Below, one piece after another: positions 1 through 51,188 of a DNA stretch of 51,188 nucleotides. Both the position numbers and the translations under genes were made by a program. The first letter of the stretch is position 1. Each line of letters begins with the position of its first letter. A model generated the notes under the pieces. That model was not told the origin of the DNA, did not search any database, and saw nothing but the letters and a program-made list of their open reading frames with translations. The DNA is from a virus, in IMG/VR virus record IMGVR_UViG_3300005515_000638, positions 1 to 51,188 of that record, one strand, 5' to 3'.

Positions 1-20
1 GGTGGAAGGTCCGAAGCAAA

Positions 21-36
21 CTGTATGCATATACAG
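21..36. promoter_or_regulatory. LexA (SOS) box upstream of SRAP gene
   Basis: The 16-bp palindrome CTGTATGCATATACAG fits the gamma-proteobacterial LexA consensus CTGT-N8-ACAG exactly. It lies 67 bp before the SRAP start codon, so that gene is expected to be repressed by LexA and induced by DNA damage. The same 16 bases recur at 38572-38587 inside the prophage immunity region. Confidence 0.85.
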
Positions 37-103
37 TAAATCCGGCATCAGCTGCTCGGTCAATCCTGGGCGATGAAAATTCTGACGGGCGAGAGGGGGA
101 ATT

Positions 104-823
104 ATGTGCGGACGGTACTCGATCTATGAGTCGATGGATCACTACCTGCGCCAGCTATCGCTAGAGCTTGTGGTAATCAATGGCTACGACCACGAACCGA
201 TCAGTCGTTTCAATGTGGCGCCCTCGACCCGCGTCGAGATCATCCGCAGAGTAGACGAGGGGCTGAGTGTGGATAGGGTTAAGTGGGGATGGTCGCCTTT
301 CTGGGCGAAGGGGAAACGCCCTGACCCGATCAATGCTCGGGCCGAGACGGTGGTGATGGGAAAGTTCTTCAAGGCTCTGTGGCCGAACGGGAGAGCTTTG
401 GCACCGGCAAATGGCTGGTTCGAATGGGTTCCAGATCCTGCAGACCCGAAGCGAAAGCAGCCCTACTACATCACGAGCGCCGATGGCGGACCGCTATTTT
501 TTGCCGCGCTCGCCGAAGTACATCAGGGACTGGAGCCAGATGAGCGGGATGGATTTGTCGTCATCACAGCCGCTGCTGATCAAGGCCTGGTCGACATCCA
601 CGACAGAAAGCCCCTGGTGCTCTCGCCTGAAACCGCAAGAGAATGGCTGGATCCAGCCACATCAGGCGAACGCTTGGAGGCCATCGTCGAGTTTGGATGC
701 CGGCCGGCACGGGACTTCCAATGGTTTCCAGTTGGCAAGGCGGTGGGGCATGTTCGGAACCAGGGCCACGCCTTGATTGAGCCCGTCAGTGAACAGGACC
801 GCCAAGGCCACCTAGAGCTTTGA
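104..823 (+). CDS. SRAP-domain (YedK/HMCES-like) abasic-site protein
   Basis: This 239-residue protein begins MCGRYS, the hallmark of the SOS response-associated peptidase family. After Met removal, Cys2 is the catalytic residue that crosslinks to abasic sites in single-stranded DNA and protects them. The other expected active-site residues are visible: Asn77 (INARAE), Glu107 (GWFEW) and His166 (DIHDRKP). Length is normal for the family. GGGGGAA just before the ATG is the ribosome binding site. The LexA box at 21-36 predicts SOS induction. Its 3' end overlaps the convergent small gene at 786-992 by 38 bp. It may be prophage cargo or a flanking host gene, because the left attachment site is not identified. 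Confidence 0.93.
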   Translation: MCGRYSIYESMDHYLRQLSLELVVINGYDHEPISRFNVAPSTRVEIIRRVDEGLSVDRVKWGWSPFWAKGKRPDPINARAETVVMGKFFKALWPNGRALAPANGWFEWVPDPADPKRKQPYYITSADGGPLFFAALAEVHQGLEPDERDGFVVITAAADQGLVDIHDRKPLVLSPETAREWLDPATSGERLEAIVEFGCRPARDFQWFPVGKAVGHVRNQGHALIEPVSEQDRQGHLEL

Positions 824-992
824 GCTGATAGTCAGTGACCGCCTGACACTGTGACTCGGCAATCATCCGCAGACGTTCCACCTCTTCCGCCGACGCACCA
901 GAGGCTTTAGCTTCATGGTGACGCTTCCATGCCTGCACGGCGTCGGTGTACATGGGATGATCCGGATAAAGAAACGGTGGTTTGGTCTCCAT
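786..992 (-). CDS. Small conserved hypothetical protein, paralog of 1017-1226
   Basis: The 68-residue protein is predicted to be largely helical and has no recognised domain. GGAG stands 5 bases before the ATG. Its central part (AEEVERLRMIAESQCQAV, then DYQL) closely matches the next gene (PEEVERLRLLADSLYQAV, then DYQL), so the two are a tandem duplicate pair. The 3' end overlaps the convergent SRAP gene. The function is unknown. Confidence 0.7.
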   Translation of the reverse strand: METKPPFLYPDHPMYTDAVQAWKRHHEAKASGASAEEVERLRMIAESQCQAVTDYQLKALGGLGGPVH

Positions 993-1016
993 CTGAACTC
1001 CATTCTGAGGCCGCCA

Positions 1017-1226
1017 TCATTGAATGGTAGCCGGTGCCCGACCTGCTCGGATTAACTGGTAATCGAGAACCGCTTGGTATAGCGAATCCGCCAATAGGCG
1101 CAGGCGCTCGACCTCTTCAGGCGGGGCACCACCTGTTTGCGCATCACGACGGGCCCGGACCGCTTCCAGAGCTTTCAGTAGCAAGGGCTCACCAGCGAGC
1201 GCCATCCCCTCCAGCGTTCTTTTCAC
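1017..1226 (-). CDS. Small conserved hypothetical protein, paralog of 786-992
   Basis: The 69-residue protein starts at GTG, preceded by AAAGGA. It shares the EEVERLR-x3-AxSxxQAVxDYQL core with the gene 24 bp downstream, which points to a tandem duplication. The predicted structure is two amphipathic helices. There is no membrane segment, signal peptide or cysteine motif, and the function is unknown. Confidence 0.65.
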   Translation of the reverse strand: MKRTLEGMALAGEPLLLKALEAVRARRDAQTGGAPPEEVERLRLLADSLYQAVLDYQLIRAGRAPATIQ

Positions 1227-1397
1227 GGATTAATCCTTTGGTGGAAGTCAGTGCATTATAGGCCGCCTCGCCCCAGTGCCCGCTATTCAGTGGATCGAGG
1301 CGATGCGGCTAAAATTGACCCTGACTTCACACCCCGATAAGGCGGAAAACCGAGCTCCACCTTGGCGGCTTCCTTCGCATGGTTAGGCGGTTGACAG

Positions 1398-1847
1398 CTA
1401 CGCCTTCGCGGCAGGCTTGAGTCTGAACGTAACCCCCATCCTGTTGAAAGCGTTCATTGCAGCAATCGTGGCAGTCAAATCTACCAGGTCTCGCTCGCTG
1501 AAGACCGCGGAGGCGGCAGCGTAGGCCTCATCCGAAACATGGGTTTCTCCCACATTGGTCACCTCTTCTGCCCACTTCAATGCAGCGCGCTCTAGATCAG
1601 AGAATAAGTGTTCCGCCTCATGCCAAACCGCGACTAGCAGCACCTTGTCAACTGACATGCGGCCTTTGATCAAGTCGCGAGAGTGAAGATCGATGCAGAA
1701 CGCGCAACCATTGATCTGTGATACTCGAAGGAAAACCAGATGTATCAACTCCGGAGGTAGATTCGTTCCGGTGGTTACATAGTGGTGTAACCCGGTCAGC
1801 GCTTTTGCTGCACCGGGAGACTTTTCAAACCAATTCATACGAGTCAT
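1398..1847 (-). CDS. Carboxymuconolactone decarboxylase / AhpD-like protein
   Basis: The 149-residue protein carries the AhpD/CMD signature: the CAFCIDLHSRD segment supplies the CxxC-x3-H redox and proton-relay motif used by AhpD-type alkylhydroperoxidases. The start is placed at the ATG of MTRMNWF because GGAG lies 5 bases before it; a longer reading to 1910 lacks such support. Family members act as peroxidase partners or decarboxylases, and the substrate cannot be told from sequence. It reads leftward, separated from the phage lysis genes by about 130 bp. It could be the last cargo gene of the prophage or a host gene. Confidence 0.85.
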   Translation of the reverse strand: MTRMNWFEKSPGAAKALTGLHHYVTTGTNLPPELIHLVFLRVSQINGCAFCIDLHSRDLIKGRMSVDKVLLVAVWHEAEHLFSDLERAALKWAEEVTNVGETHVSDEAYAAASAVFSERDLVDLTATIAAMNAFNRMGVTFRLKPAAKA

Positions 1848-1981
1848 ACATACTCCATCAGCGCTTTCGTAAACACAGACGCATTTTATTGCGTACGCGG
1901 CTCGGCTCATGGGTCCAATCCGCTGTAATTTCTGGGTTCCAATAGGTGGCTAGGGCGCTTTTCTACTTCCCGGCTTCCTTG

Positions 1982-2500
1982 CTATGGGGAGAACTTTCCA
2001 AAACCGTCGATCACCGCCTCGCATGCCAGGCCGGCTATTCGGCTTCGCTCAAGCGCCGTCGCGAGGTCTCCCGCCATTCTGTCAGCTTCTTCAAGCAGTC
2101 CCCCGAGCACCACGACGGCAGAGGCTCCTGCCTGGCGCTGCTGGGCAGCAATGGCATCGCAGGTGGCTCGGTGGCCGTCCCGCAGTCTCGCGATTTCCCC
2201 GCGCAGCCCATCAGCAGCAGACTCAGCATTAGCGACGCGGCCTTGAGACACTTCCAGTTTCTTGCGTGCACTCTCCCCCTCCTCGTCCGCCACGGCTTGG
2301 CGGCGCTGTTCTTCGGTTCTGGCCTGGGCGGCTGCGCGCCGGTCGCGCTCAACCACCTGCAGGCGGTAGTCGGCCAACTCGATCCGGGCGGTGCCGGTTT
2401 CGCCCTGGGCAACCACCACCCGGTACTGCTGGCCACCGGCGACAAGAACCAGGGCGATCAGCCACCAGCACCAGGCAGGCACCGCTCCGAGCCAGGTCAT
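1982..2500 (-). CDS. Rz-like inner-membrane spanin (i-spanin, DUF2514-type)
   Basis: The 172-residue protein has one N-terminal membrane helix (about residues 8-22, WCWWLIALVLVAG). A long periplasmic, Arg/Glu/Ala-rich coiled coil follows. This is the i-spanin layout: Rz and Rz1 together fuse inner and outer membranes in the last step of host lysis. Its ATG overlaps the stop of the endolysin-like gene (ATGA), indicating translational coupling. A second gene, the Rz1 candidate, is nested in the -strand +1 frame inside it. DUF2514 membership is recalled from the look of the protein and has not been searched. Confidence 0.8.
   Translation of the reverse strand: MTWLGAVPAWCWWLIALVLVAGGQQYRVVVAQGETGTARIELADYRLQVVERDRRAAAQARTEEQRRQAVADEEGESARKKLEVSQGRVANAESAADGLRGEIARLRDGHRATCDAIAAQQRQAGASAVVVLGGLLEEADRMAGDLATALERSRIAGLACEAVIDGFGKFSP
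2035..2271 (-). CDS. Embedded Rz1-like outer-membrane lipoprotein (o-spanin)
   Basis: This 78-residue frame lies wholly inside the Rz gene in another reading frame. It starts at GTG (2269-2271), preceded by a perfect AGGAGG with a 6-base spacer. Residues 1-23 form a lipoprotein signal (basic start, hydrophobic SLMLSLLLM, then GC), placing the lipidated cysteine at residue 23. The mature part contains a short Pro-rich segment (EPPAMPLLP), as in Rz1 proteins. Lambda and other phages are known to nest Rz1 in Rz. A Met at the -2 position of the lipobox is slightly atypical. An automatic caller would take a longer meaningless frame from 2445. Confidence 0.72.
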   Translation of the reverse strand: MHARNWKCLKAASLMLSLLLMGCAGKSRDCGTATEPPAMPLLPSSARQEPLPSWCSGDCLKKLTEWRETSRRRLSEAE

Positions 2501-2943
2501 GCCAAGGCCCTCCGCACACCCTCGTCGATCACCTGGTCAGGGTACGGATTGCCGCCGTTCTCGTGGACGATGATGCCGAGCACCATTCCGCGCAGCGTGG
2601 CCGGGTCCTTAATGTTGATCGGGTCGGTGGGCCGCACTCTCAGGCGCTGGGCCACTGCCGAAGCGTAAGCCTGGGTGTCGTTCTCGTTGCTCGGCGCCCA
2701 GCGGTTGATGGTCTCAAGCACGGTATCGATGCCCTTCCCACCTATACCTGGTATGCCGTCTTTGCCACGGTAGTTGATGAGCAGCTTGCCCAGGGCGCGG
2801 ATACCGTTCTCCGGCTCGTCGAAGCGGGCAAAGCGCGGCTTGGCCACGCCCACCTCGAGACCAAGCTGCCCTTGCCAAGCGTTGCGTGGGTTGAAATCGA
2901 TGTTGCCAGGGTTGTTGTTGCGCACTCCGCGGGAAGTAGTCAT
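2497..2943 (-). CDS. Lysozyme/transglycosylase-like endolysin or virion muralytic protein
   Basis: The 148-residue protein begins with the RGVRNNNPGNIDF segment typical of small phage muralytic proteins often labelled structural protein or P5-like. It has a likely catalytic Glu in FDEPENGIRAL and the pattern of lysozyme-like folds. Its position immediately before Rz/Rz1 and after the fibre genes makes it the endolysin candidate for this phage, since no other muralytic gene is seen. ATGA overlaps link it to the genes on both sides. No signal peptide is visible, so it would depend on the holin (28611-28934), which is encoded far away. Confidence 0.7.
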   Translation of the reverse strand: MTTSRGVRNNNPGNIDFNPRNAWQGQLGLEVGVAKPRFARFDEPENGIRALGKLLINYRGKDGIPGIGGKGIDTVLETINRWAPSNENDTQAYASAVAQRLRVRPTDPINIKDPATLRGMVLGIIVHENGGNPYPDQVIDEGVRRALA

Positions 2944-3158
2944 TCAGTGACCTCCTGTACTGGTTGACCTGCAGCTGCCTCCACGGACACGGTGACCTTG
3001 GCGGAGTAACGCTTGATTACCTGGGCGGTGCGAACGATTGCAGCTGGCTGCTCCTCCAGCAGCTTGCGAGCCGCGGCATCCGCATCCTGTTCCGTGGGGT
3101 ATTCGTTCTGGTGGATGGGATCGAAGTTGTTACTGGTGTTGATGACGATAAACGGCAT
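2940..3158 (-). CDS. Small phage protein, lysis operon leader gene
   Basis: The 72-residue protein (MPFIVINTSNNFDPI...) has a beta-strand start followed by an Ala/Glu-rich helix and a beta-rich end. No domain is recognised. The start is set at 3158 because TGGAGAAAACCC precedes that ATG. The longer frame to 3245 would run back through the terminator at 3174-3197. Its stop overlaps the start of the endolysin-like gene (ATGA). Confidence 0.7.
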   Translation of the reverse strand: MPFIVINTSNNFDPIHQNEYPTEQDADAAARKLLEEQPAAIVRTAQVIKRYSAKVTVSVEAAAGQPVQEVTE

Positions 3159-3173
3159 GGGTTTTCTCCAGGC

Positions 3174-3197
3174 AAAAAAATACCGCCGGATGGCGGT
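3174..3197 (-). terminator. Intrinsic terminator between fibre and lysis genes
   Basis: On the minus strand ACCGCC-ATCC-GGCGGT forms a 6-bp stem followed by A then seven T. It lies after the tail-fibre assembly gene (stop at 3220) and before the ribosome binding site of the gene at 2940-3158. It would stop unmodified late transcription ahead of lysis. Confidence 0.8.
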
Positions 3198-3219
3198 CGG
3201 GTCGGGATGTTGCTGCGAG

Positions 3220-3804
3220 CTAGGCCGGTACCGCCGGCCAATCAATTTCGGTTGGCCAGCCGGCCTGCTCTGGCACTCGGTTCAGCAGAACACGGTATCG
3301 CTGCCAATCCTTGAGTTTGGCCTCCTCCGCCTCGCTGGCCATCTGCAGGGCGGCGGCATCTATCAACGGCGCCAGAGCCTGGTCAGCCGTATGGCGAAGC
3401 TCGGCAATGGTCGCCAGCGCCAGCTCTTCCGCCTGCTGGGCCGCTGACTGCATCAGGCTCCAGTCAATCTGGGCGAAGCCAAGGGTTGGGAAATTTTCCT
3501 CGGCTGGCTTGCCGGGCAAAGCGACACGACCGTCGGGCACATCCACCAGATCCCTGGGGAAGCGCTCGGCCTCGGTCGACTCCGGGCAATTTGGCAGAAA
3601 CAGGGTCAGCAGCAGCTGCCCGCCAATTCGCTGTATCGGGGCGGCCAGCCACTGCGAGCCGATGGCATTGACCGGCAGCGTGGCCCCTTCCATCAGGTTG
3701 GCCAGGTCAATGGTCAAGCCGTTGATGTTGAGCTGCTCGCCGTTCTTCCATACAGCGAGCTGCTGCGGCGGGTACATTTCCTGGGGTGTGAGTTTGATGA
3801 TCAT
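3220..3804 (-). CDS. Tail fibre assembly chaperone-like protein
   Basis: The 194-residue protein has a beta-rich N-terminal half and an Ala/Glu-rich helical C-terminal half. It ends in a Trp/Pro-rich tail (WQRYRVLLNRVPEQAGWP) of the kind that closes caudoviral tail-fibre assembly proteins (lambda Tfa class). It directly follows the fibre genes, as expected for a dedicated chaperone. GAGGG 6 bases before the ATG supports the start. A terminator follows the stop. Confidence 0.8.
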   Translation of the reverse strand: MIIKLTPQEMYPPQQLAVWKNGEQLNINGLTIDLANLMEGATLPVNAIGSQWLAAPIQRIGGQLLLTLFLPNCPESTEAERFPRDLVDVPDGRVALPGKPAEENFPTLGFAQIDWSLMQSAAQQAEELALATIAELRHTADQALAPLIDAAALQMASEAEEAKLKDWQRYRVLLNRVPEQAGWPTEIDWPAVPA

Positions 3805-3813
3805 GAATGCCCT

Positions 3814-4299
3814 CTATTTCCACCAGCCAGTGCCAGTGAGCGAAACGACGTTTTGTGCGCGGGTTACGCTAGAGATGAACGCCGCCCCGCTAGGAGTGGC
3901 CCACGCAGTCGGTGATGAATTGTCGTACCCAGTGACTGGCACGTTCGAGACACCTAACCCGACATTAGTACTGGCCTGGAAAGCGAATGGCCAAGTCACG
4001 TTCTTCACCACGTTGGCGGAATAGCCGGTGAACGTCGCAACACAGATCAGTAGGCCGCTGGCGAACTGAAAGTAGTAGCCATTGGCATTTGAGCCTGACC
4101 GCATAAGTGCTCCGGCTGCCGGATCACCGATGATCGGTGCTGCTGCAGCGATACCTGCCGGAATTGCTCCATTGGCGGGCGCTCCCAAGGCACTGTAGAG
4201 CTCGTTAAAGTTGTTGAGAGCCTTCAACCAGGCGCTCCGGCGGTCGTCCCCACCGGCACCACTGGGAGCGGTACCGAGGTTGATAGTTTGCTTGGCCAT
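3814..4299 (-). CDS. Short tail fibre / receptor-binding protein
   Basis: The 161-residue protein begins MAKQTINLGTAPSGAGGDD, a common opening of small Pseudomonas phage tail-fibre proteins. It continues with a short helical stretch that suits trimerisation, then a Gly/Ser/Thr-rich beta domain ending in TGTGWWK. The C-terminal domain probably contacts the host receptor. It is followed at once by the fibre assembly gene. The assignment rests on position and style; a precise family is not recognised. Confidence 0.65.
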   Translation of the reverse strand: MAKQTINLGTAPSGAGGDDRRSAWLKALNNFNELYSALGAPANGAIPAGIAAAAPIIGDPAAGALMRSGSNANGYYFQFASGLLICVATFTGYSANVVKNVTWPFAFQASTNVGLGVSNVPVTGYDNSSPTAWATPSGAAFISSVTRAQNVVSLTGTGWWK

Positions 4300-4310
4300 A
4301 TTATTCCTTG

Positions 4311-5357
4311 CTAAAGAGTAGGTCGGGCTGCGAACAGCGTTCTCCCGTTTGGATCAACTGGATTGATTGCCCCGTAGTTTTCTGTATAGGCCTGTAACAT
4401 ATCGCGCCGGCCGTTCAAGAAGCCCGCAATTGTGGCTAGCCATGGGCTTGTAGTCCCGGCTGGAACATACGTTGGGGACAGTAAAGCATTAGCCAAAAAG
4501 TAGTCATCCATATTGTTGGTCCATGGCATCTGACAACTAGCCGCATAGTATCCAGCACCAACAATTGGGTTTCCCGCCACTATGAAAGATGTAGTAGTTG
4601 GCTGACTATTCAACCGAACAATGTCGTTTGTGGAGGTGAAGATATCCACTCCCGAAGCATCGCTCACAGTGGCGCCATACGCTCCGACAGACACCGGACT
4701 GGCTGAGTAGCTACCCACGAACCAGTCCACTTGCATGGCTTCCAGCCATACGGGCCCAAAGTCAGGGTGCATGTATTTGGCGACTCGCCAGCCAGTCCAG
4801 TTGCCCGGCTGCCCCAGCACATAAAAATTCGAGAGCATCAAATGCCCAGGGCCGTTCACGAAAACAAGCGGACGTTCATATGTCGTTATCGGCGTCGGAA
4901 AATCATATCCATTGAGGAACGGCTGGTCCCTGTTCGCCCACGATGGAAAGGTAAAAGAACCTTGATACATAACATTCAAGACCCGATTGACCGAGTCGAT
5001 TTGTGACTGGATGTTATTGTTTACCGACCGCACGCCATACTGGCCAACTCCTGTAAATGGGGCTCCACCGCTCGACAAGACCAGAACCTGCCACGTCTCG
5101 TTGAACCCTCGTCGAATTGTAAGCAGCCCAGGCGAGTACCAGGCCTGTGGAGACCAGTTAGTCGAGCTCGAAGCCGGCGCCAATCGGTCCACCACCACAA
5201 ACGAGTCACTTTTGATTTCTGGTATCGAAAAGGTCTGCTCAAAGCTACCGTCACAAGTTACCTGTAGCATCTTGAGGGAGCGGATTGGCGTGCTTGCGGT
5301 GTCGAGGGTCACCCTTGAGGACGCATCCTTCGTCCTCAGCCCATAAAGAGCAGCCAT
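4311..5357 (-). CDS. Phage tail-tip/fibre-associated structural protein
   Basis: The 348-residue protein is beta-rich, with many Trp, Tyr, Asn and Thr residues and no membrane segment. Its TGATG overlap with the end of the giant tip gene indicates coupled translation and likely assembly in the same structure. Base composition is lower in GC than the tip gene, consistent with a diversifying receptor-facing part. No domain is recognised with certainty, and the fibre role is inferred from position. Confidence 0.65.
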   Translation of the reverse strand: MAALYGLRTKDASSRVTLDTASTPIRSLKMLQVTCDGSFEQTFSIPEIKSDSFVVVDRLAPASSSTNWSPQAWYSPGLLTIRRGFNETWQVLVLSSGGAPFTGVGQYGVRSVNNNIQSQIDSVNRVLNVMYQGSFTFPSWANRDQPFLNGYDFPTPITTYERPLVFVNGPGHLMLSNFYVLGQPGNWTGWRVAKYMHPDFGPVWLEAMQVDWFVGSYSASPVSVGAYGATVSDASGVDIFTSTNDIVRLNSQPTTTSFIVAGNPIVGAGYYAASCQMPWTNNMDDYFLANALLSPTYVPAGTTSPWLATIAGFLNGRRDMLQAYTENYGAINPVDPNGRTLFAARPTL

Positions 5358-8300
5358 CAGGTCAGTCTCCCCACCGCGACACGCTCGACGCCGTTCACGT
5401 CGTACACATACAGCCCTCCATTGTTCAGCAACGTAGAGCCCTGGGCATCTTGGCCCCGCAGAGTGAATGTGCCCGCTGCAAAGTTGATCTCCAGCAGCGG
5501 CAGGCCTTGGGCGTTCAGTGCAGCAGATCGAATGGTCATACCGGCAACAATCTCTTGAATGAATGCCCTGTTGATCACCGCCTGGTTGATGAAGATCTGC
5601 CCACCCTCAACCACGAATGGCAGGATCGTCTGGCCGTTCAGGCTGTCGATGATCGCGAGTCGTTGGGCCATCAGCAGGATCTCGCCCTCCTCCCCATTGC
5701 TGCCGATCGCGATGCCCGAGACGACCTTGCGGCCACCTTGGTTTGTCTCAACCTTCAGGGTGGTTTGAGCTGACACCCTGCCATTGATGTCAGCCATCAC
5801 CTCGCTGACCTGCTGCACCGACGCATTGGTCTGGCCTAACTGCGCCTGGACCGTCTCGACCTGCCGCCCCATTGCAATGCCATCCTCGATCCGGGCCGAT
5901 TGCTCGGTCCAGACACCCACCAGACCGCCCGTCGCGCCTGCCAGGCCGGAGCTATCACCCTCCATTTCCGGATTCACCTGGACATACAGCCCGTCCAGGC
6001 GGCTGGCCTGCGCGGTGATCGCGGTGCCCTGCTGCTTCACAACCGTGTCCATCTGGCTGATCGAAGTGGCCTGGCCACCGACCGCACGAGCACTTGGACC
6101 AGCGACAAACGGCGACGGACCGTTGCTCTCTCCAAGCCGCTTTTCGATCATCACCGAATCGATCACCAAGGTCAGATCGGCAACGACTGTCTGATTCAGG
6201 TAGAGCGTGATGGCCGCGCGCGTGCTGTCGGTGACCGTGATCGGCAAAGTGAGCCTTGTCCTGGCCGTGGAGTACGCCACTACAGCAGATGTTCTTCCCG
6301 AACCATCGTACAGCGAAGCCCTCATGGAACCTGCGGCGCTGCCTCGTACATACATGGATACCAGGTAAACGCCAGGCTCGATCCTGACGTTGTAACCAGC
6401 CACGTTGTTGATCGGGCTGAGCATCAGAAAATGCCCTGCCGTGGCAAAGCCACCGACCTGATAGCCAAAGCCGGAGTCAGCCTCAGGGACTGCTACGCCA
6501 GCCCGCGTAACACCCGACGAAGAGACCAATGCCGGTAGCACCGTGGAGGTTAACCAGCTGTACTCGTCACTGAGCAGGTTGGCGCCATTCCCCCCGATGC
6601 TTCCCACGCTGCTTTGAAGTTGCGTGAGTGCCTGGCCCTGGCTGGTCAGTGTGCTGCCTTGCTGGGTGACACTTGCACCCAGGGTGTTGATGGCATCCGC
6701 ATTAGCAGTGTCAGCAGCAGTGACACGGCGCGCCACGATATTGCACCACAGCGCTCTCCCTGTGCCATCAGCTGGCTGAATACGCGTCAGAAAACGCGCT
6801 GACACCGCGGTCGGCGGCGCCGTGATGCGCCCCGAAAAGCTCTGGAATCCACCGCCGGCCGAGAACGTGAAGGCGGTGACGTAGCCGATGCTCGCTCCGG
6901 CCTTGTCGAAGAACTGCATCTGGAAGTTACCGGTCTGCCCGGCGGTCATGTACGCCCGATAGATGTCGGCAGACAGGTCGAACTGCTCGCCCCCGGTGGT
7001 CAGCACGTTGGCAGCTACGCCGCAGAAGCTGTTCGCCGTGAACGAAATCGCCTTTCCCGCCGACGCATGGGCAGTAAGACCGGCAATCGTCGGCCCAGCA
7101 GTCCATGGATCGGTCACCCCATCCTCGAAACTGCCACGTAGCACCAGGTTGTCCGGCTGCTGGTTCAAGGAAGCCTTCAACTGGGTCAGCGAGGAGCCCT
7201 GGCTTTCGATCGTGTTGCCTTGACTGGTTACTGTAGATTGCAAGGTCTGCAGCGCCGACGCATCCGCTTTGGAAGCCAGCTGCGCCAGTGCCGACTGGGC
7301 TGCCGCCGCCGCGTCGGTGGCCACCCTATCAGTCACCGCCACCCACGCCGAACCGTTCCATCGCTTCGGTGTATTGGTGGCGCCAGTCGTGTCGATCCAC
7401 AGGTTCTCGGCTTGCCGGTCGGCGACCGCCGGTGTGCCAGTCTGGTACAGCACCTTGCCCTTGCTACCCGCCAAGTCGGACGCCGCCTGCGCCGCCTGTT
7501 GGGCGGTCGTGACATTGCCGTTGGTGGTTTGCAGGCCATTGGTCAGGTTGGTGATGCTATTGCCCTGACTGGACAAGGTGTCGCCCTGGTTTGTCACGGT
7601 GGTGCTGAGCGCCTGCAGCGCCGAAGCATCCGCTTTGGTCTGAGCAACCGCCAGGGCATTGGCAGCTGCCGCAGCAGCATCCGTGGCTGCCTTGTCAGTG
7701 ACCGTCACCCAGGTGCTGCCACTCCAGCGCTTCGGAGTATTAGCGTTGCCGGTCGTATCGATCCAGAGATTCTGGCTCAACCGATCAGCCACATCAGGCG
7801 CCGCTGATTGCACGATCACCTTACCCTTGCTACCGGCCAGATTCGACGCTGACTGCGCAGCCTGCTGCGCCGCAGTGACGTTCTGATTGGTAGTCGCCAG
7901 GTTGTTGCCCAGGTTCGTGATCGAGCTGCTGGCCGAGGACAACCCGCTCTCGGTTTGCGTAACCCGCACGTCCAGAGCCTGATTCGCCGCCGCCAGCGCG
8001 CCGGTTGCACGCGCCGACGGCCCTGCCACGAATGGCGAGGGGGCATTGCTCTCTCCTACCCGCTTCTCGACCATGATCGAGTCCACCACCATTGATGCGC
8101 TGGCCGCGGCGTGGCGGTTCGGGTAGATCAGCAGGCCGACCTTGGTGCTGGCCGTGATCGTGATCGGGAACGTGATGCGTGTGCGCTCTGTGGTGTACGG
8201 CAGGATCACCGAGCGGGATGTCACCCCGTCATACAGGTTGGCCATCATCGAGCCGGCCGTACCGCCCTTCACATACATCGACACCAGATAAACCCCGGGC

Positions 8301-11300
8301 TCCACCCGGATGTTGTAGCTGGCCTGAGTGTTGGCTGGGGCCATGACGATGTAGGAGAAGATGTTATCGCTGGCAGCTTGCAGGGAGTAACCGAACCCGG
8401 AGTCTGCCTCCGGCACGGCCACCCCGGTTTTGGTCAACAAGGCGCCGCCCGTGACCGGCAAGGTGGCCGAGGCCAGCCAGCTGTAGTCACTGTCGAGCAG
8501 GTTGGCGCCGTTGCCCGCCAGGCTACCGATCGTGGCCTGCAAGCCGGTGAGCGCATTACCTTGGCTGGCCAACGTATTGCCCTGACTGGTGACGGTGTTG
8601 CTGAGCGTCTGCAGCGCGGAGGCCTCTGCCTTCGTGGCCACCTGCGCCAAAGCGCTAGCAGCCGCTGCGGCTGCGTCCGTTGCAGCTTTGTCCGTAACCG
8701 CTACCCAGGCCGATCCTGTCCAGCGCTTCGGTGTATTTGCCCCTCCAGTGGTGTCGATCCAGAGGTTCTGCGTCAGGCGCTTGTCTGCAGCCGGCGCCGA
8801 TGTGCCATAGATGACCTCCCCCTTGGCGCCAGCCTTGTCCGACGCGGCCTGGGCAGCCTGTTGCGCTGCTGTCACGTTGCCGTTGGTGGTCTGCAGACCA
8901 CTGTTCAGCTGAGTGATGCTCACGCCCTGGCTGCTCAGGGTGTTGCCCTGACTGGTGACGGTATTGCTGAGGGTCTGCAGCGCCGAGGCGTCCGCCTTTC
9001 CTTGCGCAACGGTCTGCAGGTCGTTGTTCAGCTGGGTCAGCGCCTGGCCATGGCTGGTCAGGGTAGTACCTTGCTGAGTAACGGTGGTCGTCAGGTTGCT
9101 CAGCGCATCAGCGTTAGCCGCGTCAGCTGCCGTCACCCGACGGGCCAGGATGTTGCACCAAAGCGATCGACCGGTGCCGTCCGCTGGCTCGGTACGAGTC
9201 ACAAACCGGGCCGAGACCGCCCCCTCCGGCGCAGTGATTCGACCGGTGTACGTCTTGAAGCCGGTAGTCCCCGCCGGCACCGAGAACGCGGTGAAGTAGC
9301 CCAGGTTGGTGTTGGTCTTGTCGTAGAACTGCATCTGCAGGCGGGTGGTCTGCCCGGCCGTCATGTAGTTCGGCCAGATGTCCGCCGCCAGGTCGAACTG
9401 CTCACCGCCCTTGGTCAAGACGTTGAAGCCTATGCCGCAGAAGCTGTTGTCGTAGAACGAAACGCCCTTCCCTGCCGACGGGTGCGCCGAGATATTGGTG
9501 ATCATGGGGCCATTCGTCCAAGGATCAACCAGACCATCCTCGAAGCTGCCACGTTGGATCAGGTTATCGGGCTGCTGCCCGATCGAGGCCTTGAGTTGGG
9601 TGAGCGCCGCACCTTGGCTGGTCAGGGTATTACCCTGACTCGTCACGGTGGAGTCCAGCGCTTGAAGCGCCGAGGCATCGGCCTTGTTCGCTACCTGCGC
9701 CAGTGCGCTGGCAGCCGCGGCTGCAGCATCGGTCGCCACCTTGTCGGTGACGGCCACCCAGGCACCGCCATTCCAACGCTTGGGTGTATTCGCCGCACCG
9801 GTCGTGTCGATCCACAGGTTCTCAGCCTGACGGTCGGCCACCGCCGGCACCGCCGACTGGTACAGCACCTTGCCCTTGCTCCCGGCCAGACTGGCCGCAG
9901 CCTGGGCGGCCTGCTGAGCTGTGGCAACGTTGCCGTTGGTGGTTTGCAGACTGTTGTTGAGCTCAGTGATGCTGCTGCCCTGGCTCGACAGCGTGTTGCC
10001 CTGATTCGCCACCGTGGTGCTCAGCGTTTGCAGTGCAGATGCATCAGCCTTGCCGGCCAACTGCGACAATGCCGACTGCGCAGCCGCGGCGGCATCCGTG
10101 GCAACCTTGTCCGTCACAGCCAACCACGCGGTACCGTTCCAGCGTTTCGGGGTGTTGGCGTTGCCGGTGGTGTCAATCCACAGGTTCTGCGCCAGGCGGT
10201 CTGCAGCGGCCGGCGCAGTTGCTTGCACCAGCACCTTACCTTTGCCCCCCGCCAGCGTGGCCGCGTCCTGGGCGGCTTGCTGGGCTGCGGTAACATTCTG
10301 GTTGGTGGTGGTCAGGCTGCTGCCCAGCGCAGTGACAGCAGAGGCGTTCGCCTCATCACCGCTGATCCGAGCGGTGCGCTCGTCTACGACAGAAGCGACC
10401 GACGCCGACGGCGCGATCTGGCCGACGGCAATCCAGTCGATTTCGAACACATCGCCGGCCGCCGAGCTGAGCCACAGGTAGAACCTGGTGATCGTATTGT
10501 CCGACCAGTCGCTGCCGCCATTGGTCAGCTGCGACATATTCCACTCGAGTACCACGGTCTGGCCAACCGCCAGTCCCGGGTTTGGGATGATCTTGTTGTA
10601 CGAGGTCGACGACCCATGGCTGGCCGTCACATAGGACACCTGACCATTCCAGCCTGAACCTGCGCGCCGGGTGATGCGGCAGCGAATGCGGTCATGGTCA
10701 CGGCCTTTGAGCGACACAACCGGCGAATTGAGGTACGAAGCGCCGGTGTCGTCATTGGTGACGATCAAGCGGCCGTTCTCAAGGGTTAGCGCGCAGCGTG
10801 TACCGGTCCAGCCCTCGACGGTCGAGACGAAACCGAAGTTCAGTGCCGAGTCAAAGCCACCGGACTCGGCGCGCAGGGTTGCGATCTGCGAGGCCATGGC
10901 AGCATCCGCACTGGTCCGCGCCGTAGTCTCGTTACTGATCGCGGCGGCGTTCGAGGCGGTACCGGCCGCCACGGTATCGATACGCTGCCCCAGCGCAGAG
11001 TCGGCATTGGCTCTGGCGGTGGCCTCCGCCTGGATGGCAGCGGCATTGTCACCAGCCGAAGCCGTGAGGGTGTCGATCTTCTGGCTCAGCGAGTCGTCCG
11101 CCGACTGACGGGCCTGCGCCTCGCTGGTGATCGCCGCCCCACGAGCCTGGGCCTCGGACAGCAGGCCCTGCGCGCGTGCAGCAGATTCATCCGTGATCGC
11201 CTTGGTCCGCGCCTGGGTCTCGACGGAAATCGCCTTGTTGCGGTCGATCACCTCCGTTGCGATCGCCTGATTACGAGCCGATGTTTCAGCGGCAATGGCT

Positions 11301-13408
11301 TGGCCGCGAGCTGTGGCTTCAGCCGCAATAGCCTGGGCCCGAGCAGTCGCCTCAGCTGCAAGTCGCTGGGCAACGGAGCCTGCCTGAGTTGGCGGGCCGG
11401 AGATCAGCGAGACCTCTTGGCGCAAAGCCGGCGCCAGCTGCCCAGCCTCGATTTTGTCCTTGAGCGCATCGAGCATGGTCTTCACGTCAGTCGACGTGGA
11501 AGCCACTACCTTCAGGAAGTCGCTGACACCGTAGGCGTTCTTGGAGCGGATGAAGTAGGCGTAATTGGTAGCGAAGGCCAGACCGGTGTGGCTCAGCGTC
11601 AGACCCTGACCAAGGTACTCGCCCTGGGTCGCCTGCGGATCGGTCGAATAGAAGTACTCGTAGGTGCCGCCATTCAGGCCGTGCAGCGTGTTGCTCGGGT
11701 ACAGCGTGATGGTGTCGATGGTGGCCTGTACCACACATGCCTCGGGCACCGGTGGGCCATCGATGTTCACCGTGATGCCGGCTTCGCCTGAGCGGGTCAG
11801 CGGACCCAGAGCGGCCACGCTCATGGTGTAGTTGCCGGACGGCAGGCCAGACAGCGGCAGCTTGAGCGTGGTGGCCGGTACCTGCTGCGCCTGCACGGCC
11901 ACCGTGCCCTGACGCACCGTAATGGCGTAACCAGTAACCACCCCGTAAGGGGCGACCCACGCCAAGGTGCCCTGGACTACCTCAGCATTGTCTTCGGTCG
12001 ACCAGGTGAGCCCGGTAGGGCTGCCCAGGCCGCCGGTTGGCAGGCTGATGAAGCCGATCGGATTATACGGCTGACCTACAGCGTCATCGAAGATCGCCGG
12101 CTCGTTCTGTGCCACCGACACGTTGCAGCCGCTGTCGGGGCTCATCGACCAGTCGGTGACAATGAATTCGCCGACGATGTTCAGCGACGGAAGGTTGACC
12201 TTCACCGAGCGGCCTGGTCGGCAGTTGTAGCCCATGAAGTTCATGGGGATCGACAAGGTCCCGCCTGCTCGCCGGCGGCGCAGCTCAATATTGGCCAGGC
12301 GCTGGGCCTGGTACGGGTTGCTGACGTAGGAGAACGACAGCGTTTCTGCCGCCTCACCGCCGTCGGCCTCCACCCATTCGCTCACCGATACCTCGGGATA
12401 GTCTGTCTCGGCCCAGGCCTGAGCCGGGTCCACGAAAGTACCACGCACGGTGTTGATCGCCGAGTCGTTGGTCGGCTCGGTGCTGCCGGTGACGGTGCCG
12501 ATCACCATGTCCTCAGTGATCTCGAAGTCATACGGGCCGTAATAGGCCCCGACCTGCAGCATCCAGCGTCCGCCTACACGGATGAGCTTGCCACCGCACG
12601 CCGCCTCCAGCTTCTGCATCACCTGGGTGCGCGACTCGTCGGCCCCAATGACACAGCCTGAGCGGTATCGTGCCGAGGTACTGCCGTCTGCGTTGGCCAG
12701 CATCTCATCGCACACGCTGGCACTGTTGGCGAAACTCGCGAACACGATCTCATCATCTGGCACGCCGCAGCGATTGCGCAGGAACCAGAGGATGTGAAGT
12801 GCGGTATTTTCGCTGTAACCGGCGGTCCCGGTCCGAGGATCGTAGATGTCCCGGCGCCCGCGAATTACGAAGCGTACATCCGGAATGCCGGAGGGATACT
12901 TTTCGGCGCTGTACTTGAACGACAGCCGGACAAAAGACAGGCCCCGGCCGATCTGGGTGTCGCGCCAGTCCGGGCTGTTGGCTTTCAGGAAGGCATTGAC
13001 CTGAGTCGGATTGGTGACCAGCTCATAGCTCGCGTGCTCCCCATAGGACTGAACGCGCTCCTCGCCGAGGAAGATATCCTCCAGCCCGTCAATCTCTCCC
13101 TCCGACAACACATAGACCATGTGCAGCCACTCGCCATCGGCCTGGTCACCCGCCTGCTCCTGCCCCCAGGCTAGAACGCCACCAGTGCTCACCCGGCCCA
13201 GCACGTAGCGAGCTGCCGCCTTGGACGAGCGCAGAGTCTGGCTGGACGGTTCACTGGTGCGCAGCGAGCCGGTATCGAGCTTGTCTTGCTGCGACGCAAC
13301 GTAGAACGCCATCGCTGCGCCCGCCAGCGCGCCCCAAGGTCCGCCCTGAATGAAGCCGATGGCCGCACCGACCGCGATCTGGGCCGCCTTCTTGACTGCA
13401 GAACTCAT
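5357..13408 (-). CDS. Giant tail tip attachment protein (lambda J-like central hub)
   Basis: At 2683 residues this is more than twice the size of lambda J (1132). Residues 1-450 have the J-type hub (GRVSTGGVLAWG, YVLSEGEIDGLEDIFLGEE). A fibronectin-III-like segment follows at about 460-560, then an 11-residue repeat coil at about 683-777. A long repetitive stalk (about 850-2440) is built from three repeating modules. The C-terminal 200 residues resemble the DUF1983-type tip end. The protein should form a trimeric tip that recognises the host surface. An ATGA overlap links it to the upstream gene. The stalk shows clear internal duplication, annotated separately. The antisense strand carries long spurious frames caused by GC bias. 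Confidence 0.92.
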   Translation of the reverse strand: MSSAVKKAAQIAVGAAIGFIQGGPWGALAGAAMAFYVASQQDKLDTGSLRTSEPSSQTLRSSKAAARYVLGRVSTGGVLAWGQEQAGDQADGEWLHMVYVLSEGEIDGLEDIFLGEERVQSYGEHASYELVTNPTQVNAFLKANSPDWRDTQIGRGLSFVRLSFKYSAEKYPSGIPDVRFVIRGRRDIYDPRTGTAGYSENTALHILWFLRNRCGVPDDEIVFASFANSASVCDEMLANADGSTSARYRSGCVIGADESRTQVMQKLEAACGGKLIRVGGRWMLQVGAYYGPYDFEITEDMVIGTVTGSTEPTNDSAINTVRGTFVDPAQAWAETDYPEVSVSEWVEADGGEAAETLSFSYVSNPYQAQRLANIELRRRRAGGTLSIPMNFMGYNCRPGRSVKVNLPSLNIVGEFIVTDWSMSPDSGCNVSVAQNEPAIFDDAVGQPYNPIGFISLPTGGLGSPTGLTWSTEDNAEVVQGTLAWVAPYGVVTGYAITVRQGTVAVQAQQVPATTLKLPLSGLPSGNYTMSVAALGPLTRSGEAGITVNIDGPPVPEACVVQATIDTITLYPSNTLHGLNGGTYEYFYSTDPQATQGEYLGQGLTLSHTGLAFATNYAYFIRSKNAYGVSDFLKVVASTSTDVKTMLDALKDKIEAGQLAPALRQEVSLISGPPTQAGSVAQRLAAEATARAQAIAAEATARGQAIAAETSARNQAIATEVIDRNKAISVETQARTKAITDESAARAQGLLSEAQARGAAITSEAQARQSADDSLSQKIDTLTASAGDNAAAIQAEATARANADSALGQRIDTVAAGTASNAAAISNETTARTSADAAMASQIATLRAESGGFDSALNFGFVSTVEGWTGTRCALTLENGRLIVTNDDTGASYLNSPVVSLKGRDHDRIRCRITRRAGSGWNGQVSYVTASHGSSTSYNKIIPNPGLAVGQTVVLEWNMSQLTNGGSDWSDNTITRFYLWLSSAAGDVFEIDWIAVGQIAPSASVASVVDERTARISGDEANASAVTALGSSLTTTNQNVTAAQQAAQDAATLAGGKGKVLVQATAPAAADRLAQNLWIDTTGNANTPKRWNGTAWLAVTDKVATDAAAAAQSALSQLAGKADASALQTLSTTVANQGNTLSSQGSSITELNNSLQTTNGNVATAQQAAQAAASLAGSKGKVLYQSAVPAVADRQAENLWIDTTGAANTPKRWNGGAWVAVTDKVATDAAAAAASALAQVANKADASALQALDSTVTSQGNTLTSQGAALTQLKASIGQQPDNLIQRGSFEDGLVDPWTNGPMITNISAHPSAGKGVSFYDNSFCGIGFNVLTKGGEQFDLAADIWPNYMTAGQTTRLQMQFYDKTNTNLGYFTAFSVPAGTTGFKTYTGRITAPEGAVSARFVTRTEPADGTGRSLWCNILARRVTAADAANADALSNLTTTVTQQGTTLTSHGQALTQLNNDLQTVAQGKADASALQTLSNTVTSQGNTLSSQGVSITQLNSGLQTTNGNVTAAQQAAQAASDKAGAKGEVIYGTSAPAADKRLTQNLWIDTTGGANTPKRWTGSAWVAVTDKAATDAAAAAASALAQVATKAEASALQTLSNTVTSQGNTLASQGNALTGLQATIGSLAGNGANLLDSDYSWLASATLPVTGGALLTKTGVAVPEADSGFGYSLQAASDNIFSYIVMAPANTQASYNIRVEPGVYLVSMYVKGGTAGSMMANLYDGVTSRSVILPYTTERTRITFPITITASTKVGLLIYPNRHAAASASMVVDSIMVEKRVGESNAPSPFVAGPSARATGALAAANQALDVRVTQTESGLSSASSSITNLGNNLATTNQNVTAAQQAAQSASNLAGSKGKVIVQSAAPDVADRLSQNLWIDTTGNANTPKRWSGSTWVTVTDKAATDAAAAAANALAVAQTKADASALQALSTTVTNQGDTLSSQGNSITNLTNGLQTTNGNVTTAQQAAQAASDLAGSKGKVLYQTGTPAVADRQAENLWIDTTGATNTPKRWNGSAWVAVTDRVATDAAAAAQSALAQLASKADASALQTLQSTVTSQGNTIESQGSSLTQLKASLNQQPDNLVLRGSFEDGVTDPWTAGPTIAGLTAHASAGKAISFTANSFCGVAANVLTTGGEQFDLSADIYRAYMTAGQTGNFQMQFFDKAGASIGYVTAFTFSAGGGFQSFSGRITAPPTAVSARFLTRIQPADGTGRALWCNIVARRVTAADTANADAINTLGASVTQQGSTLTSQGQALTQLQSSVGSIGGNGANLLSDEYSWLTSTVLPALVSSSGVTRAGVAVPEADSGFGYQVGGFATAGHFLMLSPINNVAGYNVRIEPGVYLVSMYVRGSAAGSMRASLYDGSGRTSAVVAYSTARTRLTLPITVTDSTRAAITLYLNQTVVADLTLVIDSVMIEKRLGESNGPSPFVAGPSARAVGGQATSISQMDTVVKQQGTAITAQASRLDGLYVQVNPEMEGDSSGLAGATGGLVGVWTEQSARIEDGIAMGRQVETVQAQLGQTNASVQQVSEVMADINGRVSAQTTLKVETNQGGRKVVSGIAIGSNGEEGEILLMAQRLAIIDSLNGQTILPFVVEGGQIFINQAVINRAFIQEIVAGMTIRSAALNAQGLPLLEINFAAGTFTLRGQDAQGSTLLNNGGLYVYDVNGVERVAVGRLT
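6080..7850 (-). repeat. Tip-protein stalk block 2 (modules A4-A5-B2-C2)
   Basis: This is the second copy of a multi-module block in the tip gene. It holds two short A modules (core NLWIDTTG then NTPKRW), one B module (GSFEDG...ADGTGR) and one C module (AVPEADSGFGY...PSPFVAGPSARA). A4 and A5 resemble A1 and A2 of block 1 more than each other, so the whole block was duplicated. An equivalent of module A3 is missing here. Confidence 0.85.
7990..10300 (-). repeat. Tip-protein stalk block 1 (modules A1-A2-B1-A3-C1)
   Basis: This is the first copy of the stalk block. A modules centre near 10170, 9810 and 8755, the B module spans about 9120-9570 and the C module about 8000-8525. B and C are about 150-170 residues each, beta-rich and carbohydrate-binding-module-like. 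They are spaced by coiled SQGNTL/SALTQL linkers that recur between all modules. Confidence 0.85.
11080..11360 (-). repeat. 11-residue (hendecad) coiled-coil repeats in tip protein
   Basis: About eight consecutive 11-residue units of the form AAEATARxQAI are encoded here. They start in phase at Ala/Glu and keep Arg at position 7. Hendecad repeats give a right-handed coiled coil suited to a trimeric fibre shaft joining the hub to the distal modules. Confidence 0.75.
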
Positions 13409-13803
13409 TCAACCCTCCACATCGTCAACGGTTCACACTCAATACGCCCGACCCCATCGGGGGACACCGACCAGAACTCATCCGCCCAGAACACCGCCAC
13501 GCCTCGCCCGTTGGGGCCTTCGTACAGGGCGATGTCGCCCCGCTGCCGCAGGCCTGGCTGGATACGGAAAAAGCAGGCATCCCAGGCGGCCTCCAGCGAA
13601 CCGTGCAGCTTATTCAGCAAGCGCTTGGCTCCGACCTCAGATGAGTACCGGCCCCGATAGGCTTCGGCAGGATCAACACCGCACACCGCCTGGGCGCAGT
13701 CGGCTGCAAACAGGCAGCAGTCAAATTCGCCCCATGAAAAAGGCCGCTCGGTGGCGGCCTTGATCGTGTTGGCAAGCTGTGTCGTCCAATCGCGCTTTCG
13801 CAT
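13405..13803 (-). CDS. Phage tail protein, DUF6950/NlpC-P60-like
   Basis: The 132-residue protein starts MRKRDWTTQL and contains FSWGEFDCCLFAADCAQAV. This Cys-containing motif is placed as in NlpC/P60-related proteins encoded next to tip genes (the lambda K position). The start at 13803 is chosen because the longer frame to 14127 is a shadow of the gene at 13806-14411. Its stop overlaps the tip gene start (ATGA). Codons 15-22 encode a perfect inverted repeat resembling a terminator (13738-13761). Confidence 0.8.
   Translation of the reverse strand: MRKRDWTTQLANTIKAATERPFSWGEFDCCLFAADCAQAVCGVDPAEAYRGRYSSEVGAKRLLNKLHGSLEAAWDACFFRIQPGLRQRGDIALYEGPNGRGVAVFWADEFWSVSPDGVGRIECEPLTMWRVE
13738..13761 (-). 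terminator. Intragenic terminator-like hairpin
   Basis: On the minus strand AAGGCCGC-CACCGA-GCGGCCTT forms a perfect 8-bp stem followed by TTTC. It lies inside the coding region at 13405-13803. The stem is strong but the T-run is short, so it may be a weak terminator, a translation modulator or chance. Confidence 0.4.
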
Positions 13804-13805
13804 GG

Positions 13806-14411
13806 CTATGTCTCGTAGGTGAACTTCGGAGCGTCCTTGGAGGCGCCCCAGTAGATGGGCCAGTCGGCGATTTGGGCGATGGCGAAGAAGAAGCGGTCGT
13901 CCTGCCGGCGAGCCCGGTGATTCTCGTCGGTCCAGCGTTCGGTACCAGTCCGGTTCCACTCGGCCATGCGGTCGATAAGGGGAACCGTGATGCTGTTGCC
14001 CTCCTCGCCGTTGCCTGCATAAGAGAACTTGGCGGCATCCATGCGCCCGCTGAACAGGATATCGGCGGCATAGCTGCCGTCCTGGTCGAACACTACGAAC
14101 ATCAGCTTGCCGTTGCGCCCCCGGCACCCCTTCAGCGAGGTTTCAGTGATGATCTGGGCGTCCAGGCCGTTGAGTGTCAGGTCCACCGACATGGGCGAAC
14201 CCGAGTTGCTGCTCTCCTGCGACTGGCCGACCGCCCCGAAGCTGCCGACGCCCTGATAGGTGATGCCATCGATCACCAGGTCGCCGGTACCGGTATGCGC
14301 GAAGACCATCCCATCGGGGAAATCCAGCTGGCAGGCATATACCGCCATGAAGTTGCCCTTGGCGATGATGTCGACGACTGTCTGGCTGAACGGGAAAACA
14401 CCGGTGGCCAT
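13806..14411 (-). CDS. Distal tail / minor tail protein
   Basis: The 201-residue protein (MATGVFPFSQTVVDII...) is beta-rich. A segment (PLIDRMAEWNRTGTERWTDENH) resembles the C-terminal processing region of DUF2163-type distal tail proteins. Its ATG overlaps the stop of the preceding gene as TGATG. It sits between tape measure and tip genes, where lambda carries M, L, K and I. A hub-connecting role is inferred from position. Confidence 0.72.
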   Translation of the reverse strand: MATGVFPFSQTVVDIIAKGNFMAVYACQLDFPDGMVFAHTGTGDLVIDGITYQGVGSFGAVGQSQESSNSGSPMSVDLTLNGLDAQIITETSLKGCRGRNGKLMFVVFDQDGSYAADILFSGRMDAAKFSYAGNGEEGNSITVPLIDRMAEWNRTGTERWTDENHRARRQDDRFFFAIAQIADWPIYWGASKDAPKFTYET

Positions 14412-14995
14412 CAGAATGCCTCTCGAAATTGCAGAGTCGAGTTCGAGACCACGGGCTGAGTGGTCCATTCGTTGGTGTCATCCATGCGGCGCATCTCGCA
14501 GTAGGGATTCTTGTACTCCACTGCACTGCCGACCGGGATCAGCTTGCGGATGCGCTTGTTCACCGCAATCACGGCTTTGCCAGCGGCGTCGGAAGAGGCG
14601 TGCTCCACCACCTCGAACATCTCCCCGCTGATGGTGATGAGATCGCCGCGGCTGAATACCTGGCGGCTGGCCAGCATGCCTTGCAGCTGCATGACGCTGG
14701 CCTGGGCATTGGCGACTGCCACCGTCGGCGTGCCGATGTTGTCCATCCGCACTCGGGTGAGGTACGGGATGTTAACCGTGCCGAACATCCCGTGCAGGCG
14801 GCCCAGCAGCGATGTCAGTTCGCGTTCGTCCTCCTCATACAGAACGCCGAAGTTCATGGTGCATTTCCAGTAGGAGCCAGGCTGAGCCACGATCTGCTGC
14901 GAATTTGACAGCGAAGAACTGAAGCCCCGATTGTTGTAGACGACACCCCAGGTGACCTCTGTGGGCTCCAGGTCCTCGGGCCATTCCTCCGCCAT
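14411..14995 (-). CDS. Minor/distal tail protein
   Basis: The 194-residue protein is the first gene after the tape measure gene and the terminator at 15007-15031. GGAG lies 7 bases before its ATG. The sequence is beta-rich with an N-terminal segment (PTEVTWGVVYNN) and no membrane helix. Its position corresponds to lambda M/L, so it likely caps the tail tube or joins it to the hub. The family is not identified more closely. Confidence 0.72.
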   Translation of the reverse strand: MAEEWPEDLEPTEVTWGVVYNNRGFSSSLSNSQQIVAQPGSYWKCTMNFGVLYEEDERELTSLLGRLHGMFGTVNIPYLTRVRMDNIGTPTVAVANAQASVMQLQGMLASRQVFSRGDLITISGEMFEVVEHASSDAAGKAVIAVNKRIRKLIPVGSAVEYKNPYCEMRRMDDTNEWTTQPVVSNSTLQFREAF

Positions 14996-15006
14996 TGGGT
15001 CACTCC

Positions 15007-15031
15007 AAAAAGAAAGCCCGCCGAAGCGGGC
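15007..15031 (-). terminator. Intrinsic terminator after tape measure gene
   Basis: On the minus strand GCCCGC-TTCG-GCGGGC is followed by TTTCTTTTT. It lies between the tape measure stop (15041) and the ribosome binding site of the next tail gene. The stable UUCG loop and T-rich tail are typical of an intrinsic terminator. Confidence 0.85.
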
Positions 15032-15040
15032 CGAGCATAG

Positions 15041-18000
15041 TTACCGCCGCTGCAGCATCTGCCGCCCGGCGCCGTTGGTCTTGAAGTCTCGCAGCATGAG
15101 CTCGTAGCCATCCCGAGCGCCCTGCTCGGCAGCACGCCGAACATCGGCCAAGGTGGCAGCGTTGGCTTGCCCTGACACCTGGATGTGTTGGGTGATGCCG
15201 CCAAACGTGATCGAGGATTCTCCGCCGCCTCCTCCGGCGCCAGCAGCCATGACGCCAAGGGAGCCGTCCGGCCCCCGGTGGAGAGGCAGAATTGCTTCGG
15301 GACCGGCCTCGGCGAAGACCCCCGCGCCCTTGGCAAAGGCGAACATCTGAGGGCTGTCGTACACCCCGCCGGAGAAGGCAGACAGGCTGGGCGAGTCGTA
15401 GACCCCGCCCTTGGCGTTGGGAATGACCTCGCTGAACCCGGTCATGGTGCCCTTCCCCAGCGCCGCCCCACCGCCGCCCAAGAAGCCGAACGCCGAACTG
15501 AGGAAGCCGGCGGCTGCCTGGCGCACCTGGATGCGAATCAGGTCCTCGATGATCGCGTCCGCGAAGTCCTTGAACGACGCCTTGCCGGTCTTGATGAACT
15601 GAACGATGCCGTCTTCGAGGTTGCTGAACGCATTGGTGAACAGATCTTCGGTCTGGCCCGCAACATCGGCAGCGCTGTCGAGGTAGTTCTCGAAGGCTGC
15701 CGAGGCGCCATTACTCCAGTCCGCCTGGGCGGCATCGATCTTGATGAAAGTGTCCTCCTGAACCTGCACCAGCTTCGCGCCGTACTCCTGCCTCAAGGCG
15801 ATCTGCTTTTCGAGCTCCTGCCGCTGCTTCTCGTTCGAAGCGGTGGCCAACTCATCGCGCAGGGCCAGGATCTTGTTGTTGTTCTCCTGCTCGAGCGCTA
15901 GGCGAGATTGAGCACGACTTGCCCGCTTGTCGCCCATTCCTACCGCTGCCGCTGCGGCATCACCCTGCTGCTGAGCTATCGCCAACTGACGCTCAAGGTC
16001 GGCCTGGTACTTCATCGCCCGCGACAGGCCGGTCGAGGCCTGCACCGCACTATTGAATTGCTCGGCGAGAGCGCCAATGGCTTTGCCGTACTCTTCGGTG
16101 GTGATTTTCTTCTGCGCCAGCAGTAGATCAAGGTTCTTGGTCTGCTTCTGAAATTCATCGGACGCAGCGCCTACGGGGTCGTAAGCCTTCTTCAACTGCT
16201 GATAAGCGGTCTCTGCTTCCTTCAACTGCTGATTCAGCTTCGTCTGCGCAGAGGTGGCGTCTTTCGTTTCCTGCTTGGCGCCCTGATTGGCCTTCTTCTG
16301 GGCCTCGATCGCGCTGGCAGCCGACAGGATGGCTTGGCGGTCAGTCTCGGTGAGGTCGGCGTTTTCGGCCAAGTAACGGTTGGCGATCTTCATCGCATCG
16401 CCGTTGTCCTGTAGGCCCGCCAGCTGCTTCTGCAGGGTTTCGAGGTAAGTCTGCCCCGCCGTGCTCATGCCGGCTTTCGCGGCGTTGTTGGCAGTGGTCG
16501 AAGCCGTGTTTCGGTCCGTCTCTCCTGTCAGTTCGGCGAGCTTGGTCTTCAGGTTTTGCAGCTCACCGCTTAGATCGGAGGCCTTGATCTGCCCCTTTTC
16601 GATAGCTTGGGCCATCGCCTCGGTTACGCCCGGGATGCCGCGCACCTGGTCGGCGACAGCCTTCCAGTCCACAACCGCGCCCTTCGCAAAGTCGTTTGCG
16701 GCATCTCGCACCAAGTCGAGTGCTTTTTGCGCCTCCGCGGGCATGGGAGCCAGGCCGGTCATCAGGCCGTCGACGCCAGCGGCGCCTACGCCACGAAGAT
16801 CGTTTTCGAACCGATCGGCAATCGCTCCAGATACCTGCGACAGTTGGCTTTGCGTGTCCTCGATTTTGCCTTGTAGTTCGCGCAGCGCCACGGCCTGCGT
16901 CGCACTGTTCAGCTTGTTGAAGCGCTCGACCAGCTTGTCGAGCGGGTCGCCGAGGTCGCCCAGCTTCTTTTCGAGCGAGTCCGAGTTGTCTCGCAGCAGC
17001 AGGAAACTCGCAGCGGCAGTACCGGCCAATACGGCAAGACCCGCTGGCCCACCTAGCGCAGCGAGAAGGCCGCCTCGGACGGTCGCCTGGGCCAAGTTGG
17101 CTTGAGCAATGGCCAGCGCCTCTGTTGAGGCGGTGAGCGCGGCCTGTTTTGGGATTAACTGGGTCTGGACCAGAGTCAAACGCTGCAGGCCTGTGGCGGC
17201 AGCCACAGAAGCCTGAGCTTGCTGCAGTTGCGCTTGAGCGAAAAGCCTTTGAGCATCAGCGGCGATTACAGCAGCCTCTGCACTTCTAACCGCAGCAGCC
17301 CGCTGAGTCAGCAGTGCTTTCACAGCGACGTAGGCTTTTGCCGCATATGTAGTGAGAGCTGCGGCCCCTGCGCCTCCCATTGCTACCGCTACCAGATCAA
17401 CGTTATCCGCCAGCAGCACCAAAAACTTAGACAACCCTGCGACGGCACCGGTTTGCTCCTCCAGCTTGCCCAGGAAGGTGCCAGTGGCGTTGCTGATGTT
17501 GTTCAAGGCATCTTGAACACTTGTGGACATGTCCGCCGCTGCTTTGCGGTTGACCTCAACGGATTTCAGCAGCCCGAGATTAATGTCATCAAGAGCGAGC
17601 TTGCCCTCACTGCCAAGCTTGCGCACCTCGTCGGCGCTCTTGCCGGTCGCGGAGGCTATCGCATCAACTATGGTCGGCATTGCTGTCTGGATCGACTGCC
17701 AACCGTCAACTTCCACCTTGCCGGTCTGCAATGCCTTGGAGTAAGCGTCCAGAGCTGACCCAGCCTTGTCAGCGGCCGCTGCGTTTGTCACCAGGAGAAA
17801 GCTGAAGCTGTCGGTAATATCGAGAGTTTGCTGAGTGTTGAACCCCAGGCTGCGCATCACATCGGCCGTACGGATGTAGAGCTCCTGAGCCTCAGCAAGC
17901 GGGCGGTAGGTTTCCTGGGCGGTTTGCATCAGGTGCTCTTGCACCATCTGGAACTCGCCAGCACTCCCTGCGGCCGCCCTCATCCGATCAGACATCTGCC

Positions 18001-18259
18001 CGTAGGCATCAACCTGCTTGATGATGCCGCCAATTAGGCCCGCCCCAGCAACCGCTGCAAACGCGCCGCGCATGAGCGTTCCTGCGCTCTGGGCTGCCGT
18101 CCCTGCTCGGTCAAAAGCTGAATCAACAGTAGCCAGGTTGCGATCTATCGCCTGACTGGTCTTTGCTACCAATTGATCTGCGCTTGCTAGCTCGCGGCGC
18201 AATTGCGCAGTGGTAGCCTCAATCTGAACGAGCATACCTTGGACTTGTTGATCAGCCAT
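15041..18259 (-). CDS. Tail tape measure protein
   Basis: The 1072-residue protein sets tail length and is ejected with the DNA. The N-terminal 250 residues match the tape-measure domain (Ala-rich helices, IIKQVDAYGQMSDRMR, KLGSEGKLALDDI). A membrane-active hydrophobic region lies around residues 290-420. Long Gln/Ala/Lys coiled coils follow, then a lambda H-like C-terminal region (FADAIIEDLIRIQVRQ). The start is set at 18259 because GGAGG stands 4 bases before that ATG; the longer frame begins inside the terminator at 18269-18295. Confidence 0.93.
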   Translation of the reverse strand: MADQQVQGMLVQIEATTAQLRRELASADQLVAKTSQAIDRNLATVDSAFDRAGTAAQSAGTLMRGAFAAVAGAGLIGGIIKQVDAYGQMSDRMRAAAGSAGEFQMVQEHLMQTAQETYRPLAEAQELYIRTADVMRSLGFNTQQTLDITDSFSFLLVTNAAAADKAGSALDAYSKALQTGKVEVDGWQSIQTAMPTIVDAIASATGKSADEVRKLGSEGKLALDDINLGLLKSVEVNRKAAADMSTSVQDALNNISNATGTFLGKLEEQTGAVAGLSKFLVLLADNVDLVAVAMGGAGAAALTTYAAKAYVAVKALLTQRAAAVRSAEAAVIAADAQRLFAQAQLQQAQASVAAATGLQRLTLVQTQLIPKQAALTASTEALAIAQANLAQATVRGGLLAALGGPAGLAVLAGTAAASFLLLRDNSDSLEKKLGDLGDPLDKLVERFNKLNSATQAVALRELQGKIEDTQSQLSQVSGAIADRFENDLRGVGAAGVDGLMTGLAPMPAEAQKALDLVRDAANDFAKGAVVDWKAVADQVRGIPGVTEAMAQAIEKGQIKASDLSGELQNLKTKLAELTGETDRNTASTTANNAAKAGMSTAGQTYLETLQKQLAGLQDNGDAMKIANRYLAENADLTETDRQAILSAASAIEAQKKANQGAKQETKDATSAQTKLNQQLKEAETAYQQLKKAYDPVGAASDEFQKQTKNLDLLLAQKKITTEEYGKAIGALAEQFNSAVQASTGLSRAMKYQADLERQLAIAQQQGDAAAAAVGMGDKRASRAQSRLALEQENNNKILALRDELATASNEKQRQELEKQIALRQEYGAKLVQVQEDTFIKIDAAQADWSNGASAAFENYLDSAADVAGQTEDLFTNAFSNLEDGIVQFIKTGKASFKDFADAIIEDLIRIQVRQAAAGFLSSAFGFLGGGGAALGKGTMTGFSEVIPNAKGGVYDSPSLSAFSGGVYDSPQMFAFAKGAGVFAEAGPEAILPLHRGPDGSLGVMAAGAGGGGGESSITFGGITQHIQVSGQANAATLADVRRAAEQGARDGYELMLRDFKTNGAGRQMLQRR

Positions 18260-18268
18260 GGCTCCTCC

Positions 18269-18295
18269 AAAAAACAAAACCCGCCGAAGCGGGTT
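18269..18295 (-). terminator. Intrinsic terminator upstream of tape measure gene
   Basis: On the minus strand AACCCGC-TTCG-GCGGGTT forms a 7-bp stem followed by TTGTTTTTT. It lies directly after the lipoprotein gene and immediately before the tape measure ribosome binding site. It resembles the terminator at 15007-15031 in stem and loop sequence. Confidence 0.85.
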
Positions 18296-18333
18296 CAAGA
18301 TAAATTTTCAGCAGGCCTGAACTCAGTTGCTGA

Positions 18334-18774
18334 TTACTTGGTGTATCTGTACGGCGAAGGCGCTGAAAGCATAGGCGATGGCTTGTCCCACATATCGCGG
18401 TATCCCCGGACCTGATACGAATAGCCCGGCTTGAGATCCAACAGAAGTCCGACCTGGCCGCCGCCAGCGCACATGGCATTGTTCTTAATGCTCAGCTGCA
18501 TTGGCCCCGGCGCATGAAACAGCTTAACGGTACGACCCTGGCTAGTCTCCGCTGCCAGTATTCCGTCGAGGTAGATGGACATCCCTGCACCAAAGCAGCT
18601 CATTGCCCCTGAGTCCTGGGTAAATATAATCCTGGCGTCATCTTGGCTTCGCTGCTTGCCGAATGCATGGACGTCCGAAAGGGGCACTTGCTTCGCGTGA
18701 TCCGGATGAACCGCTGTGGTTTCGCAACCCGCGACCATCAACGCCAATAACCCTATGCCTGCAGCTTTCCACAT
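18334..18774 (-). CDS. Prophage lipoprotein (moron candidate)
   Basis: The 146-residue protein has a clear lipoprotein signal: MWKAAGIGLLALMVAGC, with lipidated Cys17. The mature domain is beta-rich (MSIYLDGILAAETSQGRTVKLF), of the DUF2846-like type found in small periplasmic lipoproteins. GGGAGG lies 7 bases before the ATG. It is inserted between the tail chaperone and tape measure genes, where no tail component is expected, and a terminator follows at once. This layout suits a moron that alters the lysogen surface, for instance by superinfection exclusion. That role is inference. Confidence 0.82.
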   Translation of the reverse strand: MWKAAGIGLLALMVAGCETTAVHPDHAKQVPLSDVHAFGKQRSQDDARIIFTQDSGAMSCFGAGMSIYLDGILAAETSQGRTVKLFHAPGPMQLSIKNNAMCAGGGQVGLLLDLKPGYSYQVRGYRDMWDKPSPMLSAPSPYRYTK

Positions 18775-18860
18775 GTTCCGCCCTCCCTGAAGTAGGGGGG
18801 CAATCTAACACCGTGAGAAAAGTGCAAAAAGATATTGAGTCCGATGAATTCGGAAACACC

Positions 18861-19438
18861 TCAGCGATTCCTCCCAGTCAGCGCCTGGCGAAGCTTGTCG
18901 GCAACTGTCGTCGGCCTTGGCTTATCGCTTCCGCCGGACTTGGCGCCGGCCCCAAATGGGTTGGTCATCTGCGCCCACTCGATCCTGGCATCCATGGCCA
19001 TGAACAGCTCAGGAAGCGGCGTAGACCAAGCCTCATCAGGCGCCCATCCCAGCCAGCCGGTGGCGATCCCATACAGCCGGTCGACGTAGCTGCCATCCTC
19101 GACAGCGCTTACGCCGTCCCGGCCTGGTCGTTTCCCGAGTCACCGCCTCGCGGATTGTAGAGAGCGCCAAGATACCTGGTGACTGACGGTGTCAGCCCGG
19201 CCACGCCTTCCTGCCAGACCTTCTCGGGCAGCGCTTCGGCAGCCTTCCCCTCCAGGCCAGCACCGGCGGCAATGATGAAGGCCACCGTATCCACGCCTAC
19301 TGCATGCAGGGCTCCAGATGCGCCGCGCAGACCGCCGAAACGGCTCTCGATCGCCCTCACCGCCTTGAGGGTGGGTCGAAGAGTGAACTCCTCATCTCCC
19401 ACATTCACGGTCACAGTGCCGTGCAGTGTATTGTTCAT
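18861..19438 (-). CDS. Tail assembly chaperone GT fusion made by -1 frameshift
   Basis: Reading the G gene and slipping back one base at GGGAAAC (19130-19136) joins it to an 89-residue T-like frame ending at TGA 18861-18863, a product of 192 residues. The T part (VDRLYGIATGWLGWAPDEAW...) has no start codon of its own close to the junction and uses codons like its neighbours. In lambda the G/GT pair recruits tail tube subunits to the tape measure, and about 4% of ribosomes slip. Position and heptamer match that paradigm. A standard gene caller misses this product. Confidence 0.85.
19109..19438 (-). CDS. Tail assembly chaperone (lambda G-like, zero frame)
   Basis: The 109-residue protein (MNNTLHGTVTVNVGDEEFTL...) is typical of the short tail-tube chaperones located between tail tube and tape measure genes (KAVRAIESRFGG is characteristic). 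It ends in TAA at 19109-19111. Codons 101-103 contain the in-frame slippery heptamer, so a fraction of ribosomes should continue as the GT fusion. Confidence 0.88.
   Translation of the reverse strand: MNNTLHGTVTVNVGDEEFTLRPTLKAVRAIESRFGGLRGASGALHAVGVDTVAFIIAAGAGLEGKAAEALPEKVWQEGVAGLTPSVTRYLGALYNPRGGDSGNDQAGTA
19130..19136 (-). promoter_or_regulatory. -1 ribosomal frameshift site GGGAAAC
   Basis: In the G frame the heptamer is positioned as G GGA AAC, the X XXY YYZ arrangement required for tandem P/A-site slippage. Lambda uses GGGAAAG at the same gene junction. The G stop codon lies 18 bases downstream, and the -1 frame stays open for a further 88 codons. Confidence 0.85.
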
Positions 19439-19456
19439 AGATCAGGTCCTATGTTA

Positions 19457-19474
19457 CCGGGGCCGAAGCCCCGG
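19457..19474 (-). other. Stable UUCG-loop hairpin between tail tube and G genes
   Basis: CCGGGGC-TTCG-GCCCCGG on the minus strand forms a perfect 7-bp stem. No T-run follows, so it is more likely an RNA stability or processing element than a terminator. Confidence 0.55.
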
Positions 19475-19477
19475 GTG

Positions 19478-19978
19478 TTATGGGGTGACCGGTGCCGGCA
19501 GCAGCTCGAGGATGTCCGAGTTGATGGCGATGGTGACATTGCGGCGGACCACGTTGTCAGCAGCACCAGGTGCCACGGTGTTGTTCATTACCTTCCCACG
19601 GAAGTAGAACGTGGTCGGATTGATCACCGGCGAGGCATCTGGGTCACCGTCGTTGAGGGTGATTTTGATGTTGTAGTCACCCTTGCTGCGGTCCTTGTGC
19701 GCGGTCTTCACCGCGTTCTGCCCAGCATCGCCGTTATCCAGGCCCACGGTCAGGGTCAGGTCACCTGCGTCAGCGGTGCCCTTGTACTTGCGCATGCGAC
19801 CGTCTTTCAGCGAGATGAAGTTCACGCTGCTGAAGGTGTCGCCGAACTCGCCCAGGTCCTCAATCTCGCCAACTTCGACGTAGGTGTCGGCCTTGTACTT
19901 GGTTTCGGTGTCTGCGCCGGTCTTGCCGCCGATGAAGAAGCGGCAGCCTGCGGCTGTGTTGAGGTTGTCGTCGGCCAT
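19478..19978 (-). CDS. Major tail tube protein
   Basis: The 166-residue beta-rich protein matches the tail tube family of siphophages (lambda V/HK97 class). It has KADTYVEVGEIEDLGEFGD near the start and long hairpin strands, and ends in a small hydrophobic tail. GGAGGA lies 6 bases before the ATG. It is encoded just upstream of the G/GT chaperone pair, as expected for the tube subunit that these chaperones deliver. Confidence 0.87.
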   Translation of the reverse strand: MADDNLNTAAGCRFFIGGKTGADTETKYKADTYVEVGEIEDLGEFGDTFSSVNFISLKDGRMRKYKGTADAGDLTLTVGLDNGDAGQNAVKTAHKDRSKGDYNIKITLNDGDPDASPVINPTTFYFRGKVMNNTVAPGAADNVVRRNVTIAINSDILELLPAPVTP

Positions 19979-20033
19979 GAGGGTTCCTCCAAAGGCACAT
20001 TGGATAAAAGCCGCGGCGCGGCCGGTGGGTGAT

Positions 20034-20420
20034 TCAGTGGGTGGTGATCACGCGGACGGTGATCGAACCCTGGTAAGTGATGCCGTCGGCGTCGCGCTGG
20101 GCATCGACCTGCTCGACCCTGACGGAAACGGCACGCCCCACCTCCAGCGGTAGCCGGCGCTCGTCCAGGGCGGCGATTACCTCGCCGTTAATACGCTTGA
20201 CCTCGGCCTGGCCCACGGCATCAGACCAGACCGACAGGTACAGCAGACGCGTTTCGCGCTTTCGGCCAGAGATGGGGCTGCTGTTGACCGAGACTTCCCG
20301 GTCGATCGACACGTACGGCATCGCCGCATTCAGCGGCGCACCGTCGTAGATCGGGCAGCTGACCTCGGCTTGAAGCCTGGCAAAGATAGCCTCCTGCAGG
20401 GCCAGCGATGGATCAGCCAT
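20034..20420 (-). CDS. Tail completion/terminator protein (DUF3168-like)
   Basis: The 128-residue protein (MADPSLALQEAIFARLQ...) has the opening and beta-rich core of DUF3168, a family of tail terminators that cap the tail and join it to the head. Its start overlaps the stop of the HK97 gp10-like gene, and the tail tube gene follows. The order gp10-like, DUF3168, tube is usual in HK97-type phages. Confidence 0.82.
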   Translation of the reverse strand: MADPSLALQEAIFARLQAEVSCPIYDGAPLNAAMPYVSIDREVSVNSSPISGRKRETRLLYLSVWSDAVGQAEVKRINGEVIAALDERRLPLEVGRAVSVRVEQVDAQRDADGITYQGSITVRVITTH

Positions 20421-20988
20421 TCCCTACCCCCTGGCTCGCCTTGCGCAGCGTGCGCCGGACAGCTTCCTCAAGGTCGGCCATCACGTACTCGCGGTTTACG
20501 TCCAGCGACGGCCGCAGCCACGGGTGAGCCGGCCTGGCAGGTATGTCCGGGTACTTACCGAAAAAGTGCTGCCCATCCGACTTGTTCTTGGTGTCGCGCT
20601 GACGGAACGCATTGCGGCGCCCTTTCAGCTTCGACTTGTCGCGGTTGTTGGTGTGCACACCGCCAACCGCGTTGCGATCGGCTCGCTGGTACATGCTGCC
20701 GGAATAGCCCTTGGTGCCATACTCGAGGAACCGCAGGTAGAAGAATCGGCGGTTATCCCGCTTGCCTCTGATTCCGACCTGGGCATCCAGCCCGCTGGGG
20801 GCGACGTACACCCGCAGGGCCGCCGACGCAGCGCCAGTGTCCTTCGGAATAAGCTGTTGCTGAGTGGCCAGCACGCGCGCCGCCGCCTTGGCCATGGCCG
20901 GCTGCAGTTCGTTGTCCATCGTCTTGTGTATATTGCGCAGCGTCCGGCGCAGCCGGATATCGCCGCGGATACTGGACCGGCGCGCCAT
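20413..20988 (-). CDS. HK97 gp10-like head-tail completion protein
   Basis: The 191-residue protein contains PKDTGAASAALRV and FLEYGTKGYSGS, the characteristic pair of motifs in the HK97 gp10 family. A basic insert (residues about 110-140) is longer than in typical members. AAGGAG precedes the ATG and overlaps the end of the 56-residue upstream gene. It should act at the neck between connector and tail tube. Confidence 0.85.
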   Translation of the reverse strand: MARRSSIRGDIRLRRTLRNIHKTMDNELQPAMAKAAARVLATQQQLIPKDTGAASAALRVYVAPSGLDAQVGIRGKRDNRRFFYLRFLEYGTKGYSGSMYQRADRNAVGGVHTNNRDKSKLKGRRNAFRQRDTKNKSDGQHFFGKYPDIPARPAHPWLRPSLDVNREYVMADLEEAVRRTLRKASQGVGNG

Positions 20989-20991
20989 GGC

Positions 20992-21162
20992 CTACTCCTT
21001 GGTCTGAGCGGCTTTCGCTGGCTTTTCGGCCTTCTCGATGATTTCGACGGCATAACCGCGCGCGATCAGGCCCTTGCCGTATTCATCCTCAACTTCGAAG
21101 ATTTCGCCCTTTTCGCGCTCGCCAGAAGCGCCGGTCAGCGGTCCCAGTGCTTGAATTTTCAT
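20992..21162 (-). CDS. Small phage neck-region protein, 56 aa
   Basis: This 56-residue gene is preceded by GAGGTGA six bases before its ATG. The protein (MKIQALGPLTGASGEREKGE...) ends in a basic Lys/Ala tail, and the fold would be a small beta barrel. It fits tightly between the head closure gene (stop 21172) and the gp10-like gene, whose ribosome binding site overlaps its stop. A structural or assembly role at the neck is likely from context. The family is not known to me. Confidence 0.8.
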   Translation of the reverse strand: MKIQALGPLTGASGEREKGEIFEVEDEYGKGLIARGYAVEIIEKAEKPAKAAQTKE

Positions 21163-21171
21163 AGCTTCACC

Positions 21172-21498
21172 TCATGGATTCGGTACCGATGAGCAAAGGA
21201 GCCTCATCAGGGAATTCTCGTTGTCCGGTAAAACTGCCTCGACCTGGTAGGTGACCCCACGTCGCGTCAGGCGCGTCCCGGCAACAATGTCTGGGCGCGG
21301 TCTGCCGATGATCTCGGCCGTGACGACAGCATTTAGTTTCTCAGCCACGGCTGTTACCCGACCATTACGAGTCCGCACCTCGCCCCACATTTCAGGTCGA
21401 GCAGCAGGACGCCAGGTCACTACAGCCCCCCCGGACTTATTCCTCTCTTCATGCCTGAACGTCACTTTGAACAGATGACGCAGCGGCCCGGCCCTCAT
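21172..21498 (-). CDS. Head closure / head-tail adaptor protein
   Basis: The 108-residue beta-barrel protein (MRAGPLRHLFKV...) has the head-tail joining family pattern: WGEVRTRNGRVTAVAEKL, then a strand-rich end with YQVEAV. The ATG at 21498 is chosen because it overlaps the preceding stop as ATGA; a frame from 21507 adds three residues. It should plug the connector after DNA packaging (SPP1 gp16/HK97 class). Confidence 0.82.
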   Translation of the reverse strand: MRAGPLRHLFKVTFRHEERNKSGGAVVTWRPAARPEMWGEVRTRNGRVTAVAEKLNAVVTAEIIGRPRPDIVAGTRLTRRGVTYQVEAVLPDNENSLMRLLCSSVPNP

Positions 21499-21836
21499 AC
21501 GCCCCACCCGATACGGTGTGGCGTCAGGAGAGCCAGCGATCCTTTTGGAAGCTCGGTGGCAATGGTCCCGATCACAACGTCCTCACGGTTTGCGTAAAGG
21601 TGCCCAAGGATCAGCAAGCAGGCCGCATTGATTTGCTTGTTGCTGACCATGGGGAATTCGCCGGCATCCCCAGCAGCGACCGCCTCATCCAGAGCTTGTT
21701 GATCGACGTAAAAGCGACGATTCAGGTACTCCATTGCCTGCCCCTCGGCCGCTTCGATCAGGAGCTCCAGGTACTCGTCAGCATCGTCCGGGTCTCGAAG
21801 GTGATGACGGGCGATGGCCAAGCTGATGACCGGCAT
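21495..21836 (-). CDS. Head-tail connector protein (HK97 gp6-like)
   Basis: The 113-residue, mainly helical protein (ISLAIARHHLRDPDDADEYLELLIEAAEGQAMEYLNR, cut here by family habit) matches the gp6-type connector that forms a ring under the portal. GGAG lies before its ATG and overlaps the end of the upstream gene. The stop overlaps the head closure start. Confidence 0.85.
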   Translation of the reverse strand: MPVISLAIARHHLRDPDDADEYLELLIEAAEGQAMEYLNRRFYVDQQALDEAVAAGDAGEFPMVSNKQINAACLLILGHLYANREDVVIGTIATELPKGSLALLTPHRIGWGV

Positions 21837-21840
21837 ACTG

Positions 21841-22374
21841 TCACTCCTTCAGCGGCTCGAACGATGCCAGCTTCCGCTGCACCAGCTCTTCAGCATGCCG
21901 ACGAGGGACCGAATAAGCCTGACCGCCACGACGGCGGAGCTCACCTTCATCCATGTAGGAGCGCAGCGGATAGACCTGAACAATGACAGGGTTGCGATTG
22001 ATCGCAGGATCGACCTTGCCCACTGACTGACCGGAATCATTAACGCCATCGCTTGCTGCCGGGACAGCTTGATCGGCAGCTTCAGAGCTGTCGGTGCCTG
22101 GAACTGGCGCGCTGGGTTCAGGCGCTGGGATGGTGGCAGACTCACCAACCTCTGGGCCTGAGCCTTCCTGCCCCGTCACCGGCTCCTGGCTCTCTACCTG
22201 AACCAGGCCTGGATCAATCGCCGGAGCACCGCCCTCGTCGTCGGTCAGCAGTGCCGGGGTTTCTGTCGGGGTGGACAAGCTGCCAACTTCAGGCTGAAGA
22301 CCATTGCCCTCAGCGGACGAAGCGGCGTCATTCACCTCAGCAGTAGATGCTGGTGTTTGCTGTTTACGTGCCAT
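21841..22374 (-). CDS. Low-complexity acidic head-region protein
   Basis: The 177-residue protein starts MARKQQ, with GGAG 7 bases upstream. Residues 5-115 are Pro/Glu/Ser/Thr/Gly-rich and probably disordered. The last 55 residues form a conserved-looking domain (YPLRSYMDEGELRRRGG) that seems shared with other Pseudomonas phages. It follows the major capsid gene. It may decorate the capsid or be an assembly factor; neither can be shown here. Confidence 0.7.
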   Translation of the reverse strand: MARKQQTPASTAEVNDAASSAEGNGLQPEVGSLSTPTETPALLTDDEGGAPAIDPGLVQVESQEPVTGQEGSGPEVGESATIPAPEPSAPVPGTDSSEAADQAVPAASDGVNDSGQSVGKVDPAINRNPVIVQVYPLRSYMDEGELRRRGGQAYSVPRRHAEELVQRKLASFEPLKE

Positions 22375-22389
22375 AGAAGTACTCCAATC

Positions 22390-22409
22390 GGGCGTCATTC
22401 CTGACGCCC
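22390..22409 (-). other. Hairpin between capsid gene and 21841-22374
   Basis: GGGCGTC-AGGAAT-GACGCCC is a perfect 7-bp stem on the minus strand, 13 bases after the capsid stop. There is no T-run. It may protect the 3' end of capsid mRNA or tune downstream expression. Confidence 0.5.
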
Positions 22410-22422
22410 CAAGACAAATGAA

Positions 22423-23604
22423 TCAGGGAGTGATCAGCGGACCGGTGACGAATGCCTCATCGCGGTAGATGGCAAAGGCAAGGCGTTCTTCAGCACGGAT
22501 CGTTGCCATATTCTTCTCGAAGTCATCACTGTTCTCGGTCGAGATCAGCACTTCGATTTCCATGCGGTCGAAGATTTGGGCGCCAAGCTTGAACGCACCG
22601 ACGAGGAAGTCGTTCTGTGTCATGGCCTGGGTAGAAACCACGGGGCGATTCCAGAGCTTCGCGTTGGTGCCTTCCTGAGGCTGCCCAATGATGTAGCGGC
22701 CCTCCCCATCCTTGGTCAGTTCAATGGCAGCCCAGTCAATCGGATTGAGCACGATGCCGTCGGATGGAAACTCGGCCAGTTCGGCCTGCAGCAGCGCCAG
22801 GCGCAGGCGATCAATGCGCTGCTCGCCCACTACAGCTACGCCAGCCGGGGCGGCGTACAGTTGAGCAACGGTCATGAGGCCCTGCAGGTTCACACCGGTG
22901 CCGTTGCCGTAAAGCAACTGAGCCTCTTCAGCCATGTTGAGGCCGTAGCGTGCACGACCGTCGATGTAGCTCTGCAGGGCCTTGGCATCGTCCAGCATCT
23001 GACGGCTGGCTTTGAACAAATGGGCGATGGTCCGCACGTTCGCAGTGGTCAGGCCGAAGGTCAGATCGGAGTACGGCTTGGCAGTGGTCTCCGCCACGGT
23101 GCGGGCGTTGTTGGTGAAGCCGGTCTCACGGACGTACTCGATGGAGTTCGATTCGGTGGTACCCGGCGCGACCAGGTCGCGAACGGTCAGTCGGCGTTGA
23201 GCCGGGGCGACGATCCCCGGCAGGCGCTGAGTCTGCACCAGGTCACCGCCGGTTGCGGTGGTGATGGCCGCACGCGGCACGGAGACACGACGAGACCCGC
23301 GGAAGGACGAGTTCATGTCCTTCATTTCTTCGCTTTCGATCACGAGGGCGCCTACCGATTTCTGCGGTTCCTCCTGATGTTTGCGATCCCGGCTAGCGTT
23401 CACGAGCTTTTGCTCGGCCTCGCCCAGTCGCGCCTGAAGCTCGCCCTGCTTGGTCAGCAGTTCATCAACCTTGGCGCGGGTTTCGGTATTCATTTCGCCG
23501 GAGGCCTTGATCTGCTTCTCGGTCGCCTCGGCCTGGCTTTTGATCTGATCGCCAATGCCCTTGAGGCTGGCGTTGAGTTCCTTGACTTGAGCTTCAAAGT
23601 CCAT
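22423..23604 (-). CDS. Major capsid protein (HK97 fold)
   Basis: The 393-residue protein has the HK97 gp5 layout. An N-terminal scaffold-like delta domain rich in coiled coil (residues 1-100) comes first. Then comes the capsid core, with motifs TTATGGDLVQTQRLPGIV and ALLQAELAEFPSDGIVLNP near the usual places. The first 100 residues are likely removed by the protease encoded upstream. The ATG at 23604 is preferred because AAGGA lies 8 bases before it; a GTG at 23610 overlaps the protease stop. Confidence 0.93.
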   Translation of the reverse strand: MDFEAQVKELNASLKGIGDQIKSQAEATEKQIKASGEMNTETRAKVDELLTKQGELQARLGEAEQKLVNASRDRKHQEEPQKSVGALVIESEEMKDMNSSFRGSRRVSVPRAAITTATGGDLVQTQRLPGIVAPAQRRLTVRDLVAPGTTESNSIEYVRETGFTNNARTVAETTAKPYSDLTFGLTTANVRTIAHLFKASRQMLDDAKALQSYIDGRARYGLNMAEEAQLLYGNGTGVNLQGLMTVAQLYAAPAGVAVVGEQRIDRLRLALLQAELAEFPSDGIVLNPIDWAAIELTKDGEGRYIIGQPQEGTNAKLWNRPVVSTQAMTQNDFLVGAFKLGAQIFDRMEIEVLISTENSDDFEKNMATIRAEERLAFAIYRDEAFVTGPLITP

Positions 23605-23606
23605 GG

Positions 23607-24464
23607 TCACTTTCCTTTCAGAGAATTGAGGAGATTGGTTGCCGCGCTCAGAGAGGCGGAGAGGTCTGGCGCGACAGCGCGGGGCTTGTCGGGCGGGGCA
23701 GCGTTATGCGTACCCCCGCCGGCAGCGCGAGGCATGCCGGACTTGAAATTGGCGAACAGTTCGCGGCGCTCAGAACGAGGCATTCCGGCCTTCGCCAATG
23801 CGACGTCCATGGCCTTGAGCGCATTGCTCTGCGTCGACTCGTCGGTCTCGCGCTCGGTGATCTCGGTTGACGACAGGACGCCGGTAGCCAGGCCCAGCTC
23901 CACAGCGCGCTTGCCACGGATGAAGGTCTCGTCATCCATCAGTTCGGCAATGTCATCGGCACCTTGGCCACTGGTTTCGGCATAGAGGTCGGCCATCGCG
24001 GCATCGAACTCCTGCATGTCATCAGCCACATCGCGCAGGTAATGACGGTTGCCCGCGAGGAAAGTCCAGCAGTTGTGGATCATCAGGAAGGCGCTGCTGG
24101 CCACCTGCCGGTCGCTTCCGGCCAGGTAGATGATCGATGCGGCGCTGGCAGCCATGCCAAGCACCTTGGTGGTGACCTTATGGCTGTGTTCTTTCAGACG
24201 GTTGTAGATGGCGATGCCTTCGAACATGTCACCGCCAGGCGAGTTGATGTATACGGTTACATCCCGCTCGCCTATGGCCCGCAGAGCGGCATCGATTCGT
24301 TTAAGCGTGACACCCTCGCCATACCAGTCTTCGCCGATCACGCCGTACACCGTGATAGTGTCCGAGGTGTTCTCTACGGCCGCCTGAATCGCGGGATTCC
24401 ATTTGTCGAGCGCGCGCGGGCTCATCTCGCTGCGCAGGCCGCGAGACTGGATCTTGTGCTTCAT
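23607..24464 (-). CDS. ClpP-like head maturation protease (S14)
   Basis: The 285-residue protein carries the ClpP/crotonase protease fold. YINSPGGDMFEG forms the oxyanion-hole region, GMAASAAS holds the nucleophile Ser107, and LMIHN supplies His130. It cleaves the capsid delta domain during procapsid maturation. The stop overlaps the capsid gene start region, and the portal gene lies just upstream, the standard HK97 order. The C-terminal 80 residues are Arg/Ala-rich and variable. Confidence 0.92.
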   Translation of the reverse strand: MKHKIQSRGLRSEMSPRALDKWNPAIQAAVENTSDTITVYGVIGEDWYGEGVTLKRIDAALRAIGERDVTVYINSPGGDMFEGIAIYNRLKEHSHKVTTKVLGMAASAASIIYLAGSDRQVASSAFLMIHNCWTFLAGNRHYLRDVADDMQEFDAAMADLYAETSGQGADDIAELMDDETFIRGKRAVELGLATGVLSSTEITERETDESTQSNALKAMDVALAKAGMPRSERRELFANFKSGMPRAAGGGTHNAAPPDKPRAVAPDLSASLSAATNLLNSLKGK

Positions 24465-24480
24465 GGATTGCTCCCGTGAT

Positions 24481-25785
24481 TTACTTTTCTGGCTGTTGAA
24501 GCCAGTTCATCAATGCGGCCCGTGCGGCCTGGCTATCGTTTTGCTTACCCAGCTGGTCCAGCGGCACCAGGTTCGATTGCACGGTCAGTACATCGCCACC
24601 CGGCATGCTCGGAAGGTTCTCTTTCCGCCGCCCCTCGTTTCGGGTCAGGTAGCCGTTCTGCCCCATCGTGCTGAGATAGGCAGCCCGACCAGCGCTGTCC
24701 GCTCGCAGGAACGCTTCAAGTGAGTACTCGGCGTAGAACTTGATCCGATCAACCGCCGTCATGCACCACTTGTTCACGCATTGCTCGATCGGCGCCGTGA
24801 AGGACATGATGCAGTACGTGAGAAATGCGATCTGCTGTTGCTCCAGGCCGGTCCCCCAGTTACTGCCTTTGTCAGTCTTCATCACCATCCAGGGCGGAAC
24901 GCCGAACCATCGACAAATTTCCTCAATGCTGTGCCCTCTCGACTCCAGCAACTGTGCGTCGGCCGGGTTGATGCCGATCATCTCCGGCTTGACGCCCTGC
25001 TCGAGCACCGGGCTCTTGCCGGCATTCAAGGCTCCGGAGATCGTCTTTACGTACTCACGAAACTCAACGCGCTGAGCCGGGTTGAGCGTCTTGTCCACCG
25101 AAAACGCGACCGTGGGCATCATGCCGTTGCGGAAAGTGCTGTTGGCCGCGTCATCGGCGGACATCGCCGAACCGAAAACATCTGCGCCGTAACGAATGGC
25201 CGAAAGGCCTACCCGGCCGTCCAAGGTAAACGCGGGGATGTGCAACATGTTCTGCCGCACAATCTCCCGGCGCGCCCCCTTTCTCGGCCTGAAGAAGTAC
25301 CTCAGCCGGCCATCATCATCGAACTCAAGATCGACCCGGGACGGCATCAAGAAGTCCAGCGCAATGACGCGGCCTGCAGATCGATGGATCTCGCAGTAGG
25401 CGTTGCCCCACAGCAGCATTGAGGCAACCACTGCCTGCCAGAAATGGAAGGCAGCCATATCCTCGTTGGGACTGGTGTGCACCACATCGTAGAGTGGGAA
25501 GTCCCGCGCGCTCTCGCGACTGCCATCGGGCATGCGCCGGTAGATACTCAAGGGCAAGCCTGCTACCGAGGTTGAGATGATCCTAACGCATGCCCACACG
25601 GTAGACAGGCGCATGGCCTTATCGACGCTGACTGACTTACCACTGCTGGACTGGGCGCCGTTGAAGGCACTCCAGAAACCTCCATCCGACAGCTTGATGG
25701 TCTTGCCCAGCCATTCACTCATACTGGCTGAAGGCTTGGTGGCAGCAGCCCCCAATGCCTGGGATAGGGTTTTAATCACTGACAA
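24481..25785 (-). CDS. Portal protein (HK97 family)
   Basis: The 434-residue protein has portal signatures: AMRLSTVWACVRIISTSVA, LPLSIYRR and PPWMVMKTDKGSNWGTGLEQ. Twelve copies form the ring through which DNA enters and leaves the capsid. The start overlaps the end of the small membrane protein gene (25775-25933) by 11 bp. Confidence 0.94.
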   Translation of the reverse strand: MSVIKTLSQALGAAATKPSASMSEWLGKTIKLSDGGFWSAFNGAQSSSGKSVSVDKAMRLSTVWACVRIISTSVAGLPLSIYRRMPDGSRESARDFPLYDVVHTSPNEDMAAFHFWQAVVASMLLWGNAYCEIHRSAGRVIALDFLMPSRVDLEFDDDGRLRYFFRPRKGARREIVRQNMLHIPAFTLDGRVGLSAIRYGADVFGSAMSADDAANSTFRNGMMPTVAFSVDKTLNPAQRVEFREYVKTISGALNAGKSPVLEQGVKPEMIGINPADAQLLESRGHSIEEICRWFGVPPWMVMKTDKGSNWGTGLEQQQIAFLTYCIMSFTAPIEQCVNKWCMTAVDRIKFYAEYSLEAFLRADSAGRAAYLSTMGQNGYLTRNEGRRKENLPSMPGGDVLTVQSNLVPLDQLGKQNDSQAARAALMNWLQQPEK

Positions 25786-25933
25786 GCCCTCTGCGGATGA
25801 AGCCGGCGATGCAGAAGAAACTCAGCGATCCCGACAGCAACGCCCAGCCGGTACCAGCCAGCATCCAGACCCCGCCGCATGCTAAGCAGAAAGCCACCAA
25901 TGCGCAGGCGATGAAAATATGAAATGCGTTCAT
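25775..25933 (-). CDS. Small two-helix membrane protein, 52 aa
   Basis: This short gene lies exactly between large terminase and portal. Its ATG overlaps the terminase stop (ATGA) and its stop lies inside the portal start region. The product has two hydrophobic helices (residues about 4-18 and 23-45) rich in Cys, Ala, Gly and Trp. Coupled translation on both sides supports that it is expressed. The function is unknown; a membrane role in assembly or exclusion is possible. Confidence 0.78.
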
Positions 25934-27609
25934 GCGATCAATGGGTCCCGAATGCCAGCCATAAAGTTATCCATTCCCCCGCGGCCTTCTGGGTTGAGGC
26001 TGAGCAGCGAAACGGCGTTGAAAGTTGCCATCAGGGGGTCGATCTTGGCGGTGCCTGAGACTTGCTTGTTGATCAAGAAGGCGTTGGCCGATGGCACCCC
26101 TTTGGCATTGCCGCAAGACCAGGCCATAAGGGGCTGGCCGCAGTGCAACAGCGTGCCCTCGGCGAGCTTCCGCTCTGTCGTTTTGATTGCGCCGGTGAGT
26201 TTCCAGCCTTGGGAGATGCCGACGATCTTATCTTCCTCGACGCCAGCATCGGCCAAGGCGTCGAGCACAGAACCAATTCCAGCTGGGTCGAGCCCGACCT
26301 TGTCCAACAGGCCAGACTCATTGATGCGGGCGACGATGGACGCGAACTGCTCAACGTCTTCTCCGATCCGCTTGACGATGGTCAAATCGCCAACCGCTTC
26401 AAGATCCCTGAGCCGGGGCGCCTCGGACTTGCGCCGCTCAAGCACCGAGGGGTGTGCCCAGGCGTGGGCCCAGTGAAGCCAGCGACGAGTTCCCGTCTCT
26501 CGCCCTAGAACTGCAAGGCCAAGCAAATCGTCAAGGCCGCCGCCGTCACCGCCAACATCGATCACTTCACAACGCTTGAGTATTTCGTCCAGGCTGAGCC
26601 AAGTAGCGCCTTGCGGCTCCCAGAATTCGGCACCGACCCAGGCGTCAGACATGAGCGCCAGGCCGATCTCAATGTTCAGATGCTTAGCCAGGAAGCCGCG
26701 CAGCTCCGCTTCACCGTCGATTTCCGCCTGCATGAACAAGCGCTCAAGCGTCGGGCGATCGACCGAGAACCCCATGTTGGGATTCACCAGGTGGAAGTTT
26801 TCAGGCTTGCGGGCCTCACCGCTGTCGATCATCTCTTTCGAGAATTCGTAGATGATCGGCAGGAAGCGATTGTCATTGATGCGGCCATCACGCACGCCGC
26901 GGGCATAGTTCAGCTTCGACCGGAACACCCCGGCCGGCGGCTCGTTCGATTGCGTGGTCAGCCAGATGACGAACCCTTCAGGTCTGGACAGCAGGCCACC
27001 TGTGGCCTCCCGAATCATGTCAGCCGCTTTCGGGTTCTTGCCGAATAGCCAGGCCTCATCGATCAGCACGCCAACGGCCTTCTTGCCGCCAACCACATCG
27101 CTGTCAGCGGCAACCACCTTCAGCGTGGCGCCGGTCTCACGATGGGTGATCAGTCGAAGGTGGGGCTGAACATGAAGCAGGTCCTTCAGTTCCGCGTCGT
27201 TGTTGACCATGTCCTTGGCCGGCACGAAGGCGTTGTCGGCAATTTCTTTGGTCGGCGCGAGGATGATGAACTCGGCCGACATACGCCAATTACGCACCAG
27301 GGCCGTCAGCATGATCGCGGCAGCGATGGTCGACTTGCTGTTCTTTTTCGGGATGCAGAGCATGAACTCCCGAATCAGCCGTTCACCGGTCTCGCTGTTG
27401 TAACTGCCGAACACAGCCCCTGCGAAAGCCAGCACCCATGGGGCGCAAGCGCTTTCAATAGTCGGGCTGCCCGGGGCATCGACAATGCGAAGCCCCTTGA
27501 ATACCTCCAAGCTCTCTTCTGCTTCCTGGGGAAAGAGCGGTTCAGGGATGATGGATTCGCTGGCAGCCAGACGCCGCCACCAGTCAGGGCAGGCCGTGGT
27601 CCAAAGCAT
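25930..27609 (-). CDS. Terminase large subunit
   Basis: The 559-residue motor-nuclease contains a Walker A-like motif at about residues 84-94 (LCIPKKNSKST) and a Walker B at about 180-190 (VGVLIDEAWLF). A C-terminal nuclease domain follows, with acidic residues in the DVGGDGGGLDDLLG region. It pumps DNA through the portal and cuts concatemers. It follows the small subunit by 3 bp, in the HK97/lambda-like HNH-TerS-TerL-portal order. Confidence 0.95.
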   Translation of the reverse strand: MLWTTACPDWWRRLAASESIIPEPLFPQEAEESLEVFKGLRIVDAPGSPTIESACAPWVLAFAGAVFGSYNSETGERLIREFMLCIPKKNSKSTIAAAIMLTALVRNWRMSAEFIILAPTKEIADNAFVPAKDMVNNDAELKDLLHVQPHLRLITHRETGATLKVVAADSDVVGGKKAVGVLIDEAWLFGKNPKAADMIREATGGLLSRPEGFVIWLTTQSNEPPAGVFRSKLNYARGVRDGRINDNRFLPIIYEFSKEMIDSGEARKPENFHLVNPNMGFSVDRPTLERLFMQAEIDGEAELRGFLAKHLNIEIGLALMSDAWVGAEFWEPQGATWLSLDEILKRCEVIDVGGDGGGLDDLLGLAVLGRETGTRRWLHWAHAWAHPSVLERRKSEAPRLRDLEAVGDLTIVKRIGEDVEQFASIVARINESGLLDKVGLDPAGIGSVLDALADAGVEEDKIVGISQGWKLTGAIKTTERKLAEGTLLHCGQPLMAWSCGNAKGVPSANAFLINKQVSGTAKIDPLMATFNAVSLLSLNPEGRGGMDNFMAGIRDPLIA

Positions 27610-27612
27610 GCG

Positions 27613-28113
27613 TCACCCCTTTACGACAGTGAGGGGCGGCTTGCCTCGGGAGTACTTGCCCTTGCCGGCCTCTTTCGCGGCCTCCGCCTTCTGCTCCTTC
27701 TTGCCCGCCTCCGCTTTCTTCCCGTGGACGTAGGGCACGGCGGTCTGCGCGGCATTGCGGCGATCAAATACCTTCGCCCGGGGCTCGTTCATCAGCGCGA
27801 GTAGCCACACCAATGGATCATCAGTGGAAGGCAGGCAGCTGAGGAACTCGCCGTCGGCCTCATTGATCTCGACTGGGTCTTCGTTGGCTTCGTCAGCCTT
27901 CGCTTTGCTGCGCCGCTTTTTCGGCTCAGGGTTAACACTGAGCTCTGCTCTGCGAGCCAGAATTGCGGATGCGATCTTCGGATCATTGGCCCAGCGCGAA
28001 CCAGCTGCAGCAGCTGTCGAGGGCTTGCTGCCTGCGGCTTCCGCGGCTTCTTTGTTGGACGCACCCCGGGCCTTAGCGTCAACAAACTGTCGCTGTTTGT
28101 CTGTTAACACCAT
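27613..28113 (-). CDS. Terminase small subunit
   Basis: The 166-residue protein opens with VLTDKQRQFVDAKARGASNKEAAEAAG, a helix-turn-helix typical of DNA-recognising small terminase subunits. A Lys-rich middle and a basic C-terminal tail follow. The ATG at 28113 is preferred over an upstream TTG. AAAGG lies 9 bases before it. It binds the packaging site, which may lie in the 150-bp gap just upstream. Confidence 0.88.
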   Translation of the reverse strand: MVLTDKQRQFVDAKARGASNKEAAEAAGSKPSTAAAAGSRWANDPKIASAILARRAELSVNPEPKKRRSKAKADEANEDPVEINEADGEFLSCLPSTDDPLVWLLALMNEPRAKVFDRRNAAQTAVPYVHGKKAEAGKKEQKAEAAKEAGKGKYSRGKPPLTVVKG

Positions 28114-28272
28114 TAACAAAAACCTTTAGGGGGGAGAAAAATGTCTACGTGGGGTCGGTGGCGGTCTAGCTAGATGAGAATCCCAAGCTTTTGTCCCCCC
28201 TACCCCTTTCGAGGCACGTCACTGACGTGCCTCTTGAGTCGCCCTGCCGCCTCGCGACGATCCGCTGACGCC

Positions 28273-28611
28273 TCAGCCACCCAGGCCGGCAGCCTCCTCG
28301 GCCTGCTTGACCGAGTCGTGGCAGGGCTTGCAGAGGCTCTGCCAGTTGGTCTGATCCCAGAAGAGAACCATGTCTCCACGGTGAGCAACGATGTGGTCGA
28401 CAACCCTGGCCGCAGTTGTGCGGCCGTTCCGCTCGCAGTAGATGCACAGCGGGTTGTGTCGCAGGTACTGATCTCGCGCCTTCTGCCACCGGTAGTCGTA
28501 GCCACGCTGGGAGCTGGTCATGCCGCTCCGCCAGCTGCCAGGTGTGACCACCTTGACCCGCGACCCTGCGCTCTCCTTAATGCGTGAGCCGAGCGTCTTG
28601 AGCCTGGCCAT
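28273..28611 (-). CDS. HNH endonuclease of the packaging module
   Basis: The 112-residue protein has a zinc-bound HNH motif: CIYC, then RVVDHIVAHRGD, then NWQSLCKPCHD. In HK97-type phages HNH proteins encoded beside the terminase are known to be needed for cohesive-end cutting. The ATG overlaps the holin stop as TGATG. Confidence 0.93.
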   Translation of the reverse strand: MARLKTLGSRIKESAGSRVKVVTPGSWRSGMTSSQRGYDYRWQKARDQYLRHNPLCIYCERNGRTTAARVVDHIVAHRGDMVLFWDQTNWQSLCKPCHDSVKQAEEAAGLGG

Positions 28612-28934
28612 CAGCCTTGAGCCTTGCGGGACAAGAACAGATCGGAATAGCCGCGCAGCTTCTCAACACCCATGAAGCCGACAGCACCACCGGCGAACGT
28701 GGCCATGCCCTGAGGCAGCCCCATCCATTCGAGTAGCGGCACCAGAGCCAGGGTAATGAGGCCGCAGAGCGCGCCCTCCAAGATCATCTGCCGGCGAGTG
28801 CCGCCGCCGTACACTACCCGAAGGGCAGCGATCGCGACCGACAGGCTAGCGGCATACAACTGAGGCTGGTGAGCCAGCACCCAGGCAAGCACAGCGGCCC
28901 ACAGGCCGGGATCTTTCTCAGGCATAGGGGCCAT
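28611..28934 (-). CDS. Holin
   Basis: The 107-residue protein has three hydrophobic segments (about residues 10-27, 30-42 and 53-72) and a basic C-terminal end. This fits class I pore-forming holins of Pseudomonas lambdoid phages. GGAGGA stands 6 bases before the ATG. It opens the inner membrane to time lysis. It is the first structural-strand gene after the terminator at 29061-29081, far from the endolysin-like and Rz genes. A second in-frame ATG at codon 4 lacks the Lys/Arg context of a lambda S dual start. Confidence 0.85.
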   Translation of the reverse strand: MAPMPEKDPGLWAAVLAWVLAHQPQLYAASLSVAIAALRVVYGGGTRRQMILEGALCGLITLALVPLLEWMGLPQGMATFAGGAVGFMGVEKLRGYSDLFLSRKAQG

Positions 28935-29060
28935 CTCAGTTCCTCCCGTTGCGGGGAGATTGGTTTTATTGGCCGCTGGTAGCTGCAGAAAGCAGAAGCG
29001 CCCGTCCTTTAAGCTGCTCGCCCATGCCTAAGTTGAACTGGGAAGCTAGTTCATCTAAAC

Positions 29061-29081
29061 AAAAAAACCGCCCGAAGGCGG
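29061..29081 (-). terminator. Intrinsic terminator upstream of holin
   Basis: On the minus strand CCGCC-TTCG-GGCGG is followed by seven T. It sits between the small gene at 29147-29326 and the holin. It would block the whole head and tail operon unless transcription is antiterminated or starts downstream. Confidence 0.82.
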
Positions 29082-29146
29082 CTAGCTAGTGATTATTAGC
29101 GAAAACCCAATTCATCGGGCGCTTCAATCAGCTCAAATGTTCTAAT

Positions 29147-29326
29147 TCACGACTTTCGCGGATCATTTTTTACATCTTTCTCAGCAACCTTGTCGTGCCG
29201 ACTATAGAGCTCTGCCTTTGAAGCCCGCTCGGTGTTGGCACCCTTACTTCCCTCCGCCCTCGGTCTTTGGGGAGATGTATTTTCACCAGAACTTCTTTCA
29301 CCCTGGCGCGATGTTCTATCTGTCAT
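29147..29326 (-). CDS. Small hydrophilic hypothetical protein, 59 aa
   Basis: The protein (MTDRTSRQGERSSGENTSP...) is strongly charged and probably disordered. The start at 29326 is chosen because AGAGG lies 5 bases before it. Upstream in-frame codons back to 29470 lack a ribosome binding site. It sits between the putative late promoter and the holin. The function is unknown. Confidence 0.55.
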   Translation of the reverse strand: MTDRTSRQGERSSGENTSPQRPRAEGSKGANTERASKAELYSRHDKVAEKDVKNDPRKS

Positions 29327-29520
29327 ATAAACCTCTGATGACCCCGGTAATCCGAGCTCAAATAAATGCAGCGAGTGATCCATCATGTGTACGAATCTGC
29401 CTCCGATCAGTCTCCGGTCCTTTATCAAGGCCTGGCTCGTCATCATCGGGTGTGTAACCCAATGGATCATCAGCCCCGAGGAGAGTGCTTGGAGTACAAT
29501 ATATGCTTAAGCGTGCGCCG

Positions 29521-29757
29521 CTACCAAATGCGCCCAGGATGCGCCCAACTATTCTGCTGGCGACTGAACTTTTCCGAATTTGAAGCTTTGGGACGTTTAG
29601 GGGACTCAGGCTCTTGTTCGGGCATAGTGTCGGGATCGATATAATCGTCTCTATCCTCTGGGCTAGATGTGTCCAGGCCCTCACTCTTTTCTTTACCTGA
29701 CTCACCTTCCGGTTCAATTCCCGGAAATCCATCTGGCTTAGTAATGTCACTAGACAT
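29521..29757 (-). CDS. Small acidic hypothetical protein, 78 aa
   Basis: The protein (MSSDITKPDGFPGIEPEGES...) is Glu/Asp/Pro/Ser-rich and probably disordered. GAGAGG lies 5 bases before the ATG, much like the next small gene. An overlapping frame at 29358-29750 has a plausible-looking C-terminal end but no start signal. The function is unknown. Confidence 0.6.
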   Translation of the reverse strand: MSSDITKPDGFPGIEPEGESGKEKSEGLDTSSPEDRDDYIDPDTMPEQEPESPKRPKASNSEKFSRQQNSWAHPGRIW

Positions 29758-29896
29758 AAGTACCTCTCAAAAACTCAGAAACTCTGAGCTAAAGTGAGTA
29801 TGCGCCCTAACCTTGCCCCAGGGGGAAATACCAGACCACCGGGGTAATTAAAAAGACCGGCGCAATGATGGGGCTTTTGCGGCCCTCTGCGGGCAA

Positions 29897-29926
29897 TAAA
29901 AAACCCGGCGCATTGGCCGGGCTTTT
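29897..29926. terminator. Bidirectional terminator (tR'-like)
   Basis: CCCGGC and GCCGGG form a 6-bp stem, flanked by six A on one side and CTTTT on the other. On the minus strand it ends in TTTTTTATT. It lies 35-60 bases downstream of the candidate late promoter and after the Q-position gene. Confidence 0.8.
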
Positions 29927-29967
29927 GATGCCACTCCTCAGTAACGCGCAGGAATGACAGGATGGGG

Positions 29968-29998
29968 ATAATTTCGCTCAGTCGCTCACTGATGTCAA
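29968..29998 (-). promoter_or_regulatory. Candidate late promoter (pR'-like)
   Basis: The minus strand has a perfect -35 TTGACA (29993-29998) and AATTAT (29968-29973) at a 19-bp spacing, or GAAATT at 17 bp. The start would lie near 29961, just before the terminator at 29897-29926. It follows directly after the 30006-30692 gene. Confidence 0.42.
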
Positions 29999-30005
29999 CA
30001 GGCAA

Positions 30006-30692
30006 TCACGCGGCCTCTTTCATCAGCAACCCTTCAGCCTCCAGAATCACTTTCACATCAGCCAGGGCATCATCCACCAAACCGTCGAGCTTCTCGTTGA
30101 TTTCAGCCCTCCAGCGGCGGCGAGTCGACTCCGGCGTTGCGTCAAGATCCCAGGTATTCATGTCGTAGAAGCTGTCCGGCAGGATGATCACACCCTCTTG
30201 CAGCGCCTCGATGCGCTTCTTCTCTGCCTGGCCTGCTGCAACTGCAGCATTGACGGTTGCGTCACGACGCCATGCCGAGGCATCCAGAGGAATCTCAACC
30301 GACACGGAGCGCGGCGGTTTGCGTCTAGCGCCCTTCAGCTTCGGGATGGCCCAGGCAGTTACCGCCTTGTAGATGAACAGTTGCGAGGCCGGACTGGCAA
30401 TGCGCGGCCGCACCAAGGTGATGGCCTGGACCTTCTTCGCCTTGTTCGTGCTGTACTTCGCCACCAATGCATCCCAGTGCTGCGGCTTGAGCATGTGGTG
30501 CAGTCGCGCAGACACCCAGAAGTCGATCTGGGCCTGGTCGACGCCTCCTGACTGGCCGGCCAGCGACGCCAAGCATCCGCCCTCTTCCTCCGCCGCTTTG
30601 TACAGCTTCTGCCAGGCTTGGGCCTTCGCTGATCCCTTCTCGCCCGCCGCCAGAGCGGCAACTACTGCACCCGATACGCTGCTGTACATCAT
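30006..30692 (-). CDS. Phage protein in the late-regulator (Q) position
   Basis: The 228-residue protein (MMYSSVSGAVVAALAAGEKG...) has an Ala-rich N-terminus and a central basic stretch (IPKLKGARRKPPR). The C-terminal half is helical and Glu/Asp-rich. The start at the double ATG is preferred; a TTG further up has no better signal. It is the last gene of the early leftward operon and is followed by a candidate promoter and terminator, exactly where lambda carries Q. No Q-family motif is recognised, so the antiterminator role is inference from position. Confidence 0.75.
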   Translation of the reverse strand: MMYSSVSGAVVAALAAGEKGSAKAQAWQKLYKAAEEEGGCLASLAGQSGGVDQAQIDFWVSARLHHMLKPQHWDALVAKYSTNKAKKVQAITLVRPRIASPASQLFIYKAVTAWAIPKLKGARRKPPRSVSVEIPLDASAWRRDATVNAAVAAGQAEKKRIEALQEGVIILPDSFYDMNTWDLDATPESTRRRWRAEINEKLDGLVDDALADVKVILEAEGLLMKEAA

Positions 30693-30703
30693 GTCATTCC
30701 CCC

Positions 30704-31021
30704 TCAATCGCCGGTGTAGTTGGAGCGCCCAGCACCGCGCTGGTTGCTTCCCTGATATGTAGCCTCAGGCCCGGATGCCTGAGGGTTCTTCAACTGCTCG
30801 ATCTGCCGTGTCGCGGCCCGAAGCCTAATGCCGAGCTGGGTCACCAGTTCATCCAAAGCCAAGGCCTCGCCTGTTGCAGCCGCTACCCAGCCCGAGGCGT
30901 TGCAGTGGTCGCATGGCAGTTCGTGAAACACGCCCTGAGTGAACGCTCTCCCACGGCACAAAGGGCATATATCCAGCTCGATCACGGCCTTCTTGAAGGC
31001 TGGGCCGTGGCTTTTCCTCAT
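30704..31021 (-). CDS. Zinc-ribbon phage protein
   Basis: The 105-residue protein has two CxxC pairs (CPLC and CDHC) around a GRAFTQG stretch, as in DnaJ-like zinc ribbons. A helical region and a polar tail follow. ATGA overlap links it to the gene upstream. Such small zinc proteins are common in early operons of Pseudomonas phages. DNA or RNA binding is likely but unproven. Confidence 0.75.
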   Translation of the reverse strand: MRKSHGPAFKKAVIELDICPLCRGRAFTQGVFHELPCDHCNASGWVAAATGEALALDELVTQLGIRLRAATRQIEQLKNPQASGPEATYQGSNQRGAGRSNYTGD

Positions 31022-31344
31022 GCCGTCACCACAAACACGCCGTACACGGCCTGGGCATCAAGTTTCGTCATCGGCGCCTCGTCGCCACGCAGTGGGCGCA
31101 GGTGCCGCGGATCACAACCAGCCAGATTGCTCACCACCTTGCCGCCCTCGGCGTTACGCAACAGGTCTTCTGCGGTGACGATCCAGAGGCCCGGAGCATC
31201 CGCGTCGAAGTATCCGTCCTGGCGAAACACGGATTCGAAAGGCGGCACGAACTCCACCAGCTGCACCGAGCGGCCGATGTTCTCGGTGACGCTGAACGCT
31301 CCGGTGATCAGGGCGAGGTCGCCCGCCTTGAGGTTTTGAGTCAT
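31018..31344 (-). CDS. Hypothetical phage protein, 108 aa
   Basis: The beta-rich protein (MTQNLKAGDLALITGAFSV...) contains the pattern LKAGDLALI then a GxS/V strand and a VTAEDLLR helix, resembling small SH3-like barrels. It has ATGA overlaps with both the recombinase gene upstream and the zinc-ribbon gene downstream. The function is unknown. Confidence 0.72.
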   Translation of the reverse strand: MTQNLKAGDLALITGAFSVTENIGRSVQLVEFVPPFESVFRQDGYFDADAPGLWIVTAEDLLRNAEGGKVVSNLAGCDPRHLRPLRGDEAPMTKLDAQAVYGVFVVTA

Positions 31345-32639
31345 TTCGAATCCTCGCTAATTACAAATTCGGCAAGGCCGCTGGAGGCCTTGTGTTCCGC
31401 TGGCTGGGCCGAATTCTGTGAAATTTCGGATAAGGCCTTGGTAAGGCCGTGAATGGCACCGAAGCCGATGCCGTCTAACCAGGCGTGCCACTTCTCCAGG
31501 GCTGCCCGGCGCTGCTGCATGGCCTGGGTGTGGATGTAGGTGCTGGCGATCTTGCCAAGCGTGTGGTTCAGCAACATCTCGCCGATGTGGCCGTCGATGC
31601 CGAGGTCGGTCCAGGTGGTACGGGACACCTTGCGCAGGTCGTGGCTGGTCCACTCGCCCTGCCCCAGTCGGGTGAACACCATGCTCGCCTGAGTCTCGCT
31701 CAGCGGCAGCCCACGGCGGTTCGGGAACAGGTACACGCCCTCGTAGCCACGGGCCTGCTGGATCGTCCGGTACCGGGTCAGCAGCGCCGCCACCTGGGTG
31801 GTCAGCGGCAGGCGATGCTCGGTGCGGGTCTTGGTGTTCGCCGCCGGAATGAACCACTCGGCGGCGGCCAGGGAAATCTCGCTCCAGCGCGCCATGCGGG
31901 TCTCGCCGATCCTGGTACCGTGGGCCAGCATCATCAGGGCCAGCATGGCGTCCCCCGGCTCCAGCTCGAAGGCCTGGGCCAGTTGCTGCATCAGCTCGGG
32001 CAGCTGTACGCCGCGCAGCCGGGCCGCCTTGGGCAGGATCCGGGCCTTGGTGAAGTCGTTGAAACGCATCCCGGCCATGGGGTTGCGGTCGATCAGCCCA
32101 AGCTGGAGGGCCTGGCGGAAGGCAGTAAGCAGCAGCGCGAACATCTGCCGCAGGTAGGACAGTGACACTTCGGCCTGGCACGGCCACATCAGGTGCTTGT
32201 CCAGCGCCTCGGCACTCACGCTGGGCACGGCCAGGTCATCCAGGCGAGGCTTCAGGTGCTGGGCAATGGCGGATCGGGCGCCGGCCTTGCGCTTCGCCGA
32301 CAGCGAGCGGTCACGCGCCATGCGGTCGCCGTACCAGTCGAGCAATTGGCCCACGGTGGCCATGCCCGACACCACCGGCGCGGTGGCCGGGTCACGCAGC
32401 AGGCGCTGACGCAGCGCAGGCAGCTCGGCAATCACCGCCGCCACGCTCAGGTCGGGCCAGCGCGCCACCGGCACCCATTTCTTGCCGCGCACCAGGTGCC
32501 AGGTACCGCGCTCGCGGTTGCTCCAGAAGCGCAGGTACAGGCCGGGGTGCCGCGGGTCGCGCAGGTCGCGCACCGACTTGTCGGCGGCCTGCCGGCGCAC
32601 CTCGGCTTCGCTCAGTTTCACTTCCCGGGTCGCGCTCAT
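31341..32639 (-). CDS. Second tyrosine recombinase, internal to the early operon
   Basis: The 432-residue protein is a full-length P4-type tyrosine recombinase. All catalytic positions are visible: Arg in HGTRIGETRM, Lys in NTKTRTEHRL, HDLRK, and the nucleophile Tyr in NHTLGKIASTYIH. It is joined to neighbours on both sides by ATGA overlaps inside the replication operon, and no attachment site is apparent. It is a different subfamily from the integrase at the prophage end. It may resolve genome multimers, drive a second integration route, or be a captured integrase. Base composition is more GC-rich than its neighbours. Confidence 0.9.
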   Translation of the reverse strand: MSATREVKLSEAEVRRQAADKSVRDLRDPRHPGLYLRFWSNRERGTWHLVRGKKWVPVARWPDLSVAAVIAELPALRQRLLRDPATAPVVSGMATVGQLLDWYGDRMARDRSLSAKRKAGARSAIAQHLKPRLDDLAVPSVSAEALDKHLMWPCQAEVSLSYLRQMFALLLTAFRQALQLGLIDRNPMAGMRFNDFTKARILPKAARLRGVQLPELMQQLAQAFELEPGDAMLALMMLAHGTRIGETRMARWSEISLAAAEWFIPAANTKTRTEHRLPLTTQVAALLTRYRTIQQARGYEGVYLFPNRRGLPLSETQASMVFTRLGQGEWTSHDLRKVSRTTWTDLGIDGHIGEMLLNHTLGKIASTYIHTQAMQQRRAALEKWHAWLDGIGFGAIHGLTKALSEISQNSAQPAEHKASSGLAEFVISEDSK

Positions 32640-33064
32640 GCGGCCACCGTCACAGGCAGCAGCAAGTAGGCGCGGATGGCTTCAACCGCGTCGATGTTGC
32701 CCCGGCACACGATAGCCAGATAGCCCTGGGCGGCGAGCGCGTGCAGGTAAGCATCCTGGCTCGGCGACACCGGAGCATCGAACGGCGGCTTGGCCTTGAA
32801 CTCGATGTACAGGCCGAAATACCCACCCCGCGCCATCGGCAGCACCAGGTCGGGAACGCCTGCCTTCACGCCCTGCCCCTTCAGCTTGGCGGCCACGGCC
32901 TTGACCCGGTGCCCGCCGTTCGGCACGTGGTAGATCAACTTGTAGGCCTGCGGGTAGCGCAGTTGCAGCTCCTGCATCAGCGCCGCCTGCTCCTGCCCTT
33001 CCCGGTCGACGGGCTTGGTGCGGGCCGGCTTGGCCTTGAACGGGCGAAGGGCGGGAGCATTCAT
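32636..33064 (-). CDS. VRR-NUC domain nuclease
   Basis: The 142-residue protein has the VRR-NUC signature: GVPDLVLP, then LYIEFKAK (the D and ExK metal-binding residues), with VPNGGHR upstream. Stand-alone VRR-NUC proteins in phages cut branched DNA such as Holliday junctions. It is coupled by ATGA overlaps to the YbcO-like gene and to the recombinase, suggesting a joint role in recombination or genome resolution. Confidence 0.9.
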   Translation of the reverse strand: MNAPALRPFKAKPARTKPVDREGQEQAALMQELQLRYPQAYKLIYHVPNGGHRVKAVAAKLKGQGVKAGVPDLVLPMARGGYFGLYIEFKAKPPFDAPVSPSQDAYLHALAAQGYLAIVCRGNIDAVEAIRAYLLLPVTVAA

Positions 33065-33357
33065 GCGATCAGCACCCCCTCGTTCAGCAGCAGGGCCTGG
33101 GTACGCATGACGCCCTCGGCGTGGTATCGGCGTGCGGTGTCTCGATCCACGGCTCGGCTCCTCCCATCACAGGCATCGTGGCAGGCGCTGCAGGACCAGG
33201 CGCCTTGCAGGTCGTGCGGCTTCTTGCCGACGCCGCAGGTGCCAACTAGGCGGTAGTGTGCGAGGACGGTAGTCTCGGGGTTGCCGTTGCAGACGCCCGG
33301 GATGCGCACCTGGCATTCCCGGCCGCAAGCAGCCTTGGTCAGTTTTGTTTGGCGCAC
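33061..33357 (-). CDS. YbcO/DUF1364-like putative nuclease
   Basis: The 98-residue protein begins at GTG, with AAGGAGG 6 bases before it. A much longer upstream frame overlaps the P-like gene and is a shadow. Cysteine and histidine clusters (CGRECQVRIPGVC and CSACHDACDG) with AHYR match DUF1364, the family of E. coli prophage YbcO, a putative HNH-like nuclease. It lies in the ninR-like position after the replication genes. Confidence 0.87.
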   Translation of the reverse strand: MRQTKLTKAACGRECQVRIPGVCNGNPETTVLAHYRLVGTCGVGKKPHDLQGAWSCSACHDACDGRSRAVDRDTARRYHAEGVMRTQALLLNEGVLIA

Positions 33358-33382
33358 GGGACGCCTCCTTGAAGGTAATTGA

Positions 33383-34066
33383 TCAGCGCCCCGCCAAGCG
33401 GGCGCGCATGGCTGCCAAGGCAGAATTTCCGACTTGCGGAGTGCGGCGCACAGAAACCTCCGCAGGAAGTGCCAGCGGCATCTTCTGCAGCGGCTCACCG
33501 GCCATAAGCCGCCGAACTGCGATGGTGTAGTTGCGCTCGAACAGCTTCGAGCTGGCATCGGATGGCAGCTTGTTGAGATTCTCGAAGCCGCACTCTTTGG
33601 CCGCGTGCCAGACCGCGTCGTGACTCCACTTACCCCGACCAGCCATCGCAGGATGGGCATTGCGGGTTGCTTCGCGGAAAGCGGCCGCCAAGGCCGGCAG
33701 ACCGAGCATCTCTGGTGACGGCTGGCACCACTGGATGAACTCACCGGGAGGTGGGATGAACGGAGCCCCCGACTGGCGGCAGCGCATCAGTCCAAACTGC
33801 AACTGCTCGGGCTTGCAAATGCCGGCCTCTAGAAACGCAGTGAGCCATTGCTGTTTCGACGCGTTGTAGGTGGCCTGGTCGGGCCAAGCCTGCTTCCAGG
33901 CGGTGCAGATCGAGCGCAGGTCACGGAACAGATCGTTGATAACCTCTGCCGTCTTCCGGTTAAGCTCGGCCTTCACCTCATCGGGCAGATCGTATCCGGC
34001 AGAGACGTGCTGACCGGACTGAACCTTGGCCCACATGCCATGAGTGACAACTGCGACTGGGTTCAT
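33383..34066 (-). CDS. Replication protein P-like helicase loader
   Basis: The 227-residue protein contains LFRDLRSICTAWKQAWPD and SGAPFIPPPGEFIQWC, typical of lambda P-family proteins that bring the host helicase DnaB to the phage origin. The ATG at 34066 overlaps the stop of the O-like gene (ATGA). The C-terminal part has the usual YTIAVRRLMAGEPL stretch. Confidence 0.88.
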   Translation of the reverse strand: MNPVAVVTHGMWAKVQSGQHVSAGYDLPDEVKAELNRKTAEVINDLFRDLRSICTAWKQAWPDQATYNASKQQWLTAFLEAGICKPEQLQFGLMRCRQSGAPFIPPPGEFIQWCQPSPEMLGLPALAAAFREATRNAHPAMAGRGKWSHDAVWHAAKECGFENLNKLPSDASSKLFERNYTIAVRRLMAGEPLQKMPLALPAEVSVRRTPQVGNSALAAMRARLAGR

Positions 34067-34791
34067 TGGGCACTCCCTTGCTCGATCCAAGACGTATCGT
34101 GGTCATCTAGCTGCTGGCCACCCGGACCAGCACGCAGGGGAACGACCTTCGCAGCATTCGCTAGGTCGCGCTTTCTCCAGGCGACCAGGTCAGCGATCCA
34201 TTGACTCTCGGTTTTAGCAAGCCCCTTCGCGTCGTGGTGGACGACAAATCCTGAAATGGCCTTTTCCGAGAACTCTGCGATAGGGACGCCTGATCGCTTG
34301 GCGTACGCCTCAAGCTGCGCCTGGTCAGGAACCCACTCGAGGTACATCGCGAACGGCTCACGCGGAGAGTGTGTATTACTTCCCTTCCCTTCCCTTCCGG
34401 GGGTGAGGCCTCGATCACCGCTAGACGAACCCTCGCCAACTTCTTCGTGAGCGCTCGGCGAGGGCTCGACGAATTCTGGATGCTTTACGGTAGGTCTATC
34501 GATCTTCTGGTGGTGCCATCCGTTGACGTGCAGGTACTGCTTCGATGCCGCCTCGTAGATGGTGATCAGTTGGTTCGATACCAGCTCAGCGAGCAGCCCT
34601 TCCACCGCTAACGCAGTGATGTCGTCGCCAGGGAAAACGAGAGCCTTGATGGTCTTGGGGGACATTGGGTGGTTGCCTGCGTCGTCGCAGAAGTTCCAGA
34701 TCCCGATGAACAGGAGTCGAGCCATCGCCGAGCACTCCATGACCTGTTCACTGGTCCAAAACTCAGGCTTGATGGTGCGGATACGTGCCAT
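34063..34791 (-). CDS. Replication protein O-like with DnaT-type C-terminus
   Basis: The 242-residue protein starts MARIRTIKPEFWTSEQV, the standard opening of phage replication initiators with a winged-helix N-domain. A Ser/Gly-rich linker (about residues 115-150) contains short direct repeats in DNA and may hold the origin, as in lambda. The C-terminal domain (FAMYLEWVPD...SQWIADLVAWRKRD) resembles the DnaT DNA-binding domain. It is the first large gene behind the cro-like gene. Confidence 0.87.
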   Translation of the reverse strand: MARIRTIKPEFWTSEQVMECSAMARLLFIGIWNFCDDAGNHPMSPKTIKALVFPGDDITALAVEGLLAELVSNQLITIYEAASKQYLHVNGWHHQKIDRPTVKHPEFVEPSPSAHEEVGEGSSSGDRGLTPGREGKGSNTHSPREPFAMYLEWVPDQAQLEAYAKRSGVPIAEFSEKAISGFVVHHDAKGLAKTESQWIADLVAWRKRDLANAAKVVPLRAGPGGQQLDDHDTSWIEQGSAQ

Positions 34792-34869
34792 TACGAACGC
34801 CCTCCATGACCTACGGCCTGACGCGTCAGATTTGGCGAAATGCAAAAACCTGACGTGGAATGGGTGGTA

Positions 34870-34898
34870 TTGCCTGCCTCGGCCATGCGGTGCATAAT
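34870..34898 (+). promoter_or_regulatory. Promoter of OOP-like antisense RNA
   Basis: TTGCCT (34870-34875) and CATAAT (34893-34898) are separated by exactly 17 bp and face right, against the cro-O transcript. The predicted start is near 34905. Confidence 0.6.
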
Positions 34899-34904
34899 CG
34901 ACCT

Positions 34905-34948
34905 CGATCTTTGTTGTAGAGAAGCCGCCCTGCCAGGCGGTTTTTTTT
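34905..34948 (+). ncRNA. Candidate OOP-like short antisense RNA
   Basis: A short transcription unit of about 45 nt is predicted between the cro-like and O-like genes on the strand opposite to them. It has a sigma-70 promoter at 34870-34898 and ends in a terminator at 34925-34948. Lambda OOP RNA has the same place, orientation and small size, and acts on cII/O mRNA. Here the RNA is antisense to the untranslated region between cro and O. The unit contains no open frame. Confidence 0.55.
34925..34948 (+). terminator. Intrinsic terminator of OOP-like RNA
   Basis: CCGCC-CTGCCA-GGCGG is followed by eight T on the plus strand. It is one of the strongest intrinsic terminators in the window. The minus strand lacks a T-run, so it does not end the cro transcript. 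Confidence 0.85.
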
Positions 34949-35034
34949 CGTCTGCAATTCCACTACTGGATGGATTCGCAGGTGCTTCGGCCATCTACTG
35001 GCGCAAGGCCAGGCAGATGAAAATGTGCTCACGG

Positions 35035-35211
35035 TCACGCTGCTGCGTCTGCCTTCCCGGCCTTTAGCACACCCTTCGTGATCCGCTCGATCTGGTACTG
35101 GCGCAGCTCAGGCACATCTGCCCACTGACGGACCGCCTCGTAGGTCACGCCAAGCGCCTTTGCGAGCGCCGTAATTGACCCGAAATGTTTGATTGCCTGG
35201 CTTTTGGTCAT
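35035..35211 (-). CDS. Cro-like repressor, 58 aa
   Basis: AAAGGAGG stands just before the ATG of this short gene. The 58-residue protein is a small Cro/YdaS-type helix-turn-helix: SITALAKALGVTYEAVRQW gives helices 2 and 3. The recognition helix shares YEAVRQW with the CI-like protein (ISYEAVRQWF), so both should bind the same operators. It is the first gene of the leftward early operon, transcribed from PR at 35250-35278. A basic tail follows. Confidence 0.9.
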   Translation of the reverse strand: MTKSQAIKHFGSITALAKALGVTYEAVRQWADVPELRQYQIERITKGVLKAGKADAAA

Positions 35212-35239
35212 GGCGACCTCCTTTGCTCGTCTTGATATT

Positions 35240-35287
35240 CAAGCATGCTTGTATATGCAAAACAAGCATGCTTGACAAGCAACCTTG
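35240..35287. promoter_or_regulatory. OR operator cluster (three sites)
   Basis: Two perfect copies of the palindrome CAAGCATGCTTG (35240-35251 and 35263-35274, centres 23 bp apart) are followed by a degenerate site CAAGCAACCTTG (35276-35287). They cover the -10 and spacer of PR and approach the -10 of the cI promoter, as repressor sites in lambda OR do. The same motif recurs at 38603-38657. Confidence 0.9.
35250..35278 (-). promoter_or_regulatory. PR promoter for cro and replication operon
   Basis: The minus strand has TTGTCA (35273-35278), a 17-bp spacer and TATACA (35250-35255), close to consensus. The central operator fills the spacer and another overlaps the -10, so binding of CI or Cro would block it. 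Confidence 0.88.
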
Positions 35288-35300
35288 TAGATTGCGCACA
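35288..35300 (+). promoter_or_regulatory. PRM-like promoter giving a leaderless cI mRNA
   Basis: TAGATT (35288-35293) lies 7 bases before the A of the cI start codon. No recognisable -35 is present 17 bp upstream, as expected for a promoter that needs activation by bound repressor. No ribosome binding site precedes the ATG. Transcription starting at the ATG itself, as for lambda cI from PRM, is therefore likely. Confidence 0.55.
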
Positions 35301-36151
35301 TGAAGACCACAGACCGAATCACTAAGCTCGTGCTGGCTCGGCGCCCTGAATTGGGCGTGCGCAACGTCAAGCGAGATATCGCCAACACCTGCGGCATCAG
35401 CTATGAGGCAGTACGCCAGTGGTTTGCTGGCGACACTGAAAACATCAAAAACGAGAACCTTGTGGCTCTCGCCGAGGGCTACGACACATCTGTCGACTGG
35501 CTTCTGTCAGGAAAAGGCGAACCTCCCCGCAAAAGCGAAGCCAAGGCAGTTGCGGCAAAGGACTCAGGGAGCAGCAGCTCAGCAGCAGATGCTGTTAGAA
35601 AGATGCTTGAGAAGCACGGCAAGGGACTGAGCTCTGAAGCACGGCAAAGCATCATTCGCGCGGTCGAAGAAGACCCTGCTGGAGATAAAGGCAGTGGTTT
35701 CATCATTGCTACAGCGCAACCGGCCCCTGGCGACATCTCAATCCCTCAGTACGACATCCGGGCAGCCATGGGCCATGGCCAGGTACCGGCCGAGTACAAC
35801 GAAGTCATCAGGAATGTGGTCATCCGCGAAGAGGTGCTGCGCGAAAAAGGAGTTACCTACACCTCAGCCCAGGCGCTATCGGTGATCACAGGCTGGGGAC
35901 AGAGCATGGAGGGAACGATCAACGATAAAGACCCGGTGATCGTTGATCGTGGGGTGAATGACTATCAAGGCGAGGGGGTTTATGTTCTCTCTTGGCACGG
36001 GGACCTCCTGATCAAGCGTCTGCAGCGGAAAGACGAGGATCATGTTTGGTTAATTTCAGATAACAAGATCTATGACAAGCAGCCCGCCCGTTTCGATGAC
36101 GTAGCAATACACGCAAAGGTGCTGCTCGTGTGGAACGCCAGAAAGGTTTAA
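35300..36151 (+). CDS. CI-like S24 prophage repressor
   Basis: The 283-residue repressor has an N-terminal helix-turn-helix (residues about 22-45, DIANTCGISYEAVRQWF). A Ser/Ala-rich hinge follows, then a LexA/S24 peptidase domain. Ser202 in GWGQSMEG and Lys239 in LLIKR form the catalytic dyad for RecA-stimulated self-cleavage. An Ala-Gly at 127-128 is a candidate cleavage site. It faces away from cro and shares its recognition-helix sequence. DNA damage should therefore induce the prophage. The next gene follows after 27 bp and is probably co-transcribed in the lysogen. Confidence 0.93.
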   Translation: MKTTDRITKLVLARRPELGVRNVKRDIANTCGISYEAVRQWFAGDTENIKNENLVALAEGYDTSVDWLLSGKGEPPRKSEAKAVAAKDSGSSSSAADAVRKMLEKHGKGLSSEARQSIIRAVEEDPAGDKGSGFIIATAQPAPGDISIPQYDIRAAMGHGQVPAEYNEVIRNVVIREEVLREKGVTYTSAQALSVITGWGQSMEGTINDKDPVIVDRGVNDYQGEGVYVLSWHGDLLIKRLQRKDEDHVWLISDNKIYDKQPARFDDVAIHAKVLLVWNARKV

Positions 36152-36178
36152 CTCGACAAATTTTATAGGGAGATTTTC

Positions 36179-38194
36179 TTGTCAGCCAATTTTATTCCCC
36201 AAGACTTTTCTGGCTCCAATACGATTACACACAGTGGCATTTTAAAGCACTTCAAAACAGTAGAGCCAGTACAAGCGCTAGCCGAGCTTATATGGAATGG
36301 GTTCGATGCAGGCGCCTCATTTGTCAATGTTTTGATTCAGAGCAACGACATAGATGGAACCGAGCTGTTAACCATTCTGGATAACGGTAAGGGCATTAAT
36401 TTTAAATCACCACAAGACAACTTTCGACGTTTCAACGACTCATTAAAAAAAGATTCTTATGACACGCACGGCTCTCAAGGCCGCGGCCGACTTGCATTCC
36501 ATAAAATCTGCAATACAGCCACATGGTTTACAAGGTACGAGGGCGGCAACGCCATCATTAGAGTTGCAAGCAGCAATCTTAGCGACATCGAAGGCCGAAC
36601 CATTCCAACTGCTGAGCAACATCCCTTTCTTGATGGAAGCGACTCCGGGACATGCGTTGTCCTTTCTGATTTCAAGAACAATTTCCCTAGTCAAGACTTT
36701 ATAATCTCTGAATTCAGGCGAATCTTTGGCGCGCACCTTGCACTAATGCCGCATAAGTCTTTGCGCGTGAATGGTCACATTGTCACGCCGCAAGATCATG
36801 ATTTATATGAAGTCAAAGTAAATTCCAAGGGCGATCAATTTGAGGTTAAGCTCCTTCATTGGAAAGAGAAGCCTGGCTCTGAAAAGTCCTTCATCCACCT
36901 AATCAATACCAATAGCAAAATTCTTTATAAATTCCACAGTAGTCTCAATCGCAAGCGTGGATATTATTCATCGATCTACGTGAGATCCGCGCTTTTCGAC
37001 CGATACAGCGACGACAGCGATTCTCTTCACGAACCAATCGGAGCATTCCTTGTAAGCAGTCAGTTCAAGGAACTAGAAAGTGAAATTGGCGCCTTTGCGA
37101 AGCGCATGTATGCCGAGTTCCTCATCAAACAAGCTGAAAAGCACGTATCTCAATTTGAAGAGGACGGTGATTTCCCTGAATATCCAAACTTGGATGCTCA
37201 AGAGTCAAAATGGCGCTTATCACATGTCAAGAACATCGTTAAGGCTGTATTGGTTCGCGAACCAAGCTTGCTGGTGGGAAATAATAAAAAACAGCGCCGG
37301 CTGATCATAAGATTATTAGACAGACTATCCGTTTCAAACGAAAATAGCGGCATATTTGAAATTCTAGAAAGCATTCTAAATTTGGATGCCGCCGCCATGA
37401 CAAAACTTGCCGATCAACTCAAAAAAACCAAGCTCGACAATATTATAAACACCATTGAAATCTTGCAAAATCGAGAGCTGGCGATTTCCCAAATCAAGGA
37501 AATCATGAACACTCATTATGCAACAGTCCGCGAGACCCCTGACCTGCAGGCCGTTATTGAAAGTAACACATGGCTGTTCGGAGCCTCATACGAAATCCTA
37601 GGTGCTGAAGAGGCAAGTTTTACGGAAACCACTCGAAACCTTCGCTCAACCATTAAAGAGATTGAGGGAGTAGATGTAGGCGACCTCGCTGAGGGAGTCG
37701 AAATCGAAGGTGCGAAAAAACAGGTAGACCTGCTACTTGTCCGAAGACAGCCTCAGATCGACCCAAGCGGTAGAAAGTACTTCCGTTGCGTCATAGTAGA
37801 GATCAAGCGCCCCGGGGTATCATTAAATGACAAGCATCTACAACAGCTGGACACGTATGCTTCAATTCTAAGTAGATACCCTGCCTTTAACAGCGATTTA
37901 ACTCGATTCGAACTACTTCTCGTCGGCCGAAGCATTTCAAGTGAGGCATTTGCAATCCATAATCGCTTAGATACCTCTAAGGTTCATGGTGAGCCTGGTT
38001 TGGTAACCTCCACCCCGAAGATCAAGACCTATATCAAAACCTGGCCCAGAATCTTCGATGAATTTGAACTTACTAATGATTATCTATTAGAACATCTGAA
38101 AACTCAGCGAGCTGACCTTTCATCAGCCACCAAAGATGAGTTGTTGGCAGACCTCACAAGTCGTAATCCTGTAGCCGAGCCGACGGAAGCTTAG
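36179..38194 (+). CDS. GHKL ATPase fused to PD-(D/E)xK (Shedu-like) nuclease
   Basis: The 671-residue protein starts at TTG, with AGGGAG 7 bases upstream. Residues 25-200 form a GHKL/Hsp90-type ATPase: N-box ELIWNGFDA (Glu36, Asn40, Asp43), G1 box DNGKGI (68-73) and G2 box GSQGRG (98-103). The C-terminal part (about 455-620) has NTWLFGASYEIL, QVDLLLV (Asp517), VEIKRP (Glu541, Lys543) and QLDTY, the layout of DUF4263/Shedu-type nucleases. The gene is much more AT-rich than its surroundings and lies right behind cI, in the place of lambda rexAB. It should be expressed in the lysogen. A defence or superinfection-exclusion role is inferred. Confidence 0.88.
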   Translation: MSANFIPQDFSGSNTITHSGILKHFKTVEPVQALAELIWNGFDAGASFVNVLIQSNDIDGTELLTILDNGKGINFKSPQDNFRRFNDSLKKDSYDTHGSQGRGRLAFHKICNTATWFTRYEGGNAIIRVASSNLSDIEGRTIPTAEQHPFLDGSDSGTCVVLSDFKNNFPSQDFIISEFRRIFGAHLALMPHKSLRVNGHIVTPQDHDLYEVKVNSKGDQFEVKLLHWKEKPGSEKSFIHLINTNSKILYKFHSSLNRKRGYYSSIYVRSALFDRYSDDSDSLHEPIGAFLVSSQFKELESEIGAFAKRMYAEFLIKQAEKHVSQFEEDGDFPEYPNLDAQESKWRLSHVKNIVKAVLVREPSLLVGNNKKQRRLIIRLLDRLSVSNENSGIFEILESILNLDAAAMTKLADQLKKTKLDNIINTIEILQNRELAISQIKEIMNTHYATVRETPDLQAVIESNTWLFGASYEILGAEEASFTETTRNLRSTIKEIEGVDVGDLAEGVEIEGAKKQVDLLLVRRQPQIDPSGRKYFRCVIVEIKRPGVSLNDKHLQQLDTYASILSRYPAFNSDLTRFELLLVGRSISSEAFAIHNRLDTSKVHGEPGLVTSTPKIKTYIKTWPRIFDEFELTNDYLLEHLKTQRADLSSATKDELLADLTSRNPVAEPTEA

Positions 38195-38231
38195 CTCGGC
38201 TTTGGTGATGGGCCTAATAATGGCCCATCAC
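38173..38231. terminator. Two hairpins between convergent genes
   Basis: AGCCGAGC/GCTCGGCT (38173-38201) is an 8-bp stem overlapping the stop of the 671-residue gene and followed by TTTGG. A second perfect 10-bp stem, GTGATGGGCC/GGCCCATCAC (38205-38231), lies between the two convergent stops. Neither has a long T-run, but together they probably end transcription from both sides. Confidence 0.6.
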
Positions 38232-38233
38232 AG

Positions 38234-38554
38234 TTAAAAAGGCGCCTCTTCCTCTTCGTGGCGCACCAGGCCCAGTTCAACTTCCCTCTCGATCACCCGG
38301 TCATCATTCGTCGGAGCATCCCATTGCAGGATCACCGATCCGTCATCACAGGACGTCATGTCCAAGCCGTCAGTCTCTGACAGCAACTCCAGAATCGCGT
38401 CCCAATCCTGATCGCTGTCAGTGTCCATTTGATGGATCAGAACCTTCCTGCCGAACTGCGCCAGCGGTGAGTTGATCATCGCCGAAACCCTCAGCCCTAA
38501 GCGCTCCAGTCCGGTGAGCTCATCCCTGCGTGCGAAATTTTCCAGCACTGACAT
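38234..38554 (-). CDS. DUF1654-like SOS-controlled protein
   Basis: The 106-residue protein has the DUF1654 pattern known from Pseudomonas: ERLGLRVSAMINSP, then ETDGLDMTSCDDGSV, and ends in an acidic tail. AGGAGG lies 7 bases before the ATG at 38554; the longer frame to 38617 runs through the LexA box and is rejected. A perfect LexA box sits 18 bp upstream, and the OL operators follow. Expression should therefore respond to SOS and perhaps to CI. The function is unknown. Confidence 0.85.
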   Translation of the reverse strand: MSVLENFARRDELTGLERLGLRVSAMINSPLAQFGRKVLIHQMDTDSDQDWDAILELLSETDGLDMTSCDDGSVILQWDAPTNDDRVIEREVELGLVRHEEEEAPF

Positions 38555-38571
38555 CAGAAGCCTCCTACTAG

Positions 38572-38587
38572 CTGTATGCATATACAG
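38572..38587. promoter_or_regulatory. LexA (SOS) box upstream of DUF1654 gene
   Basis: CTGTATGCATATACAG is identical over all 16 bases to the box at 21-36. It lies between the DUF1654 ribosome binding site and the OL operators, so it can control the leftward promoter of that gene. Confidence 0.88.
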
Positions 38588-38602
38588 TATTTCAAAAATA
38601 CA

Positions 38603-38657
38603 CAAGCGTGCTTGCATTCAATGCGCAAGCATGCTTTTATTTGTACAAGTTCGCTTG
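38603..38657. promoter_or_regulatory. OL operator cluster (three sites)
   Basis: CAAGCGTGCTTG (38603-38614), CAAGCATGCTTT (38626-38637) and CAAGTTCGCTTG (38646-38657) match the OR palindrome. The first two are again 23 bp apart centre to centre. Two clusters 3.3 kb apart flank cI and the 671-residue gene, as OL and OR flank the lambda immunity genes, which would permit looping by CI. Confidence 0.88.
38612..38640 (+). promoter_or_regulatory. Candidate PL-like rightward promoter
   Basis: TTGCAT (38612-38617) and TTTTAT (38635-38640) have a 17-bp spacer and are overlapped by OL sites 1 and 2. It would drive the rightward accessory operon towards xis and int. The match is moderate. Confidence 0.42.
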
Positions 38658-39182
38658 CATTTGCATCGAGCCAGGTAGCTGCGGCAGCCATCGCTCTTTA
38701 CACAACCAGACGTGACCACCTCGACGCACCCAGGCCATTACCTGGGTCGGGACAAGCTAAGTCGTCGACCACGCAGCCTCTGGATAGCTGCCGGACTCCC
38801 CCAATGGGAAGACGCCAAACCATGCGAGCCACCTGATGCGTAGCCAGTAGCTGCAGCAGGCAGAGGTGGGGAAACCCGGCGCCGAGCATGGTGCGGACCA
38901 AAAACCACGGGAGGAACATGCCAATGAAGTAGTGAGCCCAGCCGGAGTACGGACCGGCAACCCACGACGGACTGCCCCACCCAACGGGCCGCAGAGCTGC
39001 AGTTGACTGTCGTGTAGCGAACACCTGACCCCATGACCGCACCGCCGAGGCCGACCGACGCGAGATGATAGGGAAGCTCTAGGTCAAACAAGCGCAGCGC
39101 AAAGCCGTCGGCGGCAGAGCGCGATTTCACTGGCTGGCCTTGGCGACAGGGCCAGACGGGAAATCAACCCGAGGGCATCACC
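38658..39182 (+). other. 525-bp leader without a convincing gene
   Basis: No frame here has a good start signal and phage-like sequence. Minus-strand frames up to 130 codons exist but look like GC-driven artefacts. A 7-bp hairpin ACCCAGG/CCTGGGT (38728-38747) lies about 80 bases into the predicted PL transcript. An antiterminator gene or RNA element might be hidden here, but none can be named. Confidence 0.5.
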
Positions 39183-39488
39183 GTGAACAAAGAAGAAATC
39201 TACGACAGCCGAATCAGTCCGCTGATGCTTCAGATCATCGAGATATGCAAGGCAGAAGGCATCGCGATGATCGCCAGTTTCGATATAGGCCACGACGGAG
39301 TAGGGCCAAACGGCGAAGACTGCACAGGCCTTCTCTGCTCGAGCCTGACGCCAGACGGCGAAGGAAATCCCAACCCGTCATTCCAGCAGGCCTTCAGCTT
39401 AATCAAGCGCGGTCGGTACGCTTCTCCTGCACTGCACATCGCCACCGAGCACGCCGACGGCACGCGGACACTGGCAGCAATCATCTGA
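39183..39488 (+). CDS. Hypothetical phage protein, 101 aa
   Basis: The protein (MNKEEIYDSRISPLMLQIIE...) starts at GTG, preceded by GAGGG 8 bases upstream. It has an N-terminal helix, a strand (GIAMIASFDIG) and a Cys-containing loop. Proteins with this opening seem common in Pseudomonas phages and bind no known ligand. It is the first clear gene of the rightward operon. Confidence 0.78.
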   Translation: MNKEEIYDSRISPLMLQIIEICKAEGIAMIASFDIGHDGVGPNGEDCTGLLCSSLTPDGEGNPNPSFQQAFSLIKRGRYASPALHIATEHADGTRTLAAII

Positions 39489-39632
39489 TCCCTGGACAGC
39501 CGGAAAGACGGCCCGATCTACCTGGTTCCCCATCACCAGGCTGCATCGGTCGTGGCGTTCGCCCTCCCCTGGTCCGGGAGGCTCACGGCAGCGAGCGTCA
39601 CGACCAATGCAGCCCAACGGAAGCGAACTCAA

Positions 39633-40484
39633 ATGGCAAAGTCGTTCAAACAAATGATCAAGGATGGCGAGGTGCGGCGCGCCGATGCCATGAAGGTTCA
39701 ACTCGAGGACCTGCACGAAGAACCTGGCTTTAACCTCCGTACGGAGGGCGATGCTCTCGAAGCGAGCATCAACGCACTCGCAGAATTCATAGCTGCGGGC
39801 GGCCAGATCCCACCGCTGGAAGTTCGTCCTCGGGCCGAAGGTGGTGTCTGGCTTGTCGATGGTCACCGCCGGCGCCGAGCGCTTTTGAAGCTCGACACCG
39901 AAGGCAGGCTTCCTCGGACACCGAACAAAGACCGTCCTGAGGTGCATGAAGCTTGGGTGCCCGTGATCGCCTTTGAAGGCAGCGATGCTGATCGGGTAGC
40001 ACGCATCATCACCAGCCAGGAAAACGAGAAACTTTCCCCTCTTGAGCTGGCTGAAGGCTACAAGCGGCTCCGCGCTTTCGGCTGGTCGGTGGAGCAGATC
40101 GCCACGAAGGTTGGAAAGACGCGGCAGCATGTCGAACAGGTTCTCACCGTGGGCAATGCAAACACGGATGTGCAGAACCTGGTAGCCGCCGGCCACGTTT
40201 CGGCGACTACAGCAGCTCAGGTTGTTCGAGAACACGGCGACGACGCCGGAAAGGTTTTGGGAGCCGAGCTCGAAAAAGCCCAGGCAAGCGGCAAGAAGCG
40301 AGTAACAGCCGGCTCTATGAAGGGCCCTTCGATCCCAAAGCCTCGGCTAGAAGCCGTGCATGTCGCTTCACGCAATCTAATTGCATCGCTGGACTCGATC
40401 GACGAGGACAGCCGATCACTCACCATCCCCACCGCGCTCGTCCTGCAGCTGCGCGAAGCACTGGACGGCGCTAAACCGAGATAG
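39633..40484 (+). CDS. ParB/Srx-type DNA-binding protein
   Basis: The 283-residue protein has a ParB N-terminal domain: VRRADAMKVQLEDLHEEPGFNLR, VDGHRRRRAL and TSQENEKLSPLELAEGYKRL. A helix-turn-helix follows (WSVEQIATKVGKTRQHVEQ). The ATG at 39633 is chosen because the upstream part of the frame looks non-coding. There is no ParA partner in the window, so plasmid-like partition is unlikely; regulation of phage DNA or transcription is more probable. Confidence 0.85.
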   Translation: MAKSFKQMIKDGEVRRADAMKVQLEDLHEEPGFNLRTEGDALEASINALAEFIAAGGQIPPLEVRPRAEGGVWLVDGHRRRRALLKLDTEGRLPRTPNKDRPEVHEAWVPVIAFEGSDADRVARIITSQENEKLSPLELAEGYKRLRAFGWSVEQIATKVGKTRQHVEQVLTVGNANTDVQNLVAAGHVSATTAAQVVREHGDDAGKVLGAELEKAQASGKKRVTAGSMKGPSIPKPRLEAVHVASRNLIASLDSIDEDSRSLTIPTALVLQLREALDGAKPR

Positions 40485-40490
40485 CACCTC

Positions 40491-40874
40491 ATGGACACGA
40501 TTACTTGCGGCTCATGGATTGGCCAGCTCGGCAAGGCGCTGGCTCCCCGTGAGCTCGAAGCACTATTGTGGGTGGCCCAAGGCCTCACCACCAAAGAAAT
40601 CGCCCGCCAGATGGCGGTCAGCCCCGGCACCGTGGCCAACCGCATCGAGGCCGCTCTGTTCAAGCTGGAAGCCGGCCGCCGCATCGAGGCGGTCACCAAG
40701 GCCATGCGCCAGCAGATCATCAGCCCGCTTTGCATCGCCCTCGCCGGGATCATTGCCATGCATGCGGTGATCGGCGACAGCGACCCCATGCGCCGCGACC
40801 GCCGCGTGCCTGAGCGCCGCACCGCCCAAGTTCGAATCGTTCGCAAGGCCGAGGCCTTGGAACTTTACGCCTGA
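40491..40874 (+). CDS. LuxR-type helix-turn-helix regulator
   Basis: The 127-residue protein consists mainly of a LuxR C-terminal HTH: APRELEALLWVAQGLTTKEIARQM, then SPGTVANRIEAALFKL. A hydrophobic segment (ISPLCIALAGIIAMHAVIG) near residues 75-95 may anchor it to the membrane. It has no receiver or autoinducer domain. It starts 7 bp after the ParB-like gene. Targets are unknown. Confidence 0.85.
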   Translation: MDTITCGSWIGQLGKALAPRELEALLWVAQGLTTKEIARQMAVSPGTVANRIEAALFKLEAGRRIEAVTKAMRQQIISPLCIALAGIIAMHAVIGDSDPMRRDRRVPERRTAQVRIVRKAEALELYA

Positions 40875-40892
40875 CCCACCCGAGGATCACCC

Positions 40893-41162
40893 ATGCAGAC
40901 AGCAATGCACCCTGCTTTCGAGCAGAAGCTTGCCGTGCTCGCGGCCCTGCTCGAGCGCAGCAAGTCAGCCAGGACAGAAGCACACGCAAAGGTTGGCCAG
41001 TCAGCTCCGCGTTACCAGGCGTCTGGTAAGGGGAAGACCTGGGATGTGGTGGAGATCGCCACCGGCGCAAAGCAGGGCTTTGCCTACAGCTACCGGACGG
41101 CCATGCGATTTGTGGATGCGATGGAGGCAGGCGCGGCGAGCAAGCAAGGCGGCGTGCAATGA
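40893..41162 (+). CDS. Hypothetical phage protein, 89 aa
   Basis: The protein (MQTAMHPAFEQKLAVLAALL...) has an N-terminal helix and a beta-hairpin (KTWDVVEIATGAKQGFAYSY) followed by a second helix. It overlaps the next gene by an ATGA. No family is recognised. Confidence 0.7.
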   Translation: MQTAMHPAFEQKLAVLAALLERSKSARTEAHAKVGQSAPRYQASGKGKTWDVVEIATGAKQGFAYSYRTAMRFVDAMEAGAASKQGGVQ

Positions 41163-41617
41163 GCAAGCGCAAGCCACACAACATGCGCGCCAGGCTGGAG
41201 CGAACCTGCAGGGCGCTGGTATCGGCCAACCACGCCGCCGTCGTGAACATCGACCCCAGTGGTCAGCAGGTGCTGATCAACTGGAAGAACCTCAAGCAGA
41301 TCTGCGTGCGGCAAGTAGTCGACGCCGTTTGCGACATCCCGCACCGCTGGACCATCTACCTCAGCGTGCTCTGCCGCACGGAGTTCGGGGAGCGGTATCA
41401 CAAGTCGATCGAGGTCGCGCCCCAGGGTAACTACCGCGCCGAGCACCTGACCGATGTAATCGAATCTACCTACGTGGACCTGCGGGCCACGGCCAACCCC
41501 AATCACCTAGTGGCGGCCGGTTGGATCGCTATCCCTACCGACACAACGCTGGACGAAGCAGAAGCCGCCAAGATCTTTGCCGCTGTCGGGGCCTGGAATC
41601 AGCAGAAAGCAGCATGA
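41159..41617 (+). CDS. Hypothetical phage protein, 152 aa
   Basis: The protein (MSKRKPHNMRARLERTCRAL...) has a basic N-terminal helix and a strand-rich middle including TIYLSVLCRTEFGERYHKS. Similar small basic proteins are often encoded in Pseudomonas prophage early regions. The function is unknown. Its start is coupled to the gene upstream. Confidence 0.75.
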   Translation: MSKRKPHNMRARLERTCRALVSANHAAVVNIDPSGQQVLINWKNLKQICVRQVVDAVCDIPHRWTIYLSVLCRTEFGERYHKSIEVAPQGNYRAEHLTDVIESTYVDLRATANPNHLVAAGWIAIPTDTTLDEAEAAKIFAAVGAWNQQKAA

Positions 41618-41698
41618 GACGCACCACCGCACGCGCTCGGCATGGCCGGCGCCAGCAACACATCAATCTGCCGCCCAGCGGCTTGGGAGGTATCGGCC

Positions 41699-42052
41699 AT
41701 GGCCGAGCAGAAGACGGGAGCGGCGAAGCACTCGGCGGACTACCGAGACCGCAAGAAGAAGCAGGCCGCGAAGCTTGGCATCGAGAAGGTGTTCTTCAAC
41801 ATGCCGGCAGGGATCAAGGCCGCCATGGCTGCCGAGATCAAGCGACACGACTACGACCAGGTGCAGGAACTCTGGCAGGACCTGGCCCTGTCATGGATCG
41901 CGCAGGATCCTGAAGAGCGGGCGCGTAGGCTTGAAAGACCTGACGCGCCAGCTTTTTACATCTCGCCAAAACTAGCGCGACAGTTCGAATCAGCGAGTAT
42001 GGCGGAATTGAAGCGATACCCAGGGTGCGAGGTCATACCCCCGGATTGCTAA
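41699..42052 (+). CDS. Hypothetical phage protein, 117 aa
   Basis: The ATG at 41699 has GGGAGG 8 bases upstream. The upstream part of the frame is not credible. The protein (MAEQKTGAAKHSADYRDRKK...) has a basic start and a motif FFNMPAGIKAAMAAEIKRH that could be part of a ribbon-helix-helix-like fold. Its 3' end overlaps the convergent gene 42033-42482 by 20 bp. Confidence 0.72.
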   Translation: MAEQKTGAAKHSADYRDRKKKQAAKLGIEKVFFNMPAGIKAAMAAEIKRHDYDQVQELWQDLALSWIAQDPEERARRLERPDAPAFYISPKLARQFESASMAELKRYPGCEVIPPDC

Positions 42053-42482
42053 CGCCAAGCACTCGCCGAACGACTGCGGAGAGGACCTTGTATTCGCGCA
42101 GTTCGTCGGTGTTTGGCAAGGCACCTTCACCATCGGCGGTGTAGATTGCGCCATTGGGGCCTACGTGGAACTTGCCTACGAGAACTTCTTTCTCCGGAGC
42201 AAATTCCTTAACAGCTATCCGAGCTTCGAGCAGCGCTTCGCCTCCCCGATACAGCATCGTCGAGTAAATGCTGAATGGCTTTCCGGACACATTTCCGGAC
42301 ACGAGCGGGCCATCCTCTTCACGCTTGAAGGTAACCTGACCGTTAAAGTGCTTATTGCCTAAGTCATTCCAGAACTCGATGAGCTCGAGATATCGATCCG
42401 TGGCGCGCTTGTAGCTGTGGGCGGCACGAGAAACCAAGGTCTGCAGCTCGTTAACGTCTTCATCAAAATCCGATTTTTTCAC
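42033..42482 (-). CDS. Hypothetical protein on opposite strand, 149 aa
   Basis: The protein starts at GTG with GGAG 9 bases upstream. It has a helical N-terminus (DVNELQTLVSRAAHSYKRAT) and a beta-rich middle and end. It reads against the surrounding operon, so it must have its own promoter, and may be expressed in the lysogen. No family is recognised. Confidence 0.7.
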   Translation of the reverse strand: MKKSDFDEDVNELQTLVSRAAHSYKRATDRYLELIEFWNDLGNKHFNGQVTFKREEDGPLVSGNVSGKPFSIYSTMLYRGGEALLEARIAVKEFAPEKEVLVGKFHVGPNGAIYTADGEGALPNTDELREYKVLSAVVRRVLGVSNPGV

Positions 42483-42597
42483 CGAAACACTCCATTTAAA
42501 CCGGGCGGATTGCCCCGCACTGGTCTACCTCAAAAAACACCAAATTGCCACCATGCCGCATCCGGCCACGGAGGGCGGCGCATGCATGGAGAAAGCC

Positions 42598-43191
42598 ATG
42601 AGCGATACCAACGCCAGCCTCAGCCTGGCAACCGGCCACCCGATGACCGCCGACACCTGGTCGGACTTCGTTGCCCGCCTTCGCCACCACTGCAACGGCC
42701 AGGGCGTGACATGGCACCACACGGCATGCGCGCTGTTCACCGTGCAGCAGAAGCGCATCGACTACGGCTATGACGCTGACTACGCCGAGGGTCTGGTGGT
42801 CTGCTTGGAAGACAGCAGCTGGTTCAGCCCTGAAGAATACTGGGCAGATCTAGACGAGGAAGAGCAGGAAGAGCTCGATCGGGTGGTTCAGGCCAAAAAC
42901 GATTGCAATTTTCTGGACCTGGATACCGACGACCAGTGGGAATTCCTGGGTGAGCTCGACGACCACAGTGTCACCGGCTGGAACAAACGCTGGGAGATCG
43001 TGAACAGCCACTTCACTAAGGAAGCGGCCGAGGCCTTCATTCGCCGCAAGCAGCACGACTACCCAGAACTGCGAATCTACGTCGAGTCTCAGTACTACGC
43101 CTGGGAATTCGAAGCGATCAAGGCCGCCATTCTCGACGGCAAGTTGGTCTATCAACCAAAGCCGGCGACTGACGAAGCCGCTGCCGCCTGA
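42598..43191 (+). CDS. Conserved phage protein, 197 aa
   Basis: The ATG at 42598 has GGAG 6 bases upstream; other in-frame ATGs at 42553 and 42586 are less well placed. The protein is acidic, rich in Trp and Tyr (SPEEYWADLDEEEQEELDR, then DDHSVTGWNKRWEIVNSHF). This pattern seems widespread in Pseudomonas phages. It is probably soluble. The function is unknown. Confidence 0.8.
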   Translation: MSDTNASLSLATGHPMTADTWSDFVARLRHHCNGQGVTWHHTACALFTVQQKRIDYGYDADYAEGLVVCLEDSSWFSPEEYWADLDEEEQEELDRVVQAKNDCNFLDLDTDDQWEFLGELDDHSVTGWNKRWEIVNSHFTKEAAEAFIRRKQHDYPELRIYVESQYYAWEFEAIKAAILDGKLVYQPKPATDEAAAA

Positions 43192-43232
43192 CCCTCCGGC
43201 GCTGTCCAGCAGCGCCCTAGGCGATGAACGCT

Positions 43233-43523
43233 TCATTGGCTTTTGCCAAAAGCATATCCCAGCGCAAGAGTAATTATCGGGATAAATATAGACCACACCG
43301 ATTTAATCTCGTCTATATATTTAAAATTCTTATCAGCAACTACCAAGCTAAACAGCAACAAACTTAGAAGCCCTGCTATACAGAAACTCCATGTAATTGT
43401 CATCCAAACAATGGAGTTTTTTGCATCCTCTCCGCTACCGATATTTTCCGCTATTTTACCCCTGGAGCTTTCAGCTTTAATTTTTGACTGAGATTCTCCG
43501 CCAGATCCAGATTGAAATTCCAT
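43233..43523 (-). CDS. Two-helix membrane protein of AT-rich cassette
   Basis: The 96-residue protein has a polar N-terminal half and two membrane helices (about residues 41-61, WMTITWSFCIAGLLSLLLFS, and 74-92 ending GYAFGKSQ). Its ATG lies one base after the stop of the upstream gene (TGATATG), so the two are co-translated; the longer frame to 43568 is not needed. It is AT-rich and antisense to the phage operon. Small membrane effectors of this kind are seen in exclusion systems, but the role here is inference. Confidence 0.78.
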   Translation of the reverse strand: MEFQSGSGGESQSKIKAESSRGKIAENIGSGEDAKNSIVWMTITWSFCIAGLLSLLLFSLVVADKNFKYIDEIKSVWSIFIPIITLALGYAFGKSQ

Positions 43524-43524
43524 A

Positions 43525-43893
43525 TCAAATGTTGCTCTTATAGAAATTGAAGGTGACGACCCGTTCATCGCTTTCCAAGCTCAAGGTCTCTACCGTAAAC
43601 GTCAGAAAAAGACGTACACCCTCAGCTTCACCAACCTTGATAGGCTTCAATCTACCGACGCGCTGACGACTTTTGAAGTTCTTTAGCCGAATACGAAAAT
43701 CATCATTCTCCCCAGGCCCGACTTCCCAGCGAGTTTCAGTTCCATCATTAACAAACTCTACAAAAATCGGTATACCGTCGAATCTCATTCTAAAGCTTGG
43801 TCGTGAAACATGAACCACTTGCGAGCCGTATAGCTCCATGCCATCCATTTCCACTTCAACGTCAATCACAGAATTGCCCTCAAAAATGGCCAA
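43525..43893 (-). CDS. Beta-rich soluble protein of AT-rich cassette
   Basis: The 122-residue protein (from TTG at 43893) is predicted to be a beta-sandwich, with strands such as SFRMRFDGIPIFVEFVNDG and RLFLTFTVETL. It has no signal peptide or metal motif. The start is uncertain: a GTG at 43869 with GAGGG upstream is an alternative. It is coupled to the membrane protein gene downstream and diverges from the methyltransferase gene. It may be the sensor of a two-part system. Confidence 0.7.
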   Translation of the reverse strand: MAIFEGNSVIDVEVEMDGMELYGSQVVHVSRPSFRMRFDGIPIFVEFVNDGTETRWEVGPGENDDFRIRLKNFKSRQRVGRLKPIKVGEAEGVRLFLTFTVETLSLESDERVVTFNFYKSNI

Positions 43894-43922
43894 TTTTTAA
43901 AACTTCAGTTTGAGGTATTTTC

Positions 43923-44846
43923 GTGCCCACAGCAATCGACCTGTTCGCCGGCCTCGGCGGATGGAGCACCGGCGCGCGCGCCGCAGGCGTCCAGGTTCTC
44001 TGGGCGGCAAACCACTGGCCGGTAGCCGTTGAATGGCACAGCGCCAACCACCCCGACACGCAGCACGTTTGCCAGGACTTGCACCAGGCTCGCTGGGAAC
44101 AGGTGCCGGCACACGACATCCTACTGGCCTCGCCCTGCTGCCAGGGCCACGCGAAGGCCCGCGGCAAGAAATCGGGCAACCCTGAGCACGACGCATCGCG
44201 CTCGACGGCCTGGTCGCCGGTATCGGCCCTGGAGTTCCACCGACCACAAGCGGCGGTGATCGAGAACGTTCCGGAGTTCACCGACTGGGTTCTCTACCCA
44301 GCCTGGCTGCAAGCGGTACAGGCGCTTGGATATCAGGCAGCGCCGCACATCGTGGACTGCGCCGACCTCGGCGTGCCACAGCACCGCGTGCGGCTATTCA
44401 TAGTGCTGACGCGCAGCAAGGCCCCACTGATGCTTCAACTGCAGCGCGAGCGGCATGTGCCGGCGAGCAGCATCCTCGACTTCGACGCCGGGCGGTGGTC
44501 GCCAATCGAGAAGCCAGGACGGGCCCAGGCCACGCTCGAACGAGTGCGCAACGGGCGCCAGCGCTTCGGCGACCGCTTCATCATGCCCTACTACGGCAAA
44601 GGCTCCGGCACCACCGGCCGGGACATCAACCGCCCGATCGGAACCATCACTACCCTGGACCGCTGGGCCCTCGTCGACGGTGACCGCATGCGGATGCTCA
44701 GCGCCAGCGAGGCCCTGGCCGCCATGTCGTTCCCGGCTGACACCCTGCGACCGGACAACCACCGGCTGACTATGCACATGGCAGGCAACGCGGTACCACC
44801 GCTGGCTGGACAGAGGGTCATCGAGGCGCTGTTAAAAGCGGCATGA
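43923..44846 (+). CDS. Orphan C5 cytosine DNA methyltransferase
   Basis: The 307-residue enzyme starts at GTG. It has motif I (IDLFAGLGGWSTGARAAG), the catalytic PC motif (Pro71-Cys72 in SPCCQGH), motif VI (IENVPEF), motif VIII (PQHRVRLFIV) and motifs IX-X (MSFPAD, MAGNAVPP). The target recognition region is short. There is no adjacent restriction enzyme, so it likely protects phage DNA from host restriction. The recognition sequence cannot be read from the protein. Confidence 0.93.
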   Translation: MPTAIDLFAGLGGWSTGARAAGVQVLWAANHWPVAVEWHSANHPDTQHVCQDLHQARWEQVPAHDILLASPCCQGHAKARGKKSGNPEHDASRSTAWSPVSALEFHRPQAAVIENVPEFTDWVLYPAWLQAVQALGYQAAPHIVDCADLGVPQHRVRLFIVLTRSKAPLMLQLQRERHVPASSILDFDAGRWSPIEKPGRAQATLERVRNGRQRFGDRFIMPYYGKGSGTTGRDINRPIGTITTLDRWALVDGDRMRMLSASEALAAMSFPADTLRPDNHRLTMHMAGNAVPPLAGQRVIEALLKAA

Positions 44847-44868
44847 GTTCCTCTGTACCCTTCGGGTT

Positions 44869-45117
44869 TCATTTTGTAGGCAATGCTGGATCCTCATAAA
44901 TTTCAACGATCCGGTCATGTTGATTAATAAGTATCGTCACCCTACCCGGCTCGATATCACCTGTTACGTGATCGCCTTCGCGAACGACTCTGCACTTCTT
45001 CCCGATCAACTCGCCCACACCAGTGGATTGCGACACTGGCCAGGGAGTCCAGTCATCACCTTTCTTTGACCACGGCCATGGGTGCGACCCGCCGCTGTTA
45101 CCCGATTCTCCACCCAT
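44869..45117 (-). CDS. Possible I78-like peptidase inhibitor
   Basis: The 82-residue protein ends with GKKCRVVREGDHVTGDIEPG then RVTILINQHDRIVEIY, resembling the I78 inhibitor family, which has an R-x-GD-x-VT-x-D-xxPxR-x-(N/T) pattern. The start at 45117 follows GGAG by 7 bases; upstream frame to 45237 lacks signals and overlaps the next gene. It has no signal peptide, so a cytoplasmic target would be expected. The match is by eye and needs a profile search. Confidence 0.5.
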   Translation of the reverse strand: MGGESGNSGGSHPWPWSKKGDDWTPWPVSQSTGVGELIGKKCRVVREGDHVTGDIEPGRVTILINQHDRIVEIYEDPALPTK

Positions 45118-45200
45118 CATCCTGCTCCAGTTCCAATTGGCGTATTGCCACTTCAAGTCATAGAGCAAGCCAGCGAAAACACAAATCCTTAGGTATCCCC

Positions 45201-45770
45201 ATGCCCACAGAAAATCGATCCAGCAACACCGACCCACGCGATGTGTTCATCAGGCTCAACCCGCTCGGCCTGGGCGAGGAAGAGTTGCGCAAGGACACCA
45301 CAGGCTTCGAAGACCAGCGCACCCACAGCGACTACCTGCTGTTCCTGGCGGGCTACCGCGAAACACATCCAGAACCGCAGCCCCACCCAGAGCCTATAGC
45401 CTGGATGGTTGGTACTGCCTTCTGGTGGACCAAAGAAGAGGCAGAGAGGGATGCGGCGGAGACTGGGTTGCCGATTGTGCCTGTTGGGCCGTTGGCGCCC
45501 ATCCCTGACGGATACTGCCTGATGCCCAAGCGGCTCACCGCCGAAAACGGCGCCAAGGCACTGCTGCTCGGTGAGTTCAAGCTGGAGGTCACCCAGGAAT
45601 GCCCGGAATGCCGCGAACTGGATGAGCCGGTAGAAGGCTGCGAGATATGCGATGGCGAGGGCGAGTACGGCCAGCGCCACCTCATCCCTTGGGACACGAT
45701 CAAGTACATCTACAGCGAAGCCGTGAGGGGTCTCGTGCTCAAACCGGAAGCCACTCGTATGCCATCTTGA
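45201..45770 (+). CDS. Zinc-motif phage protein, 189 aa
   Basis: The protein starts at MPTENRSSN. Two CxxC pairs (CPEC and CEIC, with GEGEY after) near residues 135-155 indicate a zinc ribbon like those of DnaJ. A central region (PIAWMVGTAFWWTKEEAER) resembles a small ligand-binding or DNA-associated fold found in phage proteins of unknown function. The upstream part of the frame overlaps the antisense gene and is ignored. Confidence 0.75.
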   Translation: MPTENRSSNTDPRDVFIRLNPLGLGEEELRKDTTGFEDQRTHSDYLLFLAGYRETHPEPQPHPEPIAWMVGTAFWWTKEEAERDAAETGLPIVPVGPLAPIPDGYCLMPKRLTAENGAKALLLGEFKLEVTQECPECRELDEPVEGCEICDGEGEYGQRHLIPWDTIKYIYSEAVRGLVLKPEATRMPS

Positions 45771-45775
45771 GATCA

Positions 45776-45793
45776 GGAGTACAAAAGTACTCC
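45776..45793. other. Hairpin between convergent genes
   Basis: GGAGTAC-AAAA-GTACTCC is a perfect 7-bp stem-loop 6 bases after the stop of the gene at 45201-45770, facing the convergent gene at 45818-46117. There is no T-run. It may be a weak terminator for both. Confidence 0.45.
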
Positions 45794-45817
45794 ATGCAGG
45801 TGTAACCGCTCTCCTCT

Positions 45818-46117
45818 CTACCTCGAGGCGGCGAGACGATCAGCAGCCGACACACCCTCCACAGCAATGCGGCGAGCGCGTCCTACACCCCATGCGAGCG
45901 CCCGGGTCATCGACTCACCAGGCCGAGAATCGAATGCCTCCTTATGTATGGCCATGCCGCTGGATGCGTACACGCCGATGAACATCTGGGTCGTGCCAGT
46001 TCGCGACAGGCGCACCTGTACATCGATGAAGGTGCCGTCACTGAGCGTTTCGTCGTGAGTGCGATGGTGCAACGTCGGGTCTGCCCAATCCCAAAAAACA
46101 TCACCGCGAATTCTCAT
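45818..46117 (-). CDS. Conserved hypothetical protein, 99 aa
   Basis: AGGAGG lies just before the ATG at 46117; the frame extends to 46189 without support. The protein (MRIRGDVFWDWADPTLHHRT...) has a conserved-looking core DGTFIDVQV and AFDSRPGESMTRALAWGV that seems familiar from Pseudomonas genomes. It stands on the opposite strand from the operon. The function is unknown. Confidence 0.75.
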   Translation of the reverse strand: MRIRGDVFWDWADPTLHHRTHDETLSDGTFIDVQVRLSRTGTTQMFIGVYASSGMAIHKEAFDSRPGESMTRALAWGVGRARRIAVEGVSAADRLAASR

Positions 46118-46231
46118 GCCGCCTCCTACGACCTCGTTGAATTTTTGAGGGTGTAGACGCCACCATAGCGAAGGCGAAGCGGTTATCAACCGCAGCGGGA
46201 GATACTGAGAACTGAATCGGACAAGCGGCGA

Positions 46232-46444
46232 TCAGTCTGGGTCCGCGGGCTCAGGCAGGTGCATCGTTGCGGCAAAATTCATCCAATCTTCAAAGATACG
46301 TCGGTGCTCGTCGCAATCGGAGCGCCAGCTGGAGGAAGACGTCACACCATACACAACCTGACTCATAGTTCGAGCAGTGTATGTATCGAGCTCTCGAAGC
46401 AGTTCGTACGCACGAAACTGTTGATCCCTGCTGATAGAGCTCAT
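46232..46444 (-). CDS. Small hypothetical protein, 70 aa
   Basis: The ATG at 46444 has GGTGG 8 bases upstream; a frame to 46582 exists but overlaps the next gene start. The protein (MSSISRDQQFRAYELLRELD...) is helical and polar. It reads opposite to the operon and alongside the gene at 45818-46117. The function is unknown. Confidence 0.6.
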   Translation of the reverse strand: MSSISRDQQFRAYELLRELDTYTARTMSQVVYGVTSSSSWRSDCDEHRRIFEDWMNFAATMHLPEPADPD

Positions 46445-46572
46445 GTGATCCACCACCGTTGATGAGGAGCGATGTACTCCTCGTGATCGGTGGACACCCT
46501 GCCACAGATTAAAGTCACCAGAACTTAAACTTTTTTCTCTAACTGCCGCGATATGGCGGCCAAGGAATCCGC

Positions 46573-46869
46573 ATGCCTGCAAAACAGTATCCGCTGGAGG
46601 TGCAAAGCGTCGGCAGCGACACCTACATCGCGATGAGCAAGGGTCACCACGACCTTGAAGTGTTCATGGCCGAAGCCGTCAAAGAACACCCGGGCTGGTT
46701 CCTGGGCGGCCCGCAGCACAAATGGTGCAAGACGGTGCCGGATCGCTCTGGCGAGTTCGCGCACCGATACGTGTTCGTCGAAGAAGGGACGCCCGGCGCG
46801 TGGCCGGCCACCTACTGCTGGGAGTTTGGCGAGGACTACAAGCGCTATAACGCCGAGGTGCAGCCATGA
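46573..46869 (+). CDS. Hypothetical phage protein, 98 aa
   Basis: AAGGA lies 6 bases before the ATG. The protein (MPAKQYPLEVQSVGSDTYIA...) contains GHHDLEVFMAEAV and ends in FGEDYKRYN. It is the first of six small genes joined end to end by ATGA or GTGA overlaps, a tightly coupled operon. The function is unknown. Confidence 0.75.
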   Translation: MPAKQYPLEVQSVGSDTYIAMSKGHHDLEVFMAEAVKEHPGWFLGGPQHKWCKTVPDRSGEFAHRYVFVEEGTPGAWPATYCWEFGEDYKRYNAEVQP

Positions 46870-47135
46870 CCCGCCTCGCCCTCTGCCTCCTGCTGCTGGC
46901 CACCGGCGCCAGCGCAGACCCACGCGAAACACGAGGCATGCCCTACGTGTTCCAGGTGTTTCACGACGAACAGCGTGCAGTGACGTGCTGGTCCTACTCG
47001 GGCGGCCTGAGCTGCATCCCCGACAGCCAGCTGCAGGCCGGCAACCAGCGCCAGCTCTCCCCGCACGAAACACAACCCGAACCTACACCCGCTACGGCGC
47101 CTGGGCGCTGGATTGATGAGAGGTATCAGCTGTGA
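46866..47135 (+). CDS. Small secreted protein, 89 aa
   Basis: The protein has a signal peptide (MTRLALCLLLLATGASADP, predicted cleavage after ASA). The mature part of about 71 residues has two cysteines that may form a disulphide (VTCWSYSGGLSCIPD). It would act in the periplasm. It is coupled to its neighbours through ATGA and GTGA overlaps. The function is unknown; interference with adsorption or DNA entry by other phages is one possibility. Confidence 0.75.
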   Translation: MTRLALCLLLLATGASADPRETRGMPYVFQVFHDEQRAVTCWSYSGGLSCIPDSQLQAGNQRQLSPHETQPEPTPATAPGRWIDERYQL

Positions 47136-47440
47136 GCAAGTATCGTAAAGGTCAGCTTTACACCCGCCGCATGCGCCCGTCTGACGACAGCGACAGTTGG
47201 CGCCTGGCAATGCGCTTGGCGTTCTACACAACCATGCTGCGCAGCGGCGAGTACAAGACAGCCTACGTGCTCTGCCGCCACGGTGTGAAAGGGATAATGG
47301 AAGTTGGCCGGAGCCGTAAAGACCTGACTTCCACCTTGTTCATGTCCGGTTGCCGCAATTTCAAGGATATCCAGCGCAAGAGTAAGTTCGGCAACATCGA
47401 GCGCGCCAGAGCGGCCAAAACTAATCAGGTAGCGCCATGA
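47132..47440 (+). CDS. Basic hypothetical phage protein, 102 aa
   Basis: The protein starts at GTG within a GTGA overlap. It is rich in Arg and Lys (SKYRKGQLYTRRMRPSDDS), with a helical middle (LAMRLAFYTTMLRSGEYKTA) and a Cys pair. It probably binds nucleic acid. The family is not recognised. Confidence 0.7.
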   Translation: MSKYRKGQLYTRRMRPSDDSDSWRLAMRLAFYTTMLRSGEYKTAYVLCRHGVKGIMEVGRSRKDLTSTLFMSGCRNFKDIQRKSKFGNIERARAAKTNQVAP

Positions 47441-47832
47441 CCGACCTGATAGAAGTGAGGGTATCCAACCTGACCGGAGCGCCGCTGGACTGGGCTGTGG
47501 CCATGGCCGAAGGGTTCAAGACAGATCCCGAGCGCCTGACAAATGTTTGGCTCAACGAAGAAGACCCTACCAGCGTCAGCATCCGCGGCGTCGAGATGGG
47601 CTACGGATTCAGACCCTCATCAAACTGGGAGCACGGCGGCCAACTGATCGACAAGCACAGCGGCACCGCTCAGCACATTCCCGGGCTGCCTGCCGATCTG
47701 TGTTACGCCGGTGGCCCGGCCGGTGCGGGAGTGTGGTGCTACGGCCCCACGGCCCTAATCGCCTTCTGCCGGGGCCTCGTCAACCACAAGCTTGGCGATA
47801 CCGTCCAGGTACCTAAGGAGCTGATGCAATGA
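47437..47832 (+). CDS. NinX/DUF2591-like phage protein
   Basis: The 131-residue protein has the DUF2591 layout: it opens with LIEVRVSNLTGAPLDWAVAMAEG, has FRPSSNWEHGGQLIDKH in the middle and ends with ALIAFCRGLVNHKLGDTVQVP. Members are small phage proteins of unknown function seen in nin-like regions. ATGA overlaps join it to both neighbours. Confidence 0.85.
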   Translation: MTDLIEVRVSNLTGAPLDWAVAMAEGFKTDPERLTNVWLNEEDPTSVSIRGVEMGYGFRPSSNWEHGGQLIDKHSGTAQHIPGLPADLCYAGGPAGAGVWCYGPTALIAFCRGLVNHKLGDTVQVPKELMQ

Positions 47833-47879
47833 TCGCCCTCGCCTACATGGCCTACCTGATCTACAGGGGGCCGCGATGA
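47829..47879 (+). CDS. Micro-ORF of 16 aa bridging two genes
   Basis: The 16-codon frame (MIALAYMAYLIYRGPR) starts in an ATGA overlap with the NinX-like stop and ends in an ATGA overlap with the next start, so ribosomes could pass through it without release. The peptide is hydrophobic with a basic end, as in small membrane peptides. It may be a coupling device or a real peptide. Confidence 0.55.
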   Translation: MIALAYMAYLIYRGPR

Positions 47880-48187
47880 ACGCAGAAGTCTTCAAATTTC
47901 CGCTGAAGCGCCGGGCACACAACAACCAGGTGATGGCGAACCAAGCGGAGCGTAAAAGGCTGGCCGACTGGTTCCGCGAAATCGCCCAGCACATCGAGGG
48001 CAACGAGGTGGAGCGCGAGCCGCTGGCAGCCATGATCGTACTCAGCAGTGCAGCAGGTGACGAAGTCCTGCATGTCGGCTACTCAACCGATGCTACCTCA
48101 CTTGTCCAGGCAGGAAACGCAGCCCGCCAATGGGCTCACCTGACCTTCCAGCGCAAGGCCGGCAACTTCTTCGACCGCCAACGCTAA
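47876..48187 (+). CDS. Hypothetical phage protein, 103 aa
   Basis: The protein (MNAEVFKFPLKRRAHNNQVM...) has a basic start, a helix (RLADWFREIAQHIEGNEV) and a beta-rich segment (VGYSTDATSLVQAGNAAR). It is coupled to the micro-ORF upstream. The family is not known to me. Confidence 0.72.
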   Translation: MNAEVFKFPLKRRAHNNQVMANQAERKRLADWFREIAQHIEGNEVEREPLAAMIVLSSAAGDEVLHVGYSTDATSLVQAGNAARQWAHLTFQRKAGNFFDRQR

Positions 48188-48238
48188 CCCCTCCCCCTAC
48201 AACTCAAGCCCGCCGTCATGCGCGGGCGAGGATTCCAT

Positions 48239-48715
48239 ATGTCCGCAACTCAGCAATTTCATCAAACCGCCAATGACTGCCTGGAGCGCATCGCGGCCGA
48301 CCTGTGGCCCGAAGCCAAGCTCGCCCTGGTCATCTATACCCCGAACAAGCCTGAGCTCGACATTTTGCTCAAGGATAGCGGCCTGAACGTCGACGAGGTC
48401 GTCAGCACTCTGCGTCGGCGCGGTGGCCTGGGCCTGGATGGCAAGAACATCTACAAGCGGCTGCTCTGTGACGCCATCATCGGCGCCATGGTCTTCGGCA
48501 AACAAAACAGCAACCCGCCTCCGGAAGGTCATTGGGGCAAAGAGTTCTGGGATATCGGCCGGGCCGAGGGCCAACAGCGCGACGAACTGGTGGCAGCCCT
48601 GGAACACCTGGTCACCGTCACTTCGCCCGATGCCAATGGGCAAATAGGCGCAGAGGAAGAGCATCTTGCTTCGCTTGAACACGCCCGCGCCCTGATCCGG
48701 CTGCACCGCGCCTGA
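48239..48715 (+). CDS. Hypothetical phage protein, 158 aa
   Basis: GAGGA lies 7 bases before the ATG at 48239, behind a hairpin. The protein (MSATQQFHQTANDCLERIAA...) is mainly helical, with WGKEFWDIGRAEGQQRDELV near the centre. It is encoded just before xis. The function is unknown. Confidence 0.75.
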   Translation: MSATQQFHQTANDCLERIAADLWPEAKLALVIYTPNKPELDILLKDSGLNVDEVVSTLRRRGGLGLDGKNIYKRLLCDAIIGAMVFGKQNSNPPPEGHWGKEFWDIGRAEGQQRDELVAALEHLVTVTSPDANGQIGAEEEHLASLEHARALIRLHRA

Positions 48716-48752
48716 CCACCAACCTGCCGCCACCGGCGGCGTGGAGACCACC

Positions 48753-49097
48753 ATGCAAGACGAAGAACGCAAACCGGTGACGTACGTGTCCGACAAGGTC
48801 CCGGAGGAGAAAATGGCCGAGCTGGTCGGTACGACCAAGCGGGCTCTAGAAGGTAAGCGAAGCCGCGGCGTAATACCCGAGGGGGTCTGGAAGAAGATCG
48901 ACGGCCGGATTTTTTATAGCATCAGGAGATACGAAGCGTGGCTAGAAGGAAGCTGGGGCTACCCGCTGGAGTCGAGTTCATCGGCAATTCAATCCGGATC
49001 CGTTTTACTTGGAACGGTGAGCGTCGCTCCGAAACTCTCGCGTATCCCCAAACCGCCAAGGGGATCAAAGCGGCAGCCGATTTACGCGCTCAAGTAA
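48753..49097 (+). CDS. Excisionase-like DNA-binding protein
   Basis: The 114-residue protein starts at MQDEERK with GGAG 6 bases upstream. Its core (SDKVPEEKMAELVGTTKRAL, then RGVIPEGVW and RIFYSIRRYEAWLE) is a winged-helix fold typical of phage excisionases (recombination directionality factors). The last 53 codons overlap the integrase gene in another frame. It would steer the integrase towards excision on induction. Confidence 0.8.
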   Translation: MQDEERKPVTYVSDKVPEEKMAELVGTTKRALEGKRSRGVIPEGVWKKIDGRIFYSIRRYEAWLEGSWGYPLESSSSAIQSGSVLLGTVSVAPKLSRIPKPPRGSKRQPIYALK

Positions 49098-50131
49098 TCA
49101 GCCTGGCCAAGCACGGCGTTCTGGATGAAAAACGGTACGCCGAGTTATTTCCCGCCTCGAGCTATACAGCGCCATCCAAAGAGCTGATGTTTGGCGAATA
49201 CGCTCAAAGCTGGCTGAACAGCCTGGAAGTGGTACACGACACTCGGGTCAACTACAAAGGCTTGATGAACAACTATTGGATGCCCCACCTGGCAACGCTG
49301 CCTATCAAGGCAGTCACACCAATGGTGCTAAGGAATGTGGTCGCGAAGACGGAGTGGAAGAGCCCGACAGTCAAGCGCGCAGCAATCGCCAGGGTCAAGG
49401 CGATGTTTCGCGCAGCGATGTATGACGAGGTAGTAGACAGGAACCCGGCGGCATCGATCCAGCTGCCGCAGAAAAACAAGAAACAGGTCGACCCCTTCAC
49501 AGTGGACGAAGCAGACTCTCTGATTGAATGGATGTATGCGAATTTTTCCCGGTGCAACCAGGTGTTCGCGGCATTCTACGAGTTTGCCTTCTACACCGGC
49601 ATGCGCACAGGCGAAATCATGGCGCTGCGCTGGGACGAGATCGATTTCGATAAGAAGACGGCTCACGTCTGCCGAATTGTCGTTGAGAAGCAGGTGATGG
49701 AGCGGACCAAGACCAAATACACTCGTACCGTTATGTTGAACAGCCGTGCCCTGGGCGCACTGGCCCGGGCCAAGCAGATCGCACACGACCGGTTGAAGCA
49801 GAAGCGGCGAGTCTCGACCGAATCGCCTTTCATCTTCCAACCTTCGGGGTCATCGCCGCACATCACTGTGCCTGAAACCGCAGGCAAGCACTTCAACCAC
49901 GCTGTCGAAGCGAAGGGTTTCAGACATCGCCCACAGTACAACTGCCGGCACACCTATGCCACGATGTGCCTCATGTCAGGGATGAATCCGGCCTTCATTG
50001 CAGGACAGCTTGGGCACTCGGTTCAGGTGCTGCTTTCGACCTACGCGAAATGGCTGAATTCGGCGAACGATTGGGCCGAGCTGGCGAAGCTTGAAACGAG
50101 CGTAATTGGTACAAAATTGGTACAAGATTAA
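48938..50131 (+). CDS. int: Prophage integrase (tyrosine recombinase)
   Basis: The 397-residue enzyme starts at GTG with AGGAG 9 bases upstream. It has an arm-type DNA-binding N-domain (GVEFIGNSIRIRFTWNGERR, DUF3596-like), a SAM-like core-binding domain (about residues 85-170) and a catalytic domain. Visible residues are Arg in TGMRTGEIM, Arg-His in YNCRHTYATM and the nucleophile Tyr in LLSTYAKWLN. The usual HxxR histidine is replaced by Tyr, as in related integrases. It lies at the prophage edge next to pbpG, so it is the integrase that catalysed insertion. Confidence 0.95.
   Translation: MARRKLGLPAGVEFIGNSIRIRFTWNGERRSETLAYPQTAKGIKAAADLRAQVISLAKHGVLDEKRYAELFPASSYTAPSKELMFGEYAQSWLNSLEVVHDTRVNYKGLMNNYWMPHLATLPIKAVTPMVLRNVVAKTEWKSPTVKRAAIARVKAMFRAAMYDEVVDRNPAASIQLPQKNKKQVDPFTVDEADSLIEWMYANFSRCNQVFAAFYEFAFYTGMRTGEIMALRWDEIDFDKKTAHVCRIVVEKQVMERTKTKYTRTVMLNSRALGALARAKQIAHDRLKQKRRVSTESPFIFQPSGSSPHITVPETAGKHFNHAVEAKGFRHRPQYNCRHTYATMCLMSGMNPAFIAGQLGHSVQVLLSTYAKWLNSANDWAELAKLETSVIGTKLVQD
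50104..50125 (+). repeat. Tandem 11-bp repeat at integrase 3' end
   Basis: AATTGGTACAA occurs twice in direct tandem, inside the last codons of int. It may be an integrase arm site or part of the attachment region, since attP often lies beside int. Confidence 0.65.
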
Positions 50132-50261
50132 ATTTCGTTCACCTTGCGCCCTTTAGTCATAAGGCATTCGACAGCAATTCAGCCATACTCCAGAATGCAG
50201 CGGTTTTTGGGGGAAAACCCTTGCACAGCCAACGAGATACCAACTTTTAGTGAGCCTCAAC

Positions 50262-51188
50262 GTGAAAACATCCCTGTCCATCCTCAGCCTGCTGCTGTTG
50301 CTCACAGGTACTGCGACCCTTCCGTCGACCGCTGCTGCACAACCCCCGGCCCAGGTTCAACGTGACCCGTCCAAGCTGCATCTCGCCTCGGGCAGCGCCT
50401 TGCTGATCGACCTGAACACCAACCAGGAGCTGTATTCGAGCCACGCCGACCGCGTGGTACCGATTGCCTCGGTGACCAAACTGATGACGGCGATGGTAGT
50501 GCTGGATGCCAAACAGCCCATGGATGAGATGCTCACCATGACCATTGCCAACAACCCGGAAATGAAAGGCGTGTATTCGCGCGTGCGCCTGGGCAGCCAG
50601 CTCGACCGCCGCGAAACCTTGCTGATTACCCTGATGTCATCGGAAAACCGTGCGGCCAACACCTTGGCCAACCATTACCCCGGCGGTTACCCGGCGTTCA
50701 TCAAGGCCATGAATGCCAAGGCCCGCAGCCTGGGCATGGCGCACACCCGCTACGTCGAGCCGACTGGCCTGTCGACGCAGAACGTGTCCAGCGCCCGCGA
50801 CCTGGCCAAGCTGCTGATGGCCTCGCGCAAGTACCCGATGCTGAGTGAACTGTCGACCACTCGCGAGAAGACCGTGGCCTTCCGCAAGCCCAACTACACC
50901 CTGGGCTTCCGCAACACCGACCACCTGGTGAACAAGAGCAACTGGGACATCAAGCTGACCAAGACCGGCTTCACCAATGAAGCCGGGCACTGCCTGGTGC
51001 TGCTGACCCGCATGGACAACCGCCCGGTGGCCATGGTGATCCTCGATGCCTTTGGCAAGTACACCCACTTCGCCGATGCCAGCCGCATGCGCCAGTGGCT
51101 GGAAACCGGTGCCGCCAAGCCGGCGCCGGCGGTGGCCATGCAGTACAAGGCCGAGCGGCAGAACAAGGGGCGCCTGGCGGCCGAGTAA
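50262..51188 (+). CDS. pbpG: D-alanyl-D-alanine endopeptidase PbpG (PBP7-like)
   Basis: The 308-residue protein (from GTG at 50262; another GTG at 50250 adds four residues) is a penicillin-binding protein of the S11 family. A signal peptide ([15 protein letters not shown], cut near residue 26) directs it to the periplasm. The active-site motifs are visible: SVTK (Ser70, Lys73), SEN (127-129) and KTG (in LTKTGFTNE). It cleaves D-Ala-meso-DAP crosslinks in peptidoglycan. It is the first host gene to the right of the prophage. The window stops at its TAA codon. Confidence 0.93.

Follow-up and report, generated by a model that had tools for sequence, protein, structure and literature searches.

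The stretch of viral DNA analysed here (the whole 51,188 nucleotides, hereafter the window) comes from a temperate phage of Pseudomonas and carries, directly behind the cI repressor gene, a gene encoding a GHKL ATPase fused to a C-terminal PD-(D/E)xK nuclease. We consider it probable, at roughly 0.7, that the product is a prophage-borne, lysogen-expressed, ATP-gated single-gene anti-phage nuclease of the paraMORC3/VcSduA kind. The preliminary description of this DNA had hinted that no named system carried such a fusion, which does not hold. The fusion is not new, because the same layout was already described for paraMORC3 (in 2008, PMC2292703) and for VcSduA (PMC12137116). The protein class is thus known; what is useful is its placement, coupled to the repressor, and the size of the slot for cargo in which it lies.

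The gene and its two domains

The open reading frame starts with TTG 27 bp 3' of cI and is preceded by a ribosome-binding site (see the table); its coordinates, start codon, ribosome site and distance to cI were all as first described. It was also rightly called AT-rich, with a G+C content of 44.5% vs 59.5% for the window. The whole protein matched phrog_6203, a phage family without a name (1.2e-87). Comparison with the nearest relatives gave dN/dS values of 0.036-0.043 and the gene is therefore under strong purifying selection. A chance open reading frame was ruled out by the 81 full-length relatives together with a dN/dS of about 0.04.

Coordinates of the features of the immunity region and of the fusion gene in the window
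Feature	Position	Strand	Basis or remark
OR-like operator cluster, three sites	35240..35287	.	35240-35251 and 35263-35274 perfect CAAGCATGCTTG; 35276-35287 CAAGCAACCTTG
CI-type repressor, HTH + S24 peptidase	35300..36151	+	Pfam Peptidase_S24 2.6e-20; phrog_4 3e-42; same operon direction as fusion gene
Accessory slot, cI to convergent phrog_2707 gene	36152..38233	.	empty or with other cargo in related phages
Ribosome-binding site AGGGAGA	36167-36173	+	precedes TTG start; read from sequence
GHKL ATPase - PD-(D/E)xK nuclease fusion, 671 aa	36179..38194	+	Pfam, phrog, alignment, dN/dS
GHKL ATPase domain, residues about 30-165 (E36/N40, D68-x-G-x-G, G98xxGxG, T158)	36266..36673	+	Pfam; Foldseek
Probable S5-like transducer after ATPase domain, residues about 194-270	36758..36988	+	AlphaFold2 secondary structure; MORC/Hsp90/GyrB matches
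PD-(D/E)xK nuclease domain, residues about 452-622 (E452, W465/F467, E477, D517, E541-x-K543, Q556)	37532..38044	+	alignment; Foldseek; hhalign
10-bp perfect hairpin GTGATGGGCC-TAATAAT-GGCCCATCAC at slot end	38205..38231	.	z = -4.6; probable bidirectional terminator
Convergent conserved phage gene phrog_2707, bounds slot	38234..38617	-	phrog_2707 9.6e-31
OL-like operator cluster, CAAGCATGCTTG-like	38603..38657	.	38603-38614, 38626-38637, 38646-38657

The N-terminal part matched Pfam HATPase_c_3 over residues 31-147 (E = 1.3e-15). In the alignment of the 81 relatives E36, N40, D43, D68, G70, G72, G98, G101, G103 and R104 were invariant and T158 was conserved in at least 90%. Both the set of GHKL motifs, which had been called complete, and the GHKL-nuclease fusion itself were borne out. 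The PDB structures nearest to an AlphaFold2 model of the protein (pLDDT 73) were, by Foldseek, the human and mouse MORC ATPases (MORC2/3/4, E down to 1.5e-11), followed by Hsp90/TRAP1, topoisomerase ATPases and MutL. MORC ATPases clamp DNA. These ATPases (MORC2/3/4, MutL and Hsp90) have the GHKL fold in common with the fusion protein, the MORCs being the best structural matches, but they have no fused PD-(D/E)xK nuclease. The same model has strands at residues 194-269, where the probable S5-like transducer is placed, and the MORC/GyrB/Hsp90 matches span about 350-400 columns rather than S5 alone.

In the C-terminal part K543 and Q556 were invariant among the 81 relatives, E452, D517, E541, R544 and P545 were each kept in at least 90%, and W465 and F467 of the NTWLFG stretch were conserved, in line with the PD-(D/E)xK layout first read from the letters. 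The last 267 residues were modelled separately from the 81 relatives (pTM 0.71), and near the top this model matched only PD-(D/E)xK enzymes, all weakly (MspJI, the best at 1.7e-3, MUS81, SgrAI and Cap4); Shedu was absent from the top 50 Foldseek matches. Searched against PDB sequences, the C-terminal profile had no match, and by HMMER the fusion protein did not match Pfam SduA_C (DUF4263), whose score in L113, a relative from Pseudomonas, was 15.7 bits vs a cut-off of 27.

Profile-profile comparison with hhalign aligned the nuclease part to the Shedu domain with a probability of 93% and a score of 49.0. With gap columns trimmed, 40 column shuffles scored at most 17.6 and the reversed profile 15.5; the first shuffle control, which was untrimmed, gave one 14-column match at a probability of 99 that was attributed to gap columns. 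The HSDR_N_2 profile scored lower than the Shedu domain (36.6). The aligned core consists of the W-x-F-G ... D ... E-x-K stretch of about 70 columns, already picked out in the preliminary description, and it is this nuclease core that canonical Shedu (SduA, PF14082; PDB 8ti8) has in common with the fusion protein; canonical SduA lacks the GHKL domain, and the fusion protein lacks a significant HMMER match to SduA_C. The alignment is suggestive of membership in the Shedu domain, which we do not claim outright because the Foldseek matches of the C-terminal model to PD-(D/E)xK enzymes were weak and none of the top 50 was a Shedu protein. The checks proposed in the preliminary description, a profile search and structure prediction, thus upheld the ATPase half by Pfam and by the MORC matches, whereas the Shedu/DUF4263 likeness of the nuclease half stood in hhalign but not in the HMMER search with SduA_C or among the top 50 structural matches.

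The immunity region and its cargo slot

Three putative operators upstream of cI and three beyond the slot reproduce the OR/OL layout of lambda, with cI and the fusion gene between them, as had been described. The assignment rests on clustering and spacing because the enrichment of the CAAGCATGCTTG motif was only modest across the window (8 found vs 3.6 expected at up to two mismatches); the third OL-like site has at least three mismatches. Co-transcription of the fusion gene with cI, already suspected from the sequence, appears likely since the 27-bp gap between them holds AGGGAGA and no terminator-like site. Where the window has the perfect hairpin at the slot end, sister phages have a GC-rich hairpin with a T-run. 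The real start of the phrog_2707 gene is probably nearer 38554, given that homologues align from about residue 22.

Two further elements were seen in the window. A conserved RNA hairpin (GATTTCACTGGCTGGCC...GGCCAGACGGGAAATC, 39124-39166) in the putative PL leader has 18 pairs, 4 of them with compensatory changes in 31 phages, often lies directly 5' of the ribosome site of differing first genes, and had no match in Rfam; it may act in antitermination (put/nut-like) or in translation control. In the early region an open reading frame (43923-44846) resembles, by eye, a C5-cytosine DNA methyltransferase and could provide self-protection against a nuclease.

Phages with related cI genes were collected and the interval from cI to the convergent phrog_2707 gene was measured in the 77 loci that had both flanks. 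The slot was empty in 20 loci (up to 130 bp, most often 47-65 bp with a terminator), intermediate in 3 and longer than 700 bp in 54. The filled slots contained 96 open reading frames of at least 100 amino acids on the cI strand, falling into 58 protein clusters, and 94% of the cargo residues were co-directional with cI. The first cargo reading frame started within 135 bp in 41/54 filled slots, and the G+C content of the cargo was below that of cI in 45/54.

Known defence systems found in the slot by PADLOC were IetA and IetS (L166; 4e-100 and 3e-71), BstA (L230; 1e-117) and HEC-04 (L184; 8e-220), and PADLOC also recognised PDC-S33 (RelA/SpoT; L208), PDC-S42 (L177) and a beta protein (L163); a HipA-like kinase with DUF3037 (L161) was identified by Pfam. 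Other slots (among L160-L238) hold two-gene modules of a soluble and a membrane protein that resemble RexAB in layout. The GHKL-nuclease itself occupies the slot in L002/L160, L199, L200 and L202 and lies behind more diverged repressors in L003, L007-L013, L020 and L032. The slot thus holds dispensable, exchangeable cargo. Several of the clusters had matches to known or candidate defence families, the identified clusters being a minority. Some cargo genes, for lipoprotein-like and unknown proteins, show no recognisable link to defence, and location in the slot alone is therefore not proof of function.

The cI-adjacent slot was noted before as a hotspot in lambdoid phages (PMC8585504, citing Degnan 2007), and in a P. 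putida prophage RexABpp is encoded close to the repressor (PMC12894663). Our survey generalises the lambdoid hotspot to Pseudomonas phages and agrees with the position of RexABpp. Like lambda RexAB, BstA of BTP1 and RexABpp, which also lie 3' of a prophage repressor and are presumed to be expressed from its promoter, the fusion gene is directly 3' of cI, co-directional with it and between OR and OL; those proteins are unrelated to the GHKL-nuclease, and the mechanism of Rex and BstA is abortive. By comparison with the known systems found in the slot of sister phages, the gene would be a single-gene defence or exclusion system, as first proposed. Reading the interval from cI to the phrog_2707 gene gives a rule for finding defence genes in Pseudomonas phages, and the VcSduA/paraMORC3 kind of GHKL-nuclease is thereby placed in temperate phages as repressor-coupled cargo.

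Possible function and alternatives

Two published families have the architecture of the fusion protein. According to the available portion of the description by Iyer, Abhiman & Aravind 2008 (PMC2292703), paraMORC3 combines GHKL, S5 and a C-terminal RE-fold domain with E-D-ExK, is partly encoded by stand-alone genes and shows a patchy, mobile spread in proteobacteria and bacteroidetes; that portion does not mention a phage-borne lineage in the cI slot. In paraMORC3 and the fusion protein alike the N-terminus is a GHKL domain with the full set of ATP-binding motifs, and E-D-ExK corresponds here to E452 or E477, D517 and E541-x-K543, with weak fold support. VcSduA (A1552VC_00276), a Shedu type I-D protein with GHKL and DUF4263 from the VSP-II genomic island of V. 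cholerae, protects against phages, and the substitutions E27A (ATPase Glu) and K557A (nuclease Lys) abolish protection (Nat Microbiol 2025, PMC12137116). It is likewise a single gene with an N-terminal GHKL domain, a middle clamp region and a C-terminal PD-(D/E)xK nuclease, a likeness drawn from the published description. The motif-I Glu lies at a similar position (residue 27 in VcSduA vs 36 here), as does the catalytic Lys (557 vs 543), giving a spacing of 530 vs 507, and whereas VcSduA lies in a genomic island and is reported to have DUF4263, the fusion protein lies in a phage cI slot and misses the Pfam model. No protein with the E27/K557 spacing of VcSduA was identified among the matches in 228 Vibrio genomes, and no PADLOC model matched the fusion protein.

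The protein would be made in the lysogen from the cI transcript. By analogy with MORC and MutL biochemistry and VcSduA genetics, it would probably dimerise through its ATP-binding GHKL domain and would close around DNA in a MORC-like manner. Contact with DNA from a phage that is entering or replicating would then license the C-terminal domain to cut that DNA, and nucleotide-driven dimerisation may gate the nuclease. On induction the cI promoter would be shut and the prophage would lower the level of the protein; how a phage spares its own replicating genome from its DNA nuclease becomes testable. A more specific version is conceivable, and we hold it tentatively, at well under even odds. In it the phage lineage would form a superinfection-exclusion branch of its own: an ATP-driven MORC-like DNA clamp would sense a feature of replicating phage DNA and set off the nuclease fused to it, and CI-set levels would let the resident phage escape on induction. 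The protein would then be one among dozens of exclusion modules, exchangeable and for the most part uncharacterised, that use a general cI slot in Pseudomonas.

The main rival to an ATP-gated clamp-nuclease directed against foreign phage DNA is an abortive-infection effector, a triggered nuclease that would damage host DNA or RNA and kill or stall the infected cell, in line with the cell-level action of RexAB and BstA. In its favour, BstA occupies the same slot, lambda rexAB the same position and P. putida RexABpp a nearby one, and each of these systems aborts infection (PMC8585504, PMC12894663). VcSduA, however, is built in the same way and gave protection at every MOI tested, with survival of the host cells (PMC12137116), which favours direct restriction, and we judge abortive action unlikely. 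A function in maintenance of the phage's own DNA or in its switch (repair, recombination or an adjustment of lysogeny of the kind reported for RexA) instead of defence would fit the MutL/MORC kinship of the protein and the effect of RexA on the lysogeny switch (PMC11077077, abstract), but the gene is dispensable, sister loci being empty (20/77) or often carrying unrelated cargo, and relatives lie in chromosomal islands unlinked to repressors, which makes such a role improbable. The poorest candidate is a lone restriction enzyme of the BbrUII/HgiDII type, which would cut a specific sequence and need a methyltransferase: there is N-terminal similarity to NCBIfam BbrUII/HgiDII (8.4e-9), PADLOC type II REase models match relatives and the methyltransferase-like reading frame lies 6 kb away, but membership in that family (NF050001) was rejected at 34.5 bits vs a cut-off of 550 over residues 34-210 instead of the full length, and no methyltransferase was identified among the nearest genes at the phage loci, where neighbours were partly annotated.

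Relatives and spread

In a quick tree search the Pseudomonas phage copies formed one clade (SH-aLRT 99), and the copies from chromosomal islands of many proteobacteria were separate from it, at 38-45% identity. This grouping points to a single entry into the slot, after which the gene would have spread among phages with different repressors. L004 and L014, two viral loci within the phage clade, do not have the GHKL-nuclease directly behind cI, and the tree tally of 15 slot rows with 2 changes counts L004 as a slot member though its upstream gene is not cI. One phage copy (L013:5906-7908) is split into two reading frames by a frameshift, reflecting decay or an assembly error.

The survey of where homologues lie, also suggested at the outset, placed them in phage cI slots and, for some chromosomal relatives, beside retron-type reverse transcriptase genes of defence families. 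Reverse transcriptases of these known families recur among the immediate neighbours of chromosomal copies (PADLOC, counted without a background rate). Reverse-transcriptase-like genes with YADD/YVDD lie beside the GHKL-nuclease gene in L036 and L061 (also L047 and L071), and the PADLOC matches among chromosomal neighbours comprised retron and RT-fusion defence families.

In four records named Providencia, Alteromonas, Marinomonas and Psychromonas (L065, L066, L067 and L072) the same 672-aa GHKL-nuclease adjoins a 413-aa integrase-like gene, the pair being a recently moved mobile element; the integrase-like gene is matched by the reading frame at 31341-32639 of the window. Three other proteins from Pseudomonas (L153, L156 and L159; about 580-600 aa) start with a ELVDNAWDADAE-type GHKL motif and match SduA_C weakly at the C-terminal end; they are possibly further GHKL-nuclease types.
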